Shown here one piece after another: positions 1 through 47,326 of a DNA stretch of 47,326 bases. A program made the position numbers and the translations under genes. The notes beneath the pieces are model-generated. The model was not told the DNA's origin, searched no databases, and saw nothing but the letters and a program-made list of their open reading frames with translations. The stretch covers positions 1 to 47,326 of the forward strand of contig NASX01000039.1 of NCBI GenBank assembly GCA_002085155.1, read 5' to 3'. The DNA is from Sorangiineae bacterium NIC37A_2. Lineage in GTDB: Bacteria > Myxococcota_A > Polyangia > Polyangiales > Polyangiaceae. Position 1 is the stretch's first letter. Each line of letters opens with the position of its first letter.

Positions 1-40
1 TTTTTTGCGGGCAGGCGGGCCGGGGCCAAAGAAGAAGAGC

Positions 41-934
41 TCAGAGGATAACTTCGAGGATGCGGTCGAGCTCGTCGAGGCTCGAGTACTTGATGAGCAA
101 GGCGCCGGTTCCGTCTTTGTCCTGGACTTCGCAGCGGGTGCCGAGGCGCTGTTCGAGGCGCTTCTCGAGATCGCGGATGCCGGGAGACTTCTGTTTGCCG
201 CCCTTTGCGTCCTTCTTTCCGGACGCGCCGCCTTTGGCCTGACGCACCAGGTCTTCGGTCTGACGTACGCTGAGGCGGCCGCGGAGAACTCGATCTGCGA
301 GCTCCTTCATCTTGGTGTCGCTCTCGACGCCGAGCAGCGCGCGACCGTGGCCTTCGCTGAGCTCACCGGAGACGACCTTGTCGCGGATCGACTCGGGCAG
401 GCGAAGGAGGCGGAGCGAGTTGGCGATCGTGGAGCGATCTTTGCCGATGCGCTCGGCGAGCTTCTCCTGGGTATAGCCGTGCTCTTTGATGAGGCGGTCG
501 AGGGCCTCCGCGAGCTCGATCGGATCGAGATCTTCGCGCTGAACGTTCTCGATGATGGCGAGCTCGAAGGCGTTTTTCCCGGAGACCTCGTGGACGACGA
601 CGAGGGCCTCTTTGAGCCCGGCGCGCTGGCAGGCGCGCCAGCGGCGTTCACCGGCGATCAGCTCAAACTGGTCATTGCCCTTGCGGCGAACGACGAGCGG
701 CTCGAGCAGGCCGTGCTCGCGGATGGATGCGGCGAGCTCGTCGAGCCGAGCGTTATCGAAGTGTTGGCGCGGCTGGCCGACCTGGGGAATGATGCGCTCG
801 AGGGGACACGAAAAGACGTTGCCCTCGTAGGCGCGGGCCTCAGCGGGACCGCGGGTAGCGGTCGGAGCGGGCGGGGGGGCTACCGGCAAGAGCGCGTCCA
901 GGCCGCGCCCGAGGCCTCTCGGTTTCGTGCTCAT
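41..934 (-). CDS. parB: ParB chromosome-partitioning protein
   Basis: Centromere-binding CTPase clamp that loads at parS and works with ParA to segregate replication origins. The 297-residue protein begins with the ParA-stimulating peptide RGLGRGLDALL (about residues 6-16). The ParB/Srx N domain follows, with LERIIPQVGQPRQHFD (about 45-60), the CTP-binding motif GERRWRA (about 95-101) and ENVQREDL (about 129-136). A helix-turn-helix comes next (YTQEKLAERIGKDRSTIAN, about 154-172), and the C-terminal dimerisation domain ends the protein. Length is normal for chromosomal ParB. The ATG at 934 directly follows the parA stop at 935-937, so the two genes form a tight operon with parA first. No 16-bp parS consensus (TGTTTCACGTGAAACA type) was found in this window. 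The call is secure. Confidence 0.96.
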   Translation of the reverse strand: MSTKPRGLGRGLDALLPVAPPPAPTATRGPAEARAYEGNVFSCPLERIIPQVGQPRQHFDNARLDELAASIREHGLLEPLVVRRKGNDQFELIAGERRWRACQRAGLKEALVVVHEVSGKNAFELAIIENVQREDLDPIELAEALDRLIKEHGYTQEKLAERIGKDRSTIANSLRLLRLPESIRDKVVSGELSEGHGRALLGVESDTKMKELADRVLRGRLSVRQTEDLVRQAKGGASGKKDAKGGKQKSPGIRDLEKRLEQRLGTRCEVQDKDGTGALLIKYSSLDELDRILEVIL

Positions 935-1738
935 TTAGGTCTCAGCTCCTTGTTCAGCACTATGGTGCGGCACAGCTTCAGGGCCGTACACGAGCTCTTT
1001 GGCGAGTGTGAGATACCCCTGAGCGCCTTTGCTCTGCACGTCGTAGAGCAAGACGGGCAGGCCATGGGACGGGGCCTCACTCAGGCGCACGTTGCGCGGG
1101 ATGACCGTCTCGAAGACGCGAAAGTGCCCCCGGACTTGATCGGCGACTTCGTGGGCGAGGCGATTGCGCCCGTCCCACATGGTCAGAACGATGCCTTCGA
1201 CGCCGAGATCCGGGTTCAGGCCAGCCCGGACGCGATCGATGGTCGCCATCAGGTACGTAATGCCTTCGAGGGCGTAGTACTCGGGCTGCAGCGGGATGAT
1301 CACGCGGTGCGCCGCGCCGAGCACGTTCAGCGTGAGGACGCCGAGGGAAGGGGGCGAGTCGATGATGATATAGTCGAAGTCCTGCGCCGCTTCGCTTGTC
1401 AACACGTGGCGCAGGTGGCTTCCTCGGTTCTCATCGAAGAGCTCGTATTCGACGGCGGTCAGGTCCTGACTTGCGGGCGCGACCTTGAGCGTGTGGATCT
1501 TCGTGTCGGCGATGACCTCACTGAGCGGCTCGCCGAGCAGGGCATCATAGATGGTCCGGCGCGCGGAGCGCGGAGGGATGCCGACACCACTCGAAGCGTT
1601 GGCCTGAGGGTCCATGTCGACGAGCAATGTCCGCTTCTCCAGAGCAGCCAAGCTGGCGGCCAGGTTCACTGCGGTGGTCGTCTTTCCAACACCGCCCTTC
1701 TGATTGGCGATGGCGAGGATGGTAGGCCCGTGGGTCAT
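935..1738 (-). CDS. parA: ParA/Soj chromosome-partitioning ATPase
   Basis: Deviant Walker-type ATPase that binds DNA non-specifically and drives ParB-origin movement. The deviant Walker A box KGGVGKTT is at about residues 14-21. The switch motif VDMDPQAN and the Walker B-like IIIDSPPSLG follow, and DGRNRLAHEVADQVR lies in the C-terminal half. I chose the ATG at 1738 (MTHGPTILAIANQ, 267 aa) because it matches the usual Soj N-terminus; an in-frame upstream codon at 1762 would add eight residues without family support. A TATGGT hexamer lies 13 nt before this start (minus strand, 1752-1757) and could be a -10 element. The gene is followed immediately by parB. Confidence 0.95.
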   Translation of the reverse strand: MTHGPTILAIANQKGGVGKTTTAVNLAASLAALEKRTLLVDMDPQANASSGVGIPPRSARRTIYDALLGEPLSEVIADTKIHTLKVAPASQDLTAVEYELFDENRGSHLRHVLTSEAAQDFDYIIIDSPPSLGVLTLNVLGAAHRVIIPLQPEYYALEGITYLMATIDRVRAGLNPDLGVEGIVLTMWDGRNRLAHEVADQVRGHFRVFETVIPRNVRLSEAPSHGLPVLLYDVQSKGAQGYLTLAKELVYGPEAVPHHSAEQGAET

Positions 1739-1891
1739 AACCAGGAGGCGCACCATAGTCACAGAAGGCCGCAGAATGCGACCCGCTGCGGACCAGGGGA
1801 CGCGCTTCGAGAAGGCTCCGTGAAGCTCCTATCGAAGTGAAGGGGAAGCGCGCCGAATTCTTGGAGGGCGTGAGGCGGCTCCATTACTCTA

Positions 1892-1925
1892 CCTACATGT
1901 AGGACAAGGTAACCCGGATGGTTAC
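1892..1925. promoter_or_regulatory. Paired inverted repeats in the parA / small-gene spacer
   Basis: The AT-richer spacer between divergent parA and the small plus-strand gene holds a perfect 12-bp palindrome, CCTACATGTAGG (1892-1903). Six bases later comes an inverted repeat, GTAACC-N5-GGTTAC (1909-1925). The pairing of two dyads in an intergenic space suggests operators or part of a divergent promoter region, but no known consensus was recognised. A TTGACT hexamer (1927-1932) follows without a convincing -10. Confidence 0.35.
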
Positions 1926-2002
1926 ATTGACTTACTTATGAAATGGAAAGGCGCGGAGTCCGGGGCAGGGCTCGCCCACAAGACAACGGAAAAACACGAC
2001 GA

Positions 2003-2191
2003 ATGCAAAACCCTCGAGGCTACAAGAGTTACGCCGACTTTCAACGTGAGGCCCTTCGTCCCGGCATGGGCGCTGGTTTCAGCATCGATGAGCTCGACTT
2101 CGATGGCCAGCGCCGCGAGCTTGATTTCGACTTGGACCCTTTTGAGGCCGCGCTCCAGGAAGCGGAGTCCGACGGCTACGACTTCGACTGA
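2003..2191 (+). CDS. Small acidic protein of unknown function
   Basis: A 62-residue protein starting MQNPRGYKSYADFQREALRP and ending in a strongly acidic tail with repeated DFD (ELDFDGQ, ELDFDLDPF, GYDFD). I chose the ATG at 2003 because the peptide becomes protein-like there. An in-frame start at 1943 would prepend a basic, low-complexity 20-residue stretch. A weak AACGGA lies upstream. No membrane segment or signal peptide is seen. The gene stands alone between parA (divergent) and tig, and a hairpin follows its stop. The YKSYADFQRE start and the Asp/Phe repeats look like a small conserved protein, but I cannot name a family or function. Confidence 0.55.
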   Translation: MQNPRGYKSYADFQREALRPGMGAGFSIDELDFDGQRRELDFDLDPFEAALQEAESDGYDFD

Positions 2192-2232
2192 ATCGCTCAT
2201 CAGACACCACGGAATCGTGGAGGTGAGTGGAC

Positions 2233-2264
2233 CGGGGCGGGTTCGGCGAAAGCCGGCTCGCCCC
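2233..2264 (+). terminator. GC-rich hairpin after the small acidic gene
   Basis: Two arms, GGGGCGGGTTCGGC and GCCGGCTCGCCCC, flank a GAAA-type loop with one mismatch or bulge. The tail (GAGCTGATTTGGGCCTTT) has no clean U-run. It is plausibly an intrinsic terminator separating the small gene from tig, but the tail is weak. Confidence 0.45.
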
Positions 2265-2404
2265 GAGCTGATTTGGGCCTTTCCGTAGCGCTGGATCTCC
2301 CTTGCGTCCGCTAGTGTCCCGTGCGATGGGAGGTGCCCCTCGGTGAGGCCACTCGGGATCAAGTCGGCCCCCCAAGTCGGGCCGAGGCGCGAGAGTACAG
2401 ACAC

Positions 2405-3679
2405 ATGCAGACGACCGTTCAGAAGCTCAGCCCCGTTCTCGTGGAGCTCAACGTAGAAATCGACGCCGATCGCGTCACGAAGGAGTACGAGCAAGCGTTC
2501 GTGCGCGCCTCGAAGTCGGCCCGAATCAAGGGCTTCCGTCCCGGCAAGGCGCCGCGTGCGGTGCTCGAGCGGCTCCTCGGACCGCGCCTCTCCGTCGACG
2601 TGATGCAGCGTTTGGTGGACGAGACCTTCCCGAAGGCCGCCGCTGAGCAGCAGATGTTCCCGGTAGCCCAGCCGACCGTTGAGCCCCAGCCGCTCAAGAC
2701 CGGTGAGGCGTTCTCCTATAAGGCTACCGTTGAGGTGCTCCCGGCGATCGAGTCGGTGGTCTACGAAGGTCTCAAGGCAACGCGCCCGAAGGCTGAGCCG
2801 ACGAAGGAACAGATTGAGCAGGAGCTCGAGGCTCTGCGCCGCGCGAACTCGACCCTCGAGACGCCCAAGAAGGCGCGTCCGGTTCAGGACAAAGACGTCG
2901 TCACCTGCGATATCGAGGTGAAGGTCGACGGTGAGATCGTCCCCGGCGCTGGCACCGTGGGGCTCGCCATCGAGCTCAGCGCGGGCCAGGTCTTCCCCGA
3001 GATCGAGAAGAGCCTGCTCGGAGCCAAGGTTGGCTCGAAGGTCAGCGCCTTCGTCGATATGCCCGAGAGTCATCCGAGCCCCGCGCTCGCCGGCAAGAAG
3101 GCCGAGTTTGTGGTCGACGTGAAGGAGATCAAAGAGCGCGTCCTGCCGCCGCTCGACGACGAGCTCGCGAAGGACCTCGGCGATTTCAATAGCCTCGAGG
3201 AGCTCCGCGCTGACATCGAGAAGCAGCTCACAAATCAGCTCAAGGAGCAGGCCGACACGGTCCTCGCTGAGCGCTTGGTCCAGGCTCTCGTCGAGGCCAA
3301 TCCGATCCCCGTGCCCCCGAGCCTCGTCGAGCAGCAGGCGCGCGTGAGCGAGCGCGAGATCCTCTACCGCGCGATCTCACAGGGCGCCCCCGCTCGTGGC
3401 CTCGGCGAGGAACTTCGCAAGAAGGTCATGGAGGAGAGCGAGGTCAAGGTCAGAGCTGGGCTCGTAATGGCCGAGATCGCCAAGAAGGAAGGCATCCAGA
3501 TCAACAACGAGCAGATCGAGGAGGGCCTCAAGGAGCTCGCCGAGCAGACCGGGAAGAACATCGCTAAGGTCCGCGCCGAGTACAGCGACCCGAAGAAGCG
3601 CGAGATGCTGGTCGGGATGATCCTCGAGAATAAGGTCCTCGACCTGATCGAGTCCAAGGCTCAGATCACCGACGAGTGA
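2405..3679 (+). CDS. tig: Trigger factor, ribosome-associated chaperone
   Basis: Peptidyl-prolyl isomerase and chaperone that binds ribosomal protein L23 and shields nascent chains. The ATG at 2405 (MQTTVQKLSPVLVELNVEI, 424 aa) gives the normal N-terminus; an upstream ATG in frame (2321) only adds non-conserved residues. The N-terminal ribosome-binding domain carries KGFRPGKAPRAVLE, the trigger-factor signature loop. A central FKBP-like domain follows (VQDKDVVTCDIEVKVDGE to VDVKEIKE). The long helical C-terminal chaperone domain ends with LVGMILENKVLDLIESKAQI. Length matches the family. It precedes clpP and clpX, the usual tig-clpP-clpX order, but a terminator hairpin lies between tig and clpP. 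Confidence 0.96.
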   Translation: MQTTVQKLSPVLVELNVEIDADRVTKEYEQAFVRASKSARIKGFRPGKAPRAVLERLLGPRLSVDVMQRLVDETFPKAAAEQQMFPVAQPTVEPQPLKTGEAFSYKATVEVLPAIESVVYEGLKATRPKAEPTKEQIEQELEALRRANSTLETPKKARPVQDKDVVTCDIEVKVDGEIVPGAGTVGLAIELSAGQVFPEIEKSLLGAKVGSKVSAFVDMPESHPSPALAGKKAEFVVDVKEIKERVLPPLDDELAKDLGDFNSLEELRADIEKQLTNQLKEQADTVLAERLVQALVEANPIPVPPSLVEQQARVSEREILYRAISQGAPARGLGEELRKKVMEESEVKVRAGLVMAEIAKKEGIQINNEQIEEGLKELAEQTGKNIAKVRAEYSDPKKREMLVGMILENKVLDLIESKAQITDE

Positions 3680-3712
3680 CCGCCGGCCGGGAAGTCCGGT
3701 CCCCGACAAAAA

Positions 3713-3768
3713 GACGAAGGCCTTTTCGAAATCCTGGGTGGTTTCGGGAAGGCCTTTGTTGCTTCGTC
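3713..3768 (+). terminator. Terminator between tig and clpP
   Basis: Long inverted repeat: AAGGCCTTTTCGAAA (from 3717) pairs with TTTCGGGAAGGCCTT (to 3756) allowing G-U pairs, and the outer GACGAAG/CTTCGTC (3713-3719 and 3762-3768) extends the stem. TTTGTTGC after the inner arm provides a partial U-tract. It probably ends tig transcription and would make clpP separately promoted. Confidence 0.65.
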
Positions 3769-3878
3769 AGTTGTCCCGAGCGGCCCGACTCGCGTAAGGT
3801 TCTACTTCGAAGCGAGGACCCGGAGGACCCGGGTCCACTCGGGCTGTCGCTATCGTCCGAGCGCCACAAGGAGAACCA

Positions 3879-4580
3879 ATGCATCATCGTCCGCAAACCC
3901 GCGCCCAGGCCCTCGAGCTCCTCGAGAGCCGTAAGCATTCTCTCGAGATCGAGTCACAGAAGCACGACCGCGTGACCGCCGGGGTCATCTATCCCCACGT
4001 CGTCGAGACGACCCACCGGGGCGAGCGCACCTGGGACATCTTCAGCCGTCTTCTCAAGGACCGCATCGTGTTCCTCGGTAGCGGCGTCGACGATGACGTC
4101 GCCAACATCATCATCGCGCAGTTCCTCTTCCTCGAGAGCGAAGATCCCGACAAGGACATCCAGCTCTACGTCAACTCGCCCGGCGGCGTGGTGACCGCTG
4201 GCCTCGCCATCTTCGACACCATGAACTACGTCCGCTCGGCCGTCTCGACGATCTGCATTGGTCAGGCCGCCAGTATGGGTGCGCTCCTGCTCTGCGCAGG
4301 AGAAAAGGGGCGCCGCTACGCCCTGCCGCACTCTCGGATCATGATCCACCAGCCCCTCGGCGGCGCTCGTGGTCAGGCCACCGACATCGAGATTCAGGCC
4401 CGGGAAATCCGCAAGATGAAGGAGGTCGTCATCGACATCCTCGTCGACGCCACCGGCAAAAATCGCGACCAAATCGCCGCCGATATCGAGCGCGATTTCT
4501 ATCTCGGGGCCGCGGAAGCCAAGGAATACGGCCTCATTGACGAGATTTTCGAGAGGAGCTCCCGCCCCACCACGACCTGA
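3879..4580 (+). CDS. clpP: ATP-dependent Clp protease proteolytic subunit
   Basis: Tetradecameric serine protease that degrades substrates unfolded by ClpX or ClpA. The Ser-His-Asp triad is visible as Ser132 in GQAASMGA, His157 in [10 protein letters not shown] and Asp206 in [29 protein letters not shown], the oxyanion-region signature, is intact. The ATG at 3879 is preceded by AAGGAGA at good spacing. It gives 233 aa, roughly 30-40 residues longer at the N-terminus than typical ClpP (the core starts near [25 protein letters not shown]). The extra segment could be a propeptide removed autocatalytically or the result of a wrong start, though the Shine-Dalgarno supports 3879. clpX follows. Confidence 0.96.
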
Positions 4581-4594
4581 AAGGGGAGTTTGTC

Positions 4595-4633
4595 GGCGGC
4601 CTCCGGGTGACCATGGGTTGCAGGGAGGCCGCC
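4595..4633 (+). terminator. Hairpin between clpP and clpX
   Basis: Perfect 10-bp arms GGCGGCCTCC (4595-4604) and GGAGGCCGCC (4624-4633) enclose a 19-nt loop. There is no U-run directly after the stem (CGAATCCTACCCTTTCC). It could be a weak terminator, an attenuator or an mRNA-processing and stability element separating clpP from clpX. Confidence 0.4.
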
Positions 4634-4674
4634 CGAATCCTACCCTTTCCTAGCCGACTCGGTTGCTCCCGGGT

Positions 4675-4680
4675 TAGGCT
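4675..4680 (+). promoter_or_regulatory. Candidate -10 box (TAGGCT) upstream of clpX
   Basis: TAGGCT occurs about 70 nt before the clpX start, downstream of the clpP-clpX hairpin. The same hexamer precedes hisC. No convincing -35 accompanies it, so it is a suggestion only. Confidence 0.25.
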
Positions 4681-4750
4681 TCGACCAGGCCGGACGTAAC
4701 TCTACCTGGGCGATGCTGTTCGGCCCCCCCTTTCGGAATAAGGTGCTCAC

Positions 4751-6004
4751 TTGGATCGACGTCGCGAAGACTCAAACGGAAACCTGAGCTGCTCTTTCTG
4801 CGGAAAATCCCAGAAGGAGGTGAAGAAGCTCATCGCTGGGCCCACGGTCTACATCTGCGACGAGTGCATCGCTCTCTGCAACGACATCATCGCGGAAGAG
4901 GTAGAGAAAGAGGAGCCGAGCGGTGGCTCGGAGCCCCTGCCGAAGCCCGCAGAAATCAAGGCGATTTTGGACGACTACGTCGTCGGCCAGGAGCGCGCCA
5001 AGAAGGTGCTCGCGGTCGCCGTCCACAATCACTACAAGCGCATCGACTCGAAGCTGGGCTCCGATGACGTTGAGCTCGGCAAGAGCAACATCCTCCTGCT
5101 CGGTCCGACCGGCTCCGGGAAGACCCTCCTGGCCCAGACGCTGGCCAAGATCATCAAGGTCCCCTTCGCCATCGCAGACGCCACCACGCTCACCGAAGCG
5201 GGTTACGTCGGCGAAGACGTTGAAAATATTATCGTTCAGCTTCTGCAGAACGCTGATCACGACGTGGAGCGCGCCCAGCGCGGCATCGTCTACATCGATG
5301 AAATCGATAAGGTCAGCCGCAAGAGCGACAACCCCTCGATCACGCGCGACGTCTCCGGCGAAGGCGTGCAGCAAGCCCTGCTCAAGATCATCGAAGGAAC
5401 TGTCGCGAACGTTCCCCCCAAGGGCGGCCGCAAGCATCCGCAGCAAGACTTCCTCCAGGTCGACACCAGCAACATCCTCTTCATCTGTGGTGGTGCGTTT
5501 GTGGGGCTCGATCAGGTCATCTCGCGCCGCCTCGGTCAGTCGCGGCTCGGCTTCGGCGCCGATGTGAAGAGCAAGCGCGACTTCAAGCTCGGTGAGCTGT
5601 TCGCTCAGGTCCAGCCGGAAGATCTCCTGAAGTTTGGTCTGATTCCAGAGTTCGTCGGTCGCCTTCCGGTGATCGCGACCCTCGAAGAGCTCAGCGAAGA
5701 AGCTCTCATCGACATCCTCACCACGCCCAAGAACAGCCTCGTCAAGCAGTTCCAGAAGCTGTTTGAGATGGATGGCGTCAAGCTCAAGTTCACCAAGGGC
5801 GCGCTGCGCGCCGTGGCGATCCGAGCTCTCGAACGCGAGAGCGGCGCGCGCGGTCTACGCGCGATCCTCGAAGAGGCGATGCTCGACGTGATGTACGAGG
5901 TCCCCTCCAAGTCGGGGATCAAAGAGGTCGTCGTGAACGAAGAAGCGATCACCAAGGGCGAATCGCCGCTCATCGTTTACGAGAAAGAAGCCGGGGTTGG
6001 CTAA
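4751..6004 (+). CDS. clpX: ClpX, ATP-dependent unfoldase subunit
   Basis: AAA+ unfoldase that feeds substrates to ClpP. The N-terminal C4 zinc-binding domain has CSFC (14-17) and CDEC (36-39). Walker A is GPTGSGKT (about 118-125) and Walker B YIDEID (about 181-186). The pore loop [10 protein letters not shown], the ClpX-specific [19 protein letters not shown] segment and the sensor-2 region [15 protein letters not shown] are all present. Length (417 aa) is typical. The start is inferred as TTG at 4751 with AAGGTG just upstream; no ATG is available before the zinc finger in this frame. It lies downstream of clpP and upstream of lon. Confidence 0.96.
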
Positions 6005-6088
6005 ACCGAGCCTTTCGGCCCCGGCGCTCTCGAGTCAAAAAAGGCCGAGCTCCTTTGGTTCTGCCTCGGTCGTCGAAGGTCCCCCGTC

Positions 6089-8623
<2,535 letters not shown>

Positions 8624-8685
8624 AAGCCCTGGCTTCGAAATCGGGAACGAGCCCGAGAACTCTTCGGGGGCGCAGCGGACAGGGC

Positions 8686-8714
8686 TTGCTCGCTTGGACC
8701 CTTGAGGTTAAAAG
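8686..8714 (+). promoter_or_regulatory. Promoter for tRNA-Val
   Basis: TTGCTC (8686-8691), a 17-nt spacer and TAAAAG (8709-8714) resemble sigma-70 -35 and -10 elements, 16 nt ahead of the mature tRNA. A C-run and GC-rich discriminator follow, as is common for stable-RNA promoters. Confidence 0.5.
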
Positions 8715-8729
8715 CTCGGCCCCCCCCTC

Positions 8730-8802
8730 GGGCGCATAGCTCAGTTGGTAGAGCACGGCCCTTACAAGGCTGGGGTCGGCAGTTCGAGCCTGTCTGCGCC
8801 CA
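8730..8802 (+). tRNA. tRNA-Val (anticodon UAC)
   Basis: A 73-nt cloverleaf. The acceptor stem is GGGCGCA/TGCGCCC with discriminator A at 8802. The D arm is GCTC-AGTTGGTA-GAGC. The anticodon arm is CGGCC-CTTACAA-GGCTG, giving TAC (valine). The T arm is GGCAG-TTCGAGC-CTGTC. CCA is not encoded. No direct repeat of its 3' end was seen nearby, so there is no sign that it serves as an integration site here. Confidence 0.96.
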
Positions 8803-9000
8803 CTCCGAGGTCCTCCCCCGCGAAGAAGCGGGACGCATGCCCCCGCCGGCACTTCCCTCCTCAGGGGCCCGGCGAGTGAGGCCGTCTCCCCCTCCGGGGC
8901 CCCCTCCGGGGCGCCGGAGAGCCAGTGGGGGCACCCGCGTGGGCCGGCTCTTCACACTCCATGGTGGCATGGTGGGTCCTCCGAAAAGGCTAGCCTCCGG

Positions 9001-9131
9001 GGAGTCTGGGCGCTGCCCACTCCTCGCAGCGCGTCCCCCCCTTAGCCCCCGCGGGCGCTCGGGAGTCTGGGCGCGGCCTCCTCCTCGCAGCGCGTCCGCC
9101 TCCTCGCCTCCGCGGGCGCTCCGGAGTCTGG
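9001..9131. repeat. 61-bp tandem repeat, two copies plus a stub
   Basis: GGAGTCTGGGCGC begins at 9001 and recurs at 9062, and GGAGTCTGG recurs at 9123, an exact 61-bp spacing. The two full units (9001-9061 and 9062-9122) share CTCCTCGCAGCGCGTCC and CCGCGGGCGCTC blocks and differ at scattered positions. The third copy breaks off after nine bases. It is non-coding as far as I can tell. It is too few and too long a unit for a CRISPR array. Confidence 0.85.
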
Positions 9132-9608
9132 TCGATAGTTGGGGAAGGGGGGAGCGAGGCGCTCGAAGGGGGGGCCCTCGCGGCAGCAGGGGGGCAGGAG
9201 GACGAGCCGAGCACGCGGCGCTGGGGCTCGGGATCGCTTTGCCAATAGTTAGTGAGAAAGGTCTGCGAGGGAAGCGCGTCCCTAGTCGGACGTTGGGCCA
9301 AGACTGGTGGTCGCTTGCCTCTCGGCGCAGCTCCTTCACGCGGTAGGTGCAGGAGCGATGATGAATGCGTGAGCTTGTGGGCGGTTCGGGAGAGGCGAAC
9401 AGCCGAAGTTGGGCCACTGGTTCTACCGATTTGCGGTGCTGGGCAGGCTCATCGGGGGAGAAAGTGAATTTTTTTCGAGCGAATGCGAGAGCGCGTGTAG
9501 GTGCAATAGCTCGCGTGCCCTACGCGTATTCCCTGGAAATTAGAGGGATTTGTGATCGCATGCTCGCGGAAACGCTGAGGCATTTTGCCTCGACTGAGAC
9601 AAATTTGG

Positions 9609-9638
9609 TTGGTTTTCCGAGGTTTCGTATGGTATGAT
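9609..9638 (+). promoter_or_regulatory. Candidate promoter for the two-HTH regulator
   Basis: TTGGTT (9609-9614), an 18-nt spacer and TATGAT (9633-9638, five of six matches to TATAAT) lie in the AT-richer stretch about 90 nt ahead of the regulator start at 9731. Confidence 0.4.
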
Positions 9639-9730
9639 CTCGGGAGAGCTGGGCTATTTAGCTGGACTAAGAGAGCCGCGCGGGTATTCTGTCGGAAGTG
9701 CTTGGGGGCGGGCCCCAGGTTGGACGGAAA

Positions 9731-10453
9731 ATGCTCAAGCTTGTACCAGTACAGACAGACGCCGAGTTCACATCTCCTGATTCAGGGGTGCGCGCTCGTC
9801 CACAGGCCGTTCTCGGTCGTATTGCTCACGTGCGGGCCGCCGCACCTGAGCCCTTCACCCGGGACGGGCTCCTCACGAGCCAGATCCGGATCGTCGACGT
9901 CGAGCGTCGGGGAACTGAGTTGCGAGTGCTTTTTGCGCTCGGTGCTCCGTCACTGACCGAACGCGAACGCGTCGTTCTGCGCGCTGTTTTTGAAGGAGCT
10001 ACGGACTCCGAGATCGCGCGCCGCCTCTCTGTAACCAGGCAATGTGTGTGCGGTCACGTAACGCACGGGCTCGAGAAGCTCGGTGTCGACTCGCGTTTCC
10101 TCGCGCTTCAGGCGTGGCGCTGCTTGAAGGAGCTCGAGCGCGGTGAACACGGACACCACAAGCTCGCCGTGCTGAACGAAGGTGATGATACCTACGTGAG
10201 TGTTCGCTTCGAGGTGCCTTCGCGCCCCGCTGTGGAATCCCTCATGTCGGTCGCCGAGACCCACGTCGCCTGGCTCGTTTGTGATGGTCTCTCGAACCGA
10301 GAGATCGCCGAGGTTCGCGGCAGCGCCGAGCGCACCGTAGCGAACCAAGTCGGGGCGCTCTTCCGAAAGCTTCAGATCGCACGTCGGACTGACTTGGCGC
10401 TGATTCTCCTCGATCTCGAGGCGAAGGGCGTTCTGCAAGCTGCGACGGTGTGA
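9731..10453 (+). CDS. Transcription regulator with two LuxR-type HTH domains
   Basis: A 240-residue cytoplasmic protein with two helix-turn-helix units of the LuxR/GerE type and no receiver, PAS or autoinducer domain. The first spans about residues 75-132 (LTERERVVLRAVFEGATDSE, then IARRLSVTRQCVCGHVTHGL). The second spans about 173-226 (VAWLVCDGLSNREIAEVRGS, then AERTVANQVGALFRKLQIA). The second is the better match, with the NREIAE and TVANQV core. I chose the ATG at 9731 because GGACGGA sits just upstream; GTG at 9698 is an alternative. It may bind two half-sites as a monomer. Its targets are unknown. A strong terminator follows. Confidence 0.75.
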   Translation: MLKLVPVQTDAEFTSPDSGVRARPQAVLGRIAHVRAAAPEPFTRDGLLTSQIRIVDVERRGTELRVLFALGAPSLTERERVVLRAVFEGATDSEIARRLSVTRQCVCGHVTHGLEKLGVDSRFLALQAWRCLKELERGEHGHHKLAVLNEGDDTYVSVRFEVPSRPAVESLMSVAETHVAWLVCDGLSNREIAEVRGSAERTVANQVGALFRKLQIARRTDLALILLDLEAKGVLQAATV

Positions 10454-10513
10454 TCTGGGATCGCGTGGGGTCGGCTTCGGCCGATTCCTCGTGTGGGAGG
10501 ACAAAAGGGGTAC

Positions 10514-10560
10514 GAAACCGTGGGGACGCGCGAACGCGGCCCGCACGGTTTCTTTTTTTT
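10514..10560 (+). terminator. Strong intrinsic terminator after the two-HTH regulator
   Basis: Perfect 9-bp outer stem GAAACCGTG (10514-10522) / CACGGTTTC (10544-10552), a GC-rich interior, and a run of eight T ending at 10560. This is the clearest rho-independent terminator in the window. Confidence 0.88.
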
Positions 10561-10687
10561 GCCGCTGATGCGGTCAAACTGGGCTCAGCGAGGGGGCTTC
10601 GTCCGTGCGCGGCGGCAAAAGGCGATTCTGAGCCAAAACATAACGGCCCTGCCGGAGAGGGCTCGCTCTGCCGCCCCGAGCACTGTC

Positions 10688-10850
10688 GTGCAACGCTGCG
10701 GTGCAAGACGACGGCGCAACAATGCGGTGTAGCGCTGCGGTGCAACACTGCGACGTGGCACGACGATGCAACACGACGGTGCAACACTGCGACGTGGCAC
10801 GACGATGCAACACGACGGTGCAACACTGCGACGTGGCACGGCGGTGCAAG
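10688..10850. repeat. 13-bp-period tandem repeat array, about 12.5 units
   Basis: Successive 13-mers run from 10688: GTGCAACGCTGCG, GTGCAAGACGACG, GCGCAACAATGCG, GTGTAGCGCTGCG, GTGCAACACTGCG, ACGTGGCACGACG, ATGCAACACGACG, and so on. From 10740 the last three become a higher-order 39-bp unit repeated almost exactly at 10740, 10779 and 10818. The upstream units are more diverged, so the 39-bp expansion looks recent. The array sits between two convergent genes. It has no spacers and is not a CRISPR array. Confidence 0.9.
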
Positions 10851-10860
10851 CGAGAGAGTC

Positions 10861-11892
10861 TTAATCGGTCAGCTTGACCACGACGGACAGGTCGTTATGG
10901 GTCTGTGATTCGACGGGCCCGGGCGCGCCGGGGGCCTGGGTGCGGGTGTGCACGTCCATCGTGAGGGAGACGTCCGAGCTCATGTCGAGGGTCTTCATGT
11001 TCACCTCGGCTTTGCCTTTTCCTTCTCCCTTTAAGCTCACGAGCTCCACGCTCGCGCCGGGAGGCATGCCGGCGGCTTCGAGTTTGCTCGGGGTGCCGAG
11101 CTGCTCGAAGGTGACGTCCACCATGATCTTGTCGCCCTTGATGTCGCGGATCTTGAAGCGCGTGGTCTGAGAGATCTCCATGCCGGCGGTGCGGGTGTTC
11201 TGGCTTGCGGTCCATTCGCCGCCTTTTCCGACAGGACCTTCGGGCAGTGGGAGCACGGCGTTCGACAGGCCGTCCTGGAGATTCTCGAGGAGCTGATAGA
11301 TGCCGGGGTTCTGAGCGGCGAGCTCGACGATCTGGACGCCCCGAAGCTCGCCGCGCGGCGTGAGGAGCTCTTGGATCTTCAGGCCCTCCAGGGCGCTGAA
11401 CGTACTCTTCAGCTGGGCTTTCGCCGCCTCCGGCAGACCTGCCGTGCCGGGGGTGAACTTCTCAAAGGAGGCGACGCGCCGGGCGGTACCATCGGGCAGG
11501 ACCTCCTCCGTCGTATTGGTTCCGGTCACTTCGAAGGCCGTCTTCGGCGCCTCGGGCATCTTCTGGCCCGAGACAGTGATCTTCGGCTGGACCGTGAGCT
11601 TGAGGTGGAACTTCTTCTTCTGGTCTTTTTGGAACGCGTACCGAAGGACCTTCGGATCTTCGCCGGGACTCACGATGGTGACTGCGGCCGTGACGGACGG
11701 AGGATCGCCCGCGGGAGGAGCGGCAGGCTCGGCGGGCGGGGCTTCTTTCTCCGCTTGGGGCGGAGCTTCGGCCGCTTGCTCCTTCTGGGCGGCGGGGTCC
11801 GCCTTGTTCTCCTGCTTGCAGGCGAGAGCGAGGAGCGAAATGACAAGAGCGGATCCGATAGCGGAGGGGCGAGCTGCCCGGACGAGAGACAT
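10861..11892 (-). CDS. Lipoprotein of unknown function (possibly DUF6263-like)
   Basis: A 343-residue secreted lipoprotein. The signal peptide MSLVRAARPSAIGSALVISL is followed by a lipobox ending LALAC (Cys25). A Pro/Ala/Glu/Gln-rich linker comes next (about 26-65), then a globular domain of alternating beta-type segments starting VLRYAFQKDQKKKFHLKLTV. The core features (YAFQKDQKKKF, a threshold-like TGTNTTEEVLPDGTARR, then LPEGPVGKGGEWTASQNTR) resemble proteins grouped as DUF6263, but I assign this only tentatively. The ATG at 11892 is set by the signal peptide; the frame stays open far upstream across the hisC start without protein-like character. It is divergent from hisC. No catalytic motif is visible. 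Confidence 0.8.
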   Translation of the reverse strand: MSLVRAARPSAIGSALVISLLALACKQENKADPAAQKEQAAEAPPQAEKEAPPAEPAAPPAGDPPSVTAAVTIVSPGEDPKVLRYAFQKDQKKKFHLKLTVQPKITVSGQKMPEAPKTAFEVTGTNTTEEVLPDGTARRVASFEKFTPGTAGLPEAAKAQLKSTFSALEGLKIQELLTPRGELRGVQIVELAAQNPGIYQLLENLQDGLSNAVLPLPEGPVGKGGEWTASQNTRTAGMEISQTTRFKIRDIKGDKIMVDVTFEQLGTPSKLEAAGMPPGASVELVSLKGEGKGKAEVNMKTLDMSSDVSLTMDVHTRTQAPGAPGPVESQTHNDLSVVVKLTD

Positions 11893-12121
11893 GGCCGACG
11901 ACCATAGTGGAACGAGTCTGCCCTGCGCTAGCCGCTTTGCTCCTCGGGCAAATGCGCCGGAGCTCGGACCTCGGGGGCGAAGCGGCGCGGAGTCGGGGCT
12001 TTTCCTCGTCATTTTGACTGTCTGGGCCCGAGGGGCATCGAAAGAGCATCGGGGCCGCGGGGACGGAGGTCCCGTCCGCTCAACCCCATTTTCCCCAGGG
12101 ACACGCGGCCGCTCATCCGTG

Positions 12122-12127
12122 TAGGCT
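12122..12127 (+). promoter_or_regulatory. Candidate -10 (TAGGCT) directly ahead of hisC
   Basis: TAGGCT ends 11 nt before the hisC ATG. GGGACA lies about 18 nt upstream as a possible -35 (12098-12103). There is no Shine-Dalgarno before the ATG, so a very short or absent leader would be consistent. Confidence 0.35.
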
Positions 12128-12138
12128 CCCGGCCGCCC

Positions 12139-13227
12139 ATGACCGAAACACTCGTCACGCCCGGTATCGAGGGACTCCGTCCTTACCAAGGGGGCAAGCC
12201 GATCGAAGAGCTCGCACGGGAGCGGGGCCTCACGGATATCGTGAAGCTCGCATCGAACGAGAACCCCTTTGGACCGAGCCCGCGCGCCATCCTGGCCGCC
12301 GTGCAGGCCCTCGGCTCCACTCATCGATATCCCGACGGCTCCGGTCATCGCCTCAGAGAGGCCATCGCTGAGTTTCACGGGGTGTCCCTGGAGGAGGTCA
12401 TCCACGGCAACGGCTCGAACGAGATCCTCGAGCTCTTGGTGCGGACCTTCACGACGCCCGGACACCATATCGTCTTCGGGCGCCCGGCTTTCAGCATGTA
12501 TCCGGTGATCGCGACCGCTCACAACGTCGAGTTCACCGCGGTCCCGACCACCGACGACCTCGTGCACGATCTCGGCAAGATGCGCGAAGCAGTCCGGGAC
12601 ACGACGCGACTCATCATCATCGATAACCCGAATAACCCCACGGGCACTTACGTCTCTCGAGAGGCGCTCACGGGCTTTTTATCATCCTTGCCCGAGCATC
12701 TCGTTGTCGTGCTCGACGAGGCGTACTTCGAGTATGCGACGGCGGAAGACTACCCCGATGGTCTCGCCCTCCGCCATCTGCATCCGAACATCGTGGTCTT
12801 GCGAACCTTCTCGAAGGCTTACGGTCTGGCTGGGCTGCGCGTCGGCTACGGCATCGGCCCGGCGCGTCTTCTCGACTATCTGCACCGTTTGCGCGCGCCC
12901 TTTAACGTCGGCGTCCCGAGCCAAGAGGCAGCCATCGGAGCCCTCAAGGACCTCGCACACCTCAAGGATTCGGTCCTTCACAACGCCCGCGAGCGCGACC
13001 GTCTCGAGCGCCTCCTCGGGCGTTTTGCGCGCCGGGTTTACCCGAGCCAAGGGAACTTCGTGCTCGCTGATTTCGGTCGACCGGCGTTGCCTCTCTATGA
13101 CGCTCTCCTTTCGGAGGGGGTGATCGTGCGGCCGATCCCGGGGCTCGATACATTCCTTCGAGTGAGCGTGGGACTGACGCGAGAGACGGATCGTCTCGAA
13201 GCAGCTCTCGAAAAGGTGGCACGATGA
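12139..13227 (+). CDS. hisC: Histidinol-phosphate aminotransferase
   Basis: PLP-dependent class I/II aminotransferase that makes L-histidinol phosphate from imidazole acetol phosphate. Many HisC-type enzymes also act on aromatic amino acids, which fits a neighbour at the aroA position. KLASNENPFGPSP is the substrate-loop signature. NPNNPTGT binds PLP, DEAYFEYA carries the Asp that contacts the pyridine nitrogen, and Lys226 in RTFSKAYGLAGLRVGY forms the Schiff base. Length (362 aa) is normal. It is first gene of the hisC-to-rpsA run and overlaps the next gene by ATGA at 13224. The context hisC-aroA-cmk-rpsA is widespread in proteobacteria. Confidence 0.93.
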   Translation: MTETLVTPGIEGLRPYQGGKPIEELARERGLTDIVKLASNENPFGPSPRAILAAVQALGSTHRYPDGSGHRLREAIAEFHGVSLEEVIHGNGSNEILELLVRTFTTPGHHIVFGRPAFSMYPVIATAHNVEFTAVPTTDDLVHDLGKMREAVRDTTRLIIIDNPNNPTGTYVSREALTGFLSSLPEHLVVVLDEAYFEYATAEDYPDGLALRHLHPNIVVLRTFSKAYGLAGLRVGYGIGPARLLDYLHRLRAPFNVGVPSQEAAIGALKDLAHLKDSVLHNARERDRLERLLGRFARRVYPSQGNFVLADFGRPALPLYDALLSEGVIVRPIPGLDTFLRVSVGLTRETDRLEAALEKVAR

Positions 13228-14204
13228 AGCGACTATTGGCTCGTCTCGGGCTCGGCCTTTCGCTCTTGCTCGCGGGCTGTGGCTCCCAGCAGGAACACAT
13301 CGTCGACGCGGCCGCGGGAAGGCGAGCGCCCGATGTCGCGATTGACCGCGATAGCTGGGGTCTTTTCCCGGCGGGCGCGCTCGTTTGGGGTCAGGTCGAC
13401 ATCCAGGCCCTCTCTCGAGCCGAGTTTGGACCTGCGATCCTCGAACGAGCGCAGCGCGGGGTTCCTCTTTCGCGCGGCGCGGGCATCGACTGGGCCAAGG
13501 ACGTCGAGACCGCTCATTTTGCGGTCTACGCCTCGGCGCGAGGTGACGTGGCGACGGTCCTCAAGGGGCGCTTCGACGCGCAGAAGCTGCGAGACGCCAT
13601 TACGGCCGATCCGGTGACGAGCTCCGGGGAACCGATTTCGATCTCGAAGTTCGCTGGCGCGGAGGTGATCCACGCCGGGGCGTGGTCGCTTTCGATCCTC
13701 ACCTCCCGCACGATCGCTGTCGGAACGGAGATTGGCGTGCGGCGGATTCTCGAGCGCGTCGAAGAAGGTCGAGTCGCGCGCGCTCTTCCTCATTGGTTCG
13801 AGAAGATGCTGCAAACCGCGGGGGGCCGAGCGCACCTCGGCGTCGATCTCGATGCACAGCCCGTCCCCGCGACCATTCGCAGCGAGCTCGACTTCTTGGC
13901 GGGCATCCGCGGAGCGCGCCTGATCGGAAACTTCGAGTCCCCCGGCCTGAATATCGCCGGAACGCTCAGCTACGACACCAAAGAGCGCGCCGAGCACGCG
14001 CGGAGCCGCATCGACAGCAACGTAACGTCCCTCGAGCGCGCCACCTGGCTGCTCACGATCCTGAAGGTGCCGCGCCCGATCCGCCGCTTCGAGTCGAGTG
14101 TCGCAGGACAGACTGTACAATTTGCGACTGAGCTCGAAGGGCGCGCCGTGGCCATGGGCGTCGGATATCTCGGAGAGCTCGAGGGCAAGATCGGTCTCGA
14201 ATGA
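13224..14204 (+). CDS. Lipoprotein of unknown function inside the hisC-rpsA operon
   Basis: A 326-residue lipoprotein with signal peptide and lipobox LLLAGC (Cys19). The domain begins after DVAIDRDSWGLFPAGALVWG and runs through alternating beta and helix segments (VETAHFAVYASARGDVATVL, FDAQKLRDAI). No catalytic motif is recognised. The opening PAGALVWGQVDIQ, followed by an F-x-x-A-I-L helix and then a beta strand with VYASARGDV, parallels PADAELFASIDVEQ and later strands in the membrane-anchored protein at 16255, suggesting two paralogues in one operon. It overlaps hisC (ATGA at 13224) and the next gene (14201-14204), so it is translationally coupled to both. Confidence 0.8.
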   Translation: MKRLLARLGLGLSLLLAGCGSQQEHIVDAAAGRRAPDVAIDRDSWGLFPAGALVWGQVDIQALSRAEFGPAILERAQRGVPLSRGAGIDWAKDVETAHFAVYASARGDVATVLKGRFDAQKLRDAITADPVTSSGEPISISKFAGAEVIHAGAWSLSILTSRTIAVGTEIGVRRILERVEEGRVARALPHWFEKMLQTAGGRAHLGVDLDAQPVPATIRSELDFLAGIRGARLIGNFESPGLNIAGTLSYDTKERAEHARSRIDSNVTSLERATWLLTILKVPRPIRRFESSVAGQTVQFATELEGRAVAMGVGYLGELEGKIGLE

Positions 14205-15547
14205 GCTCTGTGCAAGTTCTCACGGTTTCGGCGGCCCCGGGGCCGCTCGAAGGGAGCGTCCCTGTCCCGTCCGATGAAGGGGTCGCGCTCGCGCGCCTGG
14301 CGGCCGCCGTCCTTTCGCGGGGCGAGAGCCGCGTGAATGTGCGCGAGCCGGGCGCCCAGATTCAGACGTTCTTGCGGCTGCTCGAGGCGCTCGGAGTCGA
14401 GGTGCGCAGGGCCGAGGACGACGTGTTCGTGCGGGGCCTCGGGCTGACGGCTCTCCCGGATTACGATGAGGGACTCTGTCTCGACTTGCGCGGAGAAGTC
14501 CTCGTCGCGGGACTTGCGCTCGGGCTACTCGCGGGACGGGCGCGTTCGATCACGATCCTCTGCGACGAGACGATCCGGGCCACGCTCGGCGCGCGCCTCG
14601 AGCAGATGGGCCTCGGGCGCCTGGTGACTACCGCGGAGGGGTCTGGTGTCCAACTCGCCGCCATCGAAGGGCGTCCGCCCGGTTTCGACCTCCAGCTCAC
14701 CGGGCTTTTCCCTTGGGAAAAACAGGCGCTTTTGCTGCTCGCGCTGCGCGCGAGCAGCAAAAGCCGCATCATCGAGGGCGTCCTTTCGCCCGACCACCTC
14801 GAGCGAGTGCTGTTCCGGGCGCGCGCTCCGATCCAAGCGGAGTCGACTTGGATGGAGGTGCATCCGCCGCGGGACGAAGATGCTCTCGCGCCCTCATCCT
14901 ATGAGTTTGTGGGCTCGATGTTTGTAGCGGGACATCTGCTGCTCCTGCCGCTGCTCGCTTCGGCCGGGGGAGCTGTCACGGTGCGTGAGGTCTCGACCAA
15001 TCGCTCGGCGTCTGATCTGCCGACCCTGCTCAAGGTGCTCGGCGCGGACATCGAGGTGCAGGCGCGGGGCGACCGCCAAGGAGAACCTTTCGCCGACATC
15101 ACCTTGCGCGCGAGGGGGCCCTTGCGCGGCGGGTTCACCTTGGCGGGAGAGCAGGCCACGCGCTTGCTTGACCTTTCGCTCCCGCTCCTCGCAGCGCTCG
15201 CGCGCGGTGCTCGTCCGACCCTCGTCACTGATCTTGTCTGCGGTCAGCGCGACGGGAGCCAAGATGTCGTTCAGCGCGCCGCGGCTTACCTGCTCTCGGC
15301 TGGGGCGCCCGTCCAGCTCACTGAGCAGGGCATCCTGGTCGGCGGTGCTCCCTCTTCTGCGAAACCTTTGCGCGTCACGACGGGCGGAGACCGGCGACTC
15401 GCGCTGCTCGGGGCACTGCTCGGCTCTGCGAGTCCCGAACCGAGCGCCATTGATGACGTGGCTTGTCTCGGGGAGGTCTTTCCTCGTTGCGCAGGGACGC
15501 TTCGGCGGTTAGGAGCGCTGGCGCGCGTTGGGCCTTCGGAGAACTGA
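14201..15547 (+). CDS. EPSP-synthase-fold protein lacking catalytic residues
   Basis: At 448 aa this has the length and the repeating beta-alpha pattern of EPSP synthase/MurA. Fold landmarks remain: GSVPVPS near the N-terminus, ITILCDETIRATLGARLEQM, a LLDLSLPLLAAL helix, TTGGDRRLALLGALLGS and EVFPRCAGTLRRLGAL near the end. Hand alignment to E. coli AroA shows K22 replaced by Glu26, R27 by Ala31, N94 by Leu96, T97 by Glu99, R100 by Val102 and K411 by Glu425; the S169-S170-Q171 region is replaced too. These residues bind shikimate-3-phosphate and PEP, so ordinary EPSP synthase activity is unlikely. The gene sits exactly where aroA normally lies, before cmk and rpsA, and overlaps its upstream neighbour by four bases. 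The frame is intact, so it is not a decaying pseudogene. It might be a non-catalytic or repurposed paralogue. I withhold aroA as a symbol. Confidence 0.75.
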   Translation: MSSVQVLTVSAAPGPLEGSVPVPSDEGVALARLAAAVLSRGESRVNVREPGAQIQTFLRLLEALGVEVRRAEDDVFVRGLGLTALPDYDEGLCLDLRGEVLVAGLALGLLAGRARSITILCDETIRATLGARLEQMGLGRLVTTAEGSGVQLAAIEGRPPGFDLQLTGLFPWEKQALLLLALRASSKSRIIEGVLSPDHLERVLFRARAPIQAESTWMEVHPPRDEDALAPSSYEFVGSMFVAGHLLLLPLLASAGGAVTVREVSTNRSASDLPTLLKVLGADIEVQARGDRQGEPFADITLRARGPLRGGFTLAGEQATRLLDLSLPLLAALARGARPTLVTDLVCGQRDGSQDVVQRAAAYLLSAGAPVQLTEQGILVGGAPSSAKPLRVTTGGDRRLALLGALLGSASPEPSAIDDVACLGEVFPRCAGTLRRLGALARVGPSEN

Positions 15548-15553
15548 GCGACG

Positions 15554-16258
15554 ATGACGAGAAAGCGACCCGTAGTAGCCATTGACGGACCGGCCGGCGC
15601 CGGCAAGAGCACCGCAGCGCGCCTCCTCGCGGGCAAGCTCGGTTATGTGCGTGTCGACACAGGGGCTCTCTATCGGACGGTAGCTTGGCTCGCTCTCGAA
15701 CGCGGCATCGACTTGAGCGACACGCAGGCTGTCGTGGCGGTGGCAAAGGAGCTCGCGGCTCCGGGGGCGCTCCGGCTCGTTCCGGGCCCAACGGAATCGG
15801 AAGTGGTCGTGTTCGGGGAAGGGCTCGGCTCGAAGATCCGTACTTTACAGGTTGGGAGTGCGGCGAGCCTGGTGTCCCAGATCCAGGGCGTTCGGGATGC
15901 CCTTTTTGCGATGCAGCGGGCGCTCGGCGCCGAGGGCGGCGTGGTGCTCGAGGGGAGGGACATCGGGACGGTGATTTATCCCGACGCCGAGGTGAAATTT
16001 TTCCTGACCGCGAGCGTGCGCGTTCGAGCCGAGCGGCGTCAGAGAGAGCTGCGGGAGCGGGGGAGCGAGGTTCCGCTCGCGGAGGTCGAGAGCGAAGTGA
16101 CCGAGCGGGACCGGCGGGACTCCACGCGCGCGCTCGCGCCCTTGCGCAAGGCGGACGATGCGATTGAGGTCGACTCCTCCGAGCTCACCCTCGAAGAGGT
16201 CATCGATCAGATGGTCGCCATCGTGCGCGAGGCGGAGCTCAAACTCACGAAATCATGA
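15554..16258 (+). CDS. cmk: Cytidylate kinase
   Basis: Phosphorylates CMP and dCMP in pyrimidine nucleotide salvage. P-loop GPAGAGKST (about 12-20), RVDTGALYRTVAW (CMP-binding), VLEGRDIGTVIYPDAEVKFF (a family signature) and the lid arginines in RDRRDSTRALAPL are all present. Length is 234 aa. The ATG at 15554 comes seven bases after the preceding stop. The following gene starts by ATGA overlap at 16255. The cmk-rpsA adjacency is conserved across many bacteria. Confidence 0.95.
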   Translation: MTRKRPVVAIDGPAGAGKSTAARLLAGKLGYVRVDTGALYRTVAWLALERGIDLSDTQAVVAVAKELAAPGALRLVPGPTESEVVVFGEGLGSKIRTLQVGSAASLVSQIQGVRDALFAMQRALGAEGGVVLEGRDIGTVIYPDAEVKFFLTASVRVRAERRQRELRERGSEVPLAEVESEVTERDRRDSTRALAPLRKADDAIEVDSSELTLEEVIDQMVAIVREAELKLTKS

Positions 16259-17127
16259 CGGATCGAGAGAGAAGCGCCGTCTCACCGCGCGCCGTTTTCG
16301 CCTTCCTCGTCGGGAGCCTGATCCTGTCGTTTGGGTTCGGCTATTTCGTCTACGTGCGCTTCATTCGCTACGAGCCGCGGGCGGAGGCTTTTTTGCCCGC
16401 GGACGCGGAGCTCTTCGCCTCGATCGATGTCGAACAGGGGGTCGTCTACGAGCCCTTCCGTCGGCACTTCTTCGAGCTCCTGGAAGCGGGGCGCATGGGC
16501 CCTGAGTCGCGCCTCAAGCATTTTGAGCGCAAGACGACGATTGAGCTCGGAGTGGACACCCGGGAGCTCGCGCTCGCCTTCGGTCCGGACCACACATTCA
16601 CTGTCTCGATCGGGGGCCTGTTCCGGCAGGATGGAGTCGTCCGAGGGACGGCGCGGATGTTCGAGGAGGAGGGCCTTGTCGTCGACGTGGCGCCGGACGA
16701 GAGGTTTGTTCAGGTGGGCAGAGCCTTTTATTTCTCAGCGCCCGAAGGCGTGCTGCTCTTGACCGCGAACGAGCCGAGGGGCGGGAAAGGAACCCGCCCC
16801 GTCGAGCGCACGCGAGGACTCGCCTTGCTCCTCTGCTGGCGCGAGGACGCCGGGCGCTCCTGCCTCGAGGTGGAGACCCGGGACGACTTCCCCTTCCGGC
16901 TCCAGGGCTCGCCGGGGGCCAGCTGGCCTTCGAAACTTGGTCCGGCCCCCGAGCCGGGCGCTGGCCCCCTCGGGCTCCTCATCGACGATGGTGCCGGGTC
17001 GGCCGGCCGTCTCCGGAGCGAAGGCACCCTCGGCCGGGATGGCTTCGATGCGCTGCTCGGCTCCCTCGCCCATTCTCTCGCTGTGCAGGCGAAATCCGGG
17101 TTTGACCCGAGGCCTTCCGCGCGCTAG
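16255..17127 (+). CDS. Membrane-anchored protein of unknown function
   Basis: A 290-residue protein with a short cytoplasmic head, one membrane segment (AVFAFLVGSLILSFGFGYFV, about 13-32) and a large presumably periplasmic domain. The domain starts YEPRAEAFLPADAELFASID and continues with FERKTTIELGVDTRELALAF and later beta strands (TVSIGGLFRQDGVVRG). No enzyme motif is recognised. Layout and local motifs resemble the lipoprotein at 13224, giving a pair in the same operon. It overlaps cmk by ATGA and lies about 110 nt before rpsA. Insertion between cmk and rpsA is unusual. Confidence 0.75.
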   Translation: MTDRERSAVSPRAVFAFLVGSLILSFGFGYFVYVRFIRYEPRAEAFLPADAELFASIDVEQGVVYEPFRRHFFELLEAGRMGPESRLKHFERKTTIELGVDTRELALAFGPDHTFTVSIGGLFRQDGVVRGTARMFEEEGLVVDVAPDERFVQVGRAFYFSAPEGVLLLTANEPRGGKGTRPVERTRGLALLLCWREDAGRSCLEVETRDDFPFRLQGSPGASWPSKLGPAPEPGAGPLGLLIDDGAGSAGRLRSEGTLGRDGFDALLGSLAHSLAVQAKSGFDPRPSAR

Positions 17128-17234
17128 CCCGCTCTCCCCGGTCGGCGCGTCGAGGGCTTTTTTGACTCGTGCTTGGGTCTGTCGACTCCGGGGCTTTCTC
17201 CTACCCCTCGTCCAGGCACGAAAAAACCATCCAC

Positions 17235-18959
<1,725 letters not shown>

Positions 18960-18985
18960 CGCTCGGTCGCTCTTGCGACGAGAGG

Positions 18986-19020
18986 GAGGGCGATCCGAAG
19001 GGATCGCCCTCTTTCTTTTT
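18986..19020 (+). terminator. Terminator after rpsA
   Basis: Eleven-base stem GAGGGCGATCC-type (left arm AGGGCGATCC 18987-18996, right arm GGATCGCCCT 19001-19010, with an extra G-C pair outside) around a GAAG tetraloop, followed by CTTTCTTTTT. Confidence 0.88.
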
Positions 19021-19162
19021 GGGGCGGTAGCGGGGCCTCGCTGAAAAGAACCGTGGGGGCTCGGCGCGGGGTGCGCGCCATCGGGCGCAAGCTCGGGCGT
19101 GGGAGCGAAAATGGCTCCGGGGCTCGGAGCGTCAGCGAGGGCCCGCTCCCCCGCGCTTTGGT

Positions 19163-19190
19163 GTGGCATTTTCGCGGATTGTTCTAGAGT
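19163..19190 (+). promoter_or_regulatory. Candidate promoter immediately ahead of the permease gene
   Basis: GTGGCA (19163-19168), a 16-nt spacer and TAGAGT (19185-19190), with the ATG only eight bases further on. If this is the -10, transcription would begin at or next to the start codon. Confidence 0.4.
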
Positions 19191-19198
19191 GAAGCTCG

Positions 19199-20503
19199 AT
19201 GTCGGACCCGCTGCTGTTCACCTCGCCGCCGGACGAGGGAGGCTGGACTCGTCCGCGCGCCTTGTTTCTCCTGATCTCGGCGGCGCTTCTGATCCTGCTT
19301 TTGTTCAGCGTGCGTGAGGTGCTCTTGCCCTTCGCCCTCGCCATCACAATCGCCTACGTCTTGAATCCTCTCGTCGCCTGGGTCGAGCGGGTGCTCCGCT
19401 TCCCGAGAGGTCTCGCCGTAGCCTCGACGTACGTGGTCGTGCTTTGTCTCACGGTGCTCACGGTGCTCTGGATTTCTCCGCGCATTTACGCCGAAACCTT
19501 CCGCTTCGCGCGCGAGGCCCCGAGCATGATTCGTGAGCTCGCCGAGCGTCACGGTCCCGCCGTCGATCAGAAGGTGAACGAGTACCTCGGCTCACAAGTC
19601 CATCATCCTCCCCACGGCGCCGATCAGCCGGCCTTCGTTGTGCGCACCGCGCCGGATGGCTCACTGCACGTGGACGTGGGTCGAGGCGTCGAGGTCGTGC
19701 GCGATTCGGACACAAGGTTCCGCGTCAAGGCGCACGAGGTCGTTCCTCCCGGCGGGTTCCATTTGGCGGAGCTCGTCTCCCAGGGGCTCGAGGGGTTTGT
19801 CACCTACCTCGAGCGGAACGCCATCGAGGTCCTGAAGTTCGGGCGCGCGCTGGTGGGCGGCGCGGCGCGGGCGATCCTGCTCTTCTTCATGGTCCTGATG
19901 GTGGCGGGGTACCTGACCCACACGCGCCGTCAGATCTTTGCCTACTTTCAGGCGCTCGTGCCGCCGCGCTACCGGAGCGACTGGGATTTGCTGCTCCGCC
20001 GGGTCGATCGCGGTTTCTCCGGCGTGGTCCGGGGGCAGCTTGCTATCTGTGTGGTCAATGGCGTCCTCTCGGCGCTCGGCTTTTGGCTCTTCGGGCTCAA
20101 GTATTGGCCGGTGCTCGCGCTGCTGGCGGGGGTGCTCAGCATCATCCCGGTGTTCGGGGCCATCTTGAGCTCGATCCCTGCCGTGGCCATTGGCCTGACC
20201 CAGAGCCTGCCGACCGCCTTCTGGGTCCTGGCCTGGATCATTTTGATCCATCAGATCGAGGCCAACATCCTGAACCCGAAGATCATCGGCGCCGCGGCGA
20301 AAATCCACCCGGCCCTGGTGGTTTTCTCGCTCTTGGTCGGGGAGCATTATTTCGGACTCTGGGGAGCCCTCTTGGCCGTGCCGGTGCTCTCGCTTGTCCA
20401 GAGTGTTTTCAACCACTTCCGGTACGTGTGCCTGCCCGATTCCGGCCCCGACAGCATGTCCGCGGTCGAGCTGGCCCGGGTGACCCGGCGCCGGCTCGAC
20501 TGA
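19199..20503 (+). CDS. AI-2E/PerM-family membrane permease
   Basis: Polytopic inner-membrane protein of the AI-2E family exporter type (PerM/TqsA/YdiK). At 434 aa it shows early membrane segments (ALFLLISAALLILLLFSVRE, VLLPFALAITIAYVLNPLVA) and TYVVVLCLTVLTVLW. A large periplasmic segment follows, with conserved-looking DRGFSGVVRGQLAICVVNGV and the C-terminal series YWPVLALLAGVLSIIPVFGA. HPALVVFSLLVGEHYFGLWG and ALLAVPVLSL, typical of the family, lie near the end. The substrate is unknown: family members have been linked to autoinducer-2 export, antiporter or transport roles. The ATG at 19199 matches the expected N-terminus. The next gene starts 60 nt downstream. Confidence 0.88.
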   Translation: MSDPLLFTSPPDEGGWTRPRALFLLISAALLILLLFSVREVLLPFALAITIAYVLNPLVAWVERVLRFPRGLAVASTYVVVLCLTVLTVLWISPRIYAETFRFAREAPSMIRELAERHGPAVDQKVNEYLGSQVHHPPHGADQPAFVVRTAPDGSLHVDVGRGVEVVRDSDTRFRVKAHEVVPPGGFHLAELVSQGLEGFVTYLERNAIEVLKFGRALVGGAARAILLFFMVLMVAGYLTHTRRQIFAYFQALVPPRYRSDWDLLLRRVDRGFSGVVRGQLAICVVNGVLSALGFWLFGLKYWPVLALLAGVLSIIPVFGAILSSIPAVAIGLTQSLPTAFWVLAWIILIHQIEANILNPKIIGAAAKIHPALVVFSLLVGEHYFGLWGALLAVPVLSLVQSVFNHFRYVCLPDSGPDSMSAVELARVTRRRLD

Positions 20504-20563
20504 GCCCTGCTTCGTAGAATCGGGCCTCGACGGGGCAGGGGCCCGAAGCTATAGGCACGGGCC

Positions 20564-21526
20564 GTGGCCCGCGAAACGCGAAAATTGAAGCGCACCCAGG
20601 AGCGGAAGGATCAGCCCTCCGGCAAGGAAAAGCGCGCACAACTCACTCGACCCCTCGTTCAGTCCCAGCGCCCGGCCGCCGTCGACCCCTTCAGTCCCGA
20701 TGCGTGGCGCGCCACCTTGATTCGGGTGGGCCTGATTTTGGGCGGCCTCTGGATCGTCATCGGGCTCATCGCGCTCATGGCGCAGTCGAGCACGATTCGC
20801 TGGAGCGCGATCGGTGTCGGCGGCGCCCTCACGGTGACCGTGGCAGGTGTCTTGTTCTGGACCCTCAGCCGCGCCCGCAAGATGAAAGAAGTCGCGAGCA
20901 TCATGGCCTCGGCGACCTCGAGTGAAGAGCGCAAGGCGGCTCTCGAGAAGCTGAGTGAAGGGGCTGCCCGCGATCCGGCCAAGCTCTTCGCCAAGGCGCA
21001 GCTCGAGATGCAGGAGGACCCGAAAAAGGCCCTCGAGACCCTCGAACAGCTCGATCTCACGAAGCACAGCGGACAGGTCGCCGACGAAGCGCGCGGCCAG
21101 CGCGCGATGATCCACTTGATGCTCGGTCAGGTCAGCTTGGCGCGCCAGCTCGTCGACAACATCGATCTCAAGCGGTCTCAAGATCCGCGCTCGCGCACGA
21201 TGCTCTCGGCCGTTGCGGCGGAAGCCTGGGCGCGAACCGGTGACGTCGAGCGGGCGACCACCGCGCTCTCCGCCGTGGAAGCCCTCGAGGCAGCTCAGGG
21301 TGAACTCAAGCCCCAGGTGCTTCGGGCTCAGGCCTTCGTCGAAGCCCACGCGGGCAAGCTCAAAGAGCTCAAGCGGACGCTCAAGAGCATGTCCCAGATC
21401 GACATCCGCCTCTTGGGCGCGTTCCTGCAAGGCAAGACCCACCCGCTTCTGCAGAAGGAAGCCAAGCGTATGGTCGAGCAGAGCGGCGTGATCCCTCGCC
21501 GCATGCAAGTCCAGAGAATGCGCTAA
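20564..21526 (+). CDS. Two-TM protein with a helical-repeat domain
   Basis: A 320-residue protein with a very basic cytoplasmic N-terminus (MARETRKLKRTQERKDQPSG). Two adjacent membrane segments follow (LIRVGLILGGLWIVIGLIAL and IGVGGALTVTVAGVLFWTLS). The rest is an Ala/Leu-rich helical region with TPR-like spacing (LFAKAQLEMQEDPKKALETL, GQRAMIHLMLGQVSLARQLV, AEAWARTGDVERATTAL). The GTG at 20564 is the likely start; TAGGCA sits six bases before it. No catalytic motif is seen. It is probably a scaffold or assembly protein. A hairpin lies just past its stop, shared with the convergent FIST gene. Confidence 0.7.
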   Translation: MARETRKLKRTQERKDQPSGKEKRAQLTRPLVQSQRPAAVDPFSPDAWRATLIRVGLILGGLWIVIGLIALMAQSSTIRWSAIGVGGALTVTVAGVLFWTLSRARKMKEVASIMASATSSEERKAALEKLSEGAARDPAKLFAKAQLEMQEDPKKALETLEQLDLTKHSGQVADEARGQRAMIHLMLGQVSLARQLVDNIDLKRSQDPRSRTMLSAVAAEAWARTGDVERATTALSAVEALEAAQGELKPQVLRAQAFVEAHAGKLKELKRTLKSMSQIDIRLLGAFLQGKTHPLLQKEAKRMVEQSGVIPRRMQVQRMR

Positions 21527-21540
21527 CGATCTCCTGCCCT

Positions 21541-21566
21541 GCGGTGAACCTTCCTCAGTTCACCGC
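21541..21566. terminator. Hairpin between convergent genes
   Basis: GCGGTGAAC (21541-21549) and GTTCACCGC (21558-21566) enclose CTTCCTCA. It lacks a U-run, and its distal arm covers the last codons of the FIST gene. It is probably a shared, weak, bidirectional terminator. Confidence 0.4.
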
Positions 21567-22658
21567 GGAGAAGAGCGCGAGCACGCTCGCGTAGGTGTGC
21601 GCGGCGAGCTTCCCGTCAAAGGGGCTCAGCTCTGCTGAGCTCGAGAGACCGAGCAGGGGAACCGACGGGAAGCGATGCGCCACCTTGCGCACTTCGCTAT
21701 CGAGGGCGATGGGTGGCCTTCGGCGCGCGGCGGAAGCAAAGAAAAAGCCGAAGAGCGGGGCGTCCGTGCGCGCGGCTGAGCCGAGGGTTTGAAGGTGGCG
21801 GTCGAGATCGCTCCGCGCGGCTCCTCGATCCCGCACGGCGATTGCGACCCGTGCGCCGACAGGGAGCTCGGGATCGACGATGAGAGCGCCGCGTCCCGGA
21901 TCGACTCCGACGATGGGCCGCGCGATGATGACCCTGCCCTGGGGGCTGAGCGCTCGCTCCTCGGGGGCGACCGCGAGCAGGAGAAGGTCGGCCTCTTCCG
22001 GACGCAGGGCGATCTGCTGCAGCATTTCGAGAGCTCGTATCTCATCGAGCTCCATGAGAGCTCGTCCCTCGGCTCGGGTGACCCGGACGATCGGGGAGAT
22101 GAGTCGGCAGGCCGTCGAGGAGGCCACGCGCACCGGAAAATGGCGAGGAAATACGAGGGCAAGGGCGTCAGGGCGGAGGACGCGCCCCTCGGAGACGGCG
22201 GCGATGCGCCCCTGGGCTCGACAGCCGAAGAGGGGAGGCAATGGTGATTCTTTGGCGCGAGTCAGATCGCTCGCGAAGCGCGTTGCGTCTTCGTCCTCAC
22301 TGAGGAGCACGAGAGCAGTCTCACCGCGCTCGGCTCGTAGCTCTGCCAAGAGCTCTTCTGCGAGGTCAGGTCCAGCGTGAAGACGGTAGCGCGCGGGGGG
22401 CAAGACCATGCCCGCTGCGTTCGTGTCTGATGAGAGCTCTCCCTGTTCGGTCCAGGCGCCGTCGCTGCGCGCGACGATCCAGGTTCCAGGGGTTGAGGCG
22501 GCGAGTTCTTCGAGCGCCGCGCGGGTGAGCTCTGCTTCGGGGAGCGTGAGGAACACTAAGCCAAAGCCACCCGAAGGGAGGGCGGGGAGACGGCGGGCGA
22601 GGGTCCGAGGGTCGCTCGCACCCAGCCGCACCTGAAAGGTCCGGCAAGCTTGGCTCAT
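21555..22658 (-). CDS. FIST-domain sensory protein
   Basis: A 367-residue soluble protein with the two halves of a FIST sensor. The N-terminal FIST domain includes AGMVLPPARYRLHAGPDLAE and LFGCRAQGRIAAVSEGRVL, corresponding to the family's GCSS.GEI region. The C-terminal FIST_C domain begins RVTRAEGRALMELDEIRALE and ends DAPLFGFFFASAARRR and LLGLSSSAELSPFDG. FIST domains are thought to bind small ligands such as amino acids, usually next to signalling modules; here the protein stands alone with no fused output domain. I chose the ATG at 22658 (MSQACRTFQVRLGAS); an upstream in-frame start at 22724 adds residues without support. It is divergent from a PP2C phosphatase gene (22781), with 122 bases between the starts. 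Confidence 0.78.
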   Translation of the reverse strand: MSQACRTFQVRLGASDPRTLARRLPALPSGGFGLVFLTLPEAELTRAALEELAASTPGTWIVARSDGAWTEQGELSSDTNAAGMVLPPARYRLHAGPDLAEELLAELRAERGETALVLLSEDEDATRFASDLTRAKESPLPPLFGCRAQGRIAAVSEGRVLRPDALALVFPRHFPVRVASSTACRLISPIVRVTRAEGRALMELDEIRALEMLQQIALRPEEADLLLLAVAPEERALSPQGRVIIARPIVGVDPGRGALIVDPELPVGARVAIAVRDRGAARSDLDRHLQTLGSAARTDAPLFGFFFASAARRRPPIALDSEVRKVAHRFPSVPLLGLSSSAELSPFDGKLAAHTYASVLALFSAVN

Positions 22659-22780
22659 GGAAGGCTCGAATACGTCCGATCCAGATACCAGGCTTTGGGC
22701 CGCGGCCAGCCGGAAAACACCCAAAAGCGTTCGACACTTGCAAAGGTGGTACCTTCGAAGCTGTAATCAAACATTGCCAG

Positions 22781-23611
22781 ATGGCTGAATCGACCGTGAT
22801 CTTCGCTTCCTGTGCCGGCACCCACGTGGGGATGCGGCGCGAGACGAACGAGGACGCCTACTTGCTCGACGACGAGCTGGGGCTCTGGGTCGTCGCGGAC
22901 GGAATGGGCGGTCAGGCGGCCGGGGAAATTGCGAGCCAGCAGGCGGTCGAGACCGTGCACGAGATGGTGCGGGCGGCGCTGAGCGGCGCGCCCCGTCCTG
23001 GCCACCACCGGCACCTGCCGCTGCCTCTGCCCTCCAAGAATCTTTCGCGCGTCCTTGAATCGGCCGTGCAGGGCGCGACGTACATGGTGTTTGGGCTCGC
23101 CGAACAAGATCGGACGAAGACCGGAATGGGCACAACGCTCAGCGCGATGCTGCGCACCCCGACGGGCGCCATCCTGGCCCAGGTCGGCGACAGCCGGATC
23201 TACCGAGTCCGGGGCAGCATCGCCGAGCAGCTCACCGAAGACCATACGCTCATCAACTGGCAGCTCCAAAACGGCCTCATCACGGAGGAGGAGGCGAAAA
23301 CCTCCCGCCAGAAGAACGTCATCACCCGCGCCGTGGGCAATAAAGACTACGTCCAAGTGGACATTCTGGAGGTCGATGTGCAGCCCGGGGACGTCTACCT
23401 GCTCTGTAGCGACGGGCTGCATGGCTACCTGCAGCTCGCAGAAATTCCGGAAATTGTGGGGCGAGGGGGCGAAGAAGCCATCGCTGCTTTCATCGATCTG
23501 GCCAACAGTCGAGGCGGCAAGGACAACATCACTGTCGCGATCGTGAAGGCTCTCGGCGACGCGCAGGTGACGTCGAGCAGTGAGGTCCCGACCGAGCGCG
23601 GCCTCGATTGA
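22781..23611 (+). CDS. PP2C-family serine/threonine phosphatase (Stp1-like)
   Basis: Metal-dependent protein phosphatase that reverses Ser/Thr phosphorylation. Motifs in order are GMRRETNEDAYL, WVVADGMGGQAAGEIAS (metal-binding Asp and Gly pair), TGMGTTLSAML, AQVGDSRIYRVR, LLCSDGLHGYL and GGKDNITVAIV, which cover the metal ligands of the family. The length (276 aa) and ITRAVGNKDYVQVDI segment are typical of bacterial Stp1/PrpC enzymes. No Shine-Dalgarno is evident before the ATG at 22781. It is divergently arranged with the FIST gene and about 115 nt upstream of ddl. No eukaryotic-type kinase lies next to it, so its partner is elsewhere or is the atypical kinase at 27248. Confidence 0.93.
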   Translation: MAESTVIFASCAGTHVGMRRETNEDAYLLDDELGLWVVADGMGGQAAGEIASQQAVETVHEMVRAALSGAPRPGHHRHLPLPLPSKNLSRVLESAVQGATYMVFGLAEQDRTKTGMGTTLSAMLRTPTGAILAQVGDSRIYRVRGSIAEQLTEDHTLINWQLQNGLITEEEAKTSRQKNVITRAVGNKDYVQVDILEVDVQPGDVYLLCSDGLHGYLQLAEIPEIVGRGGEEAIAAFIDLANSRGGKDNITVAIVKALGDAQVTSSSEVPTERGLD

Positions 23612-23726
23612 TCGCACCTCCACCTACCGAACTTTCGCAACTTTTTTGCGTAAGACTTTCATAAACTGGTACCGGTCCCTCATGAGGTGACGCCGCGAGC
23701 GGCCGCCTCCCCCAGAGGAGACAAGC

Positions 23727-24803
23727 ATGGAACCGATTCGAGTGGGTGTTGTGATGGGCGGTACGTCGTCGGAGCGCGAGATCTCGCTCAGCTCCGGGGA
23801 CGCGGTGGCCGAGGCCCTCGAGCGGCGTGGCCACGACGTGGTGCGCATCGTCCTCGGCAATGGGGTTGATGCCCTCGACTCGCTGGCAGCGGCGGACATG
23901 GACGCGGCCTTTTTGGCGCTCCACGGTCGCCAGGGCGAAGACGGATGTGTCCAGGGGATCCTGGAGATGATCGGGGTGCCCTACACGGGGTCTGGCGTGC
24001 TCGCGAGCGCGCTCGCGATGGACAAGGTCAAGAGCAAGGAGCTCTTCCGCCTCCACAACATCGGCACGCCGCCCTACTACGTGATCCAGCGGGAACAGCT
24101 CGACGCGGGCGAGGAGCTCGAGTCGGTGCATGGTTCTTTCGGGTTCCCGGTGGTCGTGAAGCCGCGCCGGGAAGGGTCGAGCGTCGGTGTCTGCAAGGCG
24201 TCGAACATGAAGGAGCTCGCCATCGCTGTCGAAGAAGCGCTGCTCTACGATGAAAGTGTCCTCGTCGAGCGCTTCATCAAAGGTACGGAGGTCGCGGTTG
24301 CGCTCCTCGACGGTAAGGTCCTCGGCTCGATCGAGATCGTCCCGGACGGAGAGCTCTTCGATTTTGGCTCGAAGTATCGCTCTTCGAAGACCGAATACCA
24401 CCTCCCCGCGCGCATCAGCGAAGCCCGGCTCCACGGTATTTTCCACTTGGCGGAGCGCGCCGCGGAGGCACTCGACGTGCGCGGACCAGCTCGCGTCGAC
24501 ATGATCCTCACCGAGGGCATGAACGAGTACGTCCTCGAGCTCAATACGCTGCCCGGCATGACTGAGCGCAGCTTGTTCCCCCGGGTCGCAGCTTCCGCGG
24601 GTTATGACTTCGACAGCCTTTGTGAGCAGATCCTCGCGGGGGCCCGCCTCGACTCGGGGCTCAAGCTCGAGACAATCGGCCGTCGTGGTCTCGCGAGTGA
24701 GCCGAACATTTGGCAGGAGATCGAGTTCGAAGAGTCGGAGCTCGCTTGGATGCCGAGCTCGGGGCGGAGCAAGAGCGCAGAAGTCGGCCAGAAGGCGGGC
24801 TGA
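23727..24803 (+). CDS. ddl: D-alanine-D-alanine ligase
   Basis: ATP-grasp enzyme that joins two D-alanines for peptidoglycan precursors. The N-terminus RVGVVMGGTSSEREISLSSG is the signature. FLALHGRQGEDGCVQGILEM, YTGSGVLASALAMDKVKSKE, FPVVVKPRREGSSVGVCKAS (ATP-binding Lys) and LELNTLPGMTERSLFPRVAA (metal ligands) follow. AGAGGAGAC sits at good distance before the ATG. At 358 aa it has a C-terminal extension of about 35 residues after the family core. It lies outside any mur gene cluster, next to a PP2C phosphatase gene on the same strand. Confidence 0.94.
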   Translation: MEPIRVGVVMGGTSSEREISLSSGDAVAEALERRGHDVVRIVLGNGVDALDSLAAADMDAAFLALHGRQGEDGCVQGILEMIGVPYTGSGVLASALAMDKVKSKELFRLHNIGTPPYYVIQREQLDAGEELESVHGSFGFPVVVKPRREGSSVGVCKASNMKELAIAVEEALLYDESVLVERFIKGTEVAVALLDGKVLGSIEIVPDGELFDFGSKYRSSKTEYHLPARISEARLHGIFHLAERAAEALDVRGPARVDMILTEGMNEYVLELNTLPGMTERSLFPRVAASAGYDFDSLCEQILAGARLDSGLKLETIGRRGLASEPNIWQEIEFEESELAWMPSSGRSKSAEVGQKAG

Positions 24804-24889
24804 AGCGCAGGCCGGGCCCTCGGAAGGAGCGCCCGAGTGGTGCGCTCCAGAGCTGCGCTTTGGAGGCCTTGGGAGCGCGGCTTCGGCGC

Positions 24890-26179
24890 TCAGCGCCGCG
24901 TCGATGAGGCGAGAAGCGGCGGCAGGGCCGGAACGCTCAGGATCTGGCTGCGGGGCGGCTCGAGGCGAAACCGGCTCATGTAGCCGCTGAAGCGCTCGCG
25001 GATCGCCACGTCGGTGAGCCCGAAGGTCTCCGGGACGTAGTGGTTCTGGTGGCGGTCGACCTGGGGACCGGCCAAGAACTCCTGCATGGCGCTCTTGTGC
25101 TCGGCAGTCACGTTCAGGCCGAGCTCGCGGAAGGCGCGCTCGATGGTCCCGACGGGATCTTCTGTGAGGTCTTCGTAACGCACGTGCGCGAGGGTTCCCT
25201 TGGGGAAGTCGGCGATGGCTTTCTCGGCGCGAGCGATGCCGCTCTCGAAGCGAGACAGGACCCTCTCGCCCATTTGCTTCGGGTCGGTCACGCCGCGATG
25301 TTGGCGATTTGGCAGGGACATCTGGGCCGCGTAGGAGGCCACGGCGGCGGCCGGATCGCGGTGAGTCCAGATGACGCGAGCCGAGGGGAAGACTCGCCGC
25401 AGGCTGTCGAGGAACCAGAGGTGCTCCGGTGATTTCAGGACGTAAGAGCGGTCTTTGGAGCCGAGGGCCAGGATCTCGAGCAGCCGTCGATAGCGCTCGT
25501 AAGGGCCCGTCATGTCCCGCTCTTCGAGCCAGTTCCCGAAGGTCGGAGTCGGGAAGATGTAGTCGGCGTTCATGACCGCGTAGCTCGGCATGAACAGCAT
25601 CCAGCACTCCTCGAGAGAGGTCGGGGAGGTGTGGTGGATCCGGATCAGCTCCGGCGTGAAGATCTTGTAGATCAGGTAGCTGAGGAGTGCGTAACCGTAG
25701 CGCTTCGACCTATCGAGCAGCGACGGCTGCTGGGGGGCGATCGGTGTGAGCATTTCGTTGGTCCGAAGCCCGCGGCGCGCCGGATCTGTCGCGATCAGCC
25801 GTTGGACGAGTGACGTTCCCGTGCGAGGCAGACCGACCACGAAGATCGGGTCTTTGACCACGCCGAGCTCCCGGCCGGCTCTCAAGTATTGCTCGAGCTT
25901 CAGGCGCCCGACAGCCGCCGAGACCAAGATCGCCTTCCAGTGGATTCGGCCGAGGGGGGTGAACTCACCCTCACCTAGGTAGGTCATGGCCTCGTCGAAC
26001 TCCTCCCCGAGCAGGGGCCGGAGATCATCGGGGTGTCCCTTGAACTGCGCCAGGGCGGCGCGGGCGATGCTGTCCGGCTCGAGGCCGCCCCACCTGTCGC
26101 TTCGGCTCAACGGGCCAAGCGCATCACTCAGGAGGCGCACGGGCAGCGTATAGGAAAAGCGACGGACAGTGAGTTGCAC
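24890..26179 (-). CDS. Sulfotransferase-family protein
   Basis: PAPS-dependent sulfotransferase fold of the large Sulfotransfer_3 type. The 5'-phosphosulfate-binding loop is FVVGLPRTGTSLVQRLIATD, and the 3'-phosphate motif is RVFPSARVIWTHRDPAAAVA. SYVLKSPEHLWFLDSLRR, the usual central signature, is also clear. The acceptor is unknown; related proteins act on lipids, small molecules or glycans. The start is uncertain. I use GTG at 26179 (VQLTVRRFSYTLPVRLL), because residues before it (from a possible TTG at 26236) look non-conserved. It is convergent with ddl; the upstream neighbour is a divergent PP2C gene. The length (about 429 aa) fits the family. Confidence 0.85.
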   Translation of the reverse strand: MQLTVRRFSYTLPVRLLSDALGPLSRSDRWGGLEPDSIARAALAQFKGHPDDLRPLLGEEFDEAMTYLGEGEFTPLGRIHWKAILVSAAVGRLKLEQYLRAGRELGVVKDPIFVVGLPRTGTSLVQRLIATDPARRGLRTNEMLTPIAPQQPSLLDRSKRYGYALLSYLIYKIFTPELIRIHHTSPTSLEECWMLFMPSYAVMNADYIFPTPTFGNWLEERDMTGPYERYRRLLEILALGSKDRSYVLKSPEHLWFLDSLRRVFPSARVIWTHRDPAAAVASYAAQMSLPNRQHRGVTDPKQMGERVLSRFESGIARAEKAIADFPKGTLAHVRYEDLTEDPVGTIERAFRELGLNVTAEHKSAMQEFLAGPQVDRHQNHYVPETFGLTDVAIRERFSGYMSRFRLEPPRSQILSVPALPPLLASSTRR

Positions 26180-26300
26180 GGAGGAGACTTTGGGTAAGGT
26201 GGCGCGGGCATCCCATGTTCCCCCGCATGAGCGCAAGAGCGGAGGCCCAGGAAATGGCCGCTTTTTCGACCAAGTGCGAAAACTTCGGTAAGGTGAGGAT

Positions 26301-27206
26301 ATGGGTCAGAAGAACGCGCGAATCGCCTGGGGTATAGCGCCCCGCGCCCCGCGGCGTCCGAAGACCTTGGGTGGGCCGATCGGAGCTCCGCAGCAGAGGC
26401 TCGAGCCTCTCGCGTTTCTGAACCCCGGCGAGCCCATGCACGGAGTATTCCGAACCGACGGGCTCGAGTGCGCCTATTCGGTGGCTCCTTGTCCGATCGG
26501 CTCGGGGCCGAACGAGGACAGCGCGCTCATCGTCCCCTCGAAAAACGGGTGTTTTCTCGTGGTCGCCGACGGCGCGGGTGGACATCCCGAGGGCGAAAAA
26601 GCCTCCGCTCTTGCTGTCCTGGAGCTCAGGGAACGCCTCGCTTCTTTGGACGAGTCGCGATCTCCCCAGTCCATCATTATTGATGGTTTTGACGCGGCGA
26701 GCGATCGCATCGTCACGGGGACCCGTGGTGCGCTCACGACGCTCTTGGTGGTCCAGGTTGAGCTCCGCCCCCAGGGACTCCATTTCCGGTCCTTCCACGC
26801 GGGGGACTCGGCGGCCCTCGTCTTCTCGGCCCGCGGGCAGGTGCGTTTCAGCACCGTGATGCACTCACCGGTCGGTTACGCTGTCGAATCTGGCCTACTC
26901 GATCCGGACCTCGCCCTCCATCACGAGGACTTGAACCTCGTGACGAGCCTCGTCGGAGGCCCAGAAATGCGCCTCGAAATTGGGCCTTGGATGCTGCTCA
27001 AGCCGCGCGAGACGCTGCTCGTGGCGACGGATGGCCTGCTCGACAACGTGTACCGCAGGGAACTCGCGCAAGCAGCGCGCGGGAAGATCGAGCTGGCCGA
27101 AGAGCGGCTCCGCGCGCTCGTCAGGCGGCGCATGGTGGAGCCCGGCTCTCCGCTTCACAAGCCCGACGATTGTTCCTTCATGCTGCTTCGGGCCCGCTCG
27201 ACCTGA
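26301..27206 (+). CDS. PP2C-type phosphatase with N-terminal extension
   Basis: A second PP2C phosphatase, 301 aa, less similar to the Stp1 group. Metal-site motifs are GPNEDSALI, LVVADGAGGHPEGEKAS, TLLVVQVELRPQGLHF then FHAGDSAALVFSA, LLVATDGLLDNVYR and KPDDCSFML. The ATG at 26301 has AGGTGAGG upstream. That start gives an N-terminal extension of about 50 basic/Pro-rich residues (IAWGIAPRAPRRPKTLGG) before the catalytic core; ATG at 26436 would remove it. It is convergent with the atypical kinase gene at 27248 (41-nt gap), which makes a kinase/phosphatase pair plausible. Confidence 0.88.
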   Translation: MGQKNARIAWGIAPRAPRRPKTLGGPIGAPQQRLEPLAFLNPGEPMHGVFRTDGLECAYSVAPCPIGSGPNEDSALIVPSKNGCFLVVADGAGGHPEGEKASALAVLELRERLASLDESRSPQSIIIDGFDAASDRIVTGTRGALTTLLVVQVELRPQGLHFRSFHAGDSAALVFSARGQVRFSTVMHSPVGYAVESGLLDPDLALHHEDLNLVTSLVGGPEMRLEIGPWMLLKPRETLLVATDGLLDNVYRRELAQAARGKIELAEERLRALVRRRMVEPGSPLHKPDDCSFMLLRARST

Positions 27207-27247
27207 GCGGACCCGGGAAGTCTCGGACCGGAGCCGGCGGGGCGCCA

Positions 27248-27982
27248 TTAGTCCCAAGTGAGCTCTTCGAGGTGATCGCGAAGTTCCACGGCGCTCCGGA
27301 AGCGGCGCCTGAGCAAAGACTTCTTCAGGCCGCAGACGATGTGACGGATGACGTCCGGTTGTTTGGCGTAATGGCGAGCGCCGCCCGTCGCCGTGTACAG
27401 GATCTCGACGAGCCCGCGCACGTCGTCCTCCAGCTGCTCGGGGCGCGCCGCTTTCCACTGGAAAAAGTCGATGATCTTAACGTCGAAGCCGAGGCCGCGC
27501 CTTTGCACCATCACGTTTCCCGGGTGAAGGTCACAGTGGGACTCCTTTTGGTCGTGGATCATCGCCATGCCGCGGGCGAGCGCGTGCAGGAGGTGGAGCG
27601 CTTCGAAGGGAGTCAGGCGCTTCTGAGGCTGCTGGGCCAGAAACGTCGTGAGCACCTGGCCCTCGGCGTACTCTGAGACCAAAAACGTGACGGTCTGATC
27701 GAAGACGGTCATCCGCTCCTGGGTCACGTATTGGATCACGATCGGACAGTGCCGGAGCTTGTGGAGCTTCTTTGCGTAGAACTTCACCGCCTTGTCGCGG
27801 ACGTTGCGGTGCGGAAAGAAGAACTTCGCTGCGCGATCGACCCCGGTCAGGATTTCGCGCACGCGGTAGACCTCTGCCTCCCAACCGCTCCCGAGCTTCT
27901 CGATCACGCGGTACTTCCCGACCAGGGTCGTGCCGGGTTCAAAAGCGAAGCTCGTGATCCGCTGCGGTTTCTTAGTGGTCAT
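27248..27982 (-). CDS. Atypical serine/threonine-protein-kinase-like protein
   Basis: A compact (244 aa) eukaryotic-type kinase domain. The glycine loop is EKLGSGWEAEVYRVREILTG and the ATP lysine is in DRAAKFFFP. The catalytic loop reads SHCDLHPGNVMVQ (HRD becomes HCD; the Asp and Asn are kept), and the metal-binding motif reads IIDFFQW (DFG becomes DFF). The residue at the usual helix-C glutamate is Tyr (KFYAKKLHKLRHC). No activation loop of normal length is visible and the C-lobe is short. It therefore has the residues for phosphotransfer but lacks standard regulatory ones. No transmembrane or sensor domain is present. It is convergent with a PP2C gene. Confidence 0.8.
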   Translation of the reverse strand: MTTKKPQRITSFAFEPGTTLVGKYRVIEKLGSGWEAEVYRVREILTGVDRAAKFFFPHRNVRDKAVKFYAKKLHKLRHCPIVIQYVTQERMTVFDQTVTFLVSEYAEGQVLTTFLAQQPQKRLTPFEALHLLHALARGMAMIHDQKESHCDLHPGNVMVQRRGLGFDVKIIDFFQWKAARPEQLEDDVRGLVEILYTATGGARHYAKQPDVIRHIVCGLKKSLLRRRFRSAVELRDHLEELTWD

Positions 27983-28038
27983 GAAGAGAGCGACAGGTTC
28001 CGACGGACGGGGGCCTCGAGGCCAAGGGGGCCCAAAGA

Positions 28039-28061
28039 GGCGCTCCCGAAGCGGGAGCGCC
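28039..28061 (-). terminator. Terminator after tpx
   Basis: Near-perfect hairpin GGCGCTCCC (28039-28047) / GGGAGCGCC (28053-28061) around GAAGC, read on the minus strand after the tpx stop and followed by TCTTTGGG. The stem is strong but the U-tract short. Confidence 0.65.
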
Positions 28062-28086
28062 GAAGGTGCGCGTTTCGCTCAGATTT

Positions 28087-28581
28087 TCAGAGGGCGCTCT
28101 TGGCGGCGGCGTAGTCGGGCTCGTTTGTGATCTCGGGCACGAGCTCGCTGTGCTTGACGATGCCCTGACCGTCGATGACGACCACTGCACGGGCCGTGAG
28201 TCCTTTGAGAGGACCATCGGTGATGAGCACGCCGTAGTCGGAGGCGAACGAGGAGCGGAAGGAGGAGAGGGGGATCACGTTCTTCAGGCCCTCTGCTTCA
28301 CAGAAGCGCGCCTGAGCGAACGGAAGATCAGCGCTCACCAAGACGACCTTCACGTCGGAGTTCCCCGTGACCTCAGTGTTGAACTTGCGAGCGGTGGCCT
28401 GACAAACGCCCGTGTCGTAGCTCGGGTTGATCGTGACAACGATCGTCTTGCCCGCGAAATCAGCGAGGCTCTTCTCGCTCAGATCCGCGGCCACGAGCGT
28501 GAAGGGGGGGGCCTTCGACCCAGGGGCGGGAAGGTTACCGTTGGTGCTGACGTCACTGCCTTTGAACTTGGTCGTTGCCAT
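28087..28581 (-). CDS. tpx: Thiol peroxidase (peroxiredoxin)
   Basis: Thioredoxin-fold peroxidase that reduces hydroperoxides. The peroxidatic cysteine is Cys60 in [17 protein letters not shown] (T-x-x-C kept). Cys94 in [20 protein letters not shown] is the resolving cysteine, in the normal atypical two-Cys arrangement. The [20 protein letters not shown] segment and a C-terminal [20 protein letters not shown] are typical. I chose the ATG at 28581 ([15 protein letters not shown], 164 aa), the standard Tpx length; longer in-frame starts add Arg-rich sequence. It follows udk on the same strand and is separated by about 115 nt, so may have its own promoter. Confidence 0.94.
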
Positions 28582-28695
28582 CTCGCGCTTCTCGTATCCT
28601 ACAGAAAGGCGGCTGCCAACCTTGAGACGGCGGGGGCCCCGAGCGAGCAGGAGCGCTCTGGCCCTGGCTCTGCGCTCGAGCCCGCGCACCGCCGC

Positions 28696-29322
28696 TTAGG
28701 GGGACGAAGCGAGCAGCATCTTGAGCCGGGCGACGATGACCTCGAGGGCCTCGGCGTTCTCGCCTCCCTCGGGCACGATCAGGTGCGCGCGCCGCCTACT
28801 CGGGGCAACGTGGAGCAGGTGCATGGGCCGGACGGTGCGCTCGTATTGCGTCGCGATCGACTCGAGATCGCGGCCGCGCTCGTTCATGTCGCGACGGATG
28901 CGCCTTAAGAGCCGAATGTCGTCGTCGGTGTCCACGAAGATGCGCAGGTCGAAGGAGGAGAAGAGCTTCGGCTCGGCGAACAGGAGCATGCCCTCGACCA
29001 CAATGATCGGAGCGGGCAAGACCGTGCGCGTCGCCCGAGAGCGAGTGTGCGTCGAAAAATCGTAGACGGGAGCTTCGATGGCTTTGCCGTCTCGGAGAGC
29101 CTCGAGGTGTTCGAAGAGGAGCTCACCCTCGAGCGCGGCGGGCTCGTCGTAGTTGATCTCCTGGCGCTCCGAGGGGGGAAGCTGCGAGCGGTCCCGATAG
29201 TACCAGTCATATTCGAGCAGGCTCACGTCCCTCTCGAGCTCTCTCTCGAGCTCCCGGGCGAGGGTGGTCTTCCCGCTTCCTGTCCCGCCAGCGATCCCGA
29301 CGAAGAGCCGCGCTTTGGTCAT
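28696..29322 (-). CDS. udk: Uridine kinase
   Basis: Phosphorylates uridine and cytidine in nucleoside salvage. P-loop IAGGTGSGKTTLARELE near the N-terminus, SLLEYDWYYRDRSQLPPSER (substrate-binding), NYDEPAALEGELLFEHLEAL, PIIVVEGMLLFAEPKLFSSF and RRIRRDMNERGRDLESIATQ fit the family. Length (208 aa) is typical. The ATG at 29322 gives the normal start. It lies downstream of tRNA-Glu and upstream of tpx on the same strand, with a terminator between the tRNA and udk. Confidence 0.94.
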   Translation of the reverse strand: MTKARLFVGIAGGTGSGKTTLARELERELERDVSLLEYDWYYRDRSQLPPSERQEINYDEPAALEGELLFEHLEALRDGKAIEAPVYDFSTHTRSRATRTVLPAPIIVVEGMLLFAEPKLFSSFDLRIFVDTDDDIRLLRRIRRDMNERGRDLESIATQYERTVRPMHLLHVAPSRRRAHLIVPEGGENAEALEVIVARLKMLLASSP

Positions 29323-29372
29323 CTCAGGCGCCAGGCTACAGGCAGAGGCGCCTGCGGGCGACCCAAGTGAAA

Positions 29373-29401
29373 AGAGCCGCCCCTCGGGAGGGTGCGGCTC
29401 T
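29373..29401 (-). terminator. Terminator after tRNA-Glu
   Basis: On the minus strand AGAGCCGC and GCGGCTCT form an 8-bp stem over a 13-nt loop that itself can pair (CCCTCCCGAGGGG type), followed directly by TTTTC. A well-formed rho-independent terminator between tRNA-Glu and udk. Confidence 0.78.
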
Positions 29402-29416
29402 CTCGTTTCAGCTTGG

Positions 29417-29490
29417 CGTCCCCAAGGGGATTTGAACCCCTGTTACAGCCTTGAAAGGGCCGTGTCCTGGGCCGACTAGACGATGGGGAC
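29417..29490 (-). tRNA. tRNA-Glu (anticodon UUC)
   Basis: A 74-nt cloverleaf on the minus strand: acceptor GTCCCCA/TGGGGAC with discriminator G (29417). Its D-arm is TCGTCTAGTCGGCCCAGGAC. The anticodon arm is CGGCC-CTTTCAA-GGCTG, giving TTC (glutamate). The T arm is AGGGGTTCAAATCCCCT. CCA is not encoded. Confidence 0.96.
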
Positions 29491-29517
29491 CCGCCCCGAG
29501 GAATCTCGGGGACGGCT

Positions 29518-29546
29518 CCTATAGCGGCCCGGCCCCGACCCCGCAA
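29518..29546 (-). promoter_or_regulatory. Promoter for tRNA-Glu
   Basis: On the minus strand TTGCGG, a 17-nt GC-rich spacer and TATAGG lie 27 nt before the mature tRNA. Near-consensus spacing and a stable-RNA target make this one of the better sigma-70-like promoters in the window. Confidence 0.72.
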
Positions 29547-29577
29547 GCACCTCTGAGCGGAAGAGCCCGCAACTTTT

Positions 29578-31422
29578 TCAAATTCCGTCGCCCCGGGAGC
29601 GTTCTCGGACAAACGCGCTGACCCAGACGAGGGGCGCGTTCCAGTTGATGGCGACCTCGTTCACGCTGTAGGCGTCGATGTGGTCGAGGTAGCACTGGGC
29701 CGGGGGCATATCGCGGCGCAGGCCGTGGCGACGTGTCGTGGGGTCCTCGAGGCCCGAATTGGGGCCGCCGGCGAGGGCGCCCGGTGGGGGCGGGGGAAAG
29801 GCAGAGTTCATCGAGTGCGCCCAGAAGCGGTGGTGGGGATTTTCGAAGCGCACGGTTCCGTACCCGCTCACATAGGTCTGATGGATCGGATTTTTCCCGA
29901 GCAGATAGTCGAGCCCCCCGATGACGCCGTGGGCAAAGCGAGGATCGCGGGTGAAGTCGAAGGCGAGCGCGAGCACGATTGCGTTATTGACGACGACTGA
30001 GTTCGAACCCCAGGGATATCGCCCGTTGGTTCCGAGCTGAAGCGGATGCCCGTAGCCTTCCTTCGCTTCGATCTCGAGGTAGCTCTCAGCGCCCCGGATG
30101 ATCTCTTCCCGAGCGCGGGCTTTGAGCTCCTTGTCGGGCGCTTCCTTGAGTCCGAGGCTGATCCAGCCGAGCGCGGCCGTCGCTTGCCAGCTCATCGAGC
30201 CACTCACGCCGCTTCGATCGGGGCTGCCGTCAGCGAGAGCGGGCCAGATCGGGAACGCGGAAAAATGGGGGCTGTTCTCGAAGGCGCTCCGAAACTCTTC
30301 TTCGCCGGTCGTCAGGTAGAGCTCCACCTCGGCCCAGAAAAACTCGTCTGTGACGTCCTTGTCGTCGTAGGGGCCTCCGCCTGTTTTGTCGGTGGGGCTC
30401 GCGTAGCGGGTAGGCTCGCGCTTTGCGGCGGCGTACGCCTTTCGACTTGCGTCCAGGGCCCGGGCGGCGAAGGCCGCGTCGAACGGAGGATAAAGGCGAG
30501 CGGCCTGGGCGAGCACGGCGGCCAGGTTGAGCGTGGCGGCGGTGCTCGGGGGGTGGATGCCGCGGGAGGCGGTTTCCGTCGGAGGTTCGATAGCGAGCGC
30601 CGACCAGGAGTGATCGTGGATCTTGTGATGGGCCATGTGCTCGAGGGGCTGCCCCGCCGGCACCTGCATCTTCATAAGAAACTCAAGCTCGAAGCGGGCC
30701 TCATCGAGGATATCGGGCACGCCGTTATGGCTCTCGGGGATGTTCCAGGCGCCGTCGCCGAGCGCGCGAAGGTCTCCTCCGACAAGCGAAGTCCGCTCAT
30801 AGAGCGCGAGCAGCGTCCAGACGGAGATACCGCCGTTTACTACATACTTCCCGTAGTCGCCCGCGTCGTACCAGCCGCCGCTCACGTCGAGCCGATAGGT
30901 GCACGAGCCTCCCGGCCAACAGGGCACCGAGCGATCGCTCAAGTGTCCCGGGGGGCGTGACCAAAGGTCGCTCGGCACGTAAGGCACGACGAGCGGGACG
31001 CCGCTGCGATTGTGATAGAAGTATTTGGCAGCCTCGAAGGGCAATCGATCATAGATCTCTTCGGAGATCGTGAAGGGAAAGCTCGTCTCACCGCGGCTCG
31101 TGAGGCGAAATCCTGCCCCCTTTTCCCGCACGGAGGAGAAGTCGATGCGGTGGACCTCGTGGCCCGAAGCTTTATCGAATCCGAAGGGCTGGCTCAGGCC
31201 GCGCCAAACCGTACCGCTGGGTCCCTCGAGCGTCACCTCGACCGGAGTCTTCGAGCTCGAGCGCAAGATGGCCGTCTTCGGCCCAGCGGGCAGATAGCCG
31301 ACCTGATTGACGTGAACTTTTGGCCCCGTGCGCGCCGCCCAACGGGCGCCGCCTCGCTTTTTGACGCACCCGCCCAAGGTGAGGGCAACGGCGATCACGA
31401 GAGCGAACCCGGCGCGCATCAC
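29578..31422 (-). CDS. Lipoprotein family-9 glycoside hydrolase
   Basis: Cell-surface or periplasmic endoglucanase-like enzyme of family GH9. A signal peptide with lipobox LTLGGC (Cys19) is followed by a CelD-type Ig-like N-terminal domain (VHVNQVGYLPAGPKTAILRS to GFRLTSRGETSFPFT). The (alpha/alpha)6 barrel carries the catalytic Asp pair in VSGGWYDAGDYGKYVVNGG (Asp186, Asp189). Further motifs are LGKNPIHQTYVSGYG, NPHHRFWAHSMN and the acid Glu589 in SVNEVAINWNAPLVW. Length is 614 aa, normal for Ig+GH9. The start is GTG at 31422 or ATG at 31419. It is last of three same-strand genes after the M74/LysM endopeptidase and an uncharacterised protein, which suggests an exopolysaccharide- or wall-processing role. 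Confidence 0.9.
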   Translation of the reverse strand: MMRAGFALVIAVALTLGGCVKKRGGARWAARTGPKVHVNQVGYLPAGPKTAILRSSSKTPVEVTLEGPSGTVWRGLSQPFGFDKASGHEVHRIDFSSVREKGAGFRLTSRGETSFPFTISEEIYDRLPFEAAKYFYHNRSGVPLVVPYVPSDLWSRPPGHLSDRSVPCWPGGSCTYRLDVSGGWYDAGDYGKYVVNGGISVWTLLALYERTSLVGGDLRALGDGAWNIPESHNGVPDILDEARFELEFLMKMQVPAGQPLEHMAHHKIHDHSWSALAIEPPTETASRGIHPPSTAATLNLAAVLAQAARLYPPFDAAFAARALDASRKAYAAAKREPTRYASPTDKTGGGPYDDKDVTDEFFWAEVELYLTTGEEEFRSAFENSPHFSAFPIWPALADGSPDRSGVSGSMSWQATAALGWISLGLKEAPDKELKARAREEIIRGAESYLEIEAKEGYGHPLQLGTNGRYPWGSNSVVVNNAIVLALAFDFTRDPRFAHGVIGGLDYLLGKNPIHQTYVSGYGTVRFENPHHRFWAHSMNSAFPPPPPGALAGGPNSGLEDPTTRRHGLRRDMPPAQCYLDHIDAYSVNEVAINWNAPLVWVSAFVRERSRGDGI

Positions 31423-31429
31423 GAGCGAA

Positions 31430-32323
31430 CTAGCCCCGACGCGGGAGCTGGAGCACCTTGCCTCGACTCGGCGGAGGATCGATCGGCGGCAAGCTGAGCA
31501 CGAGGCCTTCGATCACCGGGAGCGCGTGAAGCAGAGCGGCTTCGACGTGGAGCTCAGAGAAGGGCCCCGGGAAATACACAGCGAGCAGGTAGATCCCTGC
31601 GAAGGATCGGACCATGTACCCGAGCGAATCCCCATGGACCACTCGCCGGATGAAGGAGCTCTGGGTCGAGGGACCCTCGGGCGATTCGGTCCAATCGCGC
31701 AGCGCCGAGATGGTTTGGGCGCGGAGGAGGTGAGCCCGTCGCGCCTTGAGAGAGCGTCCCGCGAGCCGAGCCAAGAGGCGCTCCATCTTCGCTCGCGTTT
31801 CTGCGTCGAAGGACTCGAGGGCGGTGGCGCGCTCTTCGGGCACGAGACCACCGACGACACTCAGATCGACCCCCTTGTCGAGCGCCTCCCATACGAGCTC
31901 GCCCGCCTGACGGGCTTCGTCGAAATCTTCTCCATCGAGCTGGCCGTCGGAAGAGGCCCAGATGACCGGCGACTTCAAATCCAAGATCAGCGCGCCGGTT
32001 GCGCCAATGCGCGCGGTGAGCTGATAGAGCTCATCGTCGAGGCGTCGCTTCACGAGATGTTCCTCGGCGTCGGCCCGCGTGCGGGGGGCTTCGATGGGCG
32101 AATCGAAGAAGGACTCGGCGAGCTGCTTCAGGCGCAGGTTTGCGCGCGCGCGATCTTCAGGAGGGGCCGAGAACACAGCGACCAAACGGAAGCCGTCTTG
32201 GACCTGAGCGCAGAGGATCTCGGCCGTGTCCGGCGGATCTCCGCCGATCTCGAGCCGAGCGTTTTCACATCCCATCTCTCGCTGGACGAGCTTGAGAACT
32301 CGCTCGAGCGTCTCCCTATTCAC
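31430..32323 (-). CDS. Uncharacterised protein, roadblock/GAF-like layout
   Basis: A 297-residue soluble protein that I do not recognise. A helical N-terminal half (ERVLKLVQREMGCENARLEI) precedes a segment with regulatory-domain character: LYQLTARIGATGALILDLKS then VIWASSDGQLDGEDF. The C-terminal stretch RSFAGIYLLAVYFPGPFSEL then HVEAALLHALPVIEGLVL is reminiscent of roadblock/LC7 beta-alpha units. No signal peptide is present. The start is GTG at 32323. It sits seven bases before the GH9 gene and 20 bases after the murein endopeptidase gene, so it is almost certainly cotranscribed with them. Roadblock proteins usually regulate small GTPases, but none is adjacent and this reading is weak. Confidence 0.7.
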   Translation of the reverse strand: MNRETLERVLKLVQREMGCENARLEIGGDPPDTAEILCAQVQDGFRLVAVFSAPPEDRARANLRLKQLAESFFDSPIEAPRTRADAEEHLVKRRLDDELYQLTARIGATGALILDLKSPVIWASSDGQLDGEDFDEARQAGELVWEALDKGVDLSVVGGLVPEERATALESFDAETRAKMERLLARLAGRSLKARRAHLLRAQTISALRDWTESPEGPSTQSSFIRRVVHGDSLGYMVRSFAGIYLLAVYFPGPFSELHVEAALLHALPVIEGLVLSLPPIDPPPSRGKVLQLPRRG

Positions 32324-32343
32324 GCTCGCTACGGTAACCCGGT

Positions 32344-33366
32344 CTAGCGTTTCTGGCGAGCTGGTTGTTTTTTCACGGAAGAAGCGGACGAACGAGCGGG
32401 AGCTGCGCCGTGAGTCGGGATTTTGTAGACGCGTTTGGCCTGGATGGTCGTCCCTTTGAGGCCATTGGCCCGCTGGATAGCGAGCACGGTCGTCCCGTAT
32501 TTCTTCGCGAGCATGCCCAAGGTCTCGCCCTTCTTGGCCTTGTGGAGCGTGAAGGTCGGGATCTCGGGGATGACCTGAGCGCGCACCAGGCTCGCGTAGG
32601 CGAGCGAGCCAGCGCGCTCGGCGAAGGGATTATGGAAGCGGATATGGAAGTGGGTGGCGTGGCCGGGCGCGTGCCGGAACACGGCTCCGCGGGGGCCAGC
32701 GCCGGTGCCGTCGAAGAGGGCCGCGAGCCATCTCGGATCTTCACCAACGCTCGCTGCATAGGAGCGAATCATCTTTTGGATATAGGTGGCGATGAAGATC
32801 ATCTCGACGTCGCCCTCTGTGAGGAGCGAGCGCAAGAAGGTCCAGGTTCGCGGCAGGTCGAGGTTCTTCGCCGTGGCCGGGCGGTACCAGGTGTCCGCGG
32901 TGGTGTAGAAAAAGCCAACGTCCACGTCGCGGCCTGACTGATGGCTGCGGTGGGGTTTGAGGTGTCCGCCGTTCTTTTGGCTGATATCCCCGACGTAGAG
33001 AGGGCGCGTGTCCGGGTGCTGCCGGTGGACCGCCATAACGGCTCTCTGCAAGAAGAAAAGAGTTTCTTCCGTCGCGTAGGCGGTCTCGGGGCGGACGACG
33101 TGGATGTACTCGCTCTCCTTGAGCTGGACTCCGTTGATGAGTTGGCCGCGATTCGGTCGGCCCACGGACATCGAGCCGAGAGAGCCGATGTCGCGGCGAA
33201 TGAGCGAAGCGAGCTCGGCGTCGTCGAGGGAAGCGTAGGGCGCGTGCGCGAGGGTCGAGAGCAGCGCCTCCGGGACGGAGGCCGGAGTCACCATGCGGGA
33301 GAGCGGCGCGCTCGCGAGGTTCATCACCAAGAGAGCGCGGGTGCTGGTCGCAAGAAGGGAAAGCAT
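32344..33366 (-). CDS. M74-type murein endopeptidase with C-terminal LysM
   Basis: A 340-residue secreted protein with a probable signal peptide (MLSLLATSTRALLVMNLASA). It is followed by a MepA-type, penicillin-insensitive murein endopeptidase domain: SMSVGRPNRGQLINGVQLKE, then GDISQKNGGHLKPHRSHQSG ending in RDVDVGF (zinc His and Asp). GPRGAVFRHAPGHATHFHIR with the HFH zinc/catalytic residues closes the domain. The C-terminus has a LysM motif (FTLHKAKKGETLGMLAKKYG, then TTVLAIQRANGLKG) that binds peptidoglycan, and a basic tail. It cleaves cross-links between stem peptides by family knowledge. It is first of the three-gene minus-strand set with the GH9 gene. Confidence 0.88.
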   Translation of the reverse strand: MLSLLATSTRALLVMNLASAPLSRMVTPASVPEALLSTLAHAPYASLDDAELASLIRRDIGSLGSMSVGRPNRGQLINGVQLKESEYIHVVRPETAYATEETLFFLQRAVMAVHRQHPDTRPLYVGDISQKNGGHLKPHRSHQSGRDVDVGFFYTTADTWYRPATAKNLDLPRTWTFLRSLLTEGDVEMIFIATYIQKMIRSYAASVGEDPRWLAALFDGTGAGPRGAVFRHAPGHATHFHIRFHNPFAERAGSLAYASLVRAQVIPEIPTFTLHKAKKGETLGMLAKKYGTTVLAIQRANGLKGTTIQAKRVYKIPTHGAAPARSSASSVKKQPARQKR

Positions 33367-33753
33367 CGGAGCGCGAAGAGAGCCAGCAGACTAGCAGCCG
33401 GGCGCCCAAGGCCCAGGAAAAATTGCGCAGGAGGCCAGCATAAGGGGAGAAATGTCCTACAAAAAGCGCCGGGCGCGCGGCGCACTTCCGCACAATCAGC
33501 GGATTCTGCGCTGAGCTGGCACGGGCCTCATTGGGTCGCGGAATTTGAGCTTCAGTGAAAGCATCGACTGCATCGCGTCTCGCGGGCGACCGAGAGGGCG
33601 GTGCGCAAAAATCGCGCGCTCCTTCGGTGCAGCGCTCTCGCGGGGGAGCCACTGCCTTTCGCGTTCCGCGGGCGAGCCTCGCGCATTTGCGGGGTGCCTT
33701 TCGGGATGCGGTGCTTGCTGGGGCGCTCTGAGGTATGGGTGGCGCCGAAAGCC
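33367..33753. other. Spacer between divergent endopeptidase and pdxH genes
   Basis: About 390 bases without a gene I support. A TAGTCT hexamer on the minus strand (33388-33393) could be a -10 for the endopeptidase gene. In-frame sequence upstream of the pdxH ATG (from 33601) translates but has no family similarity. No recognisable riboswitch or operator was seen. Confidence 0.5.
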
Positions 33754-34356
33754 ATGAGCGAGATCGTCAACTACTCATCGATCGTAGATCCCCTCGACGT
33801 TTTTGAGCGATGGCAGGCCGAATGGGCCGCGTCGGGTGCGCCGTACCCGGAAGCAATGACGCTCGCGACTGTGAGCGAAGACGGAGCGCCCCGGGCGCGC
33901 ACGGTCCTCTTTCGAGGTCGAGCAGGTCGACACATCCAGTTCTTCACGAACTACGAGAGCCGCAAGGGGCGAGACCTTGCCGCGAATCCGACAGCCTGCC
34001 TCCTTTTTCATTTCACGAACGTCGCCCGACAGGTCACGATCTCGGGTCCTGTAGAGAAAGTCAGCCGTGAGGTGAGCGAGGCCTATTTCGCGACCCGGCC
34101 ACGGGAGAGCCAGCTCGGAGCCTGGGCATCGAGTCAAAGTCAGCGGATTGGGAGCCGAGCCGAGCTTCTCGAGCGTCTGCGCGCCGTCGAAGAGCGCTTC
34201 GCCGGGCAACAGGTCCCTTGCCCACCCCACTGGGGCGGGTTTCAAGTGCGCGCCGATCGCGTCGAGCTCTGGCAAGGCATGCCGGGAAGACTGCACGATC
34301 GCGCTGAGTTCCTCTTTCAGGGGGAACGCTACGAGATGCACCTGCTGTGTCCCTGA
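33754..34356 (+). CDS. pdxH: Pyridoxamine 5'-phosphate oxidase
   Basis: FMN enzyme that makes pyridoxal phosphate from PNP or PMP. The ATG at 33754 (MSEIVNYSSIVDPLDVFERW) gives 200 aa, a normal length. Motifs are EAMTLATVSEDGAPRARTVL, IQFFTNYESRKGRDLAANPT (FMN-binding), QVTISGPVEKVSREVSEAYF, TRPRESQLGAWASSQSQRI (phosphate-binding) and PPHWGGFQVRADRVELWQGM with the C-terminal RLHDRAEF. An upstream in-frame start at 33601 is rejected because the extra residues are not family-like. It stands alone before pfkA (150-nt gap). Confidence 0.95.
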   Translation: MSEIVNYSSIVDPLDVFERWQAEWAASGAPYPEAMTLATVSEDGAPRARTVLFRGRAGRHIQFFTNYESRKGRDLAANPTACLLFHFTNVARQVTISGPVEKVSREVSEAYFATRPRESQLGAWASSQSQRIGSRAELLERLRAVEERFAGQQVPCPPHWGGFQVRADRVELWQGMPGRLHDRAEFLFQGERYEMHLLCP

Positions 34357-34493
34357 GCGGGGCGGGCGAGCGCGCGACGCCCCACATGTGGGAGCTCCTT
34401 TTCGAGCCTGGCCGCTCCCTCGCGATGCTCGGGCCGTGGTGGGGAGCGCCCTTGGGAGGTTTTTTGCAGGGTCAAAGGGCCGGTCGTTTCGTG

Positions 34494-34499
34494 TAGTCT
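34494..34499 (+). promoter_or_regulatory. Candidate -10 (TAGTCT) directly ahead of pfkA
   Basis: TAGTCT ends eight bases before the pfkA ATG. No good -35 was found at 16-18 nt; TTGCAG (34464-34469) is too far. Confidence 0.28.
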
Positions 34500-34507
34500 G
34501 ACAAGGC

Positions 34508-35647
34508 ATGAAGTCGCAGACGAAATCGATCGGAATCCTCACCGCTGGCGGCGACTGTCCCGGCCTGAACGCTGCGATCCGGGGCGTGGCGAAGGCGGCC
34601 ATGCACTACGGAATCCAGGTGCATGGGATCCTCGATGGGTTTCGCGGGCTGGTCGAAAATCGCTCGATCCCGCTCGACTCGCGGAGCGTGAGCGGGCTTT
34701 TGACCGCGGGCGGGACGCTCCTCGGAACGTCGCGCGACAAGCCGCACAAGATGCGCATGGGCTCAGAGGTGATGGATATGACAGAGGTTGCCGTCGCCAA
34801 CATGAAGCGCATGAACATCGACTGTCTCGTCTGCCTCGGCGGCAATGGCACGCAGAAGAACGCGCTCCGGCTCCGGGAAGCGACCGACATCGGCATCATC
34901 ACGCTCCCCAAGACGATCGACAACGACGTCGCCTGTACGGACGTCAGCTTCGGATTCGACTCAGCCATGCGCGTCGCGACCGAAGCCGTCGATCGACTGC
35001 ACACCACCGCCACCAGCCACCACCGCATCATCGTCTGTGAGATCATGGGCCACGACGCTGGTTGGCTCGCGCTCGGCGCGGGGATCGCGGGCGGCGCTGA
35101 CGTGATCTTGATCCCGGAGATCCCCTACGATCTCGAGATCGTCGCGCGCCATTTGAACAATCGCCGCAAGAGCGGGAAGCGTTTTTCGATCATCGCCGTC
35201 GCCGAAGGCGTTCGTTCTCGGGACCAGCTCGCCCTCGAGGAGGCCGATCCCGAGCGGAAGAAGAAAAAGAAAAAGAGCGAGCCGGAAGAGGTGTTCGACG
35301 CTTTGACCAACGAAGGGGTCCATCTCGTGCAGGAGTCGGTCGCGAGCAGGATCGCGCGCCGGATTCAGACCATGACCGGCGTCGAAGCTCGCGTCACCGC
35401 CCTCGGCCACGTCCAGCGCGGCGGCCAGCCGACCCCCTACGACCGCTTGCTCGCGACGCGCCTGGGGACGAAAGCGGGAAAGCTTCTCGCCGAGGGCGTC
35501 TACGACGTTATGGTCGCGCTCCAAGGGGGCGACACGGTGCCGGTCCCGCTCAAGGAGGTGGCCTGTAAGAAGAAGCTCGTTCCCGCGGATCACCCGTGGA
35601 TCGAGTCGGCCCGCCTCGTCGAGACCTGCTTCGGCGACGAAGTCTGA
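34508..35647 (+). CDS. pfkA: 6-phosphofructokinase, group III-like
   Basis: Phosphorylates fructose 6-phosphate in glycolysis. The N-terminus GILTAGGDCPGLNAAIRGV and the catalytic loop PKTIDNDVACTDVSFGFDSA (Asp138) are clear, as are EIMGHDAGWLALGAGIAGGA and LGHVQRGGQPTPYDRLLATR. In place of GGDGS the phosphate-donor motif reads GGNGT (Asn113), and a Lys (135) precedes TIDND. In known subfamilies Gly at the next position goes with ATP use and Lys135 with the PPi or group III type, so I expect ATP use but call it uncertain. A Lys-rich insertion (PERKKKKKKSEPEEV) of about 20 residues interrupts the middle. It is 379 aa long. Confidence 0.93.
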   Translation: MKSQTKSIGILTAGGDCPGLNAAIRGVAKAAMHYGIQVHGILDGFRGLVENRSIPLDSRSVSGLLTAGGTLLGTSRDKPHKMRMGSEVMDMTEVAVANMKRMNIDCLVCLGGNGTQKNALRLREATDIGIITLPKTIDNDVACTDVSFGFDSAMRVATEAVDRLHTTATSHHRIIVCEIMGHDAGWLALGAGIAGGADVILIPEIPYDLEIVARHLNNRRKSGKRFSIIAVAEGVRSRDQLALEEADPERKKKKKKSEPEEVFDALTNEGVHLVQESVASRIARRIQTMTGVEARVTALGHVQRGGQPTPYDRLLATRLGTKAGKLLAEGVYDVMVALQGGDTVPVPLKEVACKKKLVPADHPWIESARLVETCFGDEV

Positions 35648-35665
35648 ACGTCCTGCGCGGGGGGC

Positions 35666-36514
35666 TCATTCGGGCCAACTCTGGATCAAGATGTCGAGCA
35701 GTCCTTCAGGATTGTCGACATGGACCCAGTGGCCGGACTTCGGCAGGTGGTGGAGGCGGAGGTGCGCGGAGGATGGAGCCAGTTCCTCGGCTCGTGCGCG
35801 CATGGTTCCCGACCAGCGATCGGAGTGTTCGGCCACGACCAGGTGAAACTCTGGAGTGTGGGGGCGGCGTTCGCTGAGCGTCTCGAGGAACGGCCACAGA
35901 TCGAGAGAGAAGTAGTCCGACAGGAGCTCCCGGAGAGCGCGCTCGTCGAAGCGCCAGGTGAAGGTGTCGCCACTGCGCTCGACATTCGTGGAAAGCCAGT
36001 TGGCGATGCCACTCGAGAGTCCTGCCGCGAGCAAGGTCTCGACCACGTAGGCGCGACTTGGAAATGGCGGGCGGAGCGATGAGGCTGCCTTCAGCACGGT
36101 GAGCACTTCATGAGACTCGAGAGCCACCTGCTTTCCAGGATCGCTGTCGAGGGCCCAGACCTGGCGCAAGGGCACGTCGCTCGGGCTCGCTCCCTGGCGC
36201 TCGGCGTAGGCTTTCCCATAGGCGAGAGCGACCTTCCCGCCGAGGGAGTGCCCGATCATGATCTCAGGTGGTCCAATCTCGTGCGCGAGGTTCTCGAAAT
36301 CCTGCACGCAGGCGGCGATATTGTGGGGCGGATCGGCGGGGGGACTCTTGCCGTGGAGGCGCAGGTCGACGAGCGCGATCTTGAAGTCGGGCCTCTTGGT
36401 GACGATGCGGCGAGCGAAGGCGCGGAGATTGTGGGCGGCGCCGAGCGCTCCATGAGTCAAAAAACAGAGTCTCGCGGCGCTTTCCTCGCCGACGATGCTG
36501 TAGGAGGGGATCAT
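35666..36514 (-). CDS. Alpha/beta hydrolase
   Basis: A 282-residue alpha/beta-fold hydrolase. The oxyanion region is LCFLTHGALGAAHNLRAFAR. DLRLHGKSP, the nucleophile elbow IMIGHSLGGKVALAYG (Ser in GHSLGG) and the C-terminal His in LPKSGHWVHVDNPEGL complete the triad with a plausible Asp/Glu in VVAEHSDRW. No signal peptide is present, so it is cytoplasmic. It resembles esterase or epoxide-hydrolase-like proteins (YbfF type), but the substrate cannot be read. Its ATG overlaps the RidA-like stop (ATGA at 36511-36514), so the two genes are translationally coupled. Confidence 0.88.
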   Translation of the reverse strand: MIPSYSIVGEESAARLCFLTHGALGAAHNLRAFARRIVTKRPDFKIALVDLRLHGKSPPADPPHNIAACVQDFENLAHEIGPPEIMIGHSLGGKVALAYGKAYAERQGASPSDVPLRQVWALDSDPGKQVALESHEVLTVLKAASSLRPPFPSRAYVVETLLAAGLSSGIANWLSTNVERSGDTFTWRFDERALRELLSDYFSLDLWPFLETLSERRPHTPEFHLVVAEHSDRWSGTMRARAEELAPSSAHLRLHHLPKSGHWVHVDNPEGLLDILIQSWPE

Positions 36515-36981
36515 GGGCGGCGCACCTCTGCGATCGCTTCGACCTCGACAGCGGCCCCCAAGGGCAGCTCAAAAACACCTACGGCAGCGCGGGAGTGCCG
36601 ACCGGCTTCGCCCAGGACTTCGACCATGAGCTCTGAGGCGCCGTTGACCACCAGATGTTGATCCGTGAACCCTTCGGCCGAACTCACGTAACCTCCGAGC
36701 TTCACGATGCGCACGACGGCGTCGAGGGAGCCAAGTTTCCTTGCGAGGGCCCGGAGCACGTTGGCCGCCGCCAGCGCCGCCGCCTTCTGTCCTTCTTCGA
36801 CGGTCAGGTCTTTTCCGAGCTTTCCACGAAGGAGGGCTCCATCGGGGCCGTCGATAGGAAGACAGCCGGAGACAAATGCCAGGTCGCCCGTGAGGACGAC
36901 TGTCTCGTACAACGCAGCAGGTTTCGGCAGGCGGTCGAGGGGAAATCCCAGCTTCTCGAGGATGGCTTCGCGGGTCGTCAT
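36511..36981 (-). CDS. RidA/YjgF/YER057c family protein
   Basis: A 156-residue protein of the RidA family, which hydrolyses reactive enamine/imine intermediates released by PLP enzymes. The sequence GDLAFVSGCLPIDG, GQKAAALAAANVLRALARKL, VKLGGYVSSAEGF and the C-terminal HSRAAVGVFELPLGAAVEVE match; the Arg in HSRAAVG corresponds to the substrate-carboxylate arginine. At 156 aa it is longer than classic RidA (about 128) because of N-terminal residues; it may belong to a YjgF subgroup (Rid6/7-like) rather than RidA itself. I chose the ATG at 36981 (MTTREAILEKLGFPLDRLP). It is first gene of a pair with the alpha/beta hydrolase. pdxH is a few kilobases away, so a PLP-linked role is only suggestive. 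Confidence 0.88.
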   Translation of the reverse strand: MTTREAILEKLGFPLDRLPKPAALYETVVLTGDLAFVSGCLPIDGPDGALLRGKLGKDLTVEEGQKAAALAAANVLRALARKLGSLDAVVRIVKLGGYVSSAEGFTDQHLVVNGASELMVEVLGEAGRHSRAAVGVFELPLGAAVEVEAIAEVRRP

Positions 36982-37090
36982 GAGGAAAGTCCTTCGCACT
37001 TCAGCTCAGGCGGGGAAAACCATAGGCGGGCCGGAACGGATTGTGGAGCCCCACTTCCGCTCCCAGGTGAGCTCGCGCTATGCTCACGCG

Positions 37091-37507
37091 ATGCCAGGCG
37101 GCGGGAGTGCTACCGATCAGATGTTCCAGACCCTCGACCGGTTTCGGTTGGTCTGGCCCAAGCAAGGGTGGAGTTGGGATTACCGGTTCAACATGACCGC
37201 CTCTTCGTTCCACGTCGACCTCCTCCCGGAGGCAGAGAAGGCGCTGCGTGTGGCGTTCCCGGAAGCCTACGACTACCGGACTCTCTCGCGAGCTCCCGAG
37301 CACGTGCGGGAGATGGCGGAGTCGGTCGGGGGCATTCGCGCGGACCAAAGGCTCTATGCGGGCGCGGTGGCAGGACGTCTGGTGCCGGTGGCGCTCTGGT
37401 GGCCCTGGGGTGACGAGATCACGATTTCTTTGCGCGTCGGGCTGACGGGCTACGTCGGCGAACACGATCTGCAGCGGCTCCAGATGACCTTCCACGCGCT
37501 CGGTTGA
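37091..37507 (+). CDS. Small protein of unknown function
   Basis: A 138-residue soluble protein starting at ATG 37091 (MPGGGSATDQMFQTLDRFRL). The frame is open upstream into the RidA-like gene, but residues there are shadow sequence. Distinctive parts are QGWSWDYRFNMTASSFHVDL, ADQRLYAGAVAGRLVPVALW, WPWGDEITISLRVGLTGYVG and a helix EHDLQRLQMTFHALG. No signal peptide, membrane segment or catalytic motif is recognised. The gene is divergent from the RidA-like gene (110-nt gap) and precedes the lipoprotein cluster by about 280 nt. Confidence 0.6.
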   Translation: MPGGGSATDQMFQTLDRFRLVWPKQGWSWDYRFNMTASSFHVDLLPEAEKALRVAFPEAYDYRTLSRAPEHVREMAESVGGIRADQRLYAGAVAGRLVPVALWWPWGDEITISLRVGLTGYVGEHDLQRLQMTFHALG

Positions 37508-37600
37508 GCGCATGGAAGGCTTCGAGGGCTGCCGCGGGAACGCGCGATCTTTGCGCGCGCGCTGACGTGCCAGGCTGGCGCGCTCAGACGCCGGGGATTG

Positions 37601-37614
37601 TGACAAGATTGTCA
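37601..37614. promoter_or_regulatory. Operator-like dyad upstream of the lipoprotein cluster
   Basis: TGACAA-GA-TTGTCA (37601-37614), a 6-bp-arm inverted repeat in a GC-rich spacer, with CATAGT overlapping its right end (37613-37618) as a possible -10. It lies about 170 nt before the first lipoprotein start. The regulator is unknown. Confidence 0.38.
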
Positions 37615-37787
37615 TAGTGGTCGCGCGCCGATCGGAGCGCGGGCCGCGGGAGGTGCGCGTTTCGATGCAGAACGCAGCTGCTCTCACAGCCGGGGCAGAA
37701 TTGGCGCGGATGTTGCTTCGCGCTGAGCGAAGGCCAATCAAGGGAGTACGTTGACGGCGTTCAAATGCTTCCTGAGGGGGACGCTGC

Positions 37788-39416
37788 TTGGTGATAGTTC
37801 TTACAAATAGGGGGTTCTTCTTCGCTTGTGCGGCTTTGGGGCTCGTGATCGCTTGCTCGGCGGGGAGGCCGGTCAGCGACTATGAACCAGGGACGTCGGC
37901 GGGCGGCTCTCCGCTCGGAAGTGGGGGGAGCGGCGCCGTGCCGGTGCCCCCAGAGCAAGAACTCGAGGGATCGTTTCAGGCCCCCGTCGTGAGCGGGCGC
38001 TTGGTGTTTTCGGCGAATCCTTCGAGCAACCGCGTGGCCCAGATCGATGTGGAGACGCTCGCGGTGCGGGTCCTCGATGCCGGGCACGCGCCAACCTACC
38101 TGGCGCCGCTTCCCACGGGGGCGACCGAGGGCGGAGCGCTCGTCCTGAACACGCGGAGCCGAGACGCGAGCCTCTTGCTCCTTTCGAACGAGGAGGCGGG
38201 GGAGACGCGCTCGCTGCGGGTTCCCGTGCACGAAGGAGCGAATTCCTGGGCGATCGGCGCCAGCGGTCGTTTTGCGATCGCTTGGACTGCGAGCGGGGGT
38301 TCGGGTAGCGACGGTCACCAGGACATCACGATCATAGAGCCTTCAGAGAGACCCGACGTGATGCAGCTCGGTGTTGGTTATCGCCCCACCGCGATTCATA
38401 TCTCCGAGGATGAGACGCGGGCTGTGGTTGTCTCGAACCCTGGTCTGACGGTGATTGAGCTGGGTGAGGCGGCGACGTCCGGGGTGCTTCGAGAATACCC
38501 GCTGCCGATGGTGGACGGCGCGCGGGATGTGAGCGTGACGCCGGACGGGCGTTTGGCGCTGGTGCGCCTGCCGGGGCAAGGGTCGCTCTTGATCCTTGAT
38601 CTTGAGACAGGGGAAGAAATAGCGATTCCCTTGCCCGGGGAGCTGAGTGACCTCGATTTGAGCCGCGACGGGGCCCTCGCGGTCGGCGTGATCCGCCCGG
38701 ACGGTCGGGACGACGGTGAGGCGAGTATGGGCGGGGCAGACAACCTGGGGAGCGCAGGTGCGGCTTCGCAGGACGCGCAAAAAAGTCTCGTTCTGACCTT
38801 CCCGCTGGAGCGCATCCTCTCCAATCCGAGTCAGTTCGACGTGGTTGAGGTCGAAGACTTTGTCGGCAGCGTCTCGCTCACCGAGGACCAAAGGAGCATC
38901 CTCGCCTTCACGAACGCGCTCGCGAATCCTCGGGTCTGGATCATTGATGCCGAGACCCGAAGCCAGCGCGCCGTCGACTTGCGAGCGCCGGTGAAGAGCG
39001 TGCTGCCCTCTCCGGATGGCCGTCACGCTGTCGCTGTTCTGAGTCCTCCGTCGGGCAGCACCAGCCGAGGGGCAGTGGCGTTTTTGCCGATCGATCGGCC
39101 TTTACCGCCGCGCATCGAGGGGACGTCGTCGCTGGTTTTCCACGTGGTCTTCTCACCGGAAGGCGACCGCGCGCTGATCACAACAAGAGGTGACTCGAGC
39201 ACCAAGAGCGTGGCGCTCGTCGCAGGGTTCCCGACGCTCTCGGTCCAGAGCTTTGAGCTACCCAGCCTCGCGCTCGCCGCGTTCATCGTGGGGCCCCTCG
39301 AAAAGGGAATCGTCTCCCAAGCACATCCCGAGGGGCGCATCACCTTCATCGACTTGCCGCGAGGCGAAGTCGTCACGCTCACTGGTTATGAACTTGGGAG
39401 CAGGGTCATCGAATGA
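37788..39416 (+). CDS. Propeller-like lipoprotein A of a four-gene surface cluster
   Basis: A 542-residue lipoprotein. The signal peptide ends LGLVIAC (Cys23), and a Gly/Ser-rich linker (GTSAGGSPLGSGGSG) leads to a long repeat region. There, short strand pairs such as FSANPSSNRVAQIDVETLAV recur, along with VGYRPTAIHISEDETRAVVV, VTPDGRLALVRLPGQGSLLI and LSRDGALAVG, a YVTN/WD-type beta-propeller spacing of about 40-50 residues. The C-terminus AHPEGRITFIDL, then GEVVTLTGYELGSRVIE, matches the next protein closely. The start is TTG 37788 or GTG 37791; GAGGGGG precedes it. It overlaps the next gene by four bases (ATGA). No enzyme motif is seen. It probably acts on the outer-membrane surface. Confidence 0.82.
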   Translation: MVIVLTNRGFFFACAALGLVIACSAGRPVSDYEPGTSAGGSPLGSGGSGAVPVPPEQELEGSFQAPVVSGRLVFSANPSSNRVAQIDVETLAVRVLDAGHAPTYLAPLPTGATEGGALVLNTRSRDASLLLLSNEEAGETRSLRVPVHEGANSWAIGASGRFAIAWTASGGSGSDGHQDITIIEPSERPDVMQLGVGYRPTAIHISEDETRAVVVSNPGLTVIELGEAATSGVLREYPLPMVDGARDVSVTPDGRLALVRLPGQGSLLILDLETGEEIAIPLPGELSDLDLSRDGALAVGVIRPDGRDDGEASMGGADNLGSAGAASQDAQKSLVLTFPLERILSNPSQFDVVEVEDFVGSVSLTEDQRSILAFTNALANPRVWIIDAETRSQRAVDLRAPVKSVLPSPDGRHAVAVLSPPSGSTSRGAVAFLPIDRPLPPRIEGTSSLVFHVVFSPEGDRALITTRGDSSTKSVALVAGFPTLSVQSFELPSLALAAFIVGPLEKGIVSQAHPEGRITFIDLPRGEVVTLTGYELGSRVIE

Positions 39417-41026
39417 TTCTCAAAAGGAAAAGAGAGCAAATATCGGCTCGCGCTCGTCTCCTGCCTTTGATCCTCGCTGGGCTGGTCCTTTCGGTGGGAC
39501 TCGCGAGCGGGTGCTCCGCTTCGGAGAGCGGCGGAGCGGACGGTTCATTCGTATGGGACGACCTCGGGAACCTCCCGGGAACGGGCGGCCGCTCGAGCGG
39601 GGGAGATGATGGGCTCACAGGTGATGGACAAGGGGGAGCTCCGCCCTTGCCCGAAGAGCAGGAGGATGAGTCCGCTTTCCGAGCGCCGGTTGCGACGGGC
39701 AGCTTTCTCTGGAGCGCGAATCCTGAGAGCGGGCGCGTGGCGCTGCTCGACGCCCGGGATGCGAGCGTTCGCTTGCTCAGCGCCGGTCTCCGGCCGACGG
39801 AGGTGTTCGGGCTGCCCTCTCCTTCGGGGAAACCTCGGGCCATCGTACAGAACCAAGGCTCCAGCGATGCCTCGATTCTTACGTTCGACGGCGAGTCGAT
39901 CAGCGAACAGCGCATTGTGACGCCCGAGTTTACCAATCGATGGGCCGTTTCGGACGATGGGAAGTGGGCGGTGGCGTTCGGGGTCGAGGAGAAAAAGGGC
40001 TCTTTTGACCCGACCCAGGGGCTTCAGGAGATCGCTGTCGTCGACCTCGAGGACTTTGAGCGACCGCCGGTGCGGCTGACCGTCGGTTACAGGCCGCGTT
40101 CGGTTGTGCTTCGTGAGGAGCGCGCGGTGGTTGTATGCGAGGACGGTATCGCGCTGGTGTCCTTGGGTGACACAGTGGAGCTCGAGGATTGGCTGGAGCT
40201 GGGGCCGGGAGCGGGCCTCGATACTTCGGTGACGGCGGACGGCCTGCGGGCCCTTGTGCGCCACCCGGGGGAGAGCAGCTTCGAAGTTTTCGATCTCGAG
40301 TCCCTGGGCGAGCCCCGCCGCGTCGTGATGGGCGGGAGTGTGACGGATGTGGATCTGACCGATTCCGGGCGAGTCGTGGCTGTAGCGCGGGACGCGGGGG
40401 AGGTTGTCACGTTCCTGCTCGATGAGCTCGATGAGACAGACGCCGCGATCGCGAGGACGACGATTGACGATGCGGTGATCGGGAGCGCGGCGGTGGCGAA
40501 AAACGGCGACCGCGCCGTGCTGTATACGACCGCCGCCCGGGACAAACAGGTCACCGCCATCGACCTGAGACCGGGCGCGGATTTCTTGAAGTCCCGCAAG
40601 GTCTCCATTCAACACGCGATCACCGGGGTGGTCCTGAGCGACGATGGGGCCTCGGCCATTGTTTACGGGCCTGGAGCCGAATCGGGCAAAGGAGCGTTCA
40701 GCGTAGTGACGCTCGACCGGGAACGTTTTGCCCGTGTGGTCGGGACGAACGCGCCGATCCAGGCCGTATCCGTTGCTTCGTTCGGCTTCCTCGTCGCGGC
40801 TCATTCCTCTGCCGTTTCCGAAGCTCACGTAGGCCGGTTGCCGGAGCTCGGAGTGGATCGGTTCGTCCTCGGGAGTCGTCCGCTCTCGATCGGAATCTTG
40901 GAGGCCGAAGGGGTCGGTTATGTCGCGCAGGCGCACCCGGAGGGGCGCATCACGTTCATTGGGATTCGGAGCGGGGAAGTTCGCAGCGTGAGTGGCTACG
41001 AGCTCTCCGCAGAGGTGGTGGAATAA
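39413..41026 (+). CDS. Propeller-like lipoprotein B, paralogue of A
   Basis: A 537-residue lipoprotein. A basic N-terminus and hydrophobic segment lead to LASGC (Cys34), then a Gly/Asp/Ser-rich linker (GTGGRSSGGDDGLTGDGQGG). The propeller-like body parallels protein A: FLWSANPESGRVALLDARDA, RLTVGYRPRSVVLREERAVV, GGSVTDVDLTDSGRVVAVAR. It ends AQAHPEGRITFIGIRSGEVR, then SVSGYELSAEVVE, nearly the same as A. An AFRAPVATG / SFQAPVVSG block after the linker is also shared. The two are therefore tandem duplicates that diverged. It overlaps A (ATGA at 39413) and the next gene (TAATG at 41024-41028). No catalytic motif is seen. Confidence 0.84.
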   Translation: MILKRKREQISARARLLPLILAGLVLSVGLASGCSASESGGADGSFVWDDLGNLPGTGGRSSGGDDGLTGDGQGGAPPLPEEQEDESAFRAPVATGSFLWSANPESGRVALLDARDASVRLLSAGLRPTEVFGLPSPSGKPRAIVQNQGSSDASILTFDGESISEQRIVTPEFTNRWAVSDDGKWAVAFGVEEKKGSFDPTQGLQEIAVVDLEDFERPPVRLTVGYRPRSVVLREERAVVVCEDGIALVSLGDTVELEDWLELGPGAGLDTSVTADGLRALVRHPGESSFEVFDLESLGEPRRVVMGGSVTDVDLTDSGRVVAVARDAGEVVTFLLDELDETDAAIARTTIDDAVIGSAAVAKNGDRAVLYTTAARDKQVTAIDLRPGADFLKSRKVSIQHAITGVVLSDDGASAIVYGPGAESGKGAFSVVTLDRERFARVVGTNAPIQAVSVASFGFLVAAHSSAVSEAHVGRLPELGVDRFVLGSRPLSIGILEAEGVGYVAQAHPEGRITFIGIRSGEVRSVSGYELSAEVVE

Positions 41027-42603
41027 TGAGTAGGTGGGACATTCGACTATTTTCGATCGGAATCTCCCTTTCGCTCTTCGCCTGTGGGGGGAGAGATCCG
41101 AAATGGGACGTCGCTTTCGAACGAGGAAAAACGATAGGGCTGAGCGGCAGCGTGGCCGCTATCGACGAAGGATCCGACGAGCTGATTTTCCTGAGCTCCA
41201 AGAAGCGGAGATCTCTCGAGGTGAATCGGTTCCCGCTCAACGAAGGCGTGAGCTTTATGGCAGCGAGCCAGGACGGGGAGCGGCTCTTCGTGCTTTCGCA
41301 GGGCAAAGTGCCTCGGGTGCGGGCTGAAGATCCGCCACCGACCCTCCAAATCTTCTCCGGCGGGACCAAGCCGAAGCTCGAGCGCGAGCTCGAGCTCGAC
41401 GACCCGATGGGCTCGCTCGCCCTCGATCCGGAGGGGGAGTTCGCGGTGGCTTTTTCCGGGAGTGCCATCGTCACGAATCCGAACGAGCTCGTTCTGATCG
41501 ACCTCAAGGACGAAAAATCGAAGCCCCGACCGAAGACGCTCCGCTCTTTCGGCGGCGCGCCGGTCGGCCTCGTTTTCACGGGGCCACTCGCCATGCCAGA
41601 GGGCGACCCGCGCCGTTTCCTCGTGGCTCGCACCGACCGGGACATCGCCCTCGTCGACCTGAGTCATCTCGAACGAAGTGAGGTAACGGTGCAGCTTCCG
41701 AAGAACTCGGCGGGGACCCGCCTGGCTCCGGAACAAGTCGTCTATAGCGATGGCGATCCGGATGACCCGACGGACGCGCGTTTGGCAGTTCGTCTGAACG
41801 GCAGTTCGGACGTGGTCTTGTGTCAGTTCGCTCCGCCGACCGCCGAAGGGCGCGACTTCTCGCTCCGCGTGAATATCGTGGACGTGGGCGGGGTGCCGAG
41901 TGCGATCGAGTTCGTGCAGACGGACCGAGGGCTCAGGCTCGCGGCGCTGGTCCCCACGCGCTCTCGGGCCACCTTGGTCGATCCCTACACGACCGCGACG
42001 GAGGTCGTGGAGCTGGGCGCGCCTTACTCGCGCATGTCACGCATCACAGGCGCCCTCGACTCTCCCCCGGAGGGCGGAGATGTGGCGCTCCTCTGGGGCG
42101 GGGACGCTCGGCGGATTGCCTTTTGGTCTTTGGGCTCGACGAGCGGAACCCCCTACCGAAGTGTAGACTCGACGGATCTCAGTGTGCCTCTCGCGGCGGT
42201 GCTCGACGTGGGCGGCGTCAATGGCCACTTGAAGGTCCTCCTCTCGAACGATCCTCGGCGCTTCTTCGTCCTCGACCTCGTCAAGCGCGAGTCTTTCCCG
42301 CTCGAGACGCGGAGCGGCGACTACAAGATCAGCGTCGCTCGGGACGGCGGGCGCATCTGGGCGGCAGCTTCAGCGACCGAGGCGGTCTCGATGATCGATC
42401 TTACAGATCTTCATCCGACGTCCTTTACGGCAGGGAGCCAGATCTCTGAGGTGTTCGATATCGCTCGGGACGACGGCGGCCGCGCGATGATCCTCGTGCA
42501 CGGCGCGAGCCAGGGCCTCTCCGTGACCGTCGGAGACGCTTATCAGCCGGATCCCACCGAGTCCGAATACTTCCCCGCACTTCATCTCTGGGGGCTTCGA
42601 TGA
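41026..42603 (+). CDS. Propeller-like lipoprotein C of the surface cluster
   Basis: A 525-residue lipoprotein with a short signal peptide ending SLSLFAC (Cys20). It has no long linker, unlike A and B. The body shows propeller-like repeats: VAAIDEGSDELIFLSSKKRR, MAASQDGERLFVLSQGKVPR, PMGSLALDPEGEFAVAFSGS, VPLAAVLDVGGVNGHLKVLL, ISVARDGGRIWAAASATEAV. The end (YQPDPTESEYFPALHLWGLR) differs from A and B. Distant relation to A and B is probable from the repeat pattern. The start is ATG 41026 in TAATG with the stop of B, and it overlaps the barrel gene by ATGA at 42600. Function is unknown; the coupling argues for a complex with A, B and the barrel. Confidence 0.8.
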   Translation: MSRWDIRLFSIGISLSLFACGGRDPKWDVAFERGKTIGLSGSVAAIDEGSDELIFLSSKKRRSLEVNRFPLNEGVSFMAASQDGERLFVLSQGKVPRVRAEDPPPTLQIFSGGTKPKLERELELDDPMGSLALDPEGEFAVAFSGSAIVTNPNELVLIDLKDEKSKPRPKTLRSFGGAPVGLVFTGPLAMPEGDPRRFLVARTDRDIALVDLSHLERSEVTVQLPKNSAGTRLAPEQVVYSDGDPDDPTDARLAVRLNGSSDVVLCQFAPPTAEGRDFSLRVNIVDVGGVPSAIEFVQTDRGLRLAALVPTRSRATLVDPYTTATEVVELGAPYSRMSRITGALDSPPEGGDVALLWGGDARRIAFWSLGSTSGTPYRSVDSTDLSVPLAAVLDVGGVNGHLKVLLSNDPRRFFVLDLVKRESFPLETRSGDYKISVARDGGRIWAAASATEAVSMIDLTDLHPTSFTAGSQISEVFDIARDDGGRAMILVHGASQGLSVTVGDAYQPDPTESEYFPALHLWGLR

Positions 42604-43583
42604 AACGCAATCATCAACACTCTGCCATTGTCTTTGGGCTTACCCTTTCGTTCCTCGGCGGAGCACGAGCAGCTTCGGCTCAGGAAGGAGGCCCTTCTTC
42701 CGAGTCAGCCTCCGGGGCCCCGGCCGCAGAGGCTCCGGTTTCCGAGAATCCTCCCGGCCAAGAGCGCGCGGTTTCGCAGGAGAACGCGCCTTCGGTCCCA
42801 GGAGCCGCCGGGCCAGGGGAGGCCGGGACGACAGGCGGAGCCCAGCCGGAGGGCGCGGCCCCCGTCGTCGATCCGGATCCGCCTCCCCGAGCGCCGGAGA
42901 GTCCTTTGGCCCCTGAAGTTTCCCCGGTCGCGGCTCCCCCCGAGCTTGTCCCCGAGCCCGCACCGGACCCGAACACTCTCCCCTTCACCTACCACCAGAT
43001 CCATTTCGATCTGCAGGTCTCCTTCGGTCCTGGGTTCTTGACGGACGCGGCAGCGGATCCGTTCACCTCCACCAAGACCTTCGCCCTCGTGGGTGCGCGG
43101 CTCGGTGTGGCCCCGTGGAGCGCAGGGCGCTTCGCCTTCGCGGCGCTCCTGGATGGCGGCTACGGCTCCATGGGAGGGGACGCGCGCGGGACGCGGACGA
43201 GCTTAGAGCTCGGTCTGCTCGGCGTGGGGCTTGAAGCCCGTTACCATTTTCATCATCAATTCTACGGCTACGCTCGGCTATCGCCTGGTGCTGCTTTCAT
43301 TCAGCGGACCGTCATGAACCCGGGACTTCCGCTCCATGGTGGTGAGTGGGCCTTTGCTCTCGGGGGCCACGCGGGAGTGGCTCTGCGCCTCGCGGGCTCC
43401 TCCGATGGTCGCGTGCGAGAGCCGAGAGTCTGGCTGTTTGCGGAGGCGGGGTATCGCTTTACGGAGAGTCGAGCATCGACGCTCAAGCCGGGGCCAGACA
43501 GCGCCGTTGACGCAGAGCTCGAGGCGCCCGGCCTTTCGCTGTCGGGGCCAGATCTCAGCATCGGCGTTGGCCTGACGTTCTGA
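42600..43583 (+). CDS. Outer-membrane-barrel-like protein of the surface cluster
   Basis: A 327-residue exported protein. The signal peptide MKRNHQHSAIVFGLTLSFLG continues to a likely cleavage near ARAASAQ. A Pro/Ala/Glu-rich linker of about 90 residues (APVVDPDPPPRAPESPLAPE and similar) follows. The last 190 residues alternate polar and hydrophobic positions in strand-sized stretches (HFDLQVSFGPGFL, FALVGARLGVAPW, LELGLLGVGLEARYHF, VALRLAGSSD, RVWLFAEAGYRFTE) and end with Phe (SIGVGLTF), the usual C-terminal signature of outer-membrane barrels. The linker probably crosses the periplasm. It is translationally coupled to lipoprotein C and closes the cluster with a terminator. Confidence 0.82.
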   Translation: MKRNHQHSAIVFGLTLSFLGGARAASAQEGGPSSESASGAPAAEAPVSENPPGQERAVSQENAPSVPGAAGPGEAGTTGGAQPEGAAPVVDPDPPPRAPESPLAPEVSPVAAPPELVPEPAPDPNTLPFTYHQIHFDLQVSFGPGFLTDAAADPFTSTKTFALVGARLGVAPWSAGRFAFAALLDGGYGSMGGDARGTRTSLELGLLGVGLEARYHFHHQFYGYARLSPGAAFIQRTVMNPGLPLHGGEWAFALGGHAGVALRLAGSSDGRVREPRVWLFAEAGYRFTESRASTLKPGPDSAVDAELEAPGLSLSGPDLSIGVGLTF

Positions 43584-43601
43584 GAGGGCAAGAGTCCACG
43601 A

Positions 43602-43635
43602 GACGGCGTCTTGGGTCGTAGCCCGGGACGCCGTC
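43602..43635. terminator. Bidirectional hairpin between convergent genes
   Basis: Perfect arms GACGGCGTC (43602-43610) and GACGCCGTC (43627-43635) over a 16-nt loop, with outer AAGAGTC/GAGTCTT elements that nearly pair. It lies between the barrel gene and the convergent repeat-protein gene and has short pyrimidine tails on both sides. Confidence 0.6.
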
Positions 43636-43641
43636 GAGTCT

Positions 43642-45378
43642 TCATTCGGTCGTCGCCGGCTGGCTCAGCTCGATAGGGATGTACAGAAGACGGAGCTCGC
43701 TCGCCGCGCCCTTGCGAGTAAAGCCAGTCATGCCGAAGAGGATGTTCCAGAAGTGTCCGTCAGGACGCTTGCCGTAGGAGAAGAGGGGCAGGAAGTGGAA
43801 CTGCCAGTCGACGCCGTTCTTGTAGCGCTTCTCGTGATAATAAGTGTTGGCGACGATGGTCGAGGTCGAGTCTTGTTCGGCGAAGCGCCAGAAGAGGGGG
43901 AATCCGATGGTCTGGCGAGAGGTGTGCGACTGGAAGTCGAAGAACAAGGGTGCGACGACGCGGTGCTGTTTTCCGCCACTCTCTCCCACGAAGATGCTCG
44001 GGAGCGCCTTGAAGGACCAGCCGTCGAGATCTCGCTTGTAGTTGAAGATGGGCGTGACCCAGGTCGAGCGGGAGACGCCAAAGCGTTCACTGTCAGAGTA
44101 GAAGGGGAAGAAGACGGTGGTCTGCTCCCTGGGGCTGACGTTCGAGTAGAGGAACGGGAAAAATAGCTTCCGGTCGAGCCCGATCGACGGCTCTCGGTGG
44201 TGGAAATAGAGCGGCGTGATCATGTCGAGTTCGACATGTCCCCGGTGCCGCGCGTAGAGGTAGGTGACGAAGGTCTTGTCGTGAGCTTCGCCCGTTCGAT
44301 TCAGGAAAAGCGGGGTGATGAGGAGGTTCTGATGTCCCTTGTACCCGTAGTGAAAGAAGGGCAGGAGCGTCGTGTGACGCTCATCTTTGCCCCACATGGA
44401 GTAGTAGACGGGGAGGAAGTGGAAGATGCTCCGCTCGCCCTTCTCTTCCCGGTAATAGGGGCCGTAGACGTTCAGCCAGTCTTCGCTGCGCGGTGAATAC
44501 CGGTAGTAGTGGAGCAGCGGAGGGATGACCTCGTAGAGGCGGGACTTGTTCTGGCCGAAGAAATAGAAGGGCGCGATGCCGAGATCGATGTCCGAGGCGG
44601 TGCGAGTGTCGCAGTGCTGTCCGCCTGTGAACGAACAGAAAGCAGGCCCGACGATGTTGAGGCCGCCTTCGGCGTTCCGCTTCATCATCGTCAAGAGCGG
44701 CGGGATCACCGTGTAGGCGCCGTCCGGTCGCGTGCCGGTCATGTAGAGCGGGAACAGCCAATCGTCGCTCTTGTTCGGTCCGCGGCGATTCACGAAGGGG
44801 CCGACGATCGTGCTCCGCTCATTTTCGAGAGGGTTCTGAACGTTCCAGAACAGCGGGAACAGGATGTCGTCTTGATGCTGGGGTGCGCGACGATTGTAGT
44901 AAAACAGATAGAGCGAAGCGCGATCTTGTCCCGGGAGCTCGAGCTCGGGGAGCTGAACCTTCTTGGTTCGCTCACCCCACAGCGGGAACAACACGCGGTA
45001 GCGCTCGACGGGATTCGACTCTTCGAAATACAGGCCGTAGAAGCGGCGCCGGGTCGCGGGCCTGCTCAGCGAGTCCTCCTGCATGAAGTCGCTGCCGATG
45101 GTCTCTTGGACGCTCTCGCTCATCGCGAGGGGATCGTCGGGGAGCGTGGGCTCGTCGCCCGCGCTGAGGGTCGACTCTTCGCCAGCGGCCGCGTGCGTCT
45201 CGGGCATGTCCGAGGAAGGAGCGGGGCGACTCGAGGGGCCAGGGGAGGCGCCGATCGGCGCCATGTCGGGCAGCTGGCCCTGGGCAAACGCAGAAGGAGC
45301 GAGCCCGAGCAGTAGGAGCAGCGGAGCGTAGCCGACGTTTTTCCGGGCGCGGAGGGGTCGAGGGAAGCTGAGGCTCAT
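43642..45378 (-). CDS. Exported protein of short FPLF/PLY-type repeats
   Basis: A 578-residue exported protein, with signal peptide (LLLLLGLAPSAFAQ, cleavage after AFA) and a Pro/Ser/Glu-rich linker to about residue 105. The rest consists of about 18 or more short strand-hairpin units with an aromatic-hydrophobic core: VLFPLWGERT, ILFPLFWNVQ, WLFPLYMTGT, VIPPLLTMM, IAPFYFFGQN, VIPPLLHYYR, LLPFFHYGYK, ITPLFLNRTG, ITPLYFHHRE, FFPFLYSNVS, FFPFYSDSER, VTPIFNYKRD, VAPLFFDFQS and GFPLFWRFAE, spaced about 20-25 residues. I recognise no named family. ATG 45378 gives the signal peptide; it lies two bases after the hisS stop, so the two are cotranscribed. An outer-membrane or periplasmic structural role is a guess. 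Confidence 0.78.
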   Translation of the reverse strand: MSLSFPRPLRARKNVGYAPLLLLLGLAPSAFAQGQLPDMAPIGASPGPSSRPAPSSDMPETHAAAGEESTLSAGDEPTLPDDPLAMSESVQETIGSDFMQEDSLSRPATRRRFYGLYFEESNPVERYRVLFPLWGERTKKVQLPELELPGQDRASLYLFYYNRRAPQHQDDILFPLFWNVQNPLENERSTIVGPFVNRRGPNKSDDWLFPLYMTGTRPDGAYTVIPPLLTMMKRNAEGGLNIVGPAFCSFTGGQHCDTRTASDIDLGIAPFYFFGQNKSRLYEVIPPLLHYYRYSPRSEDWLNVYGPYYREEKGERSIFHFLPVYYSMWGKDERHTTLLPFFHYGYKGHQNLLITPLFLNRTGEAHDKTFVTYLYARHRGHVELDMITPLYFHHREPSIGLDRKLFFPFLYSNVSPREQTTVFFPFYSDSERFGVSRSTWVTPIFNYKRDLDGWSFKALPSIFVGESGGKQHRVVAPLFFDFQSHTSRQTIGFPLFWRFAEQDSTSTIVANTYYHEKRYKNGVDWQFHFLPLFSYGKRPDGHFWNILFGMTGFTRKGAASELRLLYIPIELSQPATTE

Positions 45379-45380
45379 AT

Positions 45381-46649
45381 TCAAGCCTGGCCCTCGGCGC
45401 TGAGCAGGCTCAGGACGCGTTCGGGGAGCTCCTCGAGCGGGACCTCGAACTGCTCGTGAGAAGCCATGTTTTTCACCTGAGCTACACCGCGCTCAAGCTC
45501 GCTGTCGCCGAGCACCACAGCGACTCGAGCGTTCATCGAGCCGGCTCGGCGCAGCTTGCTCTTGAGCGATCCATCTCGCCCGTCGATCTCCACGTGAGCG
45601 CCTCGGGCGCGGAGCGCGGCGCCGGCCTTGAGCGCGGCTCGACCGGCCTGGCCGCCGAGGGGTGCGAAGAAGCAGAGGGGCGGCGGGGCAGGCCCGACGT
45701 CGCCGAGAGCGAGCAAGAGGCGCTCGAGGCCGAGCGCAAATCCGATCGCGGGAACGTCCTCGCCGCCGAGGTCGCGGATCATCGAGTTGTAACGGCCGCC
45801 CCCGAGGATCGCGTTCTGGGACCCGATTTCTCCCGAGTCTGCGGTGAGCTCGAAGCAGGTGCGCGTGTAATAGTCGAGGCCGCGCACGAGCTTCGGATCG
45901 ACCTTGTAGGGGGTGCCGAGGGCATCGAGGGCCGCGCGCAGCCCGTCGAAATGAGCCTTGTCGTCCTCGGTGAGCGAATCGAGCAGGAGCGGTGCGCTCT
46001 TCGAGGCCTCGATGTCGCGGGGATCTTTCGAGTCGAGGATCCGGAGCGGATTGTCGCCGAGGCGCGCCTGCGCGTGTTCGCTGAGCTCTGCTCGGATGGG
46101 CTCGAAATACTCGCGGAGGCGGGCTCGATAGGCTTCGCGGGCCTCGGCGCCGCCGAGGGAGTTCACATGGATCGTGACACCCTTGAGGCCGAGGTTCGTG
46201 GTGAAGCGGTAGAGCAGATCGATGAGCTCCGCGTCGGAGAGCGGTCCCGGATCGCCGTACAGCTCACAGCCCGCCTGGTGAAACTGGCGATAGCGGCCGC
46301 GCTGGGGCTGTTCGGCGCGGAACATCGGCCCAATGTAGTACCATTTGGTGATGGGCTCTTTGGCCCACTGGCTCTGGCCAATGTAGACGCGGGCGGCGCT
46401 CGGGGTTCCCTCGGGACGGAGCGCGAGAGTTTCGCGGCCGCGCTCGAGAACGAACATCTGTTTCTGGACGACCTCGCTCGTTTCTCCGGTCGACTTGTGG
46501 AAGAGGGCGAGCTCCTCGACGATAGGCGTGCGGAGCTCGCGGTAGCCTGCCTTTTCGACTTCGGCGCGAAACACTCCTTCGACGAACTGGAAGCGGCGGG
46601 CCTCCTCGGGTAGGATGTCGTTCATCCCTTTGACGGCGCGGTATTTCAT
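45381..46649 (-). CDS. hisS: Histidine-tRNA ligase
   Basis: Class II aminoacyl-tRNA synthetase that charges tRNA-His. The ATG at 46649 (MKYRAVKGMNDILPEEARRF, 422 aa) gives the family N-terminus; the earlier in-frame start at 46712 adds non-conserved residues. Motif 2 is KWYYIGPMFRAEQPQRGRYR, followed by QFHQAGCELYG. The histidine-binding HisA/HisB segments LVRGLDYYTRTCFEL and GGGRYNSMIRDLGGEDVPAI then GFALGLERLL (motif 3) are clear. A C-terminal anticodon-binding domain ends RVLSLLSAEG. It is divergent from ruvX, and the repeat-protein gene follows with a two-base gap. Confidence 0.96.
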   Translation of the reverse strand: MKYRAVKGMNDILPEEARRFQFVEGVFRAEVEKAGYRELRTPIVEELALFHKSTGETSEVVQKQMFVLERGRETLALRPEGTPSAARVYIGQSQWAKEPITKWYYIGPMFRAEQPQRGRYRQFHQAGCELYGDPGPLSDAELIDLLYRFTTNLGLKGVTIHVNSLGGAEAREAYRARLREYFEPIRAELSEHAQARLGDNPLRILDSKDPRDIEASKSAPLLLDSLTEDDKAHFDGLRAALDALGTPYKVDPKLVRGLDYYTRTCFELTADSGEIGSQNAILGGGRYNSMIRDLGGEDVPAIGFALGLERLLLALGDVGPAPPPLCFFAPLGGQAGRAALKAGAALRARGAHVEIDGRDGSLKSKLRRAGSMNARVAVVLGDSELERGVAQVKNMASHEQFEVPLEELPERVLSLLSAEGQA

Positions 46650-46769
46650 GACCTTTCGCGGCGAAGCCCGAAACGAGGCAGCCCGGACGGGCTTATGCAA
46701 AGCCACGGGCATCCGGTCAAGCGCTGTCTCTCCCGAAAGGCGACGATCTCCCGCTTTCGGTACTGTCCG

Positions 46770-47198
46770 ATGAGGCAGACGAGAGCCTTGGGTCTAGATT
46801 ATGGCCGCGCCAGGATTGGACTGGCCGTCTCGGACGAGCTGGGTCTCCTCGCCCATCCCAGGCCCGCCTTGCCCGCTGAGCCGCGGGCCCGTGTGCTCCG
46901 GGCGCTCAGGGCCCTGGTGAAGGAAGAAGAAATCGGCGTCGTCGTCCTCGGTCTTCCGCGCAATATGGACGGGACGAGTGGTCGCTCGGAGCTGAGAGTG
47001 AAGGAGTTTGCTCGCGAGCTCGAACAGGCCCTGGGCCTCAAGGTCGTGCTCATCGACGAGCGCCTTTCGACAGTCCAAGCGAGTCTCTTGCTCCGCGAAG
47101 GGGGGACGCGGGCGAAAGAGCAAAAGGAGAAGATTGATAGCGCGGCCGCAGCCATCTTGCTGCAGACTTACCTCGACGGACGAGGCGCCCAGCCATGA
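46770..47198 (+). CDS. ruvX: Putative pre-16S rRNA nuclease / Holliday junction resolvase (YqgF)
   Basis: RNase H-fold nuclease of the YqgF family, linked to 16S rRNA 5'-end maturation (and proposed Holliday junction resolution). Motifs are ALGLDYGRARIGLAVSDELG (first catalytic Asp), VVVLGLPRNMDGTSGRSELR, LIDERLSTVQASLLL and KEKIDSAAAAILLQTYLDG. Length (142 aa) is standard from ATG 46770. In-frame codons further upstream (from 46695) give unlike-family residues. It is divergent from hisS, and its stop overlaps the start of the next gene (ATGA at 47195). Confidence 0.94.
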   Translation: MRQTRALGLDYGRARIGLAVSDELGLLAHPRPALPAEPRARVLRALRALVKEEEIGVVVLGLPRNMDGTSGRSELRVKEFARELEQALGLKVVLIDERLSTVQASLLLREGGTRAKEQKEKIDSAAAAILLQTYLDGRGAQP

Positions 47199-47326
47199 GA
47201 AAGCAGCGCGCCCCCCGGCCCCAGCCTCGCTCGAGCTCCCGGGCGCCCCGGGCCCGGAGCGCTCGCCCGCCGGCCCCGAGGCGAGACACTTCCCGTCGCC
47301 TTCTCGTCCGCCTCCTGATCGGCTCC
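47195..47326 (+). CDS. Start of next gene (partial), possibly mltG
   Basis: The window ends inside a gene that starts ATG 47195 by ATGA overlap with ruvX. The visible 44 residues are very basic and Pro/Arg-rich (MRKQRAPRPQPRSSSRAPRA), ending in LLVRLLIGS, which could begin a transmembrane helix. The classical partner of ruvX is mltG, an inner-membrane endolytic transglycosylase with a basic cytoplasmic head, so this is plausible, but no domain is visible and I leave the symbol blank. Confidence 0.5.
   Translation, partial: MRKQRAPRPQPRSSSRAPRARSARPPAPRRDTSRRLLVRLLIGS

Follow-up and report, generated by a model that had tools for sequence, protein, structure and literature searches.

A gene module conserved across Myxococcota encodes propeller-like lipoproteins and a predicted small outer-membrane barrel

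In other bacteria, barrels are assembled and vitamins captured by systems that pair a propeller lipoprotein with an outer-membrane barrel. In BAM, the outer-membrane propeller lipoprotein BamB works with the barrel of BamA. For glycan uptake, an operon encodes the lipoprotein SusD, which is helical, and the barrel SusC, a TonB-dependent transporter. In vitamin B12 uptake by Bacteroides, the barrel is BtuB, a large TonB-dependent transporter, and it is capped by the surface lipoprotein BtuG, a seven-bladed propeller, one face of which binds the ligand (PMC10404256).

We analyzed a 47,326-nucleotide stretch of DNA from Sorangiineae bacterium NIC37A_2 (hereafter the window), in which an earlier note had described four coupled genes for three propeller-like lipoproteins and an outer-membrane-barrel-like protein. 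The organism belongs to Myxococcota, a phylum of social and predatory bacteria; most of what is known of their envelope biology comes from Myxococcus xanthus. The cluster has the following features.

37791-39416, + strand: gene A, lipoprotein, first A-type propeller copy, with the lipobox LVIA-C; falls among the 'first' copies of relatives
37791, + strand: GTG start of gene A; a TTG at 37788, three bases upstream, is an alternative
39413-39416, + strand: ATGA overlap of the A stop and the B start
39413-41026, + strand: gene B, lipoprotein, second A-type propeller copy, with the lipobox ASG-C at residue 34
39689-40993, + strand: propeller domain of gene B, residues 93-527, ten four-stranded groups (from the model and conservation)
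41024-41028, + strand: TAATG overlap of the B stop (41024-41026) and the C start (41026-41028)
41026-42603, + strand: gene C, lipoprotein of the C-type propeller family, an ancient paralogue of A and B (profile homology)
42600-42603, + strand: ATGA overlap of the C stop and the D start
42600-43583, + strand: gene D, signal peptide, Pro/Ala-rich linker, outer-membrane β-barrel, and C-terminal Phe
42990-43580, + strand: barrel domain of gene D, about residues 131-327, OmpA/NspA/OmpW-like (from the model)

The cluster shares with BtuB-BtuG and BamB-BamA the combination of a propeller lipoprotein and an outer-membrane barrel, and with SusC-SusD the encoding of lipoprotein and barrel in one operon. 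The likeness to SusCD and BAM raised in the earlier note is only general, D being neither a TonB-dependent transporter nor an Omp85 protein. Membership in SusCD or BtuBG was ruled out, since the D barrel comprises about 200 residues, matches 8-stranded barrels, and has no TonB-dependent plug; BtuB is a large transporter, and D is too small to be one of its type. BAM membership was likewise ruled out by the lack of Omp85 size and of POTRA domains in D, and the window's A, B, and C had no Pfam match to BamB-type repeat families. The folds of SusD and SusC are both absent from the cluster.

Whereas BtuG is seven-bladed, the propeller here is larger, with ten blades suggested, and it comes in two families. 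The barrel fold of D is like those of OmpA, NspA, and OmpW, but D carries an N-terminal Pro/Ala-rich linker in place of the peptidoglycan domain of OmpA. YVTN/lactonase-type and large propellers (eIF3b, eIF2A, and sortilin) have propeller repeats in common with the lipoproteins and give weak profile matches; ten blades, the number suggested here, is a ring size known from sortilin (PMC9356209). The earlier note knew of no described system with such a composition, and we found none in the open-licence literature, nor any family entry for its parts; the general idea of a lipoprotein working with a barrel is familiar.

Gene coupling and kinship of the lipoproteins

All three overlaps reported to bind the genes are present (ATGA at 39413, TAATG at 41024, and ATGA at 42600), as are the lipobox cysteines at residues 23 of A (counted from the TTG), 34 of B, and 20 of C. 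D has the long Pro/Ala linker and C-terminal Phe ascribed to it, and a signal peptide besides. In most clusters of relatives, an overlap of -4 or -1 is possible at the C-to-D junction, and the lipoboxes of A and C recur in many relatives; the overlaps are thus not due to chance. Promoter and terminator scans found nothing, and in Pfam no family exceeded the cut-off for A, B, C, or D.

The four genes are real and coupled, but four unlike genes were ruled out. A and B are duplicates, with 34% identity over 504 columns (E = 3e-62), and C is a paralogue of both by profiles: pairwise BLAST of C against A or B gave nothing useful, and alignment of the A-type and C-type family profiles by hhalign gave a probability of 99.1 over 425 columns. 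The cluster is therefore a three-component A-C-D module with one part duplicated. Three propeller lipoproteins, as originally described, occur in some lineages, but most relatives have two. One A-family match on another contig of the same genome (G000:C74) was set aside because it is weak and covers only the signal and linker region.

Trees were built with FastTree and contain some long branches, which makes their fine branching a weak guide. In the A-type tree, A of the window groups with 'first' copies and B with 'second' copies within one clade of duplicated loci, and separate duplications of A are found elsewhere, outside this clade. In the joint tree of A and C, every C protein lies on one side together with the divergent middle genes (support, 99), and the other A proteins lie on the opposite side; one middle gene of locus L183, labeled A by the profiles, falls with C. 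The A/C split thus predates the families sampled, and both genes are retained in complete clusters. At one locus (L186; G146 C386, positions 8785-12376), two adjoining A-type genes of the module hardly differ in the tree and are the product of a very recent tandem duplication.

Predicted folds, conserved face, and membrane placement

The earlier note had seen propeller-like repeats in A, B, and C; a confident model now bears this out for B, while A and C are assigned only through homology. The AlphaFold2 model of B (mean pLDDT, 86.3; pTM, 0.81) contains 40 strands in residues 93 to 527 and is confidently predicted to be a single large β-propeller. When the strands are read as canonical A-B-C-D blades, they form ten groups whose first strands lie 35 to 54 residues apart. 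Profiles of single blades recover the remaining blades in register; the signal is clear for blades 3 to 9 and weak for 1, 2, and 10. The model thus suggests, without proving, a ring of ten blades; a natural ten-bladed bacterial propeller, if true, would be uncommon. In structural comparison, B aligns along the nine-bladed ring of eIF3b (Z, 17.0; rmsd, 4.3; 367 residues), which together with eIF2A-type rings is among its closest matches; no kinship is read from the Z values obtained with individual propellers. None of the Pfam propeller families (Lactonase, WD40, and SGL) exceeded the cut-off for A, B, or C of the window, nor did any NCBIfam family for B or C, and in some relatives the matches to named propeller families were only weak.

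In the model of D, residues 131 to 327 form a barrel whose pLDDT blocks are mostly above 90. The folds predicted for B and D are thus the propeller and the outer-membrane barrel that the earlier note expected. The barrel matches OmpA (Z, 18.2; rmsd, 2.4; 164 residues), NspA (Z, 17.7), and OmpW (Z, 16.4). Overall, these matches had Z values of 16 to 18 and an rmsd of 2.3 to 3.0 over 151 to 172 residues, with 2.3 to 2.5 for OmpA and NspA. Of 29 members of the D family, 24 end in Phe and 2 in Tyr, and 6 match a Pfam barrel family (best, 1.6e-8). The Pfam scan of these members gave nothing besides barrel-type and chance matches and no peptidoglycan-binding domain; D ends with the barrel. Being an 8-stranded barrel of the OmpA/NspA kind, D appears to be an anchor rather than a transporter. 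Both ends of an even-stranded barrel face the periplasm, and the linker of D, with a median of about 68 residues in the family, should therefore be periplasmic.

Asp at position +2 after the lipidated Cys is the residue for inner-membrane retention of lipoproteins in E. coli. In M. xanthus, inner-membrane lipoproteins are marked by Lys at +2 and extracellular-matrix lipoproteins by Ala at +7 (PMC3222651). Position +2 is Ser in A and B and Gly in C, Lys and Asp are rare there in the families, and Ala at +7 is absent from the three lipoproteins of the window. The lack of these signals favors the outer membrane, and A, B, and C are predicted outer-membrane lipoproteins by a +2 rule; this rule was drawn from a different member of Myxococcota and gives only weak guidance. 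The tether between the lipid and the propeller is about 50 residues long in A-type proteins and short in C (after Cys20).

Conservation was mapped over 93 A-type proteins thinned to <85% identity, with faces assigned from the strand order of the model and not from coordinates. Conservation was higher in loops on the B-C/D-A face than in loops on the opposite face (means of 2.07 versus 1.51 bits; p = 1e-4). Strongly conserved loop positions numbered 19 on the top face and 2 on the bottom face (Fisher p = 6e-5), and 0 of 434 circular shifts of the face labels gave a difference as large. A and B of the window both keep N103, N147, N175, Q205, R227, D270, R283, D312, R326, Q506, H508, R512, and E530 (B numbering), of which N103, N147, N175, Q205, R227, D270, R283, R326, Q506, and H508 are nearly constant in the A-type family. 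This conserved polar ring sits on the face of B made by the B-C and D-A loops.

Because the face is nearly invariant over the loci sampled, and both duplicates retain it, its target is more likely a constant molecule of the cell or the environment than a surface ligand that changes. Of the A-face residues, C retains only a few, for example R256 against R283 (profile alignment read by eye), an indication that the roles of A and C differ. The conserved face can serve directly as a target for ligand searches and mutagenesis.

Conservation of the module in Myxococcota

Neighborhoods were read from genome stretches with a simple codon-usage gene caller, and start codons are approximate. Among 59 genomes, that of the window included, A-type matches occurred in 34 and C-type matches in 31, usually as neighbors. 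Where D was found, it almost always directly followed C, and genes downstream of divergent C that were missed by the D search mostly encode a signal peptide, a Pro/Ala linker, and a barrel-like region. In the gene maps, A-C-D is the common form, with A-A-C-D in the genus of the window and several others; the order is A-C-D-A in two genomes (G016 and G017).

Scanning named genomes for the A family yielded 78 loci, including those of Minicystis rosea, Labilithrix, and Sandaracinus; nearly all were titled Myxococcota or the older 'Deltaproteobacteria'. The module was intact in 63 of these loci (44 A-C-D, 15 A-A-C-D, and 4 A-C-D-A), and many of the remaining loci end at contig edges. A sample of the phylum (n = 379 genomes) had A in 161 genomes and C in 113. 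In other families and classes, A, C (or divergent C), and D occurred together in 27 of 34 loci, counted by hand from gene maps, with some arranged C-D-A. The gene order, for which the earlier note had proposed a survey, is thus conserved across many Myxococcota families.

A larger conserved operon was ruled out, since flanking families are found at few loci and at changing distances; the commonest occurred at 9 loci, at varying distances. One member of the flanking families is an ordinary Ser/Thr kinase, and the flank proteins sampled were ordinary or unassigned. The module, retained across Myxococcota, is a set separate from the propeller-barrel pairs of other bacteria.

Several genomes of the same family lack the module, large and nearly complete ones among them, and it is thus dispensable. 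G015, G369, G395, and G397 (genus g14) are without it, as are other genomes of the family, while close relatives carry it; it has therefore been lost or gained more than once. Locus L183 lies on a metagenome-bin contig titled Bifidobacterium breve and has A, divergent C, and D of the Myxococcota type; the label is probably wrong.

The proposed complex, its alternatives, and downstream surroundings

Gene neighborhood points to joint function, not to physical binding. The products of the module probably form a binding complex of the cell envelope, and we lean slightly toward the reading that the cluster encodes one complex of A-type and C-type propeller lipoproteins with a small barrel, anchored in the outer membrane with the propellers on either its outer or its periplasmic side. 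In such a complex, the A-type, C-type, and D proteins would bind one another. D, with its small 8-stranded barrel, would hold the assembly in the outer membrane, and its flexible Pro/Ala-rich N-terminus would reach into the periplasm. C, on a short tether, would lie beside the membrane and D, and the A-type propellers, on long tethers, would bind one constant ligand or protein partner through the conserved face. The doubling of A in several lineages would give more binding subunits per complex. The wider proposal, of an undescribed outer-membrane complex found throughout the phylum, with ten-bladed propellers from two ancient paralogous families, an OmpA-like anchor, and one invariant ligand or envelope partner, is put forward more tentatively.

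The partner of the A face may be internal, an idea we consider rather unlikely. It agrees with the near-constancy of the face across loci, with the expected periplasmic position of the D linker, and with the known case of BamB, a propeller lipoprotein on the inner leaflet, but a peptidoglycan-binding domain is missing from D in Pfam and no conserved envelope-machine gene lies beside the module. The genes might instead be only cotranscribed and coregulated, and operon structure by itself does not show binding; nevertheless, the exact set of parts is kept throughout the phylum, its membership stays intact where the order is rearranged, and duplicates of A remain within the cluster, so that the lack of any complex seems quite improbable.

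Two further readings assign the propellers a more specific task. One holds that the cluster encodes an anchored set of enzymes, in which the A-type ring resembles lactonases or dehydrogenases, its conserved face is the active site, and C and D serve only as anchors. The conserved Asn, Gln, Arg, Asp, and His clustered on one face are compatible with this, as are weak profile matches to lactonases, PQQ-associated propellers, and the hydrazine synthase beta subunit. However, such weak matches are typical of propellers generally and named families stayed below the cut-off for the window proteins, metabolic genes do not recur in the flanks, and a heme or Cys-bound redox center was ruled out, there being no CxxCH motif and, the lipobox Cys aside, no more than one Cys in any of the mature lipoproteins. 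We therefore regard an enzymatic role as improbable. Small-molecule uptake is slightly less probable still. Here the propellers would capture a ligand and D would pass it through the outer membrane, following the precedent of BtuG, a surface lipoprotein that caps its partner barrel and holds the ligand on one face of the propeller (PMC10404256). OmpW-like barrels do appear among the structural matches of D, but a barrel of 8 strands with neither plug nor TonB-dependent features is too narrow for polar solutes, and recurring transporter genes are not found beside the module.

Downstream of the cluster, the window encodes a protein of 580 residues that probably has a signal peptide (43642-45384, - strand); its gene is convergent with D. 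The protein had no Pfam match, is rich in repeated aromatic motifs (LFPLF and FPLFY, for example), and may be a repeat or barrel protein. Between the two convergent genes lies an inverted repeat (43602-43635; GACGGCGTC ... GACGCCGTC) with no T tract, which could be a shared terminator.
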